From Dictyophora rubrovolvata (lineage: Eukaryota > Basidiomycota > Agaricomycetes > Phallales > Phallaceae), in NCBI GenBank assembly GCA_029959195.1, contig CP114119.1:1116001-1180000 (forward strand): 64,000 nt of DNA, given 5' to 3'. Position numbers and translations under genes: made by a program. The notes under the pieces are model-generated. The model did no database searches. It was not told the DNA's origin and was given only the letters and a program-made list of their open reading frames with translations. This document shows positions 1-64,000 of the stretch, in pieces; positions within the stretch are counted from its first letter, which is position 1; every line of letters starts with the position of its first letter.

Positions 1-1155
1 AGTGAGATTTTAGAAGAAGATAGAATCGCCCGCGTTACTTGCCTTGGTCAATGGCTTGTTTGAGCCCGGTGTCGGCAATAAAACTCATGGTTGCACGAAA
101 ACGTTTGGCATTTCGCAAACAATCCATTACCATATTGACTTCGTCACTTCGTAACTGTGTCTCTATTTCTTCTAAAGCTCTCTCCAGACTCAGCCAAAAG
201 TTGACCTCTTGAGATGCCGTTCCAGAAGAAACATCGCGTGTTAATTTTGTGACTGCTTGGATGGACTTGATCCATGCATTTACTTGATTGTGAAGTAAAT
301 TCAGGAAGGTGCTGTCGTTTAGTGTTTTTGTAGGGATTAAAGATATACTTGGTCGTTGTCCTGTTGACTGAGCCTCTGAGATAGCTCTCTGGATAACAGG
401 ATGTATGACGAAATGTGTTTCGGGAATTTCAACGTTCTGCTGCAAGTGAAGCAAGGAAAGTTCAAGCTCGGCGAATTTCTTTTTTGCCATGGGTATTCCT
501 ATATACGGAATTAATCAATCAAGTAATAAACAAATAAAGCAATATTTATACCCATTTTAGCATCACCCTCCTTGCCGGATGCTCGTGTCCCAGCAAAAGC
601 ATCGAACCAGGGTTTAACCGCCATACTAACTACCGCGTGCAGACTTTCATAGGGCGTCTCCTCGCCACCAAATAGGTTAAGGATGTGAAGTTGAAGTGGG
701 AGTGGAATTAATGGATCTAGTAATGTTGACCGTTTGATGATGGCGACAACGTTAACATGAGAGGGACTGTAGACAAGATGTGGAGCAAGTGAATAAAAAT
801 GGGTATTCAAAGTGTCATCTAGAACGGTGTCCGTTAGCGAGGGAAATGCCGCATTGATGAGCTAGAGCTAACCCTCTACTTCTTCTTTAGTCTTTACTAC
901 GTATATGGCACTCCCAGTTTCTCCTGCAAATTTGATGACGCGTTCGTCAAAGTCTGAGTCAAAGAGGGTGTTTTGGAGTTCTTCAACCGTAGCCCCTATG
1001 ACCGGTGGGAGTAATGATAGAAGATATGATTTGAATAGTGAGACGTCAAAAGTAATAGGCACAGGTGGGGGTGGTGGCGGGGGAGGAGTCGAAGATGAAG
1101 AGACATCTTGGTGGATGCCATTGGTAACCGGAGGCTGTTGTTCTTCCGAGGCCAT
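1..1155 (-). CDS. DYN1: Cytoplasmic dynein 1 heavy chain, N-terminal tail (partial, 3' part off window)
   Basis: Three exons of the tail of the dynein motor that moves cargo and nuclei toward microtubule minus ends. Exons are 873..1155, 552..818 and about 35..498 (minus strand); the introns 819..872 and 499..551 are GT-AG and restore the frame (KTKEEVE joined to DDTLNTHFY; DAKM joined to GIPMAKKKF). Family-typical stretches are NFWLSLERALEEIETQLRSD and NAKRFRATMSFIADTGL. The next donor at about 34 is probably GC-type (gcaagt). A run of eight prolines lies near the N-terminus. The chosen start gives MASEEQQPP; an in-frame ATG at 1341 would add 62 residues that do not resemble the family. The AAA motor lies beyond the left edge. 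The family assignment is very secure; the start is not. Confidence 0.93.
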
Positions 1156-1883
1156 TTGATAAGATGTTTGATTCAAGATAGCGGCCGAGTCTTCAGGAAT
1201 AGACAACAATACTTTAGGACGAATTGCTCTCGGAAGACGGAAAGACCAGGCGTGAAATCGGGGAGGAGGTCTACGAGGATAATGGGTGAAGTAGCGACGC
1301 GAGCTGCCAACATTGGAAGAGTCTTCATCACTCGATGACATTTGGAAAACAAAAAAAGACAAAACACATACCGGCGGACACCCTTTTAATGTGGCCTGCT
1401 ATTCTAGACAATCACGTTGACACGCAGGGAACCTCGCGGTTCAGTCGTTACTGGAGATTACGAGACGAGGAGTTTGCTTATGTAAGCTAGTAAGCAGTAT
1501 CCTCGAAATCCCATCAGTTCTAGTTTTCACTCAGTCAGTATAGCCTTATTCATATATAATATATGGTTTTGAAGTAATAACAAGTTCCGACTGCTTTTCA
1601 GCCCGCAGTTAACATCCTCACCATATTTGGCACCACGACCAACTCGAGCTAGGCTGGGTACTACTCTCTCTTCATTGAAGTAGACAAATCGTCTCATCTG
1701 GTGAAAGTAATGCTCCCATTCAGAGTTGTAATTACAGTCTCTAAGAAACACAGACGTAAAAGAAATAGTACAAGGCTAACTCGAGACAGGAGAAAGAGAA
1801 GACAAGAAAGACGTGATCCATAATTATGTAGCATACAACCTTCACAAACGACTCCGATGTGTCAGGGTCGATAGAATCATGAA
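1156..1883. other. Intergenic: dynein promoter and kinase 3' region
   Basis: This holds the upstream region of the dynein gene and the 3' flank of the kinase gene, both on the minus strand. 1156..1341 is open in frame with dynein and may be extra coding sequence or 5' UTR. I see no further gene. Open frames here lack family resemblance and splice logic. Confidence 0.6.
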
Positions 1884-3611
1884 CTAATGAGTGCTCGTAT
1901 TCGCAAGAGCGGTGTGCGCTCTGACTGAATCCCTAGCATGAACATGTACATGACTCGGTGTCTTCACTTCTGTGCAAACTTCGATCGTTTGTATCCAGGA
2001 GTGTTTGATCGCCTCTTCTATCAAACAACGAGTCTTTGGGTCGGGATCCAACATACGACGTAGCAAAGAGCGACAGGGTCGGGGGGAAAGATTACTAATC
2101 GTTTGTGGGCAGTTCGGAGAAGAGCTGGCACATGCCGCCGCATAAGCTGCATACAATGGATCCGATAATTGCGCAACACGCCAGGGCAACTCCTGGAAAT
2201 GAAGGCAGTAATAGACGATACCACAAGCCCATATATCAACAAGACGAGCGTCATATGCTAATCAACAAAATTGGTTTAACAAATGATTAGCTTCCAAAAA
2301 AATGGGGTCAAGTTCAACAAAACGCACTCTTTTGAGTGAACTGTTCTGGTGCGATATATGGTTCACTACCACACAAACCAGTAGACATATGCACCGTGGT
2401 TTCCCAAGGGAGTCGGTATACGGTAGAGGCGCCGTAATCGCCGATCTAGGCGACAACACAGCTAAAGACCACATCCAAAGAGTGGAAATGGTCAACTAGG
2501 CATACCTTAAGATGCCCATATGCATCAAAGAAAAGATTCTCTGGTTTGATGTCACGATGAGCTACACCCTGACCATGCAAATAGGCTACCCCGGTTAAAA
2601 TCTGCCTAAAACAGCATTCTACTTCACTTGGCGACATGCCACCTTTCTTAATAGCGGCATATAAATCGCCCCCCGGACAATATTCCATAACTTCACACCA
2701 ACGCTGCTGTTCATCTTGTAAAAGATCAACAGTTTCAACGATATTGACGTGGTGCAAAGTCGATGAAATACAGAATTCGGCTGTCAATTTCTTCACATAC
2801 TCCTTTTCAGTTTCATTTTTCCGTCTCTTACGAAATTCCTGATAACACATGGTTCAGATCAAATTCGGCAGGCGTCGAACATATATGAGAAACATACTTT
2901 TACTGCATACAGTTTTTCTTCACTTCTATCCCATTTGTGAGCCAATTTCACAACAGAGGTGGCACCTTTTCCGATCGCTACGCGCTCGCAAACACCATAT
3001 TTCTTCAATAGGCTTGCATCAGACCTGTCCGAGTCTGATTTTTTACTGCTGCCTGCAGATGAACGCTGGGACGATTTCCGAGCCAGCTTTGGAGTAGAAG
3101 CTAATAAGTCCTTGAGAGTAAATTTGCCCTCACCGTCACTGGATTTGAGCGATTTAACGGAACCTGGACGGGAGGATGCAGCTGAAGGGGCGGTAGCAGT
3201 GGGACATATAGTATCCTCAAAGGGCATGATAGTTGCAGGGGTATGTTCTTTTGCATGGGCATTGATGGCACGACTTGGGGGTCGTGTTGAGGGCGGACTA
3301 GGGCCCCATTCACTATCTGATGCGAAAGGAGATTCTGCGGTTGATGGCGTGCTATAACCGGTATTGGAACCTAATTTCGGAACCTGCGTAGCAGCCGGAA
3401 TTGAGATCTCCGCGGGACTTGACTTCGCCACGTCGTTATGATTGGAAACAGTGGACATAAGATTGGCACCGCCATTTAAAATGGGAGATGGATGAAGAAG
3501 ATTATCACTGGCAAAGGTCGAATTTAGAGCATTTGAAGTAGAGACTCCATGCGGGGGCTTATCAGCTTCTTGGCCCTCGCCTTCGCCGGATTGTGTTTCT
3601 GATTCAAGCAT
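1884..3611 (-). CDS. HAL4/SAT4-type serine/threonine protein kinase
   Basis: Fungal kinase of the NPR/HAL5 branch, whose yeast members regulate ion and nutrient transporters at the plasma membrane. The first exon (down to about 2889) carries a roughly 200-residue Ser/Pro-rich regulatory region and then the glycine loop (VAIGKGATSVVKLAHKWD) and the ATP lysine (YAVK). Later exons give YCPGGDLYAAIKKG, the catalytic loop HRDIKPENLFF, GHLKIGDYGAST and GLCGSEPYIAPEQF, then VDIWACGIVYYCLHF. The magnesium motif reads DYG, which is normal for this subgroup. Introns at about 2831-2888, 2463-2508 and 2268-2326 are GT-AG. The C-terminus ends in a His/Val-rich tail (SHVHVHARD). It is divergent from RPL19. 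Confidence 0.9.
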
Positions 3612-4363
3612 GTTTGAAGATATAATCGGTAAATGTGAGGGGGATAAATTGATACGATGGAGGGAAAAGAGAGAAAAGCAAGGACACCACACGTGAAAAG
3701 CGGTGCGAAAGTGATTTGGAGAAGAAATTCACAGAGCCATGCTTCAGGTGCGTGTACTGGGTTTATGACAGGGAAAATAAGACTTCACGGGATGTCAGAA
3801 ATAACGATGCGCGGCCTAGAGGCCTTCGAGACGACTCAAGCCCACGGCAAAGAGCAGCGGACAGGAATAATCACCTGAGGCGGGCGAGAACAAAGTGGAT
3901 AGCGAACAAGGTGCCTAATTTTCAAACTCCTTTTTAAAAGTTTTGAATTTAATTCTCCGCTTAAAACTGCTATTGTATATATGAAACCAGTCGCATTTGG
4001 TAAGTCAACACGTTGTGTGGTTTCTGGTTCTATTTTTTCCCGTAAGCCTTCTGTCGGACTTTGCAACCGCCGCTTTTCAGATTGAGTCTGATAATTGATA
4101 TTGATTGGTTGGGTCTGTTCGAACACGAGATACATTTCCCACACGCATGGCGTTGCCTTATGTAATGACGTTTCCCACTTTAAGTGACCCACAGAGTCCC
4201 ATTCGGACTTGAAAAACTGTACAGTCTTACCTCAGCATAGCCTGTACTCTCACTTCATCACCGACCACAACACCAACAACAACCAGTAGGTCATCGTCGC
4301 CCTCTCGTCTCCCGTGGATATCATTAATTGGACTGTGTCATCTTTTTCTTATAAAAGTTGGCC
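3612..4363. other. Divergent promoter region of kinase and RPL19
   Basis: About 750 bp between two head-to-head genes. It contains an E-box CACGTG at 3690-3695 and pyrimidine-rich DNA close to RPL19 that probably includes the RPL19 5' UTR. No coding region that I can support. Confidence 0.6.
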
Positions 4364-5062
4364 ATGGTCAATCTTCGTTCCCAAAAGCGCCTTGCCGCTT
4401 CAGTTGCTGGTGTTGGCCAGCGAAAAATATGGCTGGATCCCGCCGAACAGGCTGAAATTGGCACCGCTAACTCTCGCAATCATGTCAGAAAACTTATCAA
4501 GGATGGTCGAATTATTGTAAAACCTTGCGTTGTTCATTCTCGTGCTCGAACTCGCGATCTACTTGCCGCTAAGCGTAAAGGTCGTCACACCGGACCGGGT
4601 AAAAGAAAGGGTACAGCTGAGGCTCGTATGCCAACCAAAGTGCTATGGATGCGTCGTCAACGAGTATTGCGTCGTCTTTTAAGAAAATACCGTGAAGCCG
4701 GCAAGATCGATAAACATTTGTGAGCATACCAGGACAATTTTTCACGAGGTTGCCAATTACTGATGCTCAGCCTTTCGTAGATATCACTCGTTGTACCAAA
4801 AATCGAAAGGAAATGTTTTCAAAAACAAACGTGTCCTCATGGAATACATTCACAAAGCCAAAGCCGAAAAGACAAGAACAAAGGTTCTTACAGACCAAAT
4901 GGAAGCCCGGCGTGTTAAAAATAAGGTTTTTGTCCTTGATTCACATTTGTATATCTCAATCTCAATTTTCTTCTCCAGGCTGCCCGTGAACGTCGCGCGG
5001 CACGGTTGGCTGAAAAACGCCAAGCCATCATTGCCGTCGAACACGAAGTTGCTAAGGAATAG
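4364..5062 (+). CDS. RPL19: 60S ribosomal protein L19 (eL19)
   Basis: Component of the large cytosolic ribosomal subunit. Exons are 4364..4719, 4781..4925 and 4979..5062. The start [14 protein letters not shown] is the classical eL19 N-terminus and sits in a good context (gccATGg). [18 protein letters not shown] is diagnostic. The first junction reads [15 protein letters not shown], the second [20 protein letters not shown], both in frame with GT-AG introns. The length of about 195 residues is normal. It is divergent from the kinase and is followed on the same strand by the MYST gene. Confidence 0.96.
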
Positions 5063-5280
5063 AATAGCAGCCCCATTTATGTACCTGTCTACTATTATGC
5101 GATTTTTTCATTGTCATGATATATTGTCGTATCCATGTCCCTTTCATGTCAAAATTCGCACATAGGAATAAACCATCCATCTTACGTAATCTCGCTTGAG
5201 GTGTTTTAAAAAGTTACTAGTTGCCACAATCTCAAGTTCCTTTTGCTACTATAATCGAACTGATACGCTCAAGTGTTAAC

Positions 5281-7328
<2,048 letters not shown>

Positions 7329-7470
7329 GATGAATGCACGCTGTACTCTCGGTAGACGATATGAAATTGCAATTCAAAATTGAATACATAACATGTCATG
7401 ATTTCGGCTGTCACAACTTTGCCCCAGTCACAGCTGATGAGGCCCAGGCAAATTGAAAATTATGTAACTT

Positions 7471-7478
7471 TATAAAAG
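7471..7478 (+). promoter_or_regulatory. TATA box candidate of the phosphoglycerate dehydrogenase gene
   Basis: TATAAAAG lies 57-64 bp upstream of the ATG at 7535, with a CT/AC-rich leader and repeated ACTAGTCAC units between. The spacing fits a short 5' UTR. Sequence inference only. Confidence 0.45.
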
Positions 7479-7534
7479 GTCCAGTTTCGTACTGACCGAG
7501 TCACTAGTCACTCCAGTACTCACTAGTCACCAGC

Positions 7535-8985
7535 ATGCAAAGCATCCCAATCCCAAGACCGACCACAAATACAGGGTCCGTCGATTATCGCTCTGCTGCT
7601 GTCTCCATCTCGCCGTTGTCACCCAGCTCCCGTTTTCGTTATGAGCCGTCTGATCTTGTCAGACAGTCCAAAGTTCTCCATCCCGTCTCAACAGACGAAT
7701 TTAAACTGTTGTTGCTAGAAAACATCAGTCAAGGGGCCGTCAACGCCTTCAGGGAACAGGGATTCCAGGTAGATCATTTCTCCAAGGCATGGACAGAAGA
7801 CGAGCTGGTAGAGAAGATTGGCCAGTATCATGCTATTGGTATCCGTAGCAAGACTAAGATAACTGAACGCGTAATTAAGGCTGCCTCAAAGGCAAGGGAC
7901 TTATGACCTTACTCAATTGACTTTGCTTATAATCCGATATGCAGTTGCTTGTCATTGGTTGCTTTTGTATTGGGACCAATCAAGTCGATCTTTTGACGGC
8001 TGCCAAAGCCGGCATTCCAGTGTTTAATTCACCGTTTTCCAACTCTCGCTCTGTTGCAGAGTTGGTCGTGTGCGAAATTATCGCTCTTTCTCGCCAACTA
8101 TTCGATCGTGCTCGCGAGATGAAGGACGGCGTCTGGAACAAGGTATCTAAAAACTGCTGGGAGGTTCGTGGAAAGACCCTCGGTATCATTGGTTACGGTC
8201 ACATTGGATCTCAATTATCCGTCCTTGCCGAGTCCTTCGGGATGCGAGTTTTATTTTATGACGTAGCCAACCTCATGCCTCTTGGTTCTGCGCACCAGAT
8301 CGACACCCTTGATGCTCTTCTTGGCTCTTCGGATTTTGTCACCCTGCACGTTCCAGAATTGCCCGAGACGATAAACATGATTAGCAAACCTCAATTGGCG
8401 AAAATGCGGAAGGGCTCATGCTTGATTAACAATGCTCGCGGTCGCGTTGTGGACATTCCTGCCCTTATCGAAGCCTTAAAAGATGGTCATTTAGCGGGTG
8501 CAGCTATTGATGTTTATCCAGCAGAACCCGGCAGCAATGGTCAGCCATTCGACGACCAATTGAACTCATTTGCTTCAACGTTAAGGTCGCTGAAAAATGT
8601 CATTCTAACGCCGCACATAGGTGGATCAACCGAAGAAGCACAGAAGATGATTGGAGAGGAAGTTTCAACAGCTTTGACTCGCTACCTCAATGCTGGTTCT
8701 ACTATCGGTGCTGTCAACTTTCCGGAAGTCGATCTGCGGGCCATATTGGCTGAACAACGTCAATATATCCGTGTCTGCTACGTCCACAAAAACCAACCAG
8801 GTGTTCTGCGTGAAGTCAACGCGATCTTATCATCTTTCAACGTGGAGAAACAATACTCCGATTCTAAAGGGGACGTCGCTTATTTGATGACCGATATAGG
8901 GGATGTCACCAGGAGGGACATAGAAGAACTACAAGAACGAATTAACCACACTCATGCAAACATTCTCACCAGATTACTGGCGTGA
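7535..8985 (+). CDS. SER3: D-3-phosphoglycerate dehydrogenase
   Basis: Cytosolic NAD enzyme that oxidises 3-phosphoglycerate to phosphohydroxypyruvate, the first step of serine synthesis. Two exons, 7535..7891 and 7945..8985, are joined by a GC-AG intron (AAG|gcaagg ... atgcag); no GT donor can replace it. The join gives AASK-LLVIGCFCIGTNQVDL. The Rossmann nucleotide motif is GIIGYGHIGSQLS, catalytic-loop segments are NNARGRVVDIPAL and PHIGGSTEEAQ, and a C-terminal ACT domain (VCYVHKNQPGVLREVNAILS) suggests serine feedback. Length is about 465 residues, as in yeast SER3/SER33. Confidence 0.95.
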
Positions 8986-9112
8986 AGCATTGACAAAAAA
9001 AGCTTGCATCTAGACTTATGAGATAATGAACTCGATTTGTTGGTTTGTAATAGAAAGTGCTCAACCACTGTTGTAATTTAATATCAAGAGTATTTTGTTA
9101 ATGGTATATGAA

Positions 9113-10535
9113 CTACGAGACTGACGCTGGGTCTGCTTCGGGATCTCCGACGCCGTTACTGAGAATAGCAAACTGGGCTTCACTTTCTGGCAAACAGGGG
9201 GAATCATAGACTTTGCATATACGGGTATTTCCACGACCTTTTTTTAATTGAAGGCTTTGGTGAATTGCTTAGATATCCTGATTCTAAGGCAGCCTGGATT
9301 ACGCACCGTGTTGTTGATGCATGCGCCATAATATTCCCCCCAATAGGCTTCTTCTCGTTGGCCGCATACATGCCAGCAGAAGCATCAGGAGACGACATAA
9401 CCTGATTGGTGACGACGACCGCCACACCATACTACATCATGAAACTAGTTATTCTGGACGCTCCGGTATTATTAACGGTACCTGCGTACCTCATCTGCTA
9501 GTCTCATCAAAGTACGCAAAAATTTAGCCAAATGGCCTTGCCTAGCCGAGAGTTCTCCACGTCCACTGAAGTCGGTTCTGTATAACGCCGTGCAAGAGTC
9601 CACAATTAATAAAGCAAATCTCCGACCAGGTCAATCTCTTGGTTACACAGGCACTCCTCAAGCACTTACCTTGATTCAGCCATGAGGGCACTGGCAGATA
9701 CGAGCAATTGGTTCTGATGGTCCGCATTGTAGGCTCGTGCATATGCTACATTATCAAGGACTTCTTCTCCATTCAGCCCATACCGTTCAGCAACAGCCAG
9801 CAGTCGCACTGGACGGAAAGTACCCTCCGTATCAATATACAGGCATTTCCCTTCGCCCCCACCCATCGTCACAGGAAGCTAATACCTCAGATCAGCAGGG
9901 AGGAGTGCACAGCTTGCAATAATCTGCATACTTGGCATGTTACGGCCAACGTGTGGCAGATTTGAGATTTTCCCGTCCTAAACTCCCCAAACAGCTCAGT
10001 TATCGCACCTGTTTCTACTCCACCTTTTTCGGCGTCATTAGTCTTATGTTTTATTATAGTCCAGAGGCGAATAGTACCTCCTAAAAGTGTGTCGAGTTGT
10101 TTTGAACCTGTCGTAATGCATACCAACTCAGACCTTCGCGCATGTACCTCGGTGGCACTCTGAAAACCTAATGGAATAATCTTTTGTGCTAGACTCAAGA
10201 CAACGTAAGCCCCTGCACGTTTGCATACGAGCATTAAAAAACAACCTTCTCCGAGAATCTTGTCTGCTTTAGTGTCCGAAATACCTCTGATAGAGATGAG
10301 GTTCTTTTTTGCTGTGTATGCTACAGATTCGACTGTATGGTGACCAGCCTCCACAAGTTTCTTGATATCCTGCGGAGCGATGCCAAACTCCTGAGAGAAA
10401 GATTCAACAGCTTGCTGCATAGCAAAATTACGTGGATTGATTGACCTCTAATTTAGCAATGGGAATAGGACCACATGCCAACTCATCCTCCTGTTGATCC
10501 TGTTGATCTCGTTGCGTGTTAACAGGCTGGGACAT
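9113..10535 (-). CDS. RAD51: DNA repair recombinase RAD51
   Basis: Strand-exchange ATPase of homologous recombination. The start at 10535 gives [18 protein letters not shown]. The helix-hairpin-helix N-domain reads [20 protein letters not shown], Walker A is GEFRTGKSQ, followed by [20 protein letters not shown] and the Walker B region [38 protein letters not shown] and [19 protein letters not shown] close the core. At least six short introns are needed and the junctions I resolved stay in frame. RAD51-type length (about 340 aa) and N-terminus separate it from DMC1. Two ACGCGT boxes lie just upstream (see regulatory entry). Confidence 0.95.
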
Positions 10536-10576
10536 GGGGCGAAATCGAAGACGATAGAGTCGGACTGTGTGTCGTA

Positions 10577-10620
10577 ACGCGTTGAACTCTGGTTTACATC
10601 ACGTCACGCGTAGTCACGTG
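10577..10620 (-). promoter_or_regulatory. RAD51 promoter: two MluI boxes and an E-box composite
   Basis: ACGCGT occurs at 10577-10582 and 10606-10611. In the RAD51 direction 10601..10620 reads CACGTGACTACGCGTGACGT, combining a CACGTG E-box, an MCB core and a TGACGT motif, 66-85 bp upstream of the start codon. ACGCGT is the binding core of the fungal MBF G1/S factor (established knowledge); use here is inference. Confidence 0.55.
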
Positions 10621-10692
10621 CAATTTACATAAGAAACATTGATGATTGGGACACCTATTATATTTAACTGAACTGCGTAGAAATTAAAAGTG

Positions 10693-11622
10693 CTAATGAT
10701 GATCTCGCTGAGAGGCATCCCCCAATTCTCGTGTCCCTAATTTCCGTTCGAAGAAATCAACTGCCGCAATATCTAAAACAAGACGATCCCATTTCAGACC
10801 CTGGTGAATATTCAGGTCGGCTGCGGTAATCGTCGCAATACAATCCAAAGCACGACTAGCTCGCACCAATGTTTCTGGAACGGAGTCGGCGCCCGTGACC
10901 AATAGTGCCTTTTGCCAACCCAAAGAACGAATTCGCTTTCCTAGCTCGCTCGTTTTTGCACTAGGCCAATCCAGAACTTCAACCACGCCCAGGTTGTTTT
11001 CCCGCACCTTTGCGCTTAACAAGACACGCATACCCATTTGCATGACTTTCCGCGGGAGCTTTGTGCTAAAATCTCGAGCTTTCTTTGCAAAAGTATGGCC
11101 ACCCCCACGAAGCATTGGAGACTGGCCGTCACCGAGACGGGCCCGTCCTGACCCTTTTTGTTGTCGGATCTTACGACCCGATCCTCTAACTTCGCCTCGA
11201 GATTTTGTCGTCGCTGTTCCTTGTCGCCGACCATCTAAATAGTGATTTACACAAAGGTGAAGTATATCCCGGCGGATAGGATGTCGAAATACGCAAGGTG
11301 ACAACACTGCAACATCACCAGTACTCGATGGGTCGGGTAACAAAGAAGATACACTAATATAAACAGGTTGGGGAGCTTTGCATTGTATTAAATAATGCGG
11401 CATAAAACTTTTTTGGTCGAGTAATTCCGACACATACCGAATGGTAGAGTGTCCGTTAGAGAGGGCTGGATTGAAAACCCTGTAGAAGAGACGGCAGATG
11501 TACCAAAAGATCGGAAACAGCGGCGTGCAACCTAAGAGCAACTCAGCGTGAAATTTATCCTCGTGGATTAAAAGCAACTGACGTACATTGTGTTGTAGCT
11601 GAAGACTTAGCCGTTGAAGCAT
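10693..11622 (-). CDS. YML6: Mitochondrial large-subunit ribosomal protein uL4m
   Basis: Mitochondrial ribosome protein. The uL4 core is clear: GTATTKSRGEVRGSGRKIRQ, QKGSGRARLGDGQSPMLRGG and GHTFAKKARDFSTKLPRKV. I infer exons 11587..11622, 11438..11531 and 10693..11375. This splicing replaces an unconvincing unspliced N-terminus with a typical mitochondrial presequence beginning MLQRLSLQLQHNVARR and containing FRSFGTSAVSS. Both introns are GT-AG. RAD51 lies downstream on the same strand and RPS16 is divergent. Confidence 0.88.
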   Translation of the reverse strand: MLQRLSLQLQHNVRQLLLIHEDKFHAELLLGCTPLFPIFWYICRLFYRVFNPALSNGHSTIRYVSELLDQKSFMPHYLIQCKAPQPVYISVSSLLPDPSSTGDVAVLSPCVFRHPIRRDILHLCVNHYLDGRRQGTATTKSRGEVRGSGRKIRQQKGSGRARLGDGQSPMLRGGGHTFAKKARDFSTKLPRKVMQMGMRVLLSAKVRENNLGVVEVLDWPSAKTSELGKRIRSLGWQKALLVTGADSVPETLVRASRALDCIATITAADLNIHQGLKWDRLVLDIAAVDFFERKLGTRELGDASQRDHH

Positions 11623-11939
11623 GACAGTGTCTGGACCTCCGGCGTCTACGTGGTGTTTCATTTTGGAAGTCCGCCGACAGCAGCGTACACCAACTCTTCG
11701 ACGCCTTAAGCAGTTTTGAGGTACGTTTTTAGTCTCTCTATAAAGACATTTTGGAAAGCATATGGGGTTTATGCGACTGAGTGGTTGAAAGAGCCACCTT
11801 AGTGTCGCGGGTGGGATGGATTCATGTCAGCAATTTCGGATGGATACTGCCTAGCATTTACTTAACTTATCTGTTACTGACCTTGACTAACCTCTTTTCT
11901 CGCAGGTCATAATACAATACAATAATAGTCAATTTCACC
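11623..11939. other. Divergent promoter region of uL4m and RPS16
   Basis: About 317 bp between head-to-head ribosomal protein genes (one mitochondrial, one cytosolic). A pyrimidine-rich stretch (acctcttttctcgcag) precedes the RPS16 ATG and may be a 5'-UTR intron acceptor. Nothing else seen. Confidence 0.5.
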
Positions 11940-12470
11940 ATGTCGTCTAACGCCGTACAAACGTTTGGGAAAAAGAAGGTTAGCAACAATACTTAGGAGC
12001 TTGGGAGGAATTCTTATATCAGATCTTTTTAGACTGCTACAGCAGTTGCTCATGCGAAAGAGGGCAAAGGGATGATTCGAGTAAATGGAACGCCTATTCG
12101 CCTCGTCCAGCCCGAAATTCTACGGTACAAGATATACGAACCTATTTTAGTGTTAGGGGAGGACAAATTCGAAGCCGTCGACATCCGTGTCCGAGTAAAA
12201 GGTGGTGGCCATGTCTCGCAGATTTATGCCATCCGCCAAGCCATCTCGAAGGCAATTGTCGCCTACTATGCTAAATATTTCGACGCCTTCAGCGCCCTTG
12301 AATTGAAAAAAGCATTGATTGCCTACGACCGAACACTCTTAATTGCTGATCCACGACGCATGGAACCGAAGAAGTTTGGTGGTCAAGGTGCCCGTGCAAG
12401 ACGGCAAAAGAGGTACGTTTATTGCCGTGGTTCTCTTACCCTTCATTGATTTTTTCTCAGTTACCGTTAA
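11940..12470 (+). CDS. RPS16: 40S ribosomal protein S16 (uS9)
   Basis: Small-subunit ribosomal protein. Three exons, 11940..11978, 12033..12412 and 12461..12470. The last exon is only ten nucleotides and supplies the universal C-terminal Ser-Tyr-Arg after ARARRQK. Core motifs are [20 protein letters not shown] and [12 protein letters not shown]. The N-terminus [22 protein letters not shown] is typical. About 143 residues, as in yeast. Confidence 0.95.
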
Positions 12471-12655
12471 GATATCATTCTTATATTTTTCCCATTGCGG
12501 TTACTACTACATGTTATCTATGCAGTTTCACGTTGTATGCATTCATCACATGCTCTCTGACTATCGACGGCAAAAATAAAAACCCAGAGGCACTTTTCAG
12601 CCTTCCGTATTATGTAATAATTAGTGTGATTGAGTTCTTTGTACCCCCCTCCCTC

Positions 12656-14098
12656 ATGCCTCCCAAACCTCGCATGATTCCTCGGAAAGCAGTGCAATCC
12701 GTCGAACTAGAACAAGCCAGGAATGCAGTTTCTTCCAGAATGCCACCCCCACCTTCTCCAAAAGCTTCGCATGTAATATTGCACTCTGAGTTGGATACCC
12801 TAGAAGCGTCGTACAGAGACATAGTTATTGCCGCAGGAAAGCTGTTTCAGTTTTATTCCTATTCAAGAAAAGAGTGGGTCTATCATATATTATCAGCAAC
12901 TTTAGTTTTTGAACAATACTCCCAATTCAGACGAATAGCAACTTATTCACCATATCCACCAGCCTCAACTGCACGTATGTTAGGACGCTCCCTTGAAAAA
13001 TATGACCAAATCTGTGACACAATAGAAACACGTCTAGTACGTCTACTTTAATAAAAATTTTAAAAACATCATAAAGACGCGTACGTTTCTTGATTAGCAA
13101 CACTCCATTGCAATCATCCAGCGTGATATAAAGACCTTGAAGACTCGTCTAAATGCAGAAGCAGAAGAGTCAGCTCAGCGTAAACCAATTTCTTCTTCAA
13201 CAACACCCGCCTTGTTAGGATCTCCCACTGATCAATCTTCTATGCTTACGGATTCCACGCTGAGCAATGTTCTACCTGCTTTATCTATGCAAAATCGACG
13301 ACAAAGCGCTATATTATCTTCATTGCATCGACCAGGATTTCCTCTCAAACTAGATTTATCTTCCCTTAGCTCACATACAGATCCTTCCTTTGCCACACCG
13401 GTAGACGTTTCGGTCGATTTGGGTTTGACAAGAGCACCCAGTCCAGTAACATTGGCACCCAAAACAGCAAAAACTTTGACCAACGAACCACCGCTTGACC
13501 TCTTTATTAATCCTGCGCATCAAAGTATTCCGGAGCTGTCTATGGGCAGCGATAATACTGCATCATCAAAATTAACCGTGCCAATGCCAGGCAAAGACGT
13601 CATTGACCTAACTTCCGATTCGGTGACAAGGACTCAATTGGGTGACTCCGCAGACAAACCCATAGAATTGGACATGGACACAAGCTACGATGATATGGAC
13701 TTGTTTGGAGATCGCGCCACTATTCCCCGGGATGTTGTGTCCGTCGAGACTGTTCAAAATAACAGCCCCATTAACACCATTCCTATACCGCAAAATTTGG
13801 ATGAGAACCTGAATAAGCTGCTGATGGGTGCGTCCGGCCAAAGTAGTTCTCCCAAGAATTCATCCATGTCGCTCCATGAAGAGCCGTCGTCATCGCACTC
13901 AGGTAATGATTCCTCCGCAGACGCATTTCGACTGTTGGAAGAAAACCGGCGATTTAATCTAACGAACGTCGATTTTTCCGCACTGACTGGTTTATTTAAT
14001 GCTGGAAATGGAGCTTCGATTCCCCAAACGAATGCATCGTCAGATTTGGATATCATGTCCCAACTGCTTGAAATGGAAGGAGGCAATCGGACAAGCTG
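12656..14098 (+). CDS. Unrecognised Ser/Thr-rich protein with N-terminal helical region
   Basis: Two exons, 12656..13036 and 13122..14098, joined in frame (IETRL-RDIKTLKTRLNAEAE). The N-terminal part (about 125 aa) looks helical (LDTLEASYRDIVIAAGKLF ... YDQICDTIETRL) and is followed by about 320 residues of Ser/Thr/Asp-rich low-complexity sequence with repeated Leu/Asp patches (PIELDMDTSYDDMDLFGD). The C-terminus carries FNLTNVDFSALTGLF. The layout recalls a fungal transcription cofactor such as a Mediator tail subunit, but I do not recognise the family and assign no function. A further intron between 12850 and 12930 is possible. Confidence 0.6.
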
Positions 14099-14802
14099 AT
14101 TTAGGAAAATATATTTTCGCTTTGTTTATACATATATTGTACATATATCTCTCTACATTAAATTGATTTTAAGGAATTTAACGAGGATTACTGTATTGTA
14201 GCACCAGTGATCTGGTTTTTGACAACACAAGTACTACTATGGCGGATGATCTTGTTTGACTCCATTCCGGGATTTCTGTTCTTCTTGTGATTATCCGCTT
14301 TGGTCTAGGCCCTATGTGGATAAGTACCAAGAGCCCGAAAGCAAGATTATACAACTCGTGAGCTTCAGACGTGCCGACTCGCAGCAATGCCGCGAGACCC
14401 AGTAGTAAAAGTTCTTATGACAACTACCTGCTTGCAACCATATGATATTATCGTCGTCAATGTAGATAGAATAGAAAATACAGAAGGGGGAAAGCTGATG
14501 CGCAAATCGTGCTCGGTTCTTTTTATCAAAATGTATCAAAGCATTTAAACTCCAGCTGTAGCGTACGTTTATACACAAATAGCGCGAATTCGAAACCAAA
14601 TCATAGCATAATCCGACGGATCTATTCATTCTTGATTAGCTAAAACGAAAATATTGTATGATTGAATGTGACGCACGTTATTCGAGATAATAGTACTACA
14701 GGAAGATCATGTAAGAGCGATGATATATTATGACGTACAAAACCGAGCAACGGGACGTTGTAGGTAAAACAATGGCAATGAAATACAAAGAATAAAAAAA
14801 AA
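14099..14802. other. Convergent intergenic region
   Basis: About 700 bp of AT-rich DNA between the 3' ends of the Ser-rich gene (+) and the G-alpha gene (-). Open frames here are short and lack conserved features. No tRNA-like arms or repeats were seen. Confidence 0.55.
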
Positions 14803-16576
14803 TTAGATTAGCGCGGCCTGTTGTAGGTTGTTTCGAAGTGTAATGCTGAAAAATGGAAAAGGGTATGTGCGAGCAATCAGACGGACAAGATATGGAGTGG
14901 GTGGTGTGAGATACCGGGAATAATGAAAACGCAAGGGTATAAGTGCACTTACTCTAGAGAATTATGAGATTTGGCATTTTCATAGTAAGACAAAGGCTTA
15001 CCTTCAACAGCAGCCATTACTACTCTTAACAATGCCGTGTCTGTAGCGTTAGTAAAGCTTCAGAAGTTTCAAAAGAAGTTCGTTGACGGAGTCAAGAAAG
15101 ACACAAACTGGGTATATATTTCTCGTTCATTTACTCTGTTCGCCTTCGCGCTGAGGCGCAGGAAACGTTTTTTAAAGTATTCCCGACCAGCCGCAGCGTC
15201 TCGTGGTGGACCATCATAATCCTAAACTCCACTAAGTACAGGCTAACAGAGATAATTATATACGTACGGGAAAAGTGTCCTTAATATTTGAGTGCAAAAC
15301 CTTCTCAGAGAAAAGATCGTCTTTATTCAAAAATAAAATCTATAGATATTTTTTGTTAGTTGGAAAAATAATTGCAGTAGGTCCGCCCACAATCGAAGTC
15401 TTTTTAAACCATTGTGAATGGCATATCGAATCCCAAATAGTCATTGCATCCTGCATTTGATTCTATGTTTAACAGTCAGAAAATGATTAAATACGGCGAA
15501 AAGTATACAAGGGGAACAAACAGCATCTTTGTCTTCCACTAGGCATTGGTCATATCCACTGAGAGAAACAAGAAATAGAATGCTGGTCACGTCCTGAAAA
15601 CAATGGATCCATTTACGCCGTTCTGATTTCTGGCCGCCAACGTCAAGCATATGCATGTCGTGGGTTCGAAGTTTGAACACTGTTTCTGTTATACCTGTTG
15701 TTCTTGCACGCGATCGAATAATGTCCTGTCAACTTATTAACTCATATGATCTAAATAAACACCAAAACGTGCCGAACTTGTTCTGTGGGCATATACTGAG
15801 GAGTAAAAAGTCGCTCCAAATCTGCATAGAAGCTTGGGAAAAATTGTTGAGAAATTTTGTGGACTGTAGAGTTGCTAATTTCGTACTAAGTTAAGCTGAA
15901 AACATCGCTTAGCGTTTATGACATGTTCTGCGGATCTGGGACTAACTTTTCGGGTAGTGCCGCCTCATTGCTTCTAGCGATTGCTTTTTTTACGCCATCG
16001 TCTTGCCATAAAGCTTGGAGACACTTGAAATATTCTATTGGAAATGGTTCTTGATCACGCAAATCCGGCGCTTCGAAAACCATCTCCACGTTCGCCTGTA
16101 TTGGATTTATTATTCACAAGAGGAGCGATGAAAATCAGATTAGATAGATACCTGATTTTCATCCTCGACTTCGACTTCGAGGTCCTCCATGGCTTCCAGC
16201 ACGATACGCAGACCTTGAGTGATGTTGTTGAATACTAGTTGCCTATAAAACTCCACTTCCTGTGCGGTGAACGGAACTTTATGAATTAATCTCATTTGCT
16301 GAATATCGCTGTTTTGTCAGCAAGTGATAAAAACCCAAGCCATGACCGCTACAGTACCTTCAAAACTGTCGATTTTCCTGAGTCACCCGAGCCTAGAAGA
16401 AGAACTTTGACCTGATTGTCTATTTTAGCCTTTGTCTGTTTAACAAACACCGTGAGTAAAAAAAATAATGTCTTTAATTAGCATCGTATAGAATAAACCT
16501 CTTTTAAATCCCTTTCGACCTCCTTGTTTCGTTTGGTTTGTTCAGGGTCCCCATGAGTAGATACACAGCCACCCAT
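14803..16576 (-). CDS. Heterotrimeric G-protein alpha subunit, divergent fungal type
   Basis: GTPase switch that couples membrane receptors (for example pheromone receptors) to effectors. The N-terminus [10 protein letters not shown] has the myristoylation glycine and a palmitoylation cysteine. G1 reads GSGDSGKST, switch [10 protein letters not shown], switch [20 protein letters not shown]4 FLNKDDLF, G5 TNATDT. About ten exons are joined by GT-AG introns; one intron of about 120 nt precedes [18 protein letters not shown]. The last coding exon is 14803..14845. Reaching the family C-terminus ([15 protein letters not shown]) requires a single-nucleotide exon at 14953. The Glu to Asp change in G1 and Cys to Asn in G5 mark it as non-canonical. 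It is divergent from the E2 gene. Confidence 0.9.
14953..14953 (-). other. Predicted 1-nt micro-exon of the G-alpha gene
   Basis: On the minus strand the context is ctctag|A|gtaagt: a consensus acceptor and a consensus donor share one nucleotide. The intron upstream is 14954..15001 (GTTGAAG|gtaagc) and downstream 14846..14952 (tttttcag|CATTACA). G + A + C then form the Asp codon of VMAAVEDITLRNN. Without this nucleotide the frame shifts and ends after 13 unrelated residues. Confidence 0.7.
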
Positions 16577-16759
16577 TTTGAGGGTAACCTCAACTGGATG
16601 AAACTACTATGAGACGCTAATAATTGGCAAACAGGTTAAAGGAGTAAGATTAGAAGAGCTGATTCTGAAAAGAAAACGGCTGATGTTTTCTCAGAAAGAC
16701 GAGCTGGGAAGTGTCATCGTGGGATTTATATATTACTCGTAACCATAGACGTCTGAATG

Positions 16760-16776
16760 CACGTGACGCGTGACGT
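16760..16776 (+). promoter_or_regulatory. Composite E-box / MluI-box element upstream of the E2 gene
   Basis: CACGTGACGCGTGACGT lies 30-46 bp before the E2 start codon and about 185 bp before the G-alpha start. It matches the RAD51 promoter element in the same gene-relative orientation apart from three extra bases there. Confidence 0.5.
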
Positions 16777-16805
16777 TTTACACTTACGTAACACGTAAGC
16801 GAATT

Positions 16806-18395
16806 ATGGCGAGTTCAATCTATCGACCAGTATCCTACTTCCTTCGGTCATCTTTTCCAAAAACATCATACTTTCATACAGCGGTTAATTTGCGTGCAAG
16901 GCAGAAAGCTATTAAGGAGTTTAGATTAGCCGACATTGGTGAAGGGATCACTGAATGCGAAGTTGTGAAATGGTGAGCATTACTACGATACGGAATTACT
17001 CCGAAATGACGGGATGTCACGACAATCGTTAATAGGATTGCCAAACCTCAAGCTGAGATTCAGTCGTTTGATCCGCTATGCGAAGTGCAGAGTGATAAAG
17101 CCACTGTTGAAATCACTAGTCCATATGAGGGCACGCTGTTGAAACATCTCGTTGAGGAAGGGGAAGTGGCCAAGGTCGGGGAAGGCCTATGTCTCATTCA
17201 GACAGAAGAAGAGACGGATTCAGGGGAGGAGACTCCTATGATGTCTCAGGATAGAATTAATGAACCTTCTGTTACGTCAGGGCCGCATCCGATGAACCCT
17301 TCTTCCCAACCTTCTGTCGGTGATCAGACATTACGAAGAGATATTCTTGTAACACCGTCGGTTCGGCATTTTGCCAAGCAAAATAATGTCGACCTATCAC
17401 AAATTGCTTTGGGGTCAGGGAAGAATGGGCGGATAGAAAAACGAGACATCTTACCGTTCATAGAAGCAAAGGCGAGAGAGGCCTCAGGTGTTCAAGACTC
17501 GTCTGGTTCTATTGAACTCGAGCTTGGAAAAACTCGGCTGGCCATGTGGAAAGCCATGGTCAAGGCAAGCGTGGCTTTGTAAACCTCGCTTTTCTCATGT
17601 TGATCACCATTATCATTTCAGAGCTTGGAAATACCCCACTTTGGATATTCCACTTCCCTAGACTTGACCAAATTATCACAAATATTGCCCTTATTAAACA
17701 CTCAGATACCAGAAGTTTATGGAGCCCCTTCCCGCGAACAATCCGGGGTATCGCCAGATGCGTTCTTAACCCGTCCTAGTCAACCATCCGATCCTATTAC
17801 TCATTATGCCAAACTAACGTTTCTTCCATTCCTGTTGAAAGCATTGTCACGCGCCATGACTGAGTGGCCTCTTTTCAGATCTTCTATAACATCATTGCCG
17901 GAGCCTTTGTCTAATCAGAAACCCGTTCTAACGGTACGACCTCAGGCCGATATATCGGTAGCGCTTTCAACCTCTAGTGGCCTATACACGCCAACCTTGA
18001 CTAGTGTAGATAAACTGAATGTATACGCTATAATGGGAAAGTTGCGACGCTTGCAGACCCTTGGACGACAAACACCTTGTGGGCTTGGACCTGAGGACAT
18101 GCCTAAAAAAGGCGGTACCATAACTGTAAGCAACGTAGGAGCGATTGGCAGAGGTGACTATGCATCTCCTGTGTTAGTTCCCGGCTGTGGGCTGGCTATA
18201 GTTGCAATTGGAAGGACCAAGTGGGTGGACGTGGTGTCGGAAGATGGACGTGGTCCGGCCGAAAGAAGACTGCAGGTTGGAATCAGCTGGAGCGCGGACC
18301 ATCGCGTGGTGGAAGGGGCAGAGTTGGCAGCATTTGTCGAGACATGGCGTGGTTGGGTAGAAAATCCAGAAAGATTTGTTGCCGACGGGATATAA
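16806..18395 (+). CDS. Branched-chain 2-oxo acid dehydrogenase E2, dihydrolipoyl acyltransferase
   Basis: Mitochondrial acyltransferase core of the complex degrading Val, Leu and Ile keto acids. Exons are 16806..16973, 17037..17564 and 17621..18395. A mitochondrial presequence precedes LADIGEGITECEVVKW. The lipoyl lysine lies in EVQSDKATVEI, the E1/E3-binding domain in ILVTPSVRHFAKQNNVDLSQ, and the catalytic domain ends GISWSADHRVVEGAELA with the active-site His-Arg. The second intron is best read as GC-AG (GTCAAG|gcaagc), giving AMVK-SLEIPHFGYST; a GT donor nine bases on would also keep the frame. Sequence (DIGEGI, IPHFGY) favours BCKDH E2 over pyruvate or oxoglutarate E2. Confidence 0.9.
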
Positions 18396-18501
18396 AGCTG
18401 CTTTTTTATTCGAGTCCTGATTAAATAATATTACGTGTGTACGTCTTTGTCACTACTGCTGGTTACGCTTGAACGAACTTTGCTCTTGCACCATCACCAT
18501 C

Positions 18502-21500
18502 ATGTCTCTCGAGACATCGGGCGCGAGCTATATTGTGGCCATAACGGAGGGCAGAGGTAAACTATTTTGCGCGAATATGTCCTTCTGACCAATAGTCACC
18601 CTTTCGCTCAATCCACTATGAAGGCCACGACGTCGGCATCGCAGCTTTGAACAGGGACACAGCGACTATGACGCTGACTCAAGTTTGTGTCTTGATGAAC
18701 CATCTTTTCTCGTGTCGTTAACTAATTATCTTTCGTAGATTTCTGATTGTGCCACATACATTAAAACACTATATCATCTTCATCTTCATACGCCGGCCTC
18801 AATTTTAATCCCAGATAATTATATTTCTAACGATCCAAAGCATACCCATACAATCCTGCTTCGTTCGTTGCAGGCAGGATTTCCGGATGCTCGATTCGAA
18901 CACGTCCCTCGAAAATATTGGAATAGTCAATTTGGTTTGTAGAAAACGTCTATTGTTACATGTTTTTTTTTCTTTCTTTCTGAGCGCATATACCTCATAA
19001 ACCTTCCTTTATGAAAGGTCTGGAACGCATAGCTGAGTTATGCGTCAAGGATGAAGGTCGAACAGTTCTTTTGGTGGTCATCCGGGACAAGTCAGTTGAC
19101 CCTTTTCTACTGTCGCTCAGTTGCCTGAAGCAACTAGATATTACGCTCTTTGCTCCGCAGCTGCGTTGTTGAGGTTCTTTAGTCAGGACATGAACATTCT
19201 CTTTACGAACAATTCCGTTCGAATTTCATATACTGCCGTTGAAGGTCTTTGGTTCACTGTTTTGGTTGACGTTGTTAGCTTTGACGCTCATCAATCAGGC
19301 TCACTGTTCATCGATTCTGCGACCGCAAAAGGCCTGGAACTCGTTGAAAATATGTCTACGAAAACAGTCAAGCAGTCGTTATTTCGGTTAGTGTAGTCAC
19401 CACTAGTATCGGGATTATCGCTATACCAATTGTATGGATATTCAAGAATACTCAACTATACCTTTACGGACATGGGCAAACGTCTTCTCCGAAGTAATCT
19501 CCTGGCTCCGCCAAGGAGTAAGTTATGACTTACGCGCAGAAGTGCACCAATCATATCACAAAAATTCGAATATAGTACAATCTACTATTGACGCGAGACA
19601 TGACGCAGTGGACGGTATGAGGGTATCAGTCTGCAGTTCGCTCACTTTTGACTTTGCCAGAAATCATCCACAAGGAAGATATGTATAATGCAATCAGGGA
19701 AAGTTTTAGACCATTGCAGAACACAGATTTCGATAAAATACTCAGTTCAGTAAGTATCGAACTGTGATTCGTTCTGTTGCTCATCGACTCATTTGACGAA
19801 GCTCGTGACGTCGCAAATTGAAAGAACTGCCAAAGCCCGAGTTTCATGTTTTTCAAATCGAGTTACACAAATGCTGAAAATTCGCGATCTTCTGCAATGC
19901 TTGCCTGTTGTTTATTCTGCTATCGGCACCTCGTCCTCTACTCTTCTCAAATTACTGTTCGAGGTGGACCTTTACTTGCTTATCAGTCAAGCTTTATCAT
20001 GAGTTTGACTTGCCCTTTTTTCTCTAGATACTCAACGATAATCGCTTTACTATTCTGCAGAATATGGTTTCCCAAACATTCAATGACGATCTTCCGTTTT
20101 ATAAGGTCACGTCTTTTGATATTCGAATTCGACTTTGTGTTGATGAGCGCTCAGAAGAGTAATAGATCTTCCCTCCACATCTATGTATATGCGGTAAAGG
20201 CATGTACCTAAGAGCCCTCAAACTTCAATGCATTGGGAATATAAGACTTTCCAGGCAAATATCAATCGATTACTAGATGTGGCGCGCGAAACGTTTCGAG
20301 AGAACCTTAGCGATATATATCAATTATGTCAAGACTTGTCAGAAAAATACGGGTTTCAAATACATTTAGATCATAGCGTAGCCGGCAATTACTCCTTTTC
20401 GTTGAAGAAAAACACGCTTCCAGATCTTCAGTTCCCGAAGGAATTTATTCATATCACTACTAAAGGAAACAAAATATCGTTCCTTACTTTGGAGCTGGTG
20501 GGCCTTTCTTTATGAGCTTTTAATTCTAAGTATTGAAGGGCTTCGAAGAAAAAGAAAAATGCTCGCATAAAGGATGCACTTGATGAAATCATGATTTTGA
20601 GCGACCGGTATGCGCATCCCTTGCATATGTATACCGCGTAGCTAGTGATTTTAAGCCTTTCCAAGAGTAGTGGAGGAACTCCTAGACAAAATCCTCGAGA
20701 ACGTTGGTGTTTTATACAAAGGATCCGAAGCGGTAAGTTCCATTTTGCTCCAATTGTCACACCCAGAATCTGTGATGTTTGCAGATTGCTCTCTTAGATT
20801 TGTTATGGTCATTTGCACATGCATCAATAGGTTGCTTAGTTGAATTTTATCTCCATACAAAGTCACTCACGTCATCTAGTACATAATTATGGTAACATAT
20901 CCTCTTGGTGGGAAGGCCAGGTTTATTCAATTAATTGTTTATATAGTTCGGCCAGAGTTTACAGGCGTTATTGCTATCAAAGGCGGTAGGCATCCGATTC
21001 TAGGCGCGGATCCGAACTTCAAAGCGGCATTAGTGCCTAATGATGCATATTGCTGCTCTTCAACTCATTTTCAGTTGATACAGGGTACAAAGTATGTGCA
21101 GAAATTAAATTTCGCTATCAAATGGTTTTGACTTTTCCAATGTGGTAGCATGTCAGGTATGCCATTCACGATACATAATGCACATATTTTTGTTTAAGAA
21201 TACAGGCAAAACAACTTACATAAAACAAGTCGCTTTGCTAATCATTTTGGCAATGTGTGGTTGTTTCGTACCCGCAGAATACGCTAGTTTTAAGTAAGTC
21301 TTGAGCTGATGCTGTAGCTAACACTCCAAGAAGTGTCTTTTCTTTAGGCTTCATGATGCACTGTTCGCCCTTTTCTCTGGAGATAATTCCAGCGTGGATT
21401 ATAGCTTGAGTACCTTTGGTAGTGAAATGGCCACAACCGCCACTATTCTTGGTATCTCTACTCTCTACTCAAAGGTGTAACGTGCTTGTTGATGGACACT

Positions 21501-22418
21501 TTAGAACTGGCGACTCCCCATTCTTTGGTTATTTTAGATGAGATTGGCAGGGGAACATCCATCTCAGAAGGCTTAGGGATTTCTTTTGCTGTGGCAGAAA
21601 CGCTTCTTTTGCGGAAGGTAGGTCTGCTCGATCAGTCGCAAAGGTACAGGCGGATCTCTATTACTCTATTAGAGCTTCGTTTTTTTTATTACGTAGGTGC
21701 CATTTTCCCTTTGAGCAAAGAAACTTTAATAATTATTCTAGTCATTTCGAGGAGCTTCCAAAACTTCTTAGTCGGGAACCATCTGTAATCAGGGAAGTGT
21801 TGTTGTTATTATCCTTGTGTCCATATTCTTATTCGAGGTTTAGTTTGTACCTGTTGACACATGTGAGACATGTTCTTTGGACCAACTGCAATAAACTGTA
21901 TAAAACGATACTTAGAAACCTCAAAAAAGACTCCCATCGGACCTCCTTTTCAAATACAAGTGAATCTAGGCTTTCAACGCTTATTATGACTTGAAGATAA
22001 TGACTTTTACTCAGGATTATTGACGGAACGCCAGAAAAACTTGGCCATTATGGTATTTATTCATGCTATCTTTTATACTCCAACCCATACGCAAATTTTG
22101 CAGGTATGGACCTAGCAGCGTTGGCTGATATACCGGGCTCCATGTCTGAACACGCCCTGAGAGCCACTGAGCGGGTGTCTATGTTGACACAGGAGCAAGA
22201 GAAAAAATCCGCATTACGTGGATTGATACAGCGGCGAAAAATTTTGCTTCAGGTCAGCTAAATTGATGATCTTGGAACATCAGATGACAACGATGGAGCA
22301 GCTTCGTTCCAGACTTCAGCGTGTTATGAAGTTTTCAAATTTAGACCAGAAGGGACTCTTGGATTTTTTACAAAAGATACAAGCTGACGTAGTGGTAGCA
22401 TTAGAAACTCAGCTCTGA
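18502..22418 (+). CDS. MSH4: Meiotic MutS homolog 4 (MSH4)
   Basis: Meiosis-specific MutS clamp that stabilises crossover intermediates with MSH5. About twenty small exons spread over 3.9 kb. Recognisable parts in order: [112 protein letters not shown]; Walker [56 protein letters not shown]. Two micro-exons (12 and 8 nt) and one GC-AG intron (20200..20254) are required. Intron choice is unclear from about 21620 to 22030, between the Walker B exon and the C-terminal region. MutS mismatch-binding domain I is absent, as expected for MSH4. Confidence 0.88.
20880..20891 (+). other. MSH4: 12-nt micro-exon of MSH4
   Basis: TACATAATTATG is flanked by catctag and gtaacat. It joins FAHASI to [14 protein letters not shown] through the residues VHNY, matching the family spacing before the RPEF motif. 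Confidence 0.65.
21149..21156 (+). other. MSH4: 8-nt micro-exon in the MSH4 Walker A motif
   Basis: CATGTCAG is flanked by gtggtag and gtatgcc. Joined to the preceding ACAAA and following GCAAAACA it yields TNMSGKTTY, the invariant ATP-binding loop. Confidence 0.75.
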
Positions 22419-22619
22419 CTTTCACTACATCCCATAAGGAACAACACAATCATAATCGAGAAGTCACTATTAAGATGCTATTTATCTCCTTCAAGCGCAG
22501 TGCAGCGGTTGAGACAAACTCGTCGATGCTACAGTAGTTCATGATGATGTTATAACATGGACATAAAATAAAGAGAGACATACATGTCTTTGGCCGGTTT
22601 GAGAGTCTAAATTACGGTA

Positions 22620-24191
22620 TCAAATCTTCTTTCCTTCCCACTCTCGCGGAAGACGAATGCTTACTGAAATTGAACCTGCTACCGTGCCCATTAACCACAT
22701 GCGTCCCTCCAATGATCTTTCAGGGTTCTTTTCCAATTCGACTTCGTGAGGGACCTTGCCTTCCTTAACTAAGCGTTTGATTTCGTCTTGTCGATTTTCT
22801 TCCCTGATAGACAATGCATTAGATATCCTGCAGATGAAAAGCACACGTGCACAAACCAATCAGCAACATAAGCTGTACGTCTTACTCTCATAGGTCGGCC
22901 GGAGTAAATTAAGGTTCTTGCTACATCGTCGTATCCAGCGGACAAGACCAGTTCTTTGTGCTTGGGTGGTGCACCAGCTTCTTCCGAAGCGACAAACCGC
23001 GTGCCAACCCAAACACCTGCAGCTCCATAAGAAAGGGCAGCGGCGAGTCCTCTGCCATCCGCAATCCCCCCGGCGGCCACAACAATGACGGGTTCGCTAG
23101 TTAGAGGACTTTTGGCTGTTTTGCACAAATCCACGCATGCAGGTACCAGAATACTGAACGGGGTATCACCAGTATGACCGCCCCCTTCACCACCCTTCGA
23201 GAGAGGAGAGGGCAGTCACATCCAAGATTCATGCGTCGAATAATTCAACTTACTTGAGCGCAGATGATGTCCACTCCTCGAGCTAGGGCTTTGGAGACAT
23301 GCTGCAAGAGGTAATAAATCTGCTTGTCGATTATTGCGCTGTAGCAAAAATTAACTAGCCTTTGGATGCCCGACCATGCTAGAGTAACAATAGGTGAGTA
23401 TTCGAGCCGCAATAATTCCATGTGTTCGCCTACTTCATTACAGCTATACCTGCGTTATGTAATTTGTCCACAATGTGCTTTGGAGGAATTCCAACAGCAC
23501 AGACAAAAAGAGAAGCTTTGCTATTAATTATAACATCAATTAATTCGTTCAATTGGCCATTGGTATAATCGTACTGTGCTGGAGATAAGCTTTTCTTCAA
23601 AAATGTTTGACTGTGCATACATTTGTTCTGCGAGCAGTGCCTCCAATTTGGGGGATTAGTAAATCAACTCCTATTCGTTAATTCGGTTGAAAATGCAGAT
23701 CTCGGGAGTCGTATACATAATGCGAACCGAAAGGAGCATCTTTCTTTTCCAAGAACGCTTTTAGCTCGTTGATAGACTCCTAGCGTCAATCGATAAGTAA
23801 AGACCTAGCCAACAGAAAATTTTATCGTTTCAAACTTGTAAATGACTCGGACTCTGTCTTAAACCGCCAATTACGCCCACTTGGGTTAACGTCAGTCGTG
23901 GAATTTCTTAATATCATTGCTATGACGTACACCCGCCCGCATTGGTTACTGCTGCTGCAAGTTTAGGTCCAGCAGCTACATTCATCCCTAACACAAGAAG
24001 AAGCATAAGTCTTGTAGACAATTCATCAACCAAACATTGAGACACACCTGCAAGCATGATGGGATGACATATCCTGAACAACTAGTAAAGGAATGTTGAA
24101 TTTGTTGTGAATTTGTTTTATAATCGACGAGCACGAGAAAGAAAAAGACCTTGGTAAGTGGGGTAGAGAACACGGGCTGAGACGAAGGCAT
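22620..24191 (-). CDS. Nitronate monooxygenase (2-nitropropane dioxygenase family)
   Basis: FMN-dependent TIM-barrel enzyme oxidising nitronates such as propionate-3-nitronate, usually protective. The start gives MPSSQPVFSTPLTK, joined to LFRICHPIMLAGMNVAAGP. Later segments are GVDLLIPQIGGTARRTN, the flavin-site block GVDIICAQGGEGGGHTGD, VVAAGGIADGRGLAAALSYG and AGVWVGTRFVASEEAG. A GC-AG intron (23302..23359, CCAAAG|gctagt) is required. The join between NAGG and VGVIGGLRQSP (about 23880-23940) does not keep frame with any GT donor; a GC donor after AATGCGG would, at the cost of two or three residues. At least nine exons; C-terminus about 40 residues longer than the barrel. Confidence 0.85.
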
Positions 24192-24412
24192 AGAATAGAT
24201 GTGGGAGAGGAATATCAAGGTAGGGAATCTCAGCGCATACTTGAAATCATTCAAAGCTGCCGGTAAATCGAACTTGGCCGGCATGCATGATGTAAGCTCG
24301 CATACCCGAAAGGCCGTACACCTTCTGGAGTTTTCCTGTCACAGCATCGTCACGAGCACTTTTTTTAAAAGAACAGCTTTCGTGCGACCGCGAAGGTGTA
24401 ATAGTATATATC

Positions 24413-25308
24413 ATGCATCCCGAAGTATTATGGGCACAGAGAAGCTCTAGTGCAGATCCTGAACAAGTGAGTGTTAAATATATTATTTATCATTCAATGT
24501 TCACTGGCACTTTTTTTAGAATGTCATTTATTTGACAGTGAATCTTCCTAATATTGTAGCATCAACTTTGCAGTGCGACTTGCAGCCCAATAGCCTCAAT
24601 TTCAAGGCCGAGGCAGGAAGGTGAGTCGTTTTCCTGTTCGATTGGATGCCTTGTCTTGACGTTAACAGACCAGGCGAGGCGATGGTAGAGTATTCCTTTG
24701 TCTTGGAATTTTTCGAAGAAATACAACCCGAAGTAAGCTCGCTAGTGGCGATTAGCGGGCTCCGTCTGTCTGATCTAACATCTTTAGGTCTCTCGTAGAT
24801 CTCTTACCACCAGACATCTGGCCTTTGTACTCCGGAAAAAAGAAAGCAAGGCTGAATACTGGCCTAGACTAACAAAAGGCACGGCCAAAATACCCTATGT
24901 CAGGACGGATTTCAGCAAGGTACATGCTTAATTACAGCAAGTGCTTGACAAATATTCAAAAGAAAGCTGTCTTTTTAGTGGGTCGATGAAGACGAACAGG
25001 ATTCTAACGCACAAGCCGTAAATGAAGACTTCGATGACATGGGTGGTCTAGGAGGTGGTATGGGTGGTTTGGGAGGTGGTATAGGAGGTCTTGGAGGCGG
25101 TTTGGGAGGGGGCGGAGACATGGGATTCGATATGGAAAAGGTTCGTTGATAATATTGATGTTAACTCGAGTGCCCTCGTTCCAATACGTCAATGTAGATG
25201 ATGTCCTCAATGAGGAGTAGCCAAGCAGCCGCTGGCGCTGAGGACGATGACGAGGGGGATGCGACCAAAGACGACGAAGATGACGACGGTCCGCCACCTT
25301 TGGAATAG
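24413..25308 (+). CDS. p23/Sba1-type Hsp90 co-chaperone
   Basis: CS-domain protein that binds and stabilises ATP-bound Hsp90 in the cytosol and nucleus. The N-terminus is MHPEVLWAQRSSSADPEQ, then NVIYLTVNLPNIV and an acidic EFFEEIQPE segment; the conserved tail of the fold contains AEYWPRLTKGTAKIPYVRTD and WVDEDEQ. The C-terminus is a glycine-rich run (MGGLGGGMGG-type repeats), then DMEKMMSSM and an acidic end. Six introns are GT-AG and each join stays in frame. Divergent from the nitronate monooxygenase gene. Confidence 0.88.
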
Positions 25309-25468
25309 AAGTACCATAGCTAGTAAAGTCCTGACGTGAATTACATCCATTCACTACATTTCAAAACAAAATCATTTGCTGAATATTATATTCATGTTCA
25401 ATTGAGTGAGAGTCGGACTTTGAATTGCGTGTACTTGTTAAGGTTTGTAGGATACACCTCCGTCCTCA

Positions 25469-26425
25469 ATGTGGTAAGGAAATCCTCTTTCATCTAAAGA
25501 CCGAAAAAAACAAACAATTTACAGGTGCACCCGGTGGTTTCTTCCTCTTTTACTGCTCCCGTTGCCTACGGCTACGCCGTATTTTCTTATCTTATTCTTG
25601 GTCTCGCTTACACTGCATGCTCGACCTTGGTACGCTAGTTTTACGACCCTGTCGTAGTCTTAACTTGATGTTTCCCTTTACAGCTTCTACTGCATTATTC
25701 TGCTAACAGCCCTTTTCACCTCGTCATGTTATTGGCAACCGGCACCGACAGAGGTTATCCTTAAATCCATCTTTCCAAACGCGTCTACCTACGAAACACT
25801 CCTTGACGCACTTAATGCAACAGCCTACAGTAATGGCTCACAGCAGCTTGTTACAGATATGACAGCTCTCCCGCAGCTTACCTTGATCAATGATCGATGT
25901 TGGTGTGACTTATCGATAACTGGTCTTTTCGAACCTTTTAATACAACTCAATGGCGACTCAACAGCTTCGCTCGTACTATTGGCGTTCCGGACGCTCTAC
26001 GCAAGCATTCCCAAGATGTCCACAGAACCGAGCCGACTAGAACAAGTTTGGACCCCCAACATAACAAAGCACTTGGCCCGAACAACACCTGGATTACAGC
26101 CATTCTCTTAGACAATATACGAACTCTTCCTCCGAGCGAATTATTTGCCAAGTGGTTTCTGCACCCCTTTAATGCATTCAAACTGAGCGGTTTAGCTCCA
26201 AATGTATCCTGCTCTGTTGACCCTACCCAGATTTCGGAAGAACGCGAAAAATTGACGGAGACCAAGATGTTCTCGAGCAGCTCGGTTTCTACTTCTTCCG
26301 GGACAATGTCACGTCTCATGTGGTCTACCTACGACCTACGTCCATACGGCATCAATCTAGTCGTCGATTTTCACTGGCCTCGTAATTCTTTGAGTGCAGC
26401 TGTAGTTCCAGATCCGAAGTTATAA
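25469..26425 (+). CDS. Unrecognised membrane-anchored protein
   Basis: Best reading has three exons, 25469..25473 (ATGTG), 25525..25629 and 25684..26425, with phases that match at both joins. The N-terminus is strongly hydrophobic (WFLPLLLLPLPTATPYFLIL, then LFLVSLTLHA and FYCIILLTALFTS), two probable membrane spans. The rest, about 235 residues, carries several Asn-x-Ser/Thr sites (NATAYSNGS, FNTTQW, NNTWIT, NVSC) and cysteines, consistent with a lumenal or secreted domain. I do not recognise the family. The five-base first coding exon is inference; an upstream start is possible. Confidence 0.55.
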
Positions 26426-26542
26426 TTTACAAACCTCTATTTCTGTATCGTTTTATTGTATACTATCATACGGACATATACTTCTCCATGCTATATGTCA
26501 CCAAGTCCAACAGTTGGATTAATCCTAATAACAAATGAAAAC

Positions 26543-27432
26543 TCACTTAGCTGTTCTATTTTGCATTTCCTTCTCTAATTTTTGAAATTCGTCCAGTGCA
26601 ACTCGTTCTTCATCACCGAGAACCTGGCAAGACAACTCGCCTTGAGTTACTTGGTTATGAGAAGGACATCGCAAGACTTACCTGCTCCACACCCTTTACC
26701 TCGGGAATGTAATGCATGAGCATACGCTCAATTCCAGATTTAAGGGTGACCGCACTGGAATCGCAACCCCTACAGCTGCCTTTCAACATTAATTTGACAA
26801 TCCCGCTCGATTCATCAAAAACTTTGAATTCCAGGTCCCCGCCATCTTCCATGATCGCAGGGCGTATACGACTGTCCAAAAGCTCCTTGACCATGGCAAC
26901 AACCTCCGAGTCCGTATCCAAGATTTTGGTATCTTGAGGGCCAGCAGACGCCTTATCCTCTTCGCTTCTAAACAATGTTTGACCCGAAGTGAAGTACTCC
27001 ATTAGAGTGGAATAAATCTCCGGCTTCAGCACAGACCAAGTGCTTTCCGCGTCTTTTGAGACCGTGACAAAATCTGGGCCATAGAAAACTCCTTTTACAC
27101 CATCGATTCCCATCAGCCTGATGGCTAAAGGTGAAGCGAGAGCAGATCGAGTGTCAAGAAACTCTGCTGAGCCGGATGACATCACCGGAACTCCGGGGAC
27201 GAATTTCAAGGAATCTTCATTTGGAGTCTGCTCCGTTTGTATGAACATTGTTCGTATCTGACCTTAAACGCAAAAAAGGTTAGCACAGGTTGGTAAATTA
27301 ATTTGTTAGTACAATACCTGTCAGCGAAGGGGTAAACCGCGGGAGAGTGGCACCTGGTCCCCGCGGACGTAGAAACGAGTGGCTTGAGATATAACGCGGA
27401 GCAACAAAACTTCTCCTGAAGACTGAGGCCAT
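26543..27432 (-). CDS. NFU1: NFU1-type mitochondrial iron-sulfur scaffold
   Basis: Delivers 4Fe-4S clusters to mitochondrial enzymes such as lipoyl synthase and aconitase. Exon 1 encodes a presequence (MASVFRRSFVAPRYISSHSF), joined to IRTMFIQTEQTPNEDSLKF, the start of the Nfu N-domain (GVKGVFYGPDFVTVSKD). The C-terminal NifU domain holds EDGGDLEFKVFDE and the cluster-binding CRGC in KGSCRGCDSSAVTLKSGIE. The last exon adds DEFQKLEKEMQNRTAK. Two introns, both GT-AG. Divergent from the UBE2W gene, 153 bp apart. Confidence 0.93.
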
Positions 27433-27585
27433 CGTTGATAAATCGATATTTATTTTACAATGACTAGCGGTAGTAGTCACCGGTCGACTGGTACACAGTG
27501 GAAAGCTTTGAGGTCTTATGTAATTGCACAGCGTCATTAAGTTCAGCACTTCTGCCTTCTTGTAAGTAGTAGTAATATCTGTAAC

Positions 27586-28497
27586 ATGTCCAGCATCTCC
27601 TCCAAACGCTTGGGTAAGGAATTGAAGGAGTTCCATACGGTAAATTTAATTGGTATGTCATTTCTGTCCTGACCAGTCGAACATCATATGATCTATGTTT
27701 GGGTTTTATGATTTATCCTCTTAGGGGTGACTTTATTGAAAGCTGAAGATTTTAAACAATGGCTGGTCGGCATCGAAGTAATGGGGGAGAGCTTGTACCA
27801 GGTCAATTATGCCATTACTCTCCCTCTCTCTGCACACATCATCAGGTCTGATTTTACTCTTGCAGAACGAAGTATTCGCCTTGCGGTTCACATTCGACGC
27901 GCAATATCCCATCTCATCTCCCGAAGTTGTATTTATTGATGATGGAAAGCATCACATTCCAATGCACCCGCATGTATATTCTAACGGACACGTAAGTTTT
28001 GACCGATCATTCCTTCCGACGACTGCCAGTGACTCACCAGCCGGTCCCCATAGATCTGTGCTTCTATCTTGGGCCAAGAATGGTCGCCTGTTTTAAGTGT
28101 AGCATCCGTCTGTATAACATTGCAAAGCATGTTAGCGTCTTGTAAGGTAAAGTGTCTTCGTTATCTCATCAGATTCCACCCAGAAGGAATTCTCTCCTTT
28201 CTCTTTTGATACGGATAGAACAAAGAACGGTACGTACCATCTCGACCCATCGAAAGTCACTGAATTTCGAATTAACTTCTTCAGACCAAGAGATAACGAT
28301 CGATATGTACGGAGTGCGCCTTTATCTCCGAAAAATGTATGCCGCGTTGTTAAAATATATACGTAATGCTAATGATTGGACTCTCACCATTTCCAGTCTC
28401 GGTTTCATTACGATGGTATGTCCGTTTATTCTGTTTTCATGTGTCAAATACATCCCTTGTCTAAATACTGATATTATTCCTCATAGACGACACGTAA
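27586..28497 (+). CDS. UBE2W: UBE2W/UBC16-type ubiquitin-conjugating enzyme E2
   Basis: E2 enzyme of the class that attaches ubiquitin to protein N-termini. Exons: 27586..27652, 27725..27801, 27866..27991, 28054..28146, 28219..28229 (11 nt), 28285..28336, 28397..28415, 28487..28497. The fold runs SSKRLGKELKEFHT, WLVGIEVMGESLYQ, FDAQYPISSPEVVFIDD, HPHVYSNGH and the active-site cysteine in ICASILGQEWSPVLSV. UBE2W hallmarks are the His after HPHVYSNG in place of the usual Asn, and the tail DNDRYVRSAPLSPKN then SRFHYDDDT. Every join is in frame. About 151 residues, as in vertebrate UBE2W. Confidence 0.93.
28219..28229 (+). other. UBE2W: 11-nt micro-exon of UBE2W
   Basis: AACAAAGAACG is flanked by cggatag and gtacgta. 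It links SCK to PRDNDRYVRSAP as SCK-NKER-PRDND, matching the family sequence CKKKERPE. Confidence 0.7.
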
Positions 28498-28809
28498 AAT
28501 TTTTCCCATTATTTGTAGTCTGCTTGGTCTCATCCATATTCTTAGAGTATGAAGAAAGACGTCTAGCCGACGCAACTTTATGTGAAATACAATGATTAGA
28601 TTAAGATGGAATGATGCGGCGTTCTATGTATTTATACAATTGTCTACAAGGAATATTTAAGCATATCAATTGATATAACTACTCCTGCCGGGTTTAACGA
28701 CGTGTTGTTATCATTAAGCAAAACCTACAAGAAGTGATAAAATTACTATGAATTCAGCTTGACGGATCTAAGTAGAAAAGAAAAAAAAGAAAAGAATACC
28801 TTCAAATTC

Positions 28810-30000
28810 TTACAAAATGTCAAGCTGATTGCGATTTAAATTATCGACACAAGTTCCGCAGTTATCTGGACAATTGGAACCGCTAATAGCACTATTTCTC
28901 CGATGCCTGGTAGCGCGGTAGGTTCAATTCATGAGACAGGAAAATATTCAGGTTAGTGCACGTACTCACTCTTTACAACCGAGGCAAATGCACGAGCTTC
29001 CGCATGTGCATCTTCTGAAAGGATCCACATCCCTTCCACAGAGGGTCGAAAAGCCGGGTAGCAAAAGTCTTGACTCGGTACTTTTACCAGCCACATCTGT
29101 GTCAAACCACTTTAACGGTGGAAGCTTCAAATCATCGTCGAATGCAGAAGGTCCGCTCTGGAAATAATTTTGCACCAAGCTACGCCCTGCACCTGCACCA
29201 ATTCGAGGGAAATGTTTAATGCGAGATTGCATATATGGGTAGAATATTATTGGTCACCGACTTTCTTTGCCAGATCCGATAAATTCTCGATGTGATGTTT
29301 TGGTTTCTCTAATCCTGTCGAACTTTAACGGGGAGCAAGTGCAGTTTCGCAGAGAAGGACATTGACACGGGTTTAGAAGATTGATGACTGATTATGCGCA
29401 TGCGGCAGCTCAGTGTAAAAACAGATGTTGGGAAAGAATGAATGAAATGACAACCTTTCTGCTTAGGATGAGAACTAGAAGTAAGCTTTGCTGGCAACTT
29501 GTAAATGTCGTGAAGCCCGTTGGGCAAGCTGGGGACGGCTGGCAACCTTCGTTGGGCTGGGTACATTATGAGTAAAAATGGACTTGGCATACAAAGACAT
29601 TCAACCAAACAAACCTGAGCGTCGAGAGGGTACGTTGGGAGAAGATTCTTCTATCGGAGGTGCTTCCATAAGGATGGGTGGCTGACCACAGGTACAGCGG
29701 ACATGCATGCGTTTGTTCTTGCGCAGCTCACGACATTTCTCGCACTGAGAGATGGGTCGTCCTTTCTTCTTTATCTCAAAGAGAGGTCGATCGGAATGGT
29801 GACATGATGAGGACCGGTGACCTTTTATACAAGATGCACTGAAGAAGGACATCGCACCAAATTGCGTTCAGTGAAAGGACTCGCTATCAAGTCTGAAAGA
29901 AAATGACTTGCCACGCGAATTTTGTCCCGTTGACATACACCTAAAAAAAGGGTTAAGAATATGAGACAATGGTATCATTTGCAGAAATTCAAACTACCAT
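28810..30000 (-). CDS. Copper-fist DNA-binding transcription factor
   Basis: Zinc/copper-responsive regulator of the yeast ACE1/MAC1/CUF1 class. Residues 1-45 form the copper fist: MVYVNGTKFACASCIKGHRS, then SSCHHSDRPLFEIKKKGRP (minor-groove KGRP) and QCEKCRELRKNKRMHVRCTC. Only the ATG itself (29998..30000) lies in the first coding exon; the second intron is GC-AG (29839..29911, GCGTG|gcaagt). A second Cys cluster near the C-terminus (RCTCGSSCICLGCKEH and NCPDNCGTCVDN) resembles the copper-sensing motif of MAC1/CUF1, suggesting an activator of copper uptake. The middle (about 29230-29600) contains LPNGLHDIYKLPAKL and one or two introns I could not place exactly. Confidence 0.87.
29998..30000 (-). 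other. Start-codon-only first coding exon of the copper-fist gene
   Basis: ATG is immediately followed by gtagttt; the intron ends ttttttag before GTGTATGTC, giving M-VYVNGTKFAC. The family begins MVYV or MVFV, so the join is well supported. Confidence 0.7.
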
Positions 30001-30220
30001 AGCTATGTCTTATTGCTTTTCCACATGAAGACAGGCAGGTACTTGCTGCTTTCGGAGCCAAATTTAGACGGCATTGTACAGTATTGCGTGCTTGCTGGGA
30101 GAGTTTTCATTTTGGGCATGGTGTTGTCGATTATGTAAGGAGCTTACTATTCAAAACTCGTAGCAGTAGTATAAACTTTCGATTGAAATGTTTTTGAATT
30201 AAAATGGTTTATTTTCTCAT

Positions 30221-31896
30221 TTATCTTCTGATTTCATGAATGTCACCCAATTTTTGTCCTACTTTTATTTTTTGTCCCTCGCGGACCGAGAATTCGAAAC
30301 TTTTAGGTGCTTCAAATACCAAAACGATCGTTGATCCTAAACAAAACCCTCCCAATTCATCACCTATTTTCAGGGGCTGCCCTCCAAGTATTGCAGAGGC
30401 GTTCACATAGGACGCTTCAACGTAAGAACCCGGCTTGGGTTTTGGACGGTGCTCTTTGGTATTTGTTCTCAAGTCTCTGTCGAAGTTGATCTTGATTGAA
30501 CCAACATTCGTTGCGCCTTGTCGATAAACCCCTTTCAGTTCCAATATGTCAGCAGCATATCCAGGTTGCACTCACCTACAGGCACCATGCTGAAAAAACC
30601 GTATCTCCATCGACCTAAGAGGACGACGCGTTCATTAAGAACGAATAAGTTGTGTAGACGTCGCGCCATATATGGCGAAACGGAGAAAAGCTCGCCTTGT
30701 ACGAATATCAAAGGTCGCGATCTAAAGGCCGATAACAATCCTCTTACCGATGAAGTGTCTTCGAGAATTCACCACCCAATTCGATGGACTATGGAACCGA
30801 TGATAGTCTCCTGGAGCTAAATAAATAACGGCAAAATAAAGTGAATTATCGGGATAATTCCATGGGATATGAAGTGAGGATAGAAGCGATTGATTGATAG
30901 AAGAGGTATTCGAGGCTAGGGAACCAGATATGGCAACGTCTAAATCATGTTGCAAGGAAGAAGGTAACGTAGAGACCGGAGGAGCTTGAGAACTGATGGA
31001 ATTATCAGATGTTGGCCTGGATCCCATAAGTTGCTCCAAAGAGTATTCAATACCGTTGACATTCGCGAAGTGGCTATCACTAGCTAAACTGTGGTCTTTG
31101 TTGGCATGGATCTCAATATTATCTTTGACAGACGTAATTGAAGCTCCTAGCAAGGCATCTAGCGAATACGTTACGCCTTTCACTTGCTCGACGCGTCCAA
31201 CATCGGTTATGGTTCCAAAGTGTAAAACCGTTCCGTCGGCTGGTGAAACCTAGAGAAACAGATGATAAAAAAACACGGAAATGGGCTGTTTGACAACATA
31301 CTAATATTGAATTATCTATAGGTCGTGAATCTGGAGCTAATTTTCGATAGAAAAAGTCACCAAGGCTCTTGTAGGCCGTTAGGTCTCTGGGATCTATTTC
31401 TTCTAAATTGCAGTCGAACAGATAGGCATAGAGTCTAAATCCAAAGGGCCTAAACCACATGGGGAGCTCTAGGGAATTGAGGTAGCCCCACAATCTTGAC
31501 ATTGAACGTAAGGGTAGGACGCCTAGGACGTGAATGTGAAGAGGTCTCTTAATTTTCAGCGTTTGCCCTTCAGGTGACAGAGTAACCTCGCCAGAGTCAA
31601 CCTCCTGGCGTTTGCGCCAGCGAATGAAGACGAGAAGGAGAATTCCTGTAGAGAGGGGGAGTGGATACCATTTTACGGGTGTAGTATTCCAGGCGTGTCT
31701 GACTTTCTCTGCAATGAGCGGCAGACACAAATTAGTCCTGATTGGTAATAAGTTATCCAAGGATTTTACCATAAAATGTCCCTTGCTGGTTTGATTTAGA
31801 ACTATAATTTGTACGTCGCGGAGTGTATGGCGATGATATTATAAAGGTACGTCGTGTTAAGGTTCTTCTGGTGATAAAAGGAAGAAAAGCAGGCAT
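30221..31896 (-). CDS. PSD1: Phosphatidylserine decarboxylase, mitochondrial
   Basis: Inner-membrane enzyme making phosphatidylethanolamine. The start at 31896 gives a basic presequence ([18 protein letters not shown]), spliced to [19 protein letters not shown] and a membrane span ([16 protein letters not shown]). Catalytic parts are [15 protein letters not shown] (Asp), [11 protein letters not shown] (His) and the autocleavage site [12 protein letters not shown], where serine becomes the pyruvoyl group. Also present are [20 protein letters not shown] and [15 protein letters not shown] Ser-rich insertion of about 80 residues lies between the Asp and His motifs. The 3' gene PSD1 and copper-fist factor are in tandem on the minus strand. 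Confidence 0.94.
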
Positions 31897-32019
31897 AAGA
31901 TGGCTATTACGTAAATAATTGATTCGGATTTGACTTTCAAGTTCTCCATGGGTAAGTAAGATTGTTGCTATCACGATATGAATCCTTAACTAACAGACCA
32001 TTTGACAATTCTAGTTTAC

Positions 32020-33003
32020 ATGTTCAGCCCTCGTTTTGCTCATGGTTTAATACGCACTTTTAGTAACGTTGCTAAACAAACACAGGGAGGATTTGAATCA
32101 AAGTACGCAGAGAAATTGCGCCAGAAGCTGAAAGAGTACGCTCGCAACTTTTTTTTCTCTTTTTTTTTTTGGTCGCTTACATTAATGGTTTTTAATTTTG
32201 AGTGTGTAGTGAAGGAGTAACCAGCATCGCTGAATTTCACAGAAGACGGCAAAAAAACAACGTAGTCACCTCGGAGCAGACCGAAAGTGCGATTAAAACA
32301 ACACAGTCTAAACTCAACAAGGCTCGTCTCGAATCCGCGCATCCATCACCAATTAAGGTTCGTGAGCTTTGTTTTTAATTAAGTTGAAATTTACATGTTC
32401 CTGATACAGCCCTTGCAACAAATAATGGATTTGAGCAAGATTACAGATACCCCTCATACTCCAGAACAAGTTGCGAGCATATGGAACGGCTACCACTCCA
32501 TCAAAGGAGATGGGACGGGACGTGGTTATTTATCTGCGTCCATTCCTACTGGTTTATTTTCGTCGCTTATTGCAACAGCGAAGCTGTTCCCGTGGTTCAT
32601 AATTCCCCTTGAACGGACCACACCCGACAGTCAGAGCACCGGGCATGAATTCTTTTTTCTGGAATGGTCATTTCATCGCACCAATAACGACATCGAGCAG
32701 GCTGTGGTTATGTTCACTCCACTGCAAGAATACAAACTTCGGCAACAATTTTCACAGCCCTACCTTGTCATGACTTGCTACTCAGACCTCATACGGACAC
32801 ACCAAATAGGGCTAATGAGAGGAGAAATATCTGATTCTCCTAATCGGCCGGGGGAGTTTCTACTCTCTCAGAACGATGCCCAATTACTTGCTATCCAATT
32901 GCAAAAATTCTATCTTGCTCAAGGAGGGGCTAGTAGAAAAATTTTGGAGACACTTCATCGAAATAAGGCAGAATTTAGATGGGAAGAACTTTTACACGTA
33001 TAA
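32020..33003 (+). CDS. ATP11: Mitochondrial F1-ATPase assembly factor ATP11
   Basis: Chaperone that holds the free F1 beta subunit before alpha/beta hexamer assembly. Exons 32020..32135, 32210..32358 and 32410..33003. A presequence (MFSPRFAHGLIRTFSNVAK) precedes FESKYAEKLRQKLK. The conserved core includes LSKITDTPHTPEQVASIWNG, HEFFFLEWSFH, FTPLQEYKLRQQFSQPYLVM and LMRGEISD. The C-terminus ends FYLAQGG ... WEELLHV. About 285 residues, normal for the family. Divergent from PSD1 with roughly 120 bp between starts. Confidence 0.94.
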
Positions 33004-33197
33004 TAATTACTTGTGGCACATATGCGAATGTATATATCATATTAGAATAATATAGTAAGAAGAAAAGAGGTTTATCAGCCGTAGAGGTGAGCAGGAGAAT
33101 GACCCGATATTTAAAGCGGCGCTTTGCCGAATCTTGGTAAAAGTAAGCCACGAACGAAACGTCGTCGTCCACGACGGCGAATACCACGAAACAGGTG

Positions 33198-35950
33198 ATG
33201 AACACACAGGATAGTCCAAATCCTTCTGGTTCAAAATTTCAAAAGCTCCTTCATCGACAGCAAAAGGATCGTTTGAAATCAACCACTCCCGATTCGACTG
33301 CCTCCTCCAGTTCTGATTCACCTCCTCGCCCAATTACTCGTAAATCCAGCAAAATCTTCATGCTGCGAAACAACAAGGAGGAACACGTCTCAGATCCCCC
33401 GTCTTCTTCTCGATTAAAACCAGAATATCGACCTATGAGCACTGTCTCTGACAGCGTAGTAGCGTCGTACGGCTCCTCGCCTCGACTTTCTGACCTTCCT
33501 TCTCGACTCTCCGGCTGGATATCCCACACTTTGACCGGCTCTACGACCGATCTTTCTCTTCCTACAATACTGTCTCAATCTCAATTTCAATCTTCGCCGG
33601 GCTCTTCCCCGAAGACCAAGGCTTCCGCTCTTTTGAGCGCGGCAAGGCATGGCAAAGGACAGCTTGACAAAGTCGTCCGCCACATCCTCGACAGCGACTC
33701 CTACCCAGATAAATCAACAGAGACTATTTGGTTGATGGGTGTCTGTCACCCTGGCTACGAACCTATTCCGCCTCCCGTTACCCCACCCCAGCCTAATCGT
33801 GATTCCGCGGACTCACGTCATTCTCCTTCTTCACGTCGCTCCAGTAATTCTTCAGTACACTCATATTCAACTCTCAATACATCCAATTCAAATGCTTCTT
33901 CCAAACACGCGTTTTCATGGCCAACGGCCTTTCATTCCGATTTCACCTCTCGCATCTGGCTCACATACCGCTCTCACTTCGCCCCTATCCGCGATGTTAA
34001 TCTATCATCACTCGACACCGATCCACTTGGTTCTGATCTTTCTTCCAGTCAACAAGGCAAGCGATGGAATTGGCCTGGTTCGGGCTCTAAAGGCTGGACC
34101 AGTGATGCCGGTTGGGGATGCATGTTACGGACCGGGCAATCAATGTTGGCAAATGCCCTCTTACATCTTCATCTTGGTCGTGGTAAGTATATAATGCTCT
34201 CATGTTCCCCTCTTCTTACTCTCCATGTGCTAATGTAATTTCCAACGTGCGTTCTTTGGACAGACTGGCGACGACCGAATCATCAAACATCGTCTCATAA
34301 TTATATCGTATACGTCAAGATTCTCACTTGGTTCCTTGATAACCCATCACCTTCGTGTCCCTTCAGCGTTCATCGCATGGCCCTTGCCGGTAAAGAACTT
34401 GGAAAGGACGTGGGACAATGGTTTGGTCCCAGTACCGCCGCCGGAGCAATCAAAAGATTAGTTCATCGGTTCCCGGCTGCGCAGCTAGCCGTCTCTGTGG
34501 CTTCAGACGGTGTTGTATTTGATTCAGATGTTTACTCGGCTTCGAATTTTGGCCGGAGAAAGCATAGTAATTCTCGTTGGGGTGGTACTACAGTTCTGGT
34601 CCTGGTCGGTATTAGATTGGGAATAGAGGGTGTCAATCCTATTTATTATGAGGGCATAAAGGTTATTATTCATAAAAAAAACTTTTTCTAATTAAAACTA
34701 TTGACGATTCGAATTTATAACATCAGAGCCTATTTACCTTCCCTCAAAGCGTAGGAATAGCCGGAGGACGTCCTTCGTCTTCGTATTATTTTGTTGGTAC
34801 ACAAGGCGATAATCTTTTTTATTTGGATCCACATCACTCTCGCCCAACTGTAGTCCTACGCACGCCGCCTGAAGAGGATAGCGAGCAATTACCGCCAGCA
34901 ACTGAGCAGAATTTGGGTAGCCCCGAAAAACGATCCTCTGCGTCATCACGGACTCCCGTTTCCAAACCACAACAAACGAAACCTCCCTTTTCCCCTCAGT
35001 CTCCTAAGCATAATCCATCATCTTCTTCGTCTTCATCGCATGAATCGATACTATATAAAGGGGCTAATAATAACAATAATGTTGAAGACGTGGATCCGGT
35101 AGCACATCATTATGCGAATGCCTACGCAATGACGGATCTACGGACCTTTCATTGCGAAAAGATACGCAAGATGCATTTGTCCGGTTTGGACCCTAGTATG
35201 CTGCTTGGATTTTTATGTAAAGATGAAGCAGATTATCAGGATTTTCGTGCTCGAGTTCTGGAAGTAAGAAGTTTCAATGAAAATTTCACTTTTTTTTTTC
35301 TTTCTTAATTGACAAATTATAATTTCCAGCTTGGCAAAAAATATAAGCCCATATTTTCAATCCAGGCCGAGCCACCGAACTGGGTTGATGACTCTGACGA
35401 TAACATAGGCTTGGAATCGATATCGGAACCTGATTTAGAGAGAGACGGAACTGGCGATGATGACTGGTCAACATCACCACTACTATGTGACTCTGGAACA
35501 TCACCTCCTTCTCTTTCCATTGCCTCACAACAGCAACAGCAGCAACGGCGTGACGAAGGAGATTATAATTCAGACATCATCATCGAAGATGACGACGATG
35601 ACGACGACAATGACATTGATGAACATGAATGGGTTGAACCGTCTGTCCCTCCGAGGCCCTCCTTTGTTTCGACTGCTACTCATGCTGCCACTTCACCCGG
35701 CGTGTCGAATAGGAAGAGCTTGAATTTGAACAGATCCAAAGCGCCTCCGGCCATTCAACATTATCCATTTCCATCGTCTTCGTCCCCCTCGGATATTCAC
35801 GAATTTGATCCAGCTGACGTTGTCCGAGTTGACAACAACGCAAAGTTCAAGCCATCGTCGGTACGGAATGCGCGTGCGAGAGACGGAGGAAGAACACAAA
35901 GCGGCGGTATCAAAGGTATATACATAGATAGCGGTGACGATGAAACATGA
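33198..35950 (+). CDS. ATG4: Autophagy cysteine protease ATG4
   Basis: Processes and delipidates Atg8. Exons 33198..34182, 34264..34661, 34727..35263 and 35330..35950. The catalytic cysteine lies in [19 protein letters not shown]. The Asp/His pair lies in [20 protein letters not shown]. Other family landmarks are [40 protein letters not shown] and [20 protein letters not shown]. The protein is about 845 residues, roughly double most ATG4s: a long Ser/Pro-rich N-terminus, a Ser/Pro insertion after the DPHH motif, and a tail with Gln and Asp runs. GVNPIYY in one exon continues as [14 protein letters not shown] in the next. Confidence 0.94.
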
Positions 35951-36178
35951 GATTCTGGTGGTGCCTGTTAACATTTCAAGGGGGGACAGTGTGTACTACT
36001 TATGTGTTGTGGTGTACGATGCTACCTACTAGCTTGCGATTGCAAGTTTTTATTATTTTTTTTTCTTGATACCCGTCGTAAACTTTTTTTCATCTGTCGC
36101 GATTGTGTATTATTTTTTTTTGTTGTTGTTGTCGTTGTTTACTGAACAGTCTCGGCTGAGTCATACTAGCAGTTGCAT

Positions 36179-38188
36179 ATGCTTCTTCGCTTTCTTCAAC
36201 AACAAGCTCGAACGCGTTCGATCATTCCAATATTACGAACGCGCTTAATAAGCATGGATATGATGAATTCGAGTGTAAAAGAACCTCGACCCGACAAACG
36301 ATCACGGATGACAGAGACGTCGTCGTCATTGTCTCGAGTCGATGAGCAGCGGAAGCACCGCGGCCGCCGGAAAAGGAAGGTACCGACAATAGAACCTTTT
36401 TCAACAGATGATATTATACGTCGTGAAGCTATTAGTTTGCTTCGGAGACAAAACGTCTCGAGTCTAGTAGTAGAAGAGGAAGACGATGACTTTGAGGAGT
36501 CGCCTCCTCCGCCGATTGCAACAGGAACAGAAGTACAGCTCGTCGTGTCGGAATTATCGTCCAGTGGTAAAGTGAAAAAAGTCATCGAGGGGATAATAAC
36601 TCTTTCGACTAAAAAAAAAAATTCAACATAGGTGATTCTTTGTCGGTTTTACCAGAACCTTACAAGCCGTGGGTGGTAGCTGTACCGTTCGCACTTCCCG
36701 GAGAACGAATTACAGCGCGAGTGTATCGGCACGGACGAGGACTTTCTTTTGGGGATCTGATACGAGTAGAAGATCCTAATGTTGAACTGAGAGATATGTC
36801 GCGTGTTCGATGTAAATACTTTGGAAAATGTGCTGGATGTCAATATCAGGTGAAGTAGATGAATGGCGAGCTCCCTCTGTTCAATTCAATTTACTTTATC
36901 GTTTCAGATGTTATCATATGAAGAGCAACTGTCGTTCAAACAGAACGTTGTAAAAAGAGCATACGCGAATTATTCTGGTAATAACAATAACAATAAAAAT
37001 AAACTTGTTCTTCAACTCCTGACATTTGTAAAAGGACTCCCTCCCGAGGTTGTGCCTGAAATTCTATCCACCATACCGTCCCCTGAACAGTATGGGTACC
37101 GAACTAAAATTACGCCTCATTTTGACATTCCCCCGAAACGGTTTCGCAAAGGGAATAATGATAATGATAATAGTGGTATTGTTGATGGGAATCGTACTTG
37201 GGAGATCCGTATAGGATTCGGGGAAAAGGGACGGAGATCGGTAGTGGATATCGAGGTAGTAGAGCCAAGTTCAAATGAAGGAGGGCAAATAATACTTAGT
37301 TTTAATTTTAGGAATGTTCAATAGCGACACCGGTGCTGAATGCGGCATTGCCGTCCATGCGAGCGGACATTCGTAGGTAAGCAGTATGATTGTTCTTTCA
37401 ACGACTTCGACTTCGACTTTGATTTTTTTTTTTTTTTTTTTTTTTTGTTCCAACTCAGTCGGTTTGATACGTATAAGAAGGGAGCAACGCTGCTGTTACG
37501 GGACTCATTATTATTGAATCTGGATGAGGATCAAGGTCATGTTTGTGTTACGGAATACCATAAGACGGTGCGAGAACGAGTTGGGAAGCACGTATTTGAA
37601 TTTCCTGCTGGAAGTTTCTTTCAAAACAATAGCTCGATTTTAGAGCCATTGACGTCGTATGTGAGGAATGCGATACATGATGATAAAGGGTCCGGATCCG
37701 GAGCCAAGTTGAAATATCTGGTGGATGCATATTGCGGAAGTGGACTGTTTTCGATTACGCTTTGGGAGGGGTTTTCGAAAGTAGTGGGGATAGAAATCAG
37801 TAAGGAGAGCGTAGAGTCAGCTCGGCACAACGCGGTGTTGAACGATATACCGGAAAGTCGGTGTAAGTTTTATGTTGGGGAAGCGGAGAGGATCTTTGAT
37901 ATCAATATTGATGAGGGGATGATGAAGATGTTGTTTCCAGCGGAATTGACGGCAGTTATTATCGACCCGCCTCGTAAAGGATGCGATGGAGTTTTTCTGG
38001 AACAACTGGTCGGGTTTGGACCTGGAAAGATTGTGTATGTGAGCTGTAATGTGCATACACAGGCGCGGGACTTGGGAATGATATTTGAGATGACGATGGG
38101 AGGGTATGAAATTGAGAGTATTCGAGGGTTCGATTTGTTTCCGCAAACGGCGCACGTCGAGTCTGTGGCCGTACTGCGACGCAAGTAG
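36179..38188 (+). CDS. TRM2: tRNA (uracil-5-)-methyltransferase TRM2
   Basis: SAM-dependent enzyme making m5U54 in tRNA. Exons 36179..36566, 36631..36849, 36908..37255, 37312..37376 and 37459..38188. The N-terminus (MLLRFLQQQARTRS, basic) could target mitochondria; an in-frame ATG lies at 36173-36175 region upstream and internal ATGs could give a cytosolic form. A TRAM-like region ends at CKYFGKCAGCQYQ, a 4Fe-4S-type cysteine pattern. The methylase domain has VDAYCGSGLFSI, VVGIEISKESVESAR, IIDPPRKGCD and the nucleophilic cysteine in VYVSCNVHTQARDL. The intron 37377..37458 holds a 20+ nt poly-T run. Confidence 0.92.
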
Positions 38189-38469
38189 TAGTAGGGTGGG
38201 AAATTAAATTTGTAAACCAGTACTAATGTACTATACGATGCAGCTAGAAGAAGAAGTGGTTGCTGTGTCCATTTTTGTGCTGTATTTCGTGGTTATTATT
38301 TCACTTTTTGTTTTAATACTTTGGTCGATCAAGGAGAAGAGGAAGAAGAAGATCAAGCTGAGATATGGGGTGATGGCAGTTGTGGCATTCACACACACGT
38401 GGTATTGTGAGTGCGAGTCGAGTAGCATGATGATGATGATGAATATTAAATATTAAATATTCAATAGGG

Positions 38470-39436
38470 ATGTTCAAATACATGTCGGTGAGGAAGAATA
38501 GGATTCAAGTTACTCTCCCTTTCTCTCTTGTTCTAATACCTACTAAAGTGGAGCTTGCACAACTTTGAGGCATCTTCAGGATCGTCGTTGGGTGAGACGG
38601 GGCCCCGTCGAATAGCGAGGTGGCTTGTGAACACTAGCTTGTTTGAAGAGGCGTGGTGGGCCGTGTGTGAGAAGACAGTGAATTGGTGGTGGAGTGAGCA
38701 GCTGTGTCTGTTCACGGCTGGATTCTTCACCGTGTTCCTGGTAAAAGAACAAAGTGAGTGAAGCTCCGAGTCTTTTAATAATTCTAATGGTCTAAACCGT
38801 AAAAAAGACATTCGATATAAATGGGCATATATGCTACTAGGACAAATGGTGGCCATTTCAGTGGCCTGGTCACTGGCATTGCTCGCTGCATCATCATCGA
38901 CGACGGACTCGGAGGAGTCAAAGCGGACTCGGACTCGGACTCGGACTCGGACTCTAGCTCGGCTATCGTTGACCGCGACAGTGACGGTACCTGTGACACT
39001 CTCATATCTGGCCATTCTAGCGGCACCGTACAGCAGAAAAGAATGGTTCCTGGCCAATCTGACGACGATGCACGGCTTGCTGTTCGTTCCATTCCTCGTT
39101 GGAGATTGCTATGGGATTCGACAGGTCAGAGTGTCTTCTTTTTGCACCTTTCTCGCCGTGGTCGGGATGGCGATGCGCGTGCGGACAGTCGTCGCGCTAC
39201 TGAACGAGACCAGTAATATTAGTAATATTAGCGTATGGTTAGCGTGGGATGTTCTGCACTCGCATCCAGCGCAGGCCAGCATTGGCTGGGACATTGTCTA
39301 CACCAGTCTTGTGTGGCTGGTGTGGACTATTGGAGATACTAGAGAGGGAGACTCAGATCCGGGTCACGTTACTCTACTAGTAGTGCTTGGCTCTGTTGGT
39401 GTCGCTGCACCAATCGAATTGAGTTTGAGTTCTTAA
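38470..39436 (+). CDS. Unrecognised multi-pass membrane protein
   Basis: Proposed exons 38470..38487, about 38549..38754 and 38809..39436. The first encodes MFKYMS; the phase-0 join gives MS-WSLHNFEASSG, and the second join VKEQ-NIRYKWAYMLLGQ. Hydrophobic segments are LCLFTAGFFTVFLV, MLLGQMVAISVAWSLALLAA, TVPVTLSYLAILAA, GLLFVPFLVG and TLLVVLGSVGVAA, so about five spans. A ggactc hexamer repeat at about 38924-38955 encodes alternating Arg-Thr between spans. Local GC content looks higher than in the neighbours. No family recognised. Confidence 0.6.
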
Positions 39437-39481
39437 GACATACAAGGGTCTCGTGATGTAGTCACACATGCACATGTGCTC

Positions 39482-39489
39482 TATATAAA
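39482..39489 (+). promoter_or_regulatory. TATA-like box upstream of the gene at 39520
   Basis: TATATAAA lies 31-38 bp upstream of the ATG at 39520, with a second TATAAA-like run at about 39502. It could serve the short-leader gene that follows. Confidence 0.35.
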
Positions 39490-39519
39490 CTCAGGGCCAG
39501 TATAAACTACATAACACAC

Positions 39520-40292
39520 ATGTCCACTCAATCTCCCACTCGAATTGTCCGCTTTGAAGACACTTGTCATGTCATTCCCGCAAAGACTCCCTCGTCCTCT
39601 CCTCGTCTCCCAAAGCTCCACACAAGGCCATTGTCTATTTCTGTCCCCGTACCCATCTGGAAGTCATCCACATCCCCGAGGTCCCCGGATTCCGCTGACA
39701 CCAACTTGAAGTCGTTTCTGCTGACTGTTCCTCTTCCAATGTTTGTGCAGTGCTCTACTCCTTGTTTTCGTGAATTGACCGTGTTTTTTCCTGTTTCTGT
39801 TCCAGTCTCAGTACCAAGCCTCTCCATCCACCACTGTCTCGCACACAACATCAACCGCCGCTTTCTTGTCTCGCATCTCACCGTCCAAGAGGCCATTCCG
39901 TTTCCGAACCACATTCCACCCCATCCGACTCCCCTCCTCATCCGACTCGTCGAAGACTCTCATTCCCCCAAGTAGTCCCTTGTCATCCACCTCATTATAA
40001 TTCTCCCCCTTCATCCTCGTCATCCTCCTCGTCATCATCATCATCATCCTCACCACCACCACCACCATCTTCATCGACATCTCCCACCATCCCACTTCGC
40101 CCGTGCTGCGAGGCCTGTTACTCCCGTGTCGACGCGTCGTTAGCACAAGAGCATTGGTCATTCCAATGGTCTTCAGCCGCAGCTCGAAAACATAACCAAA
40201 GATCCGTCTCTCCCGCAATATTCCCATGGAAGACTAACACCCGTCATAACCACGATGAATGCATAGAAGAGGAACAAGAGGAGAACAAGTGA
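39520..40292 (+). CDS. Low-complexity Ser/Pro-rich hypothetical protein (structure uncertain)
   Basis: The N-terminus MSTQSPTRIVRFEDTCHVIP is open and plausible. Two introns can be placed (about 39709-39751 and 39771-39811), leading to SQYQASPSTTVSHTTSTAAF. The C-terminal block, in another frame, reads RPCCEACYSRVDASLAQEHW and ends EEEQEENK at 40292, and looks coding. Between them is a (TCA/CCA)n tract that would encode Ser then Pro runs. I could not find a splice joining the two halves in frame, so exon structure is open. No recognised domain; a CxxC pair is present. Confidence 0.45.
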
Positions 40293-40371
40293 CATATATA
40301 TATATATATTGTACACATAAATCCATCATTGTACTACTACCATATATATACTCTGTAATTTCACACTACTT

Positions 40372-41165
40372 TTACAAATATCCCGACTTGCCTTTGCCTT
40401 TGCTGAATCGACTCGACAATCCCCGTGCATCTTGAATCATCCTCGATCGTTGTCGCTCATCCATAAGACGTCCCCCGACTGACATGTCTCGTTCACGATC
40501 CCATATTACTACATGTTCATCCTCTTTATTGCCGTCCTTCTCTCCTTTTCCCTTCGACTGATGCATGTCCAGCAACGACGTGCCTCTCATTTCTCTCTGT
40601 TTATGGGAAATTAGCGCATCCATCACCACACCACATCCCCTCCCACTTACATTATAATTCTCCACCAATTCCTCAGTCTCCTTACTTCGCTTGCTGTTTC
40701 GTAATTCCAGCTCCCTATCCTCCACATCTACATCTACATCCGTCGCTCGTTTCCGTTTCCCTTCAACCTCGTCTTTAATCCTCGCTTGTTTCTCAGCGGG
40801 TGTCTCCGTCCATAAAGAGTTGTCCACAGTCTTTTTTCCACTACCTGAATTGCGAGAAAATTGTCGTGCCTTGACTTTGCCAGGTTGATCAATGGCTGCG
40901 AATACAATCCAATCAATAATCATCGTTATACGAGTACAAATGTCACTATCATTTCCTCAATAAAAACAACTTACATCCTAACAAACTTGACGAGGAAGGC
41001 GGCACCAACATCCATTCTTCACGCTGTAGCTTTTTTGTCCTAGTTCCTGCTTCCTCCTCTTCTCGCGCTTTTCTTCGTCTGCTCTCACGTTCCATAAATG
41101 CACGAACGGGATCATCGTCAATCCCTTCTCCTTCTGCTTGCCTTCGTATCGGTTTCGGTCCTATT

Positions 41166-41196
<31 letters not shown>

Positions 41197-41346
41197 CGTC
41201 GCCACGACCATCGTCAGGTTTCGTATCTGAATTTCTCACAAAGTCGGGAGGTAACTCGGGTGCATAAGCTTCTTCTTCCTCTTCCTCCTCCTCTTCTGTA
41301 CTGCTGCGAATAAGATGCGCAGGGAGTTGTGGTCCAATTGAAGACA
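40372..41346 (-). CDS. GPALPP-motif (DUF3752) protein
   Basis: Eukaryotic protein family of uncertain role, human GPALPP1. Exons 40975..41346, 40651..40895 and 40372..40596. It begins MSSIGPQLPAHLIRS (the GPxLP motif), followed by a nine-Glu run, PELPPDFV, and an eleven-residue acidic Asp-rich run encoded by a TCA-type trinucleotide repeat, then a second EIGPKP motif. The conserved DUF3752 core contains REEWMLVPPSSSSLLG, ARQFSR and ETPAEKQARIKDE. Joins SLLG-SIDQPGK and ENYN-REMRGTSLLD are in frame. The C-terminus is basic (RFSKGKGKSGYL). Likely nuclear, inferred from composition. Confidence 0.82.
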
Positions 41347-41504
41347 TATAATTGTCACGTGTTTTTATGGTTTTTTGATCCCGGGTCTTGCCCGGACCCG
41401 GCGCGTGTGGCAAATACGGCCCTTATACATATATATATATATATATATACTCTATATATTCTCAGTCGATTCAGAAGACTTCGTATATATCCCTTCTTTT
41501 GTGA

Positions 41505-42930
41505 ATGTCTCAACGTTTATCTCAAATCACCGGGCACATTACCAACTCTGCAAGTCGAGGCTTGCTCGCTAACCAAGTCGCTATCATTACGTACGTGGAT
41601 TATTTACTTTTCATAGACTTTGATATCTAGTACTTACATGTAAATATCTCTGTATGTATAGTGGTGCTGGTCAGGTAGGTCACAAGTTACCCCATGATTC
41701 GGGTTTTCCGGCTTGAAGCTTGAGGGCTCGGCTCGTGTTTACCTCGTCCTCCTCCTATTAACAGGGCATTGGACGTAGTGCTGCCCTCATATTCGCTCGT
41801 GAAGGTGCCAAAGTCGTCGTTAGCGAGTAAGCCTTTTCAAGAGCTCATGTTGCGGCCGTTCGGACTCTTTTCTATCTTTCAAAAGCTGACTATCACCACG
41901 AAAAAAAAAAAAAAAAACAGTCTCGATGAAACAAAAGCCCAATCAGTGGTAGATGAAATTCGCAAAATGGGAGGAAGTGCCATAGCTGTAGCTGGTGATG
42001 TCGGTGCGGACGATTTTCCAGATAAAGTCGTCAATGCAACTGTAAAGGAATATGGAAAGATTAATCACATCGTTAATAATGGTCGGTAATTTTTTTTCCA
42101 TACTTTTATTTTCAAAATTTCACTGCAAACGGACAGCCGGCTTCACTTACGATCGAGTACGTAGTATTCTTGAGGGGAGGATTTCAGTTAGAAGCGGATA
42201 CTGAAAATACAGTCTCACAGATGTTGCACACGCTTCCAGACGATGCCTGGGATGTCATCCAAAAAGTGCATGTTCGCGCACCCTTTCGCCTCATTCGAGC
42301 CGCTGCACCTTACTTCCGCATCAAACAAACTGAACTGCGCGAAAATCGCTCAGTCGTCAATGTCTCTAGCGTTTCCGGTCTTCATGGAAACGTTGGTCAA
42401 GCTAATTATGCTGCTGCCAAAGCTGCCATTCTTGGTCTTACCAAGACAATCGCCAGAGAATGGGGTCCTTTTGGTGTCCGTGCCAAGTAAGTTGACTAGC
42501 AGAACTACTCATCCCTCCTGACTTTTTATTTTTTTATTTTTAGTACAATTGCGTTTGGTCGTATTGAAACAAGGTAAAGTACTAGTGATATTTCGCCGCG
42601 TTTCGACAGTGTGTTCCCTTCAGTGCAGGAAATTTACATTATACCGCTAGGTTGACGGCAGCTAAAGAAGATGGAAAAAGTATCAAAATCGATGGAAAGG
42701 AAATATCCTTGGGTATCCCCAAGTCTAACCTCAGAGCTGACGTGTCAGCAAATATTCCGCTCGGTCGTGGTGGTTCACCTGACGAAGCTGCTGCTGCTAT
42801 TCTATTGTGCGTAACATCCTCCTCCTACCTTACAGAACTAAATATGACCCCTCACTCAAGCCTTGTCTCCCCTTTGGCATCATACGTGTCGGGCCATACT
42901 CTAGAAGTAACTGGTGGTGCTGGAATTTAA
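41505..42930 (+). CDS. Short-chain dehydrogenase/reductase, 3-oxoacyl-ACP reductase-like
   Basis: NAD(P)-dependent oxidoreductase of the FabG type. Exons include 41505..41590, 41662..41674 (13 nt), 41765..41826, 41921..42081, 42137..42156, 42221..42486, 42544..42573 and 42651 to the end, with a probable final in-frame intron after GCTATTCTATT at about 42806. Motifs: the Rossmann loop TGAGQGIGRSAALIFAREGA, NNAGFTYDRMLH, catalytic VVNVSSVSG and YAAAKAAILGLTKTIAREWG, and the C-terminal SGHTLEVTGGAGI. The N-terminus MSQRLSQITGHITNSASRG may be a mitochondrial presequence, which would fit mitochondrial type-II fatty acid synthesis; this is inference. Substrate unknown. Confidence 0.86.
41662..41674 (+). 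other. 13-nt micro-exon of the SDR gene
   Basis: TGGTGCTGGTCAG is flanked by atgtatag and gtaggtc. It supplies GAGQ of the nucleotide-binding loop TGAGQGIG. Confidence 0.75.
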
Positions 42931-43090
42931 AGCTATTGACATTGACTGGAGAATGGTTTTTCAATTTTGTACAACATGCTACGCTTGTGCAACTACTAAG
43001 GAACAAATGTGTATATAAAAAAACACTACGATGAGGGCCGAATGCAAATTCGTAAAAATCTCACCCCTGCTTTCGTCGTATTTATGCTTT

Positions 43091-43250
43091 TTAAAGGGCA
43101 ATGTCGACATCGCTTTCCAAAAGCCGATTATATACTTCAGTAGGCATCCGATACCGTAACATTCCAGCAAACATGACCAACGACCTTGATTTTCTGCGTA
43201 ATGCGACTAAAATCTTGAGAACGTCTCAGCTCTTATTCCGAAAACAAGAA

Positions 43251-43316
<66 letters not shown>

Positions 43317-46300
43317 AGAGAAATGAACATACAGCTTGTCGTTCAGGCTCTGAATGAGCCGTAGACTTGATACCATCATGCTGCTTGTGCAAGATAGCCA
43401 TCGTCAACGGTAAGAAAATGTGCAAATTTCGGACTATCGTTTCATCGTGATTTTTAAAGTCTTCAGAGAATTTTGTTACAGTAGTCAAGTCACCATCCAG
43501 TGGGAATAGCTGAGAAGCTTCGATCGCCTAACAAGGAGCGAGCAAGATAATGAATTAATAATTACTACGCCGTTAACTCTACCCCTCTTACCTGCAATGC
43601 AGTGTCCAAGCGACCTTTTTCCCAAGCTTCCTGTGCAGTCCGAATATGGAGAAGCTTGATCACAGTATCTTTACCTTTTCCAAGCCCCTTATTAGTTTTC
43701 TCATAGTGTCGGAGGATGTCCGTTGCCGTTTGTTCCAGTTCAGATAGCGGTGTGGAAACGCTATGAGGGTCAGCTATCCCATTACACAAAGCTCGAGCTA
43801 AGCATTCTAAAACTGTATTGGGAGAGTCCGCCATATTGTAAAGCTTGATTGCTTCGTTGATGCGATTCTCTCTCTCCGACAACCTTGCGGCGGGAAGAAG
43901 GATAACTTCATAGTATTTGGCCTTATCAAGTTTCAGCAAGTCCAGTGCACGTTCTAACTCTCCGTTCTTATCATGGACATCAGCGAAAAAAAAATAAAAA
44001 AAAAATAAAAATAAAAATAAAAAAGAGATCAACTAGACTCACGAATTTGACCCCATCGCGACGGATTCCGCCAACCAAGTCCTCCCACACTCCGCTAGAC
44101 TCTGCAGCTACGATAACTTTCCGACATAGCTCCCAAGCAGCTTCGAGTTGTTCCCGCCCTAGGTCTTTTCCTTGGTCGGCATTGAGACAAATACAATAAA
44201 CATATTGAATAGCTTCCTTTGGATCCGTTCGAATGAATTGGCGAATATAGCGAGCAATCATAAGCGGGAAATTGACTGAAGCGGGACGGTTGTGGGGTAC
44301 AGACACTAAGCAAGGCAACTGAATTTTTATTTATTTGGAACGGAAGATCGCATAAAGCCTCACATATTGTGGCGTCAGAAGCTTCAGCGCGAGGCGTTAC
44401 TCGGAGAAGGCCATAGTATGACAGTGCGATTGCAAGATGCACAGCTTCTGCTTGTGTTTCGTGTCGGTCATACAGCGCAGCCACAGCCTAAGAAACTGTA
44501 AAACACGGGAAAGGCAAAATAAAATAAAATATTGAATAATACTCTTTCAAACTCTCCACAGATTAGCATGATCTTTGCCCAAATACCATGTTTCGGACTG
44601 CCCTTCTGGCCTGGAGAGGGTTCAAAGTGACGCTCCCCATAACCTAACAATACTTCGCCCAATTCTTTGAGACCACTATTCTCTTTTGTGAAGTCAACCT
44701 TTGCGAGCTTTTTAGTTTCAGCTGTACTTTCGTCTTTTTTTCTACTGGGAAAACTTCATACCATGGCTAGCTGGAACCACATCCAGTCTTCTGTAGTGCC
44801 AGTAACATATGGAACATTACGCTTGTTAGGCTCGACACGACCCATCAATTTGAATAATGCCGCCTTGAAAGGATCGACCGTGGGTGAGTGCTCTAAATGT
44901 GTTCTGAAAATATTCCGACTGGCATCACCTATCCTGGAAGAAGTTCAGAACTGCGATAAGCAAATGTGCGAATTTTTATTTTTTTTCCGACTAACCTTCC
45001 GTCACTCGATGATGCCCATTTTTGGAACAGAGAACAAAAATCTCTTTGCCGGCTATCCAAGATAGCTTTATGCTTGTTAGCAAGATCGACTGCGTCTTCT
45101 GTACGGCCAGCTCGGAGCAAATAAAACAATTGGGCCCATAGAGGTTTTCCATTCAGAATCTTAAAAAAAAAAAAAAAAAACTATAAATAATGGATGAATT
45201 TTTGATCATATAACTTGACCCACTTCCAAATTCTCTTCCCATTGTCCGTTTCGATAGAACTTGACTGCCAAATACGCTCGAATGTGATTTGAGGCACTGG
45301 GATCACCACCAAGAGCTGCTTGAGAAGGATTGGAGGATATGGTTTTTTCTATAATATCCCAGTATCTAAAGTAGTATAGCCCCTCTTGAATGAAGACGGG
45401 TAATGTATATTGTAAGAGGCGAGACGTACTGTTCTTCCAAAGCCTCTTTGGCTCCTCTGATGATTTGGATGCACATATCTTGTGAGTTTTGTTGGTCGAG
45501 ATAAGCTCTGGCATATTTGCGCTCGTACATGGGCGTGTTTAGTAAGTGAGCACTGCCATGGGATGGTTGTGATATAATCGGAGGCTCTTTGGTTATATTC
45601 AATAGCACATGGAGGATTTCTTGCATTGGTATTGATGTCTAGTGGAAGATCGATATGTAAACATGCGGACTTTAAGCAGTTAATAATAATGACATGATGC
45701 GTACTTCGTTGTTCAGAGAGACAGTTGCTTGCAACAATGAGTGCACGATTGGATAAGATGTGCCGCCAATTCGCGCAGCTGTCAACTCTGATATTACACG
45801 ATCATATACCATCATTTTGTGGTGCATCTGCAAACTCGGATGAAAAGAAGAAGCCGAGAACTAGATAATAAGGGTCGCGTTTAGTAAGACTGGCTAACGT
45901 TTCGGCGAGTAAGAGTATATTTCGTACTGAGGACGACAAGGAGGCTGGAATAGAACTTCTCAAGTCGGTTGTTGAGAAGTTATTGGTGTCTGTGAAGGCA
46001 TGACGGCCTAATTCTTCGAAAATGCGCTTCTTACGGGACTCCCAATCTTTACGGACACGCTCTTCCAAAACTTGATAAAATTCGGCTTCCGTTTCGCGTC
46101 GCCCCTCTTCAATAGTTGATATCAATGTCTGTTCATGAGAATGACGAAGATAGCCAGAGACGTCGGTGTCTAACAAAGCGCGAAGAGGTGAAAAAGTGGA
46201 CGTCGTGTTTAGAGCAGCAATGGAGTTCACTAATGAAGGAGCATCAACATTAGCCTGAGCTAACAGAAAATTTCTGTTCAAAATTTCAATGAAAATAAGA

Positions 46301-46497
46301 TCCCTGCTAATTCGGACGTGGACATACCCTCTTCCTGTATCCACAGATGTTGAACTTCCGTAGCGATTCACGAGCCTCCGAGATTGCAGTTCAACCTGAT
46401 CGAGTCCAAGATTGACAGTTGGTAAATCTGGACGCGTCTGCAGCTGTGCATTGAGAGCTCGTGAGGATGTTAATATGTAGCTGAGGTCCACTGACAT
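43091..46497 (-). CDS. NIC96: Nucleoporin NIC96/NUP93
   Basis: Inner-ring scaffold of the nuclear pore. The start gives MSVDLSYILTSSRALNAQLQ. Further parts in order: NFLLAQANVDAPSLVNSI; RKDWESRKKRIFEELGRHAF; AYLDQQNSQDMCIQIIRGAK; NHIRAYLAVKFYRNGQWEEN; NGKPLWAQ with FYLLRAGRTEDAVDLANKHK; HGIWAKIMLICGEFER; ARYIRQFIRTDPKEAIQYVY; LPAARLSERENRINEAIKLY. The C-terminus needs a join across a GA/CT microsatellite intron and ends MFAGMLRYRMPTEVYNRLLE ... DIAL. At least nine introns. It is all-helical and of normal family length. It converges with the SDR gene. Confidence 0.9.
43257..43321 (+). repeat. (AG)n microsatellite in a NIC96 intron
   Basis: About 25 uninterrupted AG units are followed by AGAAAG variants. 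On the coding (minus) strand it is a CT-rich tract inside the last NIC96 intron, upstream of the acceptor ctcaag, so it may serve as an unusually long polypyrimidine tract. Confidence 0.85.
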
Positions 46498-46659
46498 TGG
46501 AGAAAAGACTTTTCTTACGTAATAATAGGGCAGGTATTATTAGTACCTCAATACCTCAAACCAGCTACATACGTATTAGTGCAGTGCAGCACTTAAATAC
46601 GACGCGTATAGACTTTATGGTATTACATAGATTTCATATAGATTCGGTATATATACGAC

Positions 46660-48528
46660 TTATAAGCCTGCTACTAGTCCAGGCATATTCTTATAAGAAA
46701 CAATTTCCGAAGCAAGGTCAAGTTCTTCTCGGTACCCAATACTGGGATTGCTCTTAGAGATAGTGAAACCGTTAACAACCTCTGTATCTTCTTTCTGAAA
46801 AATTCGGGAGTCCAAGAGATCTTCGGCAGTCGCCTTGATCCACTCGCAAACTGGTTGACGCGTCCACTGTTCCATCTGCCACAAACCGCCGGCTCGAGTA
46901 GGTCGTTGAAACCACCCAAGGTGTCCTCCTTTATCAGTCGTCACGATCAAAGTGTGCATGGCTTCGTCAGGCAGGGGTACCGGTGCGTTGTTGACAATTG
47001 GGTCGTCTAGGGCATTGAAGGCAATGAAGGGAACACGTATAGTTTTTATATGTTCATCGCTCGATGCCCATTTCATGTAAGCTACAGCGGATGGAAACGG
47101 AAACGGGGGCGACGATCCTCCAATGAATCGGATAACATGCTCGTCCAATTCAGCAAGAGTAAATCGTTCATGCTGTAAAACCCATTGGATATGGGCCTGA
47201 GGGAGTCTATCATGAAGATTTTTCATGCTAGGGGTACTTTTGAGAAGTACTCGTCTGAAATTTCGGCCCATTGTTTTTGAGTATACATTGCGACTAAAAA
47301 ACGATGCCTACACCGGGCGTCAACAGCAATTTATTGATGTTTGCGAGATCTTCCTCACCTCAAAACTAAGCCATAAGAGAAGTATAATTTATTAGACGAT
47401 CGAGTATATGCGATTTTTGTAATAAAACCTACCCAGCGCTGTTTTGGGGTATATTCCACGGCTATTCAGACAAAATCCATTGGATTAAACATTGTATAAC
47501 AAGATCGAGATATATTCAAATCCACGTACGCATGCTAAGACGCAACCTGAAGTAAGTTTGCTTTTTGCACCTTCTTCACCTAAATACCTCGTCATAACAT
47601 TCGCACCCAACGAAAATCCGAGCCCTAACAGCTTAGCATTGGGGTAAGTAAGTGACAGGTACAAGAGAGCTGTTCGAAGGTCTTCGGTATGGCCTGCTGA
47701 GTACAACTGAGGGCTGGTTGCAAGTACATTCGCGCCTAAATCCATATGGCTCAAACTAAGTCATACAGACAACAGCTAAAGGTGATCTTACATCCGCGAA
47801 AATTAACGACCACCCCACGATATCCGAGGCCTCCGTCGTGTACAGAAGCACAAGTCACGGAAAAAATTGATCGAACATATGGTTCGTGTGATCCTAGTGT
47901 GAAAAGGATAAATTAAGAGGGCGTTATATATAATTACACTATTACACTATACCTCCAGTAAGGCCTACATGTGAATAACTGAATGTCTAGTGACAATGCC
48001 TTTGACAGAGTTCTTAGTTCTTACCGTGGGCGACGACGACGATGGGTGCATTCTGCTTGATTTCATCCTGACGACAGGGACCAGTGAAATCCAATCCCCT
48101 AAACATTGATTAGAAGTCTTTTGAAAACAATTACGCCGGCGAGAAGTAAATAAATGTACAGAGTACCGCCATCGAGAAGCTTCAAGCATCGTCTTAAAGA
48201 ATAGTAAAATAAGGACAACGATAATTCCACTTGAAAGAGCCGCTAACCTTTCATATATTACTTCTCCGACATGGGAAAAGTCCCCTATAGCATTATACCT
48301 AGGATGAACTATGTGCAGGAAAGACGCGATAGGTTATAAAAAAATAGCATACATAGTTTGAAGATGGCCGTTGAATAACCACCAGACAGGTTTAAATGGC
48401 ACGGAAAGACTGGGGCATCTTAATTCGACAAATTCACGCAAAGAAATCTTGTGTTCAGTATCTTTAACCGACAATAAAGCGGACGATTGCGGTGAGTGAA
48501 CAGTTGCTGGAGCTAAGGACCAAAACAT
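46660..48528 (-). CDS. Alpha/beta hydrolase of the EHT1/EEB1/ABHD1-3 family
   Basis: Yeast relatives make and hydrolyse medium-chain fatty acid ethyl esters. The start gives MFWSLAPATVHSPQSSALL. Family landmarks: PVWWLFNGHLQTMYNAIGDF, PIVVVAHGLTGGSHEPYVRS, GYRGVVVNFRGC, and the nucleophile elbow LLGLGFSLGANVMTRYLGEE. The C-terminal half has VPFIAFNALDDPIVNNAPVP (Asp region) and TTDKGGHLGWFQ (His). Introns include two that flank a 12-nt exon at 47953..47964. Everything I joined is in frame. Length about 450 residues. No signal peptide evident. Confidence 0.86.
47953..47964 (-). other. 12-nt micro-exon of the alpha/beta hydrolase
   Basis: On the minus strand GCCTTACTGGAG is flanked by catgtag and gtatagt. 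It supplies LTG of the oxyanion-region motif HGLTGGSHEPY. Confidence 0.7.
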
Positions 48529-49095
48529 GTCAGTTAGAAGCAGCAGTTGATCATGAAACGGCCACAAAAGTGATACGGTTTAGCATCATGATGATCATGT
48601 TGAGCACTGCTAATATCAGCTTACATAATGATGATGAATTGCCAAGCAATGGAAATGTTTTGACTTGAACTATGTAGTTAAGTACTAGAGCCGCCGTGAG
48701 CGGTAAATCCCTGCACCGGGGAGACAACTCGAAATTTAAAGTATCAATCGAACAATACACAGATTCCGTGTTGACGTTGCAATCGAAGACACGAAAAGGC
48801 ATGACGGAGTCTCAGTCACAGGTAATGCAAATTTTTCTGTCGCACGGCGGCATGAACGTGCATGAACATCCGAACTTCGGCATCAGAAAAGTTCATCCTT
48901 CGAAATTTTCCCCATCTTAAATTATGTTCAAATATTAACGAAGTTTGTTTGAAATATATACATTCAAAGCCTGAGAAATGTGCTTTGTTATCGTAAGGAA
49001 ACACAGCATCATGCCCTCGTCGTTTGGTTTCAGAGAATTTGCAGTCGTAAAATGACTTCTAGACACGCAATTTAACCAACCTCGTTTGTATCTTA
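48529..49095. other. Intergenic region between hydrolase start and NUG1 end
   Basis: About 570 bp, serving as hydrolase promoter and NUG1 3' flank (both minus strand). There are short open frames on both strands without family resemblance. A CA/TG-rich imperfect inverted region lies near 48850-48870 (cggcatgaacgtgcatgaac). No gene supported. Confidence 0.5.
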
Positions 49096-51088
49096 TTATG
49101 TATCTCCATCTATCACCATTCCCTCTCGTGCCACTTCAGTCGCTCTCCTAGCCGCTTTCCGCCCTTTTTTGAGGCTCATCCTGACGTTACGGCGTCCAAG
49201 AGGATTGGACGTGCTCAAAGCGTTCTGGGTATGAGGATCAAGAGTGACTTCATACGTGGGCTTTACACGTCTGGGCCTAATCGTTGCAGTGACACCTGAA
49301 GCGGACTTCGAAGAGACATGTACGTTCTGCCTAGTATCTAAGGAATGTCGTGTCTGTTGATTATTATTGGAGAAATCCGGTTCACGAGGAATGACATCAT
49401 CAGACACGATAATCCTAGATAGTTGCTGCATCAGTTGAAGAATAAGAATCTCCAATAAAATCCTTACCCATCTCCTTCGGAAATATTATTCTCTGCAATA
49501 TCTTCTTGCATTGCCTCGCCGTATAGTTCACCTAAATTAAAAGCGGCACCAAACCCGCCTTGGACTATCGACAGTTGACCCACATCTTCGGCGCCAGGTA
49601 TAGTAGACGGAACGCTGGATGAGTGGACAGTGGGTGGTACCGAAAAGTATGGAATTTTATTGTTGTTCCAGTCCTGGAGAATGGAGCGTGCAGCGGCTAG
49701 AGAATCCGGCGTCCCTCCCTAGAAGTATATTTCTGTTCAAGCTAAATATATTACCCGCTGAGATAACTTACCTTCAGAAGTTTACCAGCTGTAAGAGCAA
49801 CCATTGCGACAAATTCTATCGTGTTACTCCATTCAGGAAGTTTGTAAGTTTTTTGCAGCGTCTCCTTGGACGTCCGGGTGACGATTTCTTCCACTATTGA
49901 ACATAAGCATGTATAGTTGAGGGGAAATTGTGAAGACTGGTACCGATGGGTAAGGGATCGTCGATGTCTTCAACCTTTAGGACATTCCGTAACAGTATGC
50001 CTGATCGAGCTTTCGCACTTTCGGGATCAGCGTCATCAAATATGACTCCAGGTGAATCTATTATGCGAACTCCACGGTCGATCTGCACACTCTGTAAATC
50101 ACGGGTCCATCCTGCTTCCGCTGCGACGGCACAGGCCTATCAAAAAGGTCATACGTATCAATTTTGTGAAGCGGTTAACATTAAGAAAACCGTACTTTTG
50201 AACGTTTTAATGAATTAATTAGACTCGATTTTCCGACATTGGGGTATCCAACAACACCGACTGTAATTTTACCAGCTGGAGCATTTCGATAGGATTTTAT
50301 TAAGTTCACCAGACCGGGAGCCGAACGAGACTTTAAATTAGTAGATTGCTGTTGAGTAGATGAACGAAAGGGGACTGTAGGTGCAGTATGCCGTAAATAC
50401 CGCAACCAAGCCATAGCATTTTCTTGAGATACGAGGTCTATGGGACAATAATGTGTCAATACTATATCACACGCGAACAAGACGTAACACTGCGTGCCTA
50501 TTTTATTCAAAACAAAGACTAGTCTTTTTCCTTCGCTCTCTCGTCTACGAACTTCGTCTTCTACCAGTTTAGCTCTACAACCCTCAGGATCTCGAGCGTC
50601 CAGGACAACAATTATAACATCCGACTGCTCGATAACCTTATACAGGGTCCGAATGTATTGGCGTTTAGCATGATCCATACTACGTTCGCCAGTATCTTGA
50701 TAAAAGGTGGAGTCAGTAGCATTAGCTGCAATGCTTGCTAATGCTGCCAACGACTTTTCTGGTACTGTCTCCATATTCTCGGCTGTATTGAGCCGATTTT
50801 TTTCAACCTTCTGATATTATAGTCAGCCGCTTAAGATTGGCAAATCATAAATGAATAAGATACAAAATGCGGAAATTTCTTCATATCCGTTTTGAACTTC
50901 AAGTCTGGCAATTTGGGGACACCCGGGTCCTTCCTGAGCTCTTGAAAAAAACTAATTTTAAAAGCGTGCAGGAGACTCTGCTATGGACTTACTTCGCACA
51001 GTAGAGGCAGGCTTTTCTGAAAATGACGGATTTGATAAACAAAATTGAAAAGAAAAAAGAAAAAATTAAACTTACTATGTCTCCCCAT
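49096..51088 (-). CDS. NUG1: Nucleolar ribosome-biogenesis GTPase NUG1 (nucleostemin/GNL3 family)
   Basis: Circularly permuted GTPase needed for 60S pre-ribosome export. It begins MGRHSKKPASTVRKLRKDPG, spread over two tiny exons (13 and 24 nt) before KLRKDPGVPKLPDLKFK. The G motifs occur in permuted order: DARDPEGCRAKLVEDE, G4 LVFVLNKIDLV, G1 VGVVGYPNVGKSSLINSLKR, G3 GVRIIDSPGVIFDD. The second domain contains VEDIDDPLPI and KLPEWSNTIEFVAMVALTAG, then GGTPDSLAAARSILQDWNNN. The C-terminus is basic (RRNVRMSLKKGRKAARR). This order is typical of the MMR1_HSR1 YlqF class. Introns are GT-AG and the joins I checked are in frame. Confidence 0.93.
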
Positions 51089-51332
51089 AGCAAGTAGCTG
51101 ACTGTTCGTGTCTAAACTGATAGTAAATATTACGTAACGACGATAGGTTGTGTCCCAACGTTTTTACTAAACATGTAATTCATCTAAAACTTTTTTCATA
51201 CATTCTAACAGCCTCGATATTTCTCTTCTTCAGGACGGAGTTTTGGCATGCGGTCGACCTTAGCTTCATTTAGTCCCATTCCATTTAGCTCCATTTTCCC
51301 TCTTCACTCTTCACTCGACACTCGACTTTGTC

Positions 51333-51879
51333 ATGCGCATCCTCACTGGATACGAGAAACACTGGATATCGTGCGTTGTAGGTAATTTTGATTTATCGAC
51401 ATATTTATCGATATAGCTTGTAACAGTTTCAGTTTTCACACAATAGGATGTTTGTTCATTTTGACAAATAGCGGACGCGATGTGATCGTTTATGAGTGTC
51501 ACTATGATTTGTTGTTCCAAGCCATACACCATATCTACGCACCATGTTCTCATGAGTTTGGTAATATTCCTATGTAACTTATAGTCTAATGGATTTATCA
51601 GACATTATCATGAATTTCATCACCTGGAGACATGTCTTTTGCCTTTATCCGTACCAATGCTTTATCAAAAGAAACGCTTATACAAACGTCTTCAACGATT
51701 TAATTGATGTCGCTCAGCATCTTCCTCTAGCTCAATCGTTACAAAACTGTGGTTTCCATACTACGCCGCTTGCTCTGACTCGACCCACCTTTCACAAACG
51801 CTTCATAGGTGATGATCAAACTCTTGTTTTGGACCGATGCTCAAACTCTGTCTTCTTCTCATCCGCACGTCGAATCTAG
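51333..51879 (+). CDS. Small unrecognised protein, three exons
   Basis: Proposed exons 51333..51381, 51448..51561 and about 51605..51879 give about 145 residues beginning MRILTGYEKHWISCVVG. Both joins keep frame (VVG-CLFILTNSGRDVI; CSHEF-DIIMNFITWRHV). It is rich in Cys, His and aromatic residues (YECHYDLLFQAIHHIYAPCS). No known domain. It is divergent from NUG1 and converges on the NMN adenylyltransferase. It could be real or chance; the three consistent splice joins argue for real. Confidence 0.42.
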
Positions 51880-52130
51880 TAGTCGCCTTTTATCATTTGT
51901 GAAAAAAAAGGTCTTGCGTTTATGAATTTAATAAATGTTAAATAGAGCAGAGTGAAGGCTCCGGGGCTTACATATGCTATGGGAACCCGACCGGGTCTTC
52001 AGAATTTCAATATTCAATATTCGCCAAAAGTCTTATCTATAATGCAACAAATACATTTGATGTACAAACAAACACGGGGTCTCTTTCCAAGACTGATAAC
52101 TTACATGTATTTATGAGGCAAAAGACATTA

Positions 52131-53187
52131 TTATATGGTGGTGATATTCTTTGATAGTTTTCTTGGGCCTGTTTTTCCTTGATCACCCTCATCCAAGTAA
52201 AGGCCTACGTTTGAAAAAAAAGAATCAGAGGAATAAAAATAAAGCAAAACCATAATAGGCCCATACCATTCTCTTCAATGTAGTCGATAACGCACGAAGG
52301 GGTCAAATATCGAACGCTTAGCCCCCGCCGAAGGAATAATCGAACCTAAAAAACAACATTGACAAGGGTAAAATAATAGAAACTTCAGCGGAACGGACCT
52401 TAATGTTAGATACATCATTGAAAATCATTTGGGGCACTAAATATATATTGTGTCGCCATTGGGCCAGTGCTTCCGTCGCGGCTGATACATCAGTGCCAGC
52501 GCGTTCGATAATGAAAACACCATATTTGCCGAGAATATGTTCTAGCTAAAAGACGCATATAAGGGTGATACAAATCTCATGGGAATAAGCGATGCACACA
52601 CATCTACAGCTGACCATACTCCAGGCTCGGACATGGTCGCGATAAGATCTGAGCCGGCCAAAAGCATCACGCGGACAGGACGCTTCTCCCCTTAGGAAAC
52701 AAGCTTCGACTTCAGCGCTATGAGCCAGGTGCTGGAGAAAAGAAAGAGACCGACCATCAGCGGTTGTGACCCCTCCTCTAATAGTGTTGATTTCGTGGTC
52801 AAAGTGGTCCAGAACAACGGCCGTCCGTTGATACTCTGGCTGGAAGGCTTCCCATGGGTCGACCATCAACCATGAACCTGCTTCCTCTGCTGCCAGAGTA
52901 CATATAGCTACACTATCATAAGAAAAGCGACAATGCTAAGAATAGAAGAACATGACATATAGTATGATCATGTATCCATACCGATGATATGACGACAACA
53001 GACCAGGTTTGACATACTTGTCACTAACGGGTGACAAATAGCCACCGACAATCTCGAACTCGGTATTTTGGCGAACGTGATCGACAGCCATCTCGAACAT
53101 ACGGAGGTGGAGATACGTCACTGGGCTAAACGAACCACAGGCCACGAGAACAATAAGGCGTCCTCGACGGGTCCCGCCAGTGTACAT
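52131..53187 (-). CDS. Nicotinamide/nicotinate mononucleotide adenylyltransferase
   Basis: Joins NMN or NaMN with ATP to make NAD or deamido-NAD (yeast NMA1/NMA2). Motifs: IVLVACGSFSPVTYLHLRMF (nucleotidyl-transferase GSFxPxTxxH), IVGGYLSPVSDKYVKPGL, SWLMVDPWEAFQPEYQRTA, RVMLLAGSDLIATMSEPGVW, LGKYGVFIIERAGTDVS, IFNDVSNIKVRLFLRRGLSV and YLTPSCVIDYIEENGLYLDE. Introns are resolved at the YHR-VAICTLA, TTAD-GEKRPVRV, AVD-LEHILGKYG and NIK-VRLFL joins. The N-terminus is shorter than in yeast; an upstream exon could exist, since the frame is closed just before MYTGG. Divergent from TAF5. Confidence 0.92.
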
Positions 53188-53407
53188 GTCTCAAACGATA
53201 TGTGGGGAATTTGCAGCGGGACACTGACTGCAGCCTTGACATGGTCAGAAGATAAATGGCGCGTGTGAGAGGATTTCTCTCAATTCCCTGCACCAACTAC
53301 CTTGCTTGTCATTCGACCCGGCGGTGAATCCGGTACCCAATCTGAGTTTCAAATTTACCGACCAAATTTTGGTCATCCCAAATGAGATAATTCGTCTGTC
53401 CTTACAT

Positions 53408-56150
53408 ATGTCGTTGAGCACGTCTGCCAGCGCTGGGCCTTCCACGCCACCAAACCCCTCTCTAACGAATGACCCACATCAGATTGTGCTAGACTATCTC
53501 CGATCCAGGGGTTTCAAGAAAACAGAGCAAGCTTTGCGGGAGGAGTTGGATGTTGGAGGTGACAAAGAGACCACACACATTCACCATGGCTTGTCCAAAT
53601 TGCTAGCAAGTTTGGATGCCGCTGGTGCTGAAGAAATACTATCGCTGGACCCCTCCGACCGTGCCGAAGGGTTTAGAGATCTTGAATCCTGGGTGGACGG
53701 CTCTTTAGACATGTATCGCGTGAGTATATTTGAGACTCGGCAGATTCAGGATTTGGCGTGGTCTATTACTTATATCTTTTTCCAATGTAGCCGGAGTTCA
53801 GACCTATACTATTTCCTATTTTTGTGCACTTCTATCTCGATTTGATCGAATTCGGGTTCAAAGACGCAGGCAAGTTTGTTTCCAGTTTATCATATGCGGA
53901 CCGAAATGGAACGACTGTCAGCTCTGTCTTTCTTTCATAATTATTCCACGTCCCTCCTTTCAACGCATAACGATGTTCTCCGCCATCTTGCTACGCTCCT
54001 ACTCCCCATCCATGTACAAAGCGACGAAGCAGCTCAAAGGTTTCGCAATGAAAAATACACTGTTAAAATGAGTCGTTCTGGTTTCGGCCTGTTAATCGGG
54101 TGGCTGACGGAGGGAACCGGCGGTGAAGCTCTCGGAGCTGGACATGGCTTCATGGGAGAGAGAGGACGTCGTGGCCGAGCAGCTGTTATGCGAGTGGTCA
54201 ATAATCATGTCCAGTTTGATGGTATTTGAGCTGCATCTACCTTGATTTTTTTTCTAATATAGGCTTTCGTAGTAACGCAATCCAACCCGACGTCGGTTTC
54301 TCCCGATACTTGGGAAGAGTCCACAGGTCTTCTATCTGCTGTAACACAATTAAACGGCTCAAAGGAATCCACTCATGCTTCTGATCCTCAACCTTTCAAT
54401 CATGCCCGAGGCGCACTCAAACTAGGCCCTCTTCCTTTGGACGATGGAGTTCGTCAAGAAGCCGAACGGCAAATACGAGAACAACAAATGGCTGGATTCG
54501 ATCCAGAAGTGAGTGGTGGCAGTCAGCACGACCTTCCTTTCCCCTTTGGTGTCGTACCTGCTGGTATAACCACACCGACCGTTAATGATCTACTTCCACG
54601 TCCACCCTTGTTCAAGACAGTAGACATTCAACGAGAAGTCGATCGAATACGTGATGCCAGAAAACGCATCAAGTTAGACCCCTCCGTCCTTTCGGGAGAT
54701 GTAGATATCCATGGGTTTGACAAGCAGTCTAGTACCGCACGAGCCAAGGCTCTCCCCAGCATATGTGCATACACTTTACATGATGCTCTAGATGGGTTAG
54801 TATCGAGCTTCTCAGATTCCCAATGATTCCACTGACATGTCATTAGCGTGCCTTGCGCCACCTTTTCAAATGACTCCGCTTTAATGGCTGCTGGTTTCTC
54901 GGAGAGCTACATTCGGTTATTCAGTTTAAAACAAGAACGACTGCGTGGAATGCGTAGTGACTTCCAGGAATCCACTATAAGAGATTGTGAGTTTGCAAAG
55001 TACTTTCACTACAATTGACTTACTGTCTGTGGCTTATAAGCTACTTCGTTACGACGTTTGAAAGAAAAAACCGGTTCTACGACGCGCAAACTTATAGGTC
55101 ATAGTGGGCCGGTATATTCCGTAGCGTTCGATCCTTTAGGTGGCTCTTCTAGATCGCCGCGGTATTTGCTCTCTTCCTCCGCTGATTCTACGGCGCGATT
55201 ATGGTCTTTGGATACGCTTTCAAACGTTGTTGCGTACCGTGGGCATTTGGGTTCTGTGTGGGATGTGACTTGGAGTCCACTGGGGATTTACTTTGCCACA
55301 GGCAGCCGAGATCGTACTGCTCGATTATGGTCGACAGATAGAATCGCACCGTTGCGAATATATGCTGGCCACCTTAGTGATGTTGATGTACGTGGGCCCA
55401 AAAAAAAATTGTTCTGGCCGCTGACGGACGACTTTTAGTGTGTTGCTTTCCATCCTAATTCTCTCTATCTGGCTACAGGTTCTGGTGACTGGACATGCCG
55501 TCTATGGGACGTTCAAAAAGGTTCCTGTGTTCGCGTGTTCGTTGGTCATCAAGGATCTGTTTCTGCTATCGCAATGAGTCCAGATGGAAGGTATCTTGCT
55601 AGTGCAGGTGATTTTCATTCGCATTTGTATGCAACGAAGACATAAAAATATTTCATAGCTGAGGATTTAGCCATCAACCTTTGGGACTTGGGGTCGGGCC
55701 GAAGAATAAAAAAGATGACTGGGCATACTGCGTCTATCTATTCTCTTGCATTTAGTGCCGAATCGTCGCTCCTTGTGAGTGGAGGGACGGATTGTACTTT
55801 AAGGTGTTGGGACGTGAAAGGGGCAGGTGGTTTACCAGTCAAAGCCCATGACGGCGACGAGTTAGGCGACTTTGCTCTCGGCTCTGTTGTCGAAGAATTT
55901 GCGGGAATGCGTCGGATGCGGAAGGGATTATCAGAAGGCAGCGGTGATGTTGTCGAAGAAGAAAGTATTGAAACGTTCGTGAAATATGTTTAGATCCTGT
56001 CTCAATCTTGTCTGACGTATTTTTTTTTTCTCAAGCGTGGACTTGCTCGCCACATTTCCTACCAAACGCACCCCCATAATAAATGTACAATTTACGCCTC
56101 GTAATCTTTGTTTAGTCGCTGGGTCTTTCTTATCTCCGGATAACGTATAA
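53408..56150 (+). CDS. TAF5: Transcription initiation factor TFIID subunit 5 (TAF5)
   Basis: Scaffold subunit shared by TFIID and, in fungi, SAGA. After [15 protein letters not shown] comes a LisH-like helix ([20 protein letters not shown]), then the NTD2 region [25 protein letters not shown] intron (53870..53921, GACGCAG|gcaagt) leads to [12 protein letters not shown] and [20 protein letters not shown]. Six WD40 repeats follow, for example [76 protein letters not shown] and [14 protein letters not shown]. The final exon ends ITNVQF-like [23 protein letters not shown] at 56150. About 750 residues, normal for fungal TAF5. Confidence 0.93.
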
Positions 56151-56232
56151 TACTGTCAAACTGCTGTTATTGTATCATTTTGAAGTTTGTACAGTATCTA
56201 ATGGTACCAGGTAAAAGATTAGGCTGTTTGGT

Positions 56233-56238
56233 CACGTG
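56233..56238. promoter_or_regulatory. E-box within a 10-bp palindrome
   Basis: GTCACGTGAC (56231-56240) is a perfect palindrome containing CACGTG, about 110 bp upstream of the next start codon (56350). Candidate bHLH-type site. Confidence 0.4.
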
Positions 56239-56349
56239 ACTGGCACTGTCCCTTCCCCTCCCTCCACTTGTAAGTTGTACATTAAGTTAAACCTCGGCAG
56301 GGCTCAATCGTCTGTCGTGTTGAGTATAATCACAACACAATATCAGCTC

Positions 56350-57273
56350 ATGGATGTATGTTCATTCGCAAGTTTCAGACTGGTCTTACGTATAATCTTC
56401 TGTATAGGTGCCAACAAGTAGTGCCATGGATGTCGACGGTGGTGCATCATCAACACACCCACCAGTAGTATCCAATCTCAAAGAGGGTCCTTCAACATCT
56501 AATAATGCACTAACGGTGGTTGAAGATTCAGCGTCGACTTCGCAATGTACGTACTATTCTCATCCAATACGTGGCGTTGCTATCTACTGGTAAAGCATCT
56601 TTCATCAGGGGATCGAGTACAGCCCGTTCAAGAAATGTACTGCCAGGTTCCAGTTCGTGTGCATGTAAGGCGGCCGGGAAAGGATACTTGGATATACGTA
56701 GGTCGAGCTACTGTCTCACACGAAGTAATGGGACACTCTTCACGAGTTGGTATGTCCGTTCTTAATTTTGAAAGGAATGTAATGCTTACAGCCCTACCCG
56801 TCGTGCAGTGGTACGGACAACGAATGATAAGCCGCTCGTTACCTTTGGAGAGGTTAGATCATTTATTATTGTGAAATGGTCTTTACAAATATTTACTTTT
56901 CTCTTTGTAGCATTCCGAGCTGCAAGCCGAAAGGCGAGGCAACTTCGTTATCGTTGCATGCGTGGAGCCAACAAGCGACGTGTTATCGTGGTCATTGTGT
57001 GTAAGGCAAACTACTTTTTTTTTTTTCATTCCAAATTATCCTAACCCAGATACGCCAACACAGACCATTAATATGTCAGATACACTGCGATTATTGGCTA
57101 GCATTGAACTAGCATGTTACAGGGCTAGGCAATTGTTCGCAGATCCCGCACGGTTTAGCAATACTCGAAGGCGGATTGAACGAGTAATACGAGATGATAG
57201 GCGGAAGCGCCACAAACGAAAGCGAGACGAGGAGACTATGATCTCAGCTTTCGCGCAGCAGAAACTTGGATGA
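56350..57273 (+). CDS. Unrecognised protein, possible PH/RanBD-like domain
   Basis: The first coding exon appears to be six bases (ATGGAT, 56350..56355), joined to VPTSSAMDVDGG (exon 56408..56546). Further joins give SQ-WDRVQPVQEMYCQVPVRV, HSSRV-VVRTTNDKPLVTF and FGE-HSELQAERRGNFVIVA. The beta-rich stretch VRVHVRRPGKDTWIYVGRAT with SRVVVRTTNDKPLVTF resembles a PH or Ran-binding fold by pattern only. The C-terminus is strongly basic and helical (RRIERVIRDDRRKRHKRKRD). I do not recognise the family. The last intron can end at either of two AGs (about 57047 or 57063). Confidence 0.6.
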
Positions 57274-57383
57274 AAATACCTTAGTGTAAATGACACCATT
57301 TCGACGTATGAATTCGTTTTTACTTGATGTATTAGAACACAAAATGACAGACAAATATAACGACAATATCACAAAAAGAGGGA

Positions 57384-58828
57384 CTAGGGATTAGATGGGG
57401 GAGCAAACCGATCTGAATATTGAGGTGGTAACTCTATTTCTTCGACATCCTGCTCGATTTCAGCATCGGTGTGCAATATAAACCGCGTTGGTCGTTGAGA
57501 GAAAGTGTTTGAGCGGGACTTTGAAGAACTTGATGTTTGAGGTTGGGGCGTTTGCACTTCATGCGTGCTGCTGGTATCAGGCAATGCAGACCAAGGGTTG
57601 GGTGTATGGAAATCATCATGACCAGAGACGAAGGAAGATGGCGATGTGAAAGGATTCTCAGATACAGATGTCAACCTGAACGGTTCTGCTAAATAATCCG
57701 TAGACGTATTCCACGGAGCTGAAGGCTGAGTAATATCAGCAGACGACGAAAGACCGTTACTGTGTCGACGATTGGAAAAGCCATTGCGGATCCGCTTTGC
57801 TTTCCTGTGTCGATAGATAAAGGTCGCGAGGGTGCCCAAAAGGAGAATAGCAACAAGCGTGCCTGCAATGGCACCACCAATCGCTCCAGCATTGGAAGCC
57901 TTAGGAACCAGAGTGACTGTAGCCTGAGGTGCATCTGTAGGGCCTGTGGGACTAACCGGTATCGGAGTTGGGACGTTCGAGTCAGGTTGAGGGGACTCGT
58001 TGTTAAGGCAAGATTGGTTAGAAGTAGGCTGTACGGAGATGAGATGAGATGTGCCGCCAAAGTTGCCGTCCGCATCAGTGAGGAAAAATACAACTTCATT
58101 GTTAGCAGCAATATCTACCGGATTCCAAACGAAATTCGATGGACCAGAAGGTGGGTGCAATTGAATTGGGGTTTTGTTTGGTATTAAGCCCTGAGTCAAA
58201 GTAGGCAGAAGTAATTGATGACTATGAATAAAGCGTACCGATATAGTAACCGGCTGGATAGCTTTGTCGTATCCACTAATGTTAAATGACCTACAAGCAT
58301 CAACGTGCGACCTCAGTAAAAGAACAAACAACAAACCGCGATTGTTATATATAAATACCAACACTTACCCACATTGTTCCAGCGTGTCGTCAAGGATAAA
58401 CGTAAATTTCAAAGGGGGTATTGTAGTCGAACAATTAGCATGGGAAATGCTCGAACCAACAGTCAATAACGCAGATACTCCACCAGAGGCAAAGCTTGTC
58501 GCGTCGGACATAGTAAGTAGAAATTGCTGACCCGCAGCGAGTCCGAGTTGAAATGAGAAGGATCCATTGGACGAAGACGAAGAAATCGATATCTTAGTTG
58601 CGGTATTAAACACCTTGAATAGATTATCTGATTAAGCCTTGGTGAAGCGGCGGCATAGAAAAAAATACAATTCACTGGTACAAGCAATAGCTCATAAGGT
58701 GGTTCCCCATTTGCCCAATGAATCGTCATAGAGTCACATTGTGTGGGGGGCGTATATCCAAACTGAAGTCCGGAGACAAACCGCGAAAATGAATGTAGAG
58801 ATAACAACAGCAGCAACCAGCCAAACAT
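57384..58828 (-). CDS. Single-pass membrane protein with signal peptide (SKG6/AXL2-like layout)
   Basis: Signal peptide MFGWLLLLLSLHSFSRFVSG, then an extracellular part with LQFGYTPPTQCDSMTIHWAN and SNGSFSFQLGLAAGQQFLLT, paired cysteines and Asn-glycosylation sites. A proline-rich stalk leads to the membrane span (AGAIGGAIAGTLVAILLLGT, then FIYRHRKAKRIR) and a cytosolic Ser/Pro-rich tail ending IELPPQYSDRFAPPSNP. This layout is common in mushroom-forming fungi and is often annotated as transmembrane protein or Mid2-like; the function is unknown. A wall or polarity sensor is one possibility by analogy. Four or five exons. Confidence 0.75.
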
Positions 58829-58929
58829 GAAAGAAAGACGAGAAAAAGCGATATTAATCAAAAATGATGTTTACTACTAATATCAGGTACATCGCTTCAT
58901 GCCGGTCACAGCCGAACATATATGTTATA

Positions 58930-60776
58930 TTACCACTCTCCCAACATGTCCAATGCTGCCAGCAGTTCTCTTCTCGCAGTTTTAGGATCCTCATAATCCA
59001 GAGCAGATATCGCAAATCGACAATGCTTTTGAATACGCGAAATTTGGATGGTCGTCAGCTCCTCCGGCGCCGAAGGCGGACGAACTGGGGCGGTTATTAC
59101 CGGTTCTGGAGATGGGGGCTGCATCGGCGGAGGCGTTATTGTGTATAAGGAGGGAGTTGGATATAACGGCATTACTTGTGGTAGATGCGATAGCAAAGGA
59201 GAAGGCACAGAAACAGGGGGGGAAGGTAAAGATGATACTGTTTCGGACGGTGTCATTTGGGGTGGCAGGTTTGGAAGATCTTTTTCATCAAGTATGTCAC
59301 TTGCGTCATCATCTCCTTCAAATGATGCCTGGGTACCTTCCTCAACAGTAGGAAGTGATGGTACGTAAAAGCCAGGCGACTCTCCATGCGGCGAAACTGG
59401 AGGCGACCCATCGTCAACAGAAGACGATGCTGACGAGCCTCCCTTTACGGAAGGAGTAAAGTGAACCCTTTTTATTACCCTACCAGTAGTAAGTGGCCAC
59501 GATGTCGGCTTCACTTCAATTTCTGAAATGCCTTCAAATTTATCTCCATTTTCCCGTGTCATATCAGCCAATGGCCAGTCTGAGCGATCAGATAGTGCGT
59601 AATTAACTTCCTTAGTCGTAGCATCTTCAACATCGTCGTTATTCGGTGTTCCTGGCGTCGCTACATTACTCCACATTCCAGGTGTTCCACGATCTATATG
59701 TGAGCCCAAAGGCACGGTATCGGAATGGTGACGTGATGGAGGCGTCCGTGGAGGACTGGCAGACCACGCAGACTCGGTGACGCGGTTTATTGAAGATGCC
59801 TGTACATTGAGAGCTTCTGAAGAAGACGGTGGCGGTACCGGGTTCCCTTCCAAAGCATTCAATGACGGGAGGGGTGCGTCTCCCGCTAGAAGCGGACTTA
59901 TCTCCAGCGGTTTTCGGTCTTGCGTGATTGGACTAGGGGTGATACTTGCGTTCGGACTCCAAGCAAACGTGCTCGAAGGTGGTGGGCCGATAATACTAGT
60001 GTCTACCCCATCTTGGCTGGCTGGAGAAAACATCAAACCCCTATCGTAGTCGATCTCTGCAGACGTGGGCCTGTTTCCTTCTCTCGACGACTTGGCCAAA
60101 TTTACAGCTTTCCATCGAGCATACTTAATCTTCTCACTAATCTATTGGTATGTAGTGAGTGACGAGCATGAAAGAAGGGGAATCTGCCCATACGTCTGCT
60201 CTGAGCACCGAATCGAACACGCCCAGGACCTCAAAGAAGTGGGCAGAGGCAAGAAACTTTTTAGCTGTTGAGCTAGGTGCATGAAATAGCATAACTTGAG
60301 AATGAGAAGAGGATGCTTAATATTTACCGCGTCGCGGTTCCGCTGCGGACTTCATTGTCGGCCTGATTGAAGACTCGTATTGCGAATTTCTCAACATAAT
60401 CAGAGCCGGCCTCGTTGCTGGTGACTGCTTCATACTTTGCTAGATTGGACTTCATCTAAACATAGTCAGAGGGAAATGGGATGGTAAAGGAAAGTACTAA
60501 AACCTTTTCAAGGATGTTGACTACTTGTGAAAGAAACTGAGTGTTTTGGGGTTTGGATGCAACGCCTTTTTCAACACCATACAGCGTGCCTTTTGGATAA
60601 AATAATTATTTGGTTGATGAGATAAAGATTTAAATGACGGTGACGATGATGAACTCACACCAGTAAGCCATGATGGGGTCTTTTGTTTTCAGCTCCTGCG
60701 CGCGCTGAAAATATGGTGAAATTGACTTGTGTTCTGAAGGAATCGACGGTAAAGACCAGTCTGTGTCTTCGGACAT
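58930..60776 (-). CDS. VTA1: VTA1/LIP5-type ESCRT-III/Vps4 regulator
   Basis: Activates the AAA ATPase Vps4 in multivesicular body sorting. The start MSEDTDWSLPSIPSEHK is followed by the MIT-like N-domain (YFQRAQELKTKDPIMAYWC) and NFASAHFFEVL-type sequence, here AKKFLASAHFFEVLGVFDSV with PISEKIKYARWKAVNLAKSS. A roughly 330-residue Pro/Ser-rich linker separates it from the C-terminal VSL domain (IQKHCRFAISALDYEDPKTA, RRELLAALDMLGEW) that binds Vps4. The long linker is fungal-typical. Five or so exons; the large 3' exon starts near 60138. Confidence 0.88.
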
Positions 60777-61190
60777 GCTTGAACCGAGGCGAGGGTGGCT
60801 TGTACTACCGAAAAGATTGTACTTGACGAGGCGAGTCGCGGTGGCACAGGCCAAGGGCTATGTCCAAGCGCCTGTCAGTCACCCGCGACTTAGTTGTTGT
60901 TGCTCGGTCAGTTTTGCTGCAGAAACTCGTCATTCATATATACGGGTCGGACACGTTCAAGACTGCACAGTCTCTTTCTTCGTGACCTCTATTTCGTCTA
61001 GTTACATGTTTTGCTGTTGTAGGACAAGAAATGATAGAGTAAGAATTATTGATTTCCACTAGGTCATGCGTGAGCAGTATAATGTTATTAATCAATAATC
61101 AATAATCAATGGTCGCGCGCCTGCATGCAAGGGTTTTGGCGACTATTTGCTGCTTTGCTTTAGCAGCCGAGAATCGCTTTCTTTCACGCA
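60777..61190. other. Divergent promoter region of VTA1 and the aconitase gene
   Basis: About 410 bp. An ATG at 61109 is out of frame with the aconitase and opens a frame that overlaps its N-terminus; it could act as an upstream open frame. An ATCAATA/AATCAATA repeat lies at 61089-61110. Confidence 0.45.
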
Positions 61191-64000
61191 ATGCTCTGCA
61201 GGGGAGGAAATCATGTTCGCGCATTCGCATCCCAAACAACGACGTTATCGAATACCAGGGATTGGTCGCGCATCGTCCCCCCATACCCGGAGCTCCTGAA
61301 CAAGCTTCACAGAGTTCGGAAACACCTCAACCGCCCTCTGACTTTGTCAGAAAAGATTCTTTATAGTCATCTCAATGACCCAGATACTCTCGCCGGCGTA
61401 ACTAATGTCAGGGGTAATGCATACTTACAATTGCGCCCCCAACGTGTAGCGATGCAGGATGCATCTGCACAGTGAGTCGCAACTGTCAACAATCCGAAAA
61501 AAAAAAAAAAAAAAACTATCGGCAGCTTATAGAATAATATCTAACACAATTTCATAGGATGGCATTGTGGGTATCTTTATTTTTGCACCATTCGCCGGGG
61601 GGTACAAAAAAATTCTTCTAGACTGCAATTCATGACATGTGGCCTAGCTCGGACATCTGTTCCTACAAGTATTCACTGTGACCATTTAATCCGAGCCTCT
61701 GAGAATGCCAATTCAGACCTCGAGGTGAGTTCCAAATACAATGTCCTGTTGTTATATTCCATCGAGAAATCTATTCTCTGTAGAAATCAATCACATCCAA
61801 CAAAGAAGTGTTCGACTTCTTGGAGAGTGCTTCTGACAGATACGGTTCGTAAAGTTACGCGATTGTTAACGAAGAAAAAACCTCAAGATGTATGTATGTA
61901 TGTACATGTAGGCATTGAGTTTTGGCGTCCAGGGTCGGGTATTATTCATCAAGTTGTACTGGAGAATTACGCATCCCCGGGCATGCTTATGTACGCCTCT
62001 GCTTTGCGAACGTCTGGCATCTCTTTCTCTGATTTACCATAAATCTAGGCTTGGTACGGGTGAGTTGTCCCAACAATCGTGCGTTGTCCAAGTTTATAGG
62101 TATACTCAAGATTCGCACACCCCCAATGCCGGTGGATTGGGATCGTTGGCGATCGGAGTTGGAGGGGCAGATGCTGTTGATGCCATGACTGGTACACCGT
62201 GGGAATTAAGAGCACCTTCAGTGGTTGGTAAGTGTTAGTTACTTCTTGACAGTTATTCAATATCATCCAATTTTTACGCAGGGATCAAGCTGACGGGGAA
62301 ACTCGCTGACTGGGTAACACCAAAGGACCTTATTCTGCATATATCGGGTCTTTTGACTGTTCGGGTAAGGCTGATGTGCAATTTCTCTACACGCGCATTC
62401 ATTTTTACATTTTTTTTTCAAAGGGAGGAACCGGGAAGATCTTAGAGTACTTTGGTTCTGGGGTCGAATCTCAGTCATGCACAGGTATTCGATTATTCTT
62501 TCCCCTTGTAAAAAACCTTCGGTTCAGACGTAAATTAGGCCTGGCAACTATTTGTAACATGGGGGCTGAAGTGGGCGGAACTACTTCGATATTTCCTTAT
62601 ACTCAATCTATGCGGACTTATCTCCATGCGACCGGACGGTGCGTATTCTTCTTGCAGTTTGACTCAGCCTCCGATTCCATAGAGCATTCTTATAGGGGTC
62701 CCGTTGCTTCTGCTGCCGATTGGGCTCAGAGTCAGGCTGGCTACTTGATGGCGGATGAAGAAGCTGAATATGATCAAGTGATTGAAGTGGATTTATCAAG
62801 CATAGAGCCTACCTTGAATGGACCGTTTACACCCGACTTCGCCACTCCTTTATCAAGGTTTGGTACTCTCGTGAAGGAAAAAGGCTGGAAAGATGAAATT
62901 TCTGCTGCATTAATTGGTTCATGCACTAACAGCTCTTACGAAGATATGGTATGGATCTCTACACCTCACATGATTTAGATACCTTAATAGATGAACAGAC
63001 TCGTGTGGCTGATTTGGTTGAACAAGCTGATAAAGCTGGGTTAAAGATCAAGGTCAAGGTCTTTTGTTCTAATCTTGTAGCTAAAGCTGTTGACTCTTTT
63101 TTTTCATTAGGTGCCGTTTTTATGTACACCCGGGTCTGAACGAATTCGAGCAACGATGGAAAAGGATGGAATAACAAAAACGTTGCGCGACGCGGGAGCG
63201 GTGGTATTAGCTAATGCTTGTGGACCATGTATTGGACAAGTAAGTTCAGATTGGGGTTCTCACTTGTCCCGGCATTAAAAAGCAGCTTAGTGGGATAGGA
63301 AAGAGGGCACAAACAACGAGGAAAATGGTGTGTGGCAATAACGTCTGTTAAACACTCAACCGCCACATTCATTGGATTGCAGCAATTCTTACATCTTTCA
63401 ACCGGTACTCGATCTGTCTTTCTTACTATCTCCCCACTAATTTTGTACTGTTTGGGGTAGCAATTTCAAAGCGCGTAACGACGGCAATAATCAAACGGTT
63501 TGCACTATATGCTATGAACCTAGCCGTTATTCAATCCCGATTTAGATGAATTTTTTGGCTTCCCCCATAGTCGTGACTGCTCTGGCATATAGTGGACGGT
63601 TGACTTTTAACCCTCTTACCGATAGTTTACAAACCCCAAATGGTAATTCATTCAAGTTTGAACCGCCAGTTGGTTCAACGCTTCCCTCGAATGGGTTTAC
63701 TCCTGGTGAGCTAAGCCATTTAGATTTATGGTTGATTTATATTATACCTAGGTGAATCATCGTACTATCCTGTTTTCAATCCTAAACCAAATCCCGACGT
63801 AAAGGTTACCATTCTTTCAAACTCCACGCGCTTAGAATCTCTAGAACCATTTCCATCGCATTTTACTCATGGGTTGGAACTGCCTGCAATGACAGCTTTG
63901 ATGCGCGTCAGAGGGAAATGCACCACCGATCACATATCAGCAGCGGTATTTCCTTTTCTTCCACCTTGTTTTATTTCTAATTAGCTAGTAGGGCCCTTGG
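61191..64000 (+). CDS. ACO2: Mitochondrial aconitase, ACO2-like (3' end off window)
   Basis: 4Fe-4S hydro-lyase of the citrate/homocitrate branch. The start at 61191 gives [20 protein letters not shown], a likely presequence. Then [87 protein letters not shown] and [20 protein letters not shown]. Cluster cysteines lie in [12 protein letters not shown] and [10 protein letters not shown]. It ends in the window within [15 protein letters not shown], part of the swivel domain. More than 14 exons, one of 11 nt. Residue choices fit fungal Aco2 better than the TCA-cycle Aco1, so a role in lysine synthesis (homocitrate dehydration) is possible. Confidence 0.9.
62049..62059 (+). other. ACO2: 11-nt micro-exon of the aconitase gene
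   Basis: GCTTGGTACGG is flanked by aaatctag and gtgagtt. It joins ASPGMLM to DSHTPNAGG as MLGTDSHTPN, the invariant aconitase active-site segment. Confidence 0.75.

Follow-up and report, generated by a model that had tools for sequence, protein, structure and literature searches.

A putative single-nucleotide exon ahead of two candidate last exons in a mushroom G-alpha gene

Position 14953 in the window, the whole stretch of 64,000 nucleotides from Dictyophora rubrovolvata contig CP114119.1 that was analysed here, is very probably a real exon of a G-alpha gene that is only one nucleotide in length. The initial annotation had proposed this exon from a single locus, and sequence, reading frame, relatives and the errors of database models all agree with it. 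The interpretation is supported because Asp is found at the relevant codon in 74 of 74 transcript-like records from relatives, because database models of relatives fail at this same codon, and because a candidate alternative last exon, exon B, depends on that base as well, and in an identical phase. The single A would complete the codon for the conserved Asp in the C-terminal helix.

The G-alpha gene and its one-base junction

The gene lies on the minus strand of a window taken from a genome of 28.2 Mb in 11 contigs, and encodes a G-alpha subunit. The PF00503 profile matches with an E value of 1.9e-113 (the query being an earlier 369-aa gene model), and nucleotide-binding motifs, whose roles in this protein we take to be those known from G-alpha, are present in the final protein of 358 aa. 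Among the matches listed in the protein search with the 369-aa query, the nearest named relatives belong to Clathrus, Hysterangium, Sphaerobolus, Ramaria and Gautieria, which probably makes the source a phallomycete. The gene is made up as follows.

16576-14803, minus strand: gene for a G-alpha subunit, with 13 coding exons and, when last exon A is used, 358 aa
15895-15887, minus strand: 9-nt microexon CTTAACTTA, supplying most of N-L-T-Y in LPENLTYFYADL
15057-15002, minus strand: exon 11, ending VMAAVE + G, phase 1
15001-14954, minus strand: intron before the putative 1-nt exon, 48 nt, gtaagc...ctctag
14953, minus strand: putative single-nucleotide exon, base A, middle base of the Asp codon G/A/C (G/A/T with exon B)
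14952-14846, minus strand: intron from the putative 1-nt exon to last exon A, 107 nt, gtaagt...tttcag
14845-14803, minus strand: last exon A, C ATT ACA CTT CGA AAC AAC ... ATC TAA

The 369-aa model was rejected, as it held a wrong stretch of 14 residues, and putting the 9-nt microexon in place gave the model of 358 aa, in which LPENLTYFYADL is restored. The first protein search, the alignment with solved chains and the Pfam run were all carried out with the 369-aa model, before this correction. Relatives such as P0002, P0003 and P0006 have LPENLTYFFSDL at the place that the microexon encodes. The microexon seems to be passed over in P0004, P0157 and P0158, database models that have four residues there as against seven in a comparison whose search pattern was unmatched in 80 of 177 records. 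Tail to tail with the G-alpha gene, the plus strand carries an open frame of 333 aa at 13098-14099 (stop to stop, with no start required), for which Pfam gave no match.

Exon 11 closes with GTT GAA G and is followed by gtaagc. Joining it directly to last exon A loses the frame, and inclusion of the A at 14953 regains it and yields the conserved Asp codon, the base being required for both. As the initial annotation described, exactly one base separates an acceptor-like ctctag from a donor-like gtaagt, and the same frame result, GAA GAC ATT leading into the family-typical end, was obtained here. Its statement that no single intron keeps the frame was too strong, for the frame is open as far as LQQAALI in ten single-intron models with GT/GC-AG borders and a length of 40 nt or more. 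All ten add or remove residues near the junction, and none of them (0/10) gives the family tail; the nearest are VEGNITLR, which takes a GC donor lying 4 nt downstream, and the model that retains the 48-nt intron and thereby inserts 16 residues. Four internal exons that keep the frame, with flanking introns of at least 40 nt, were enumerated, and the family tail is left unchanged by the 1-nt exon only.

The arrangement is also uncommon as a string of letters. Between exon 11 and last exon A there are 156 nt, in which AG-N-GT occurs once. Among 20,000 dinucleotide shuffles of this interval, YAG-N-GTRAG appears in 0.11% and YAG-A-GTRAGT in 0.015%, while the whole window holds YAG-N-GTRAG three times on its two strands, or about 0.0037 per 156 nt. 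The other ten introns in the final model measure 46-63 nt, and a single intron of 156 nt would greatly exceed them all. Of the donors in the gene, the gtaagt that follows the A matches the donor consensus most fully.

Opposite the Asp supplied by the putative exon, both solved chains whose alignments were displayed, Go and Gq by name, also have Asp. Two paralogous G-alpha genes of the same genome, L021 (G000:C5:2720400-2723000) and L022 (G000:C2:1715900-1718100), are free of introns at this point; the matching codon reads Asp in L021 and Glu in L022. Within the genome the arrangement is thus seen in the window gene only, in a comparison that covered L021 and L022. The genome also has two divergent G-alpha-like genes, L023 (G000:C9:834800-837200) and L024 (G000:C9:703000-705500), L023 having long Ser/His-rich stretches.

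The Asp codon in relatives

Relatives were collected by three protein searches, the second and third with relatives P0095 and P0092 as queries, from which the best 120 of 7,484, 4,393 and 7,983 matches were pooled to give 177 distinct proteins. The database is clustered at 90% identity, and each of the 177 stands for one cluster. Seventy-four records occur in jgi, lgn or ena only, have a longest contig of 1.2-3.2 kb and hold a whole or nearly whole, uninterrupted G-alpha; these we take to be spliced transcripts, with source type used as the proxy. The remaining 103 come from ncbi, uniref or nr. Nearly all of them lie on larger genome contigs (none is listed for P0102), and by the same proxy they are probably for the most part predictions from genomes.

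Asp without an insert follows VMAAVE or a variant of it in all 74 transcript-like records (73 are of the VMAAVE type and P0142 has VMTAVE). Since P0158 and P0161 stop before the site, 101 of the 103 database models reach it, and just two of these have Asp (P0098 and P0121), both continuing with sequence unlike tail A or tail B. For 74/74 against 2/101 the Fisher p is 8e-48, a number that ignores relatedness and is a guide only.

The manner in which the database models fail is itself informative. VEE followed directly by a stop closes 28 of the 101, including models from Clathrus, Coprinopsis, Agaricus, Exidia and Tulasnella. If exon 11 is spliced into AG/A/GTRA and then read on, the result is GAA GAG TRA, or E-E-stop, whereas straight read-through of the first of the two introns (intron 1) would put Gly first, unlike these endings. 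The 28 models therefore suggest that the same arrangement is present in the DNA of the relatives. Alternatively, VEE-stop may be a real truncated product, or may have been copied from annotation, if P0102 (Flammulina filiformis, in nr only) is a cloned sequence, as this record with such an ending may be, and not a genome model.

A further 15 of the 101 models have Gly for Asp in an otherwise exact frame (seven have tails of type A and eight, P0130 among them, of type B), which we read as an extra transcript base aligned to the neighbouring genomic G. Ser occupies the Asp position in six of six over-long A-end models (P0006, P0051, P0052, P0076, P0106 and P0122), as is expected if an acceptor AG abuts the last base of the codon. 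Another seven A-type models carry a single residue too many, with GN, GS, GA or GY ahead of the tail, most simply through a donor shifted by four. The tail is lost in the other 45, which include both models with Asp, and many of these begin with Gly, as intron read-through would.

On the strength of these protein endings, the one-base exon looks conserved across the Agaricomycetes. Searches for the DNA of relatives, with P0001 in viral_contigs and with an alignment in genome_contigs, gave no match, as neither collection is expected to contain fungi. The breadth that they point to is unusual, and would extend from the Phallomycetidae to Tulasnella and Exidia, which we take to belong to the Cantharellales and Auriculariales, respectively. 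Serendipita P0122, presumably of the Sebacinales, has VEEYVF, the read-through of AG/A/GTAYGT, and P0160, presumably of the Dacrymycetes, is the one model from that class and has Gly for Asp; both are consistent with the arrangement.

Two candidate last exons and competing readings

The transcript-like tails fall into two types, with 42 of the 74 ending in A (such as D-I-V-L-R...AALI) and 32 in B (such as D-T-I-I-S-N-N-I-R-E-I-M-L). A profile of nine residues made from 31 of the 32 B tails points to a candidate counterpart in the window.

14952-14696, minus strand: putative alternative intron from the 1-nt exon to exon B, 257 nt
14695-14626, minus strand: candidate last exon B, (D)TIISNNVRHIQSYNIFVLANQE then stop, found with the B-tail profile

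Among 3,626 eligible AG/Y sites on both strands of the window, 14695 ranks first, at 17.05 bits as against 5.1 bits for the next; when the acceptor requirement is dropped, a plus-strand site at 55881 scores slightly higher, at 17.42. Exon B starts with T, and so needs the same A at 14953 in the same phase (G + A + T = Asp). Two alternative tails that face the receptor may thus have this A as a common preceding step. We judge the odds to be about even that the one-base exon has been kept across the Agaricomycetes, and perhaps the Dacrymycetes, as a shared splicing step ahead of two mutually exclusive last exons, one nucleotide thus feeding a choice between two C-termini.

An evenly balanced alternative, and one compatible with the main reading, is that exon B is a decayed remnant, the one-base exon feeding exon A only in this species. 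The frame of exon B runs 10 residues past the family stop, as decay would allow, but its acceptor and phase agree with the family profile, as do most of its first nine residues. Exon B also contains GTGCGT...TTTTAG, which could be a very short intron of 37 nt (counted by eye). The A and B tails of other species may come from separate genes, a source that clustering of the database at 90% leaves possible, because A and B isoforms of one species are not visible side by side in it. Among the listed relatives, the best identity between an A and a B body is 91.6%. Two records named Armillaria solidipes, one for each tail, differ along the body (90% identity), which fits two genes or two different strains better than it fits two isoforms of a single gene.

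We infer from sequence the splicing in this species, the order of intron removal and the use of exon B. The two flanking introns would be removed one after the other, which is probable because machinery assembled on ctctag and on gtaagt would overlap. Were the 48-nt intron to leave first, for example, this would create a fresh donor, GAAGA/gtaagt, which could then be joined to last exon A or to exon B.

The junction can be explained in other ways. Single-base indels do occur in assemblies, and an assembly error or a recent loss of one base would mean that the true sequence is AG/ACATT behind an ordinary intron of 157 nt, with ctctag-A-gtaagt arising by chance. This is very unlikely, as the motif seldom arises by chance (in 0.0011 of shuffles), exon B would require a second, independent missing base, and the same anomaly is met in relatives, in the 28/101 models with VEE-stop and in the Ser of 6/6 over-long A-end models.

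Two readings call for a single intron. Use of a shifted GC donor, GAAGGTAA/gc, is exceedingly improbable: it keeps the frame, and VEGN does appear in database models P0004, P0012 and P0023, but the extra residue is present in 0/74 transcript-like records and the gtaagt donor is ignored. Retention of the 48-nt intron, adding 16 residues before the Asp, draws on the gtaagt donor and on a length that is a multiple of three, in frame and free of stops; the insert, however, is found in 0/74 transcript-like relatives and would be expected to split the C-terminal helix, and we regard this reading as most unlikely. A form retaining the 48 nt may occur as a minor isoform.

Relation to known single-nucleotide exons

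If the family-wide reading is true, fungi would have a single-nucleotide exon that is both old and widespread and, so far as the open literature searched shows, the first in the Basidiomycota. Searches of open papers, which in two cases covered 20 of 112 and 15 of 1,866 hits, listed neither a mushroom nor a G-alpha gene with a 1-nt exon. It would also follow that for this G-alpha most mushroom models in the databases (99 of 101 examined being without the Asp) end in a wrong C-terminus, which is the receptor-recognising part of the protein. The gene would then offer accessible material for studying how an exon of one base is dealt with by the spliceosome, and whether alternative splicing can make use of it.

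Stwintrons are nested fungal introns, and like the arrangement proposed here they involve two stepwise excisions at one site. In a stwintron, one intron sits within a splice site of another and splits it, and nothing is retained. At the G-alpha junction, by contrast, the gtaagt donor is whole and one base stays, and a stwintron reading was rejected on these grounds. Placozoan mitochondrial cox1 is processed by another splicing machinery. It has a single base pair exon, and so resembles the G-alpha case in exon size while differing in being a mitochondrial gene (PMC5436844).

The initial annotation had called one-nucleotide exons rare and given Arabidopsis APC11 as its example; the example holds, and plant VPS55 (PMC8831610) and Fusarium CYP621A (PMC12940212) are further cases. 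For the APC11 exon, GFP fusion constructs served as the test (Guo and Liu 2015, PMC4674806). Like the G-alpha exon it is a single coding base between two introns, for which its authors proposed stepwise removal, but it belongs to a plant ubiquitin ligase subunit, and the accessible text describes no alternative last exons (PMC4674806). The 1-nt microexons of plant APC11 and VPS55 share with the G-alpha exon their conservation over a large clade and their omission from reference annotations, and VPS55 has the same GTRAGT donor (PMC8831610). Unlike the mushroom gene, VPS55 is a plant gene and, in the portions seen of that report, varies by presence of the exon or intron retention and not by choice of last exon (PMC8831610).

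CYP621A of Fusarium is, like the G-alpha, a fungal nuclear gene with a phase mismatch in which the single base is the middle one of a conserved codon, and its combined intron likewise exceeds twice the median length (Nelson and Syed 2026, PMC12940212). It differs in that Fusarium is an ascomycete, the base is G, the product is a cytochrome P450 and SRA reads support the exon (PMC12940212). Single-nucleotide exons are therefore already known, and the G-alpha case adds another, in which the apparent breadth and the putative link to two alternative last exons would be the unusual features.
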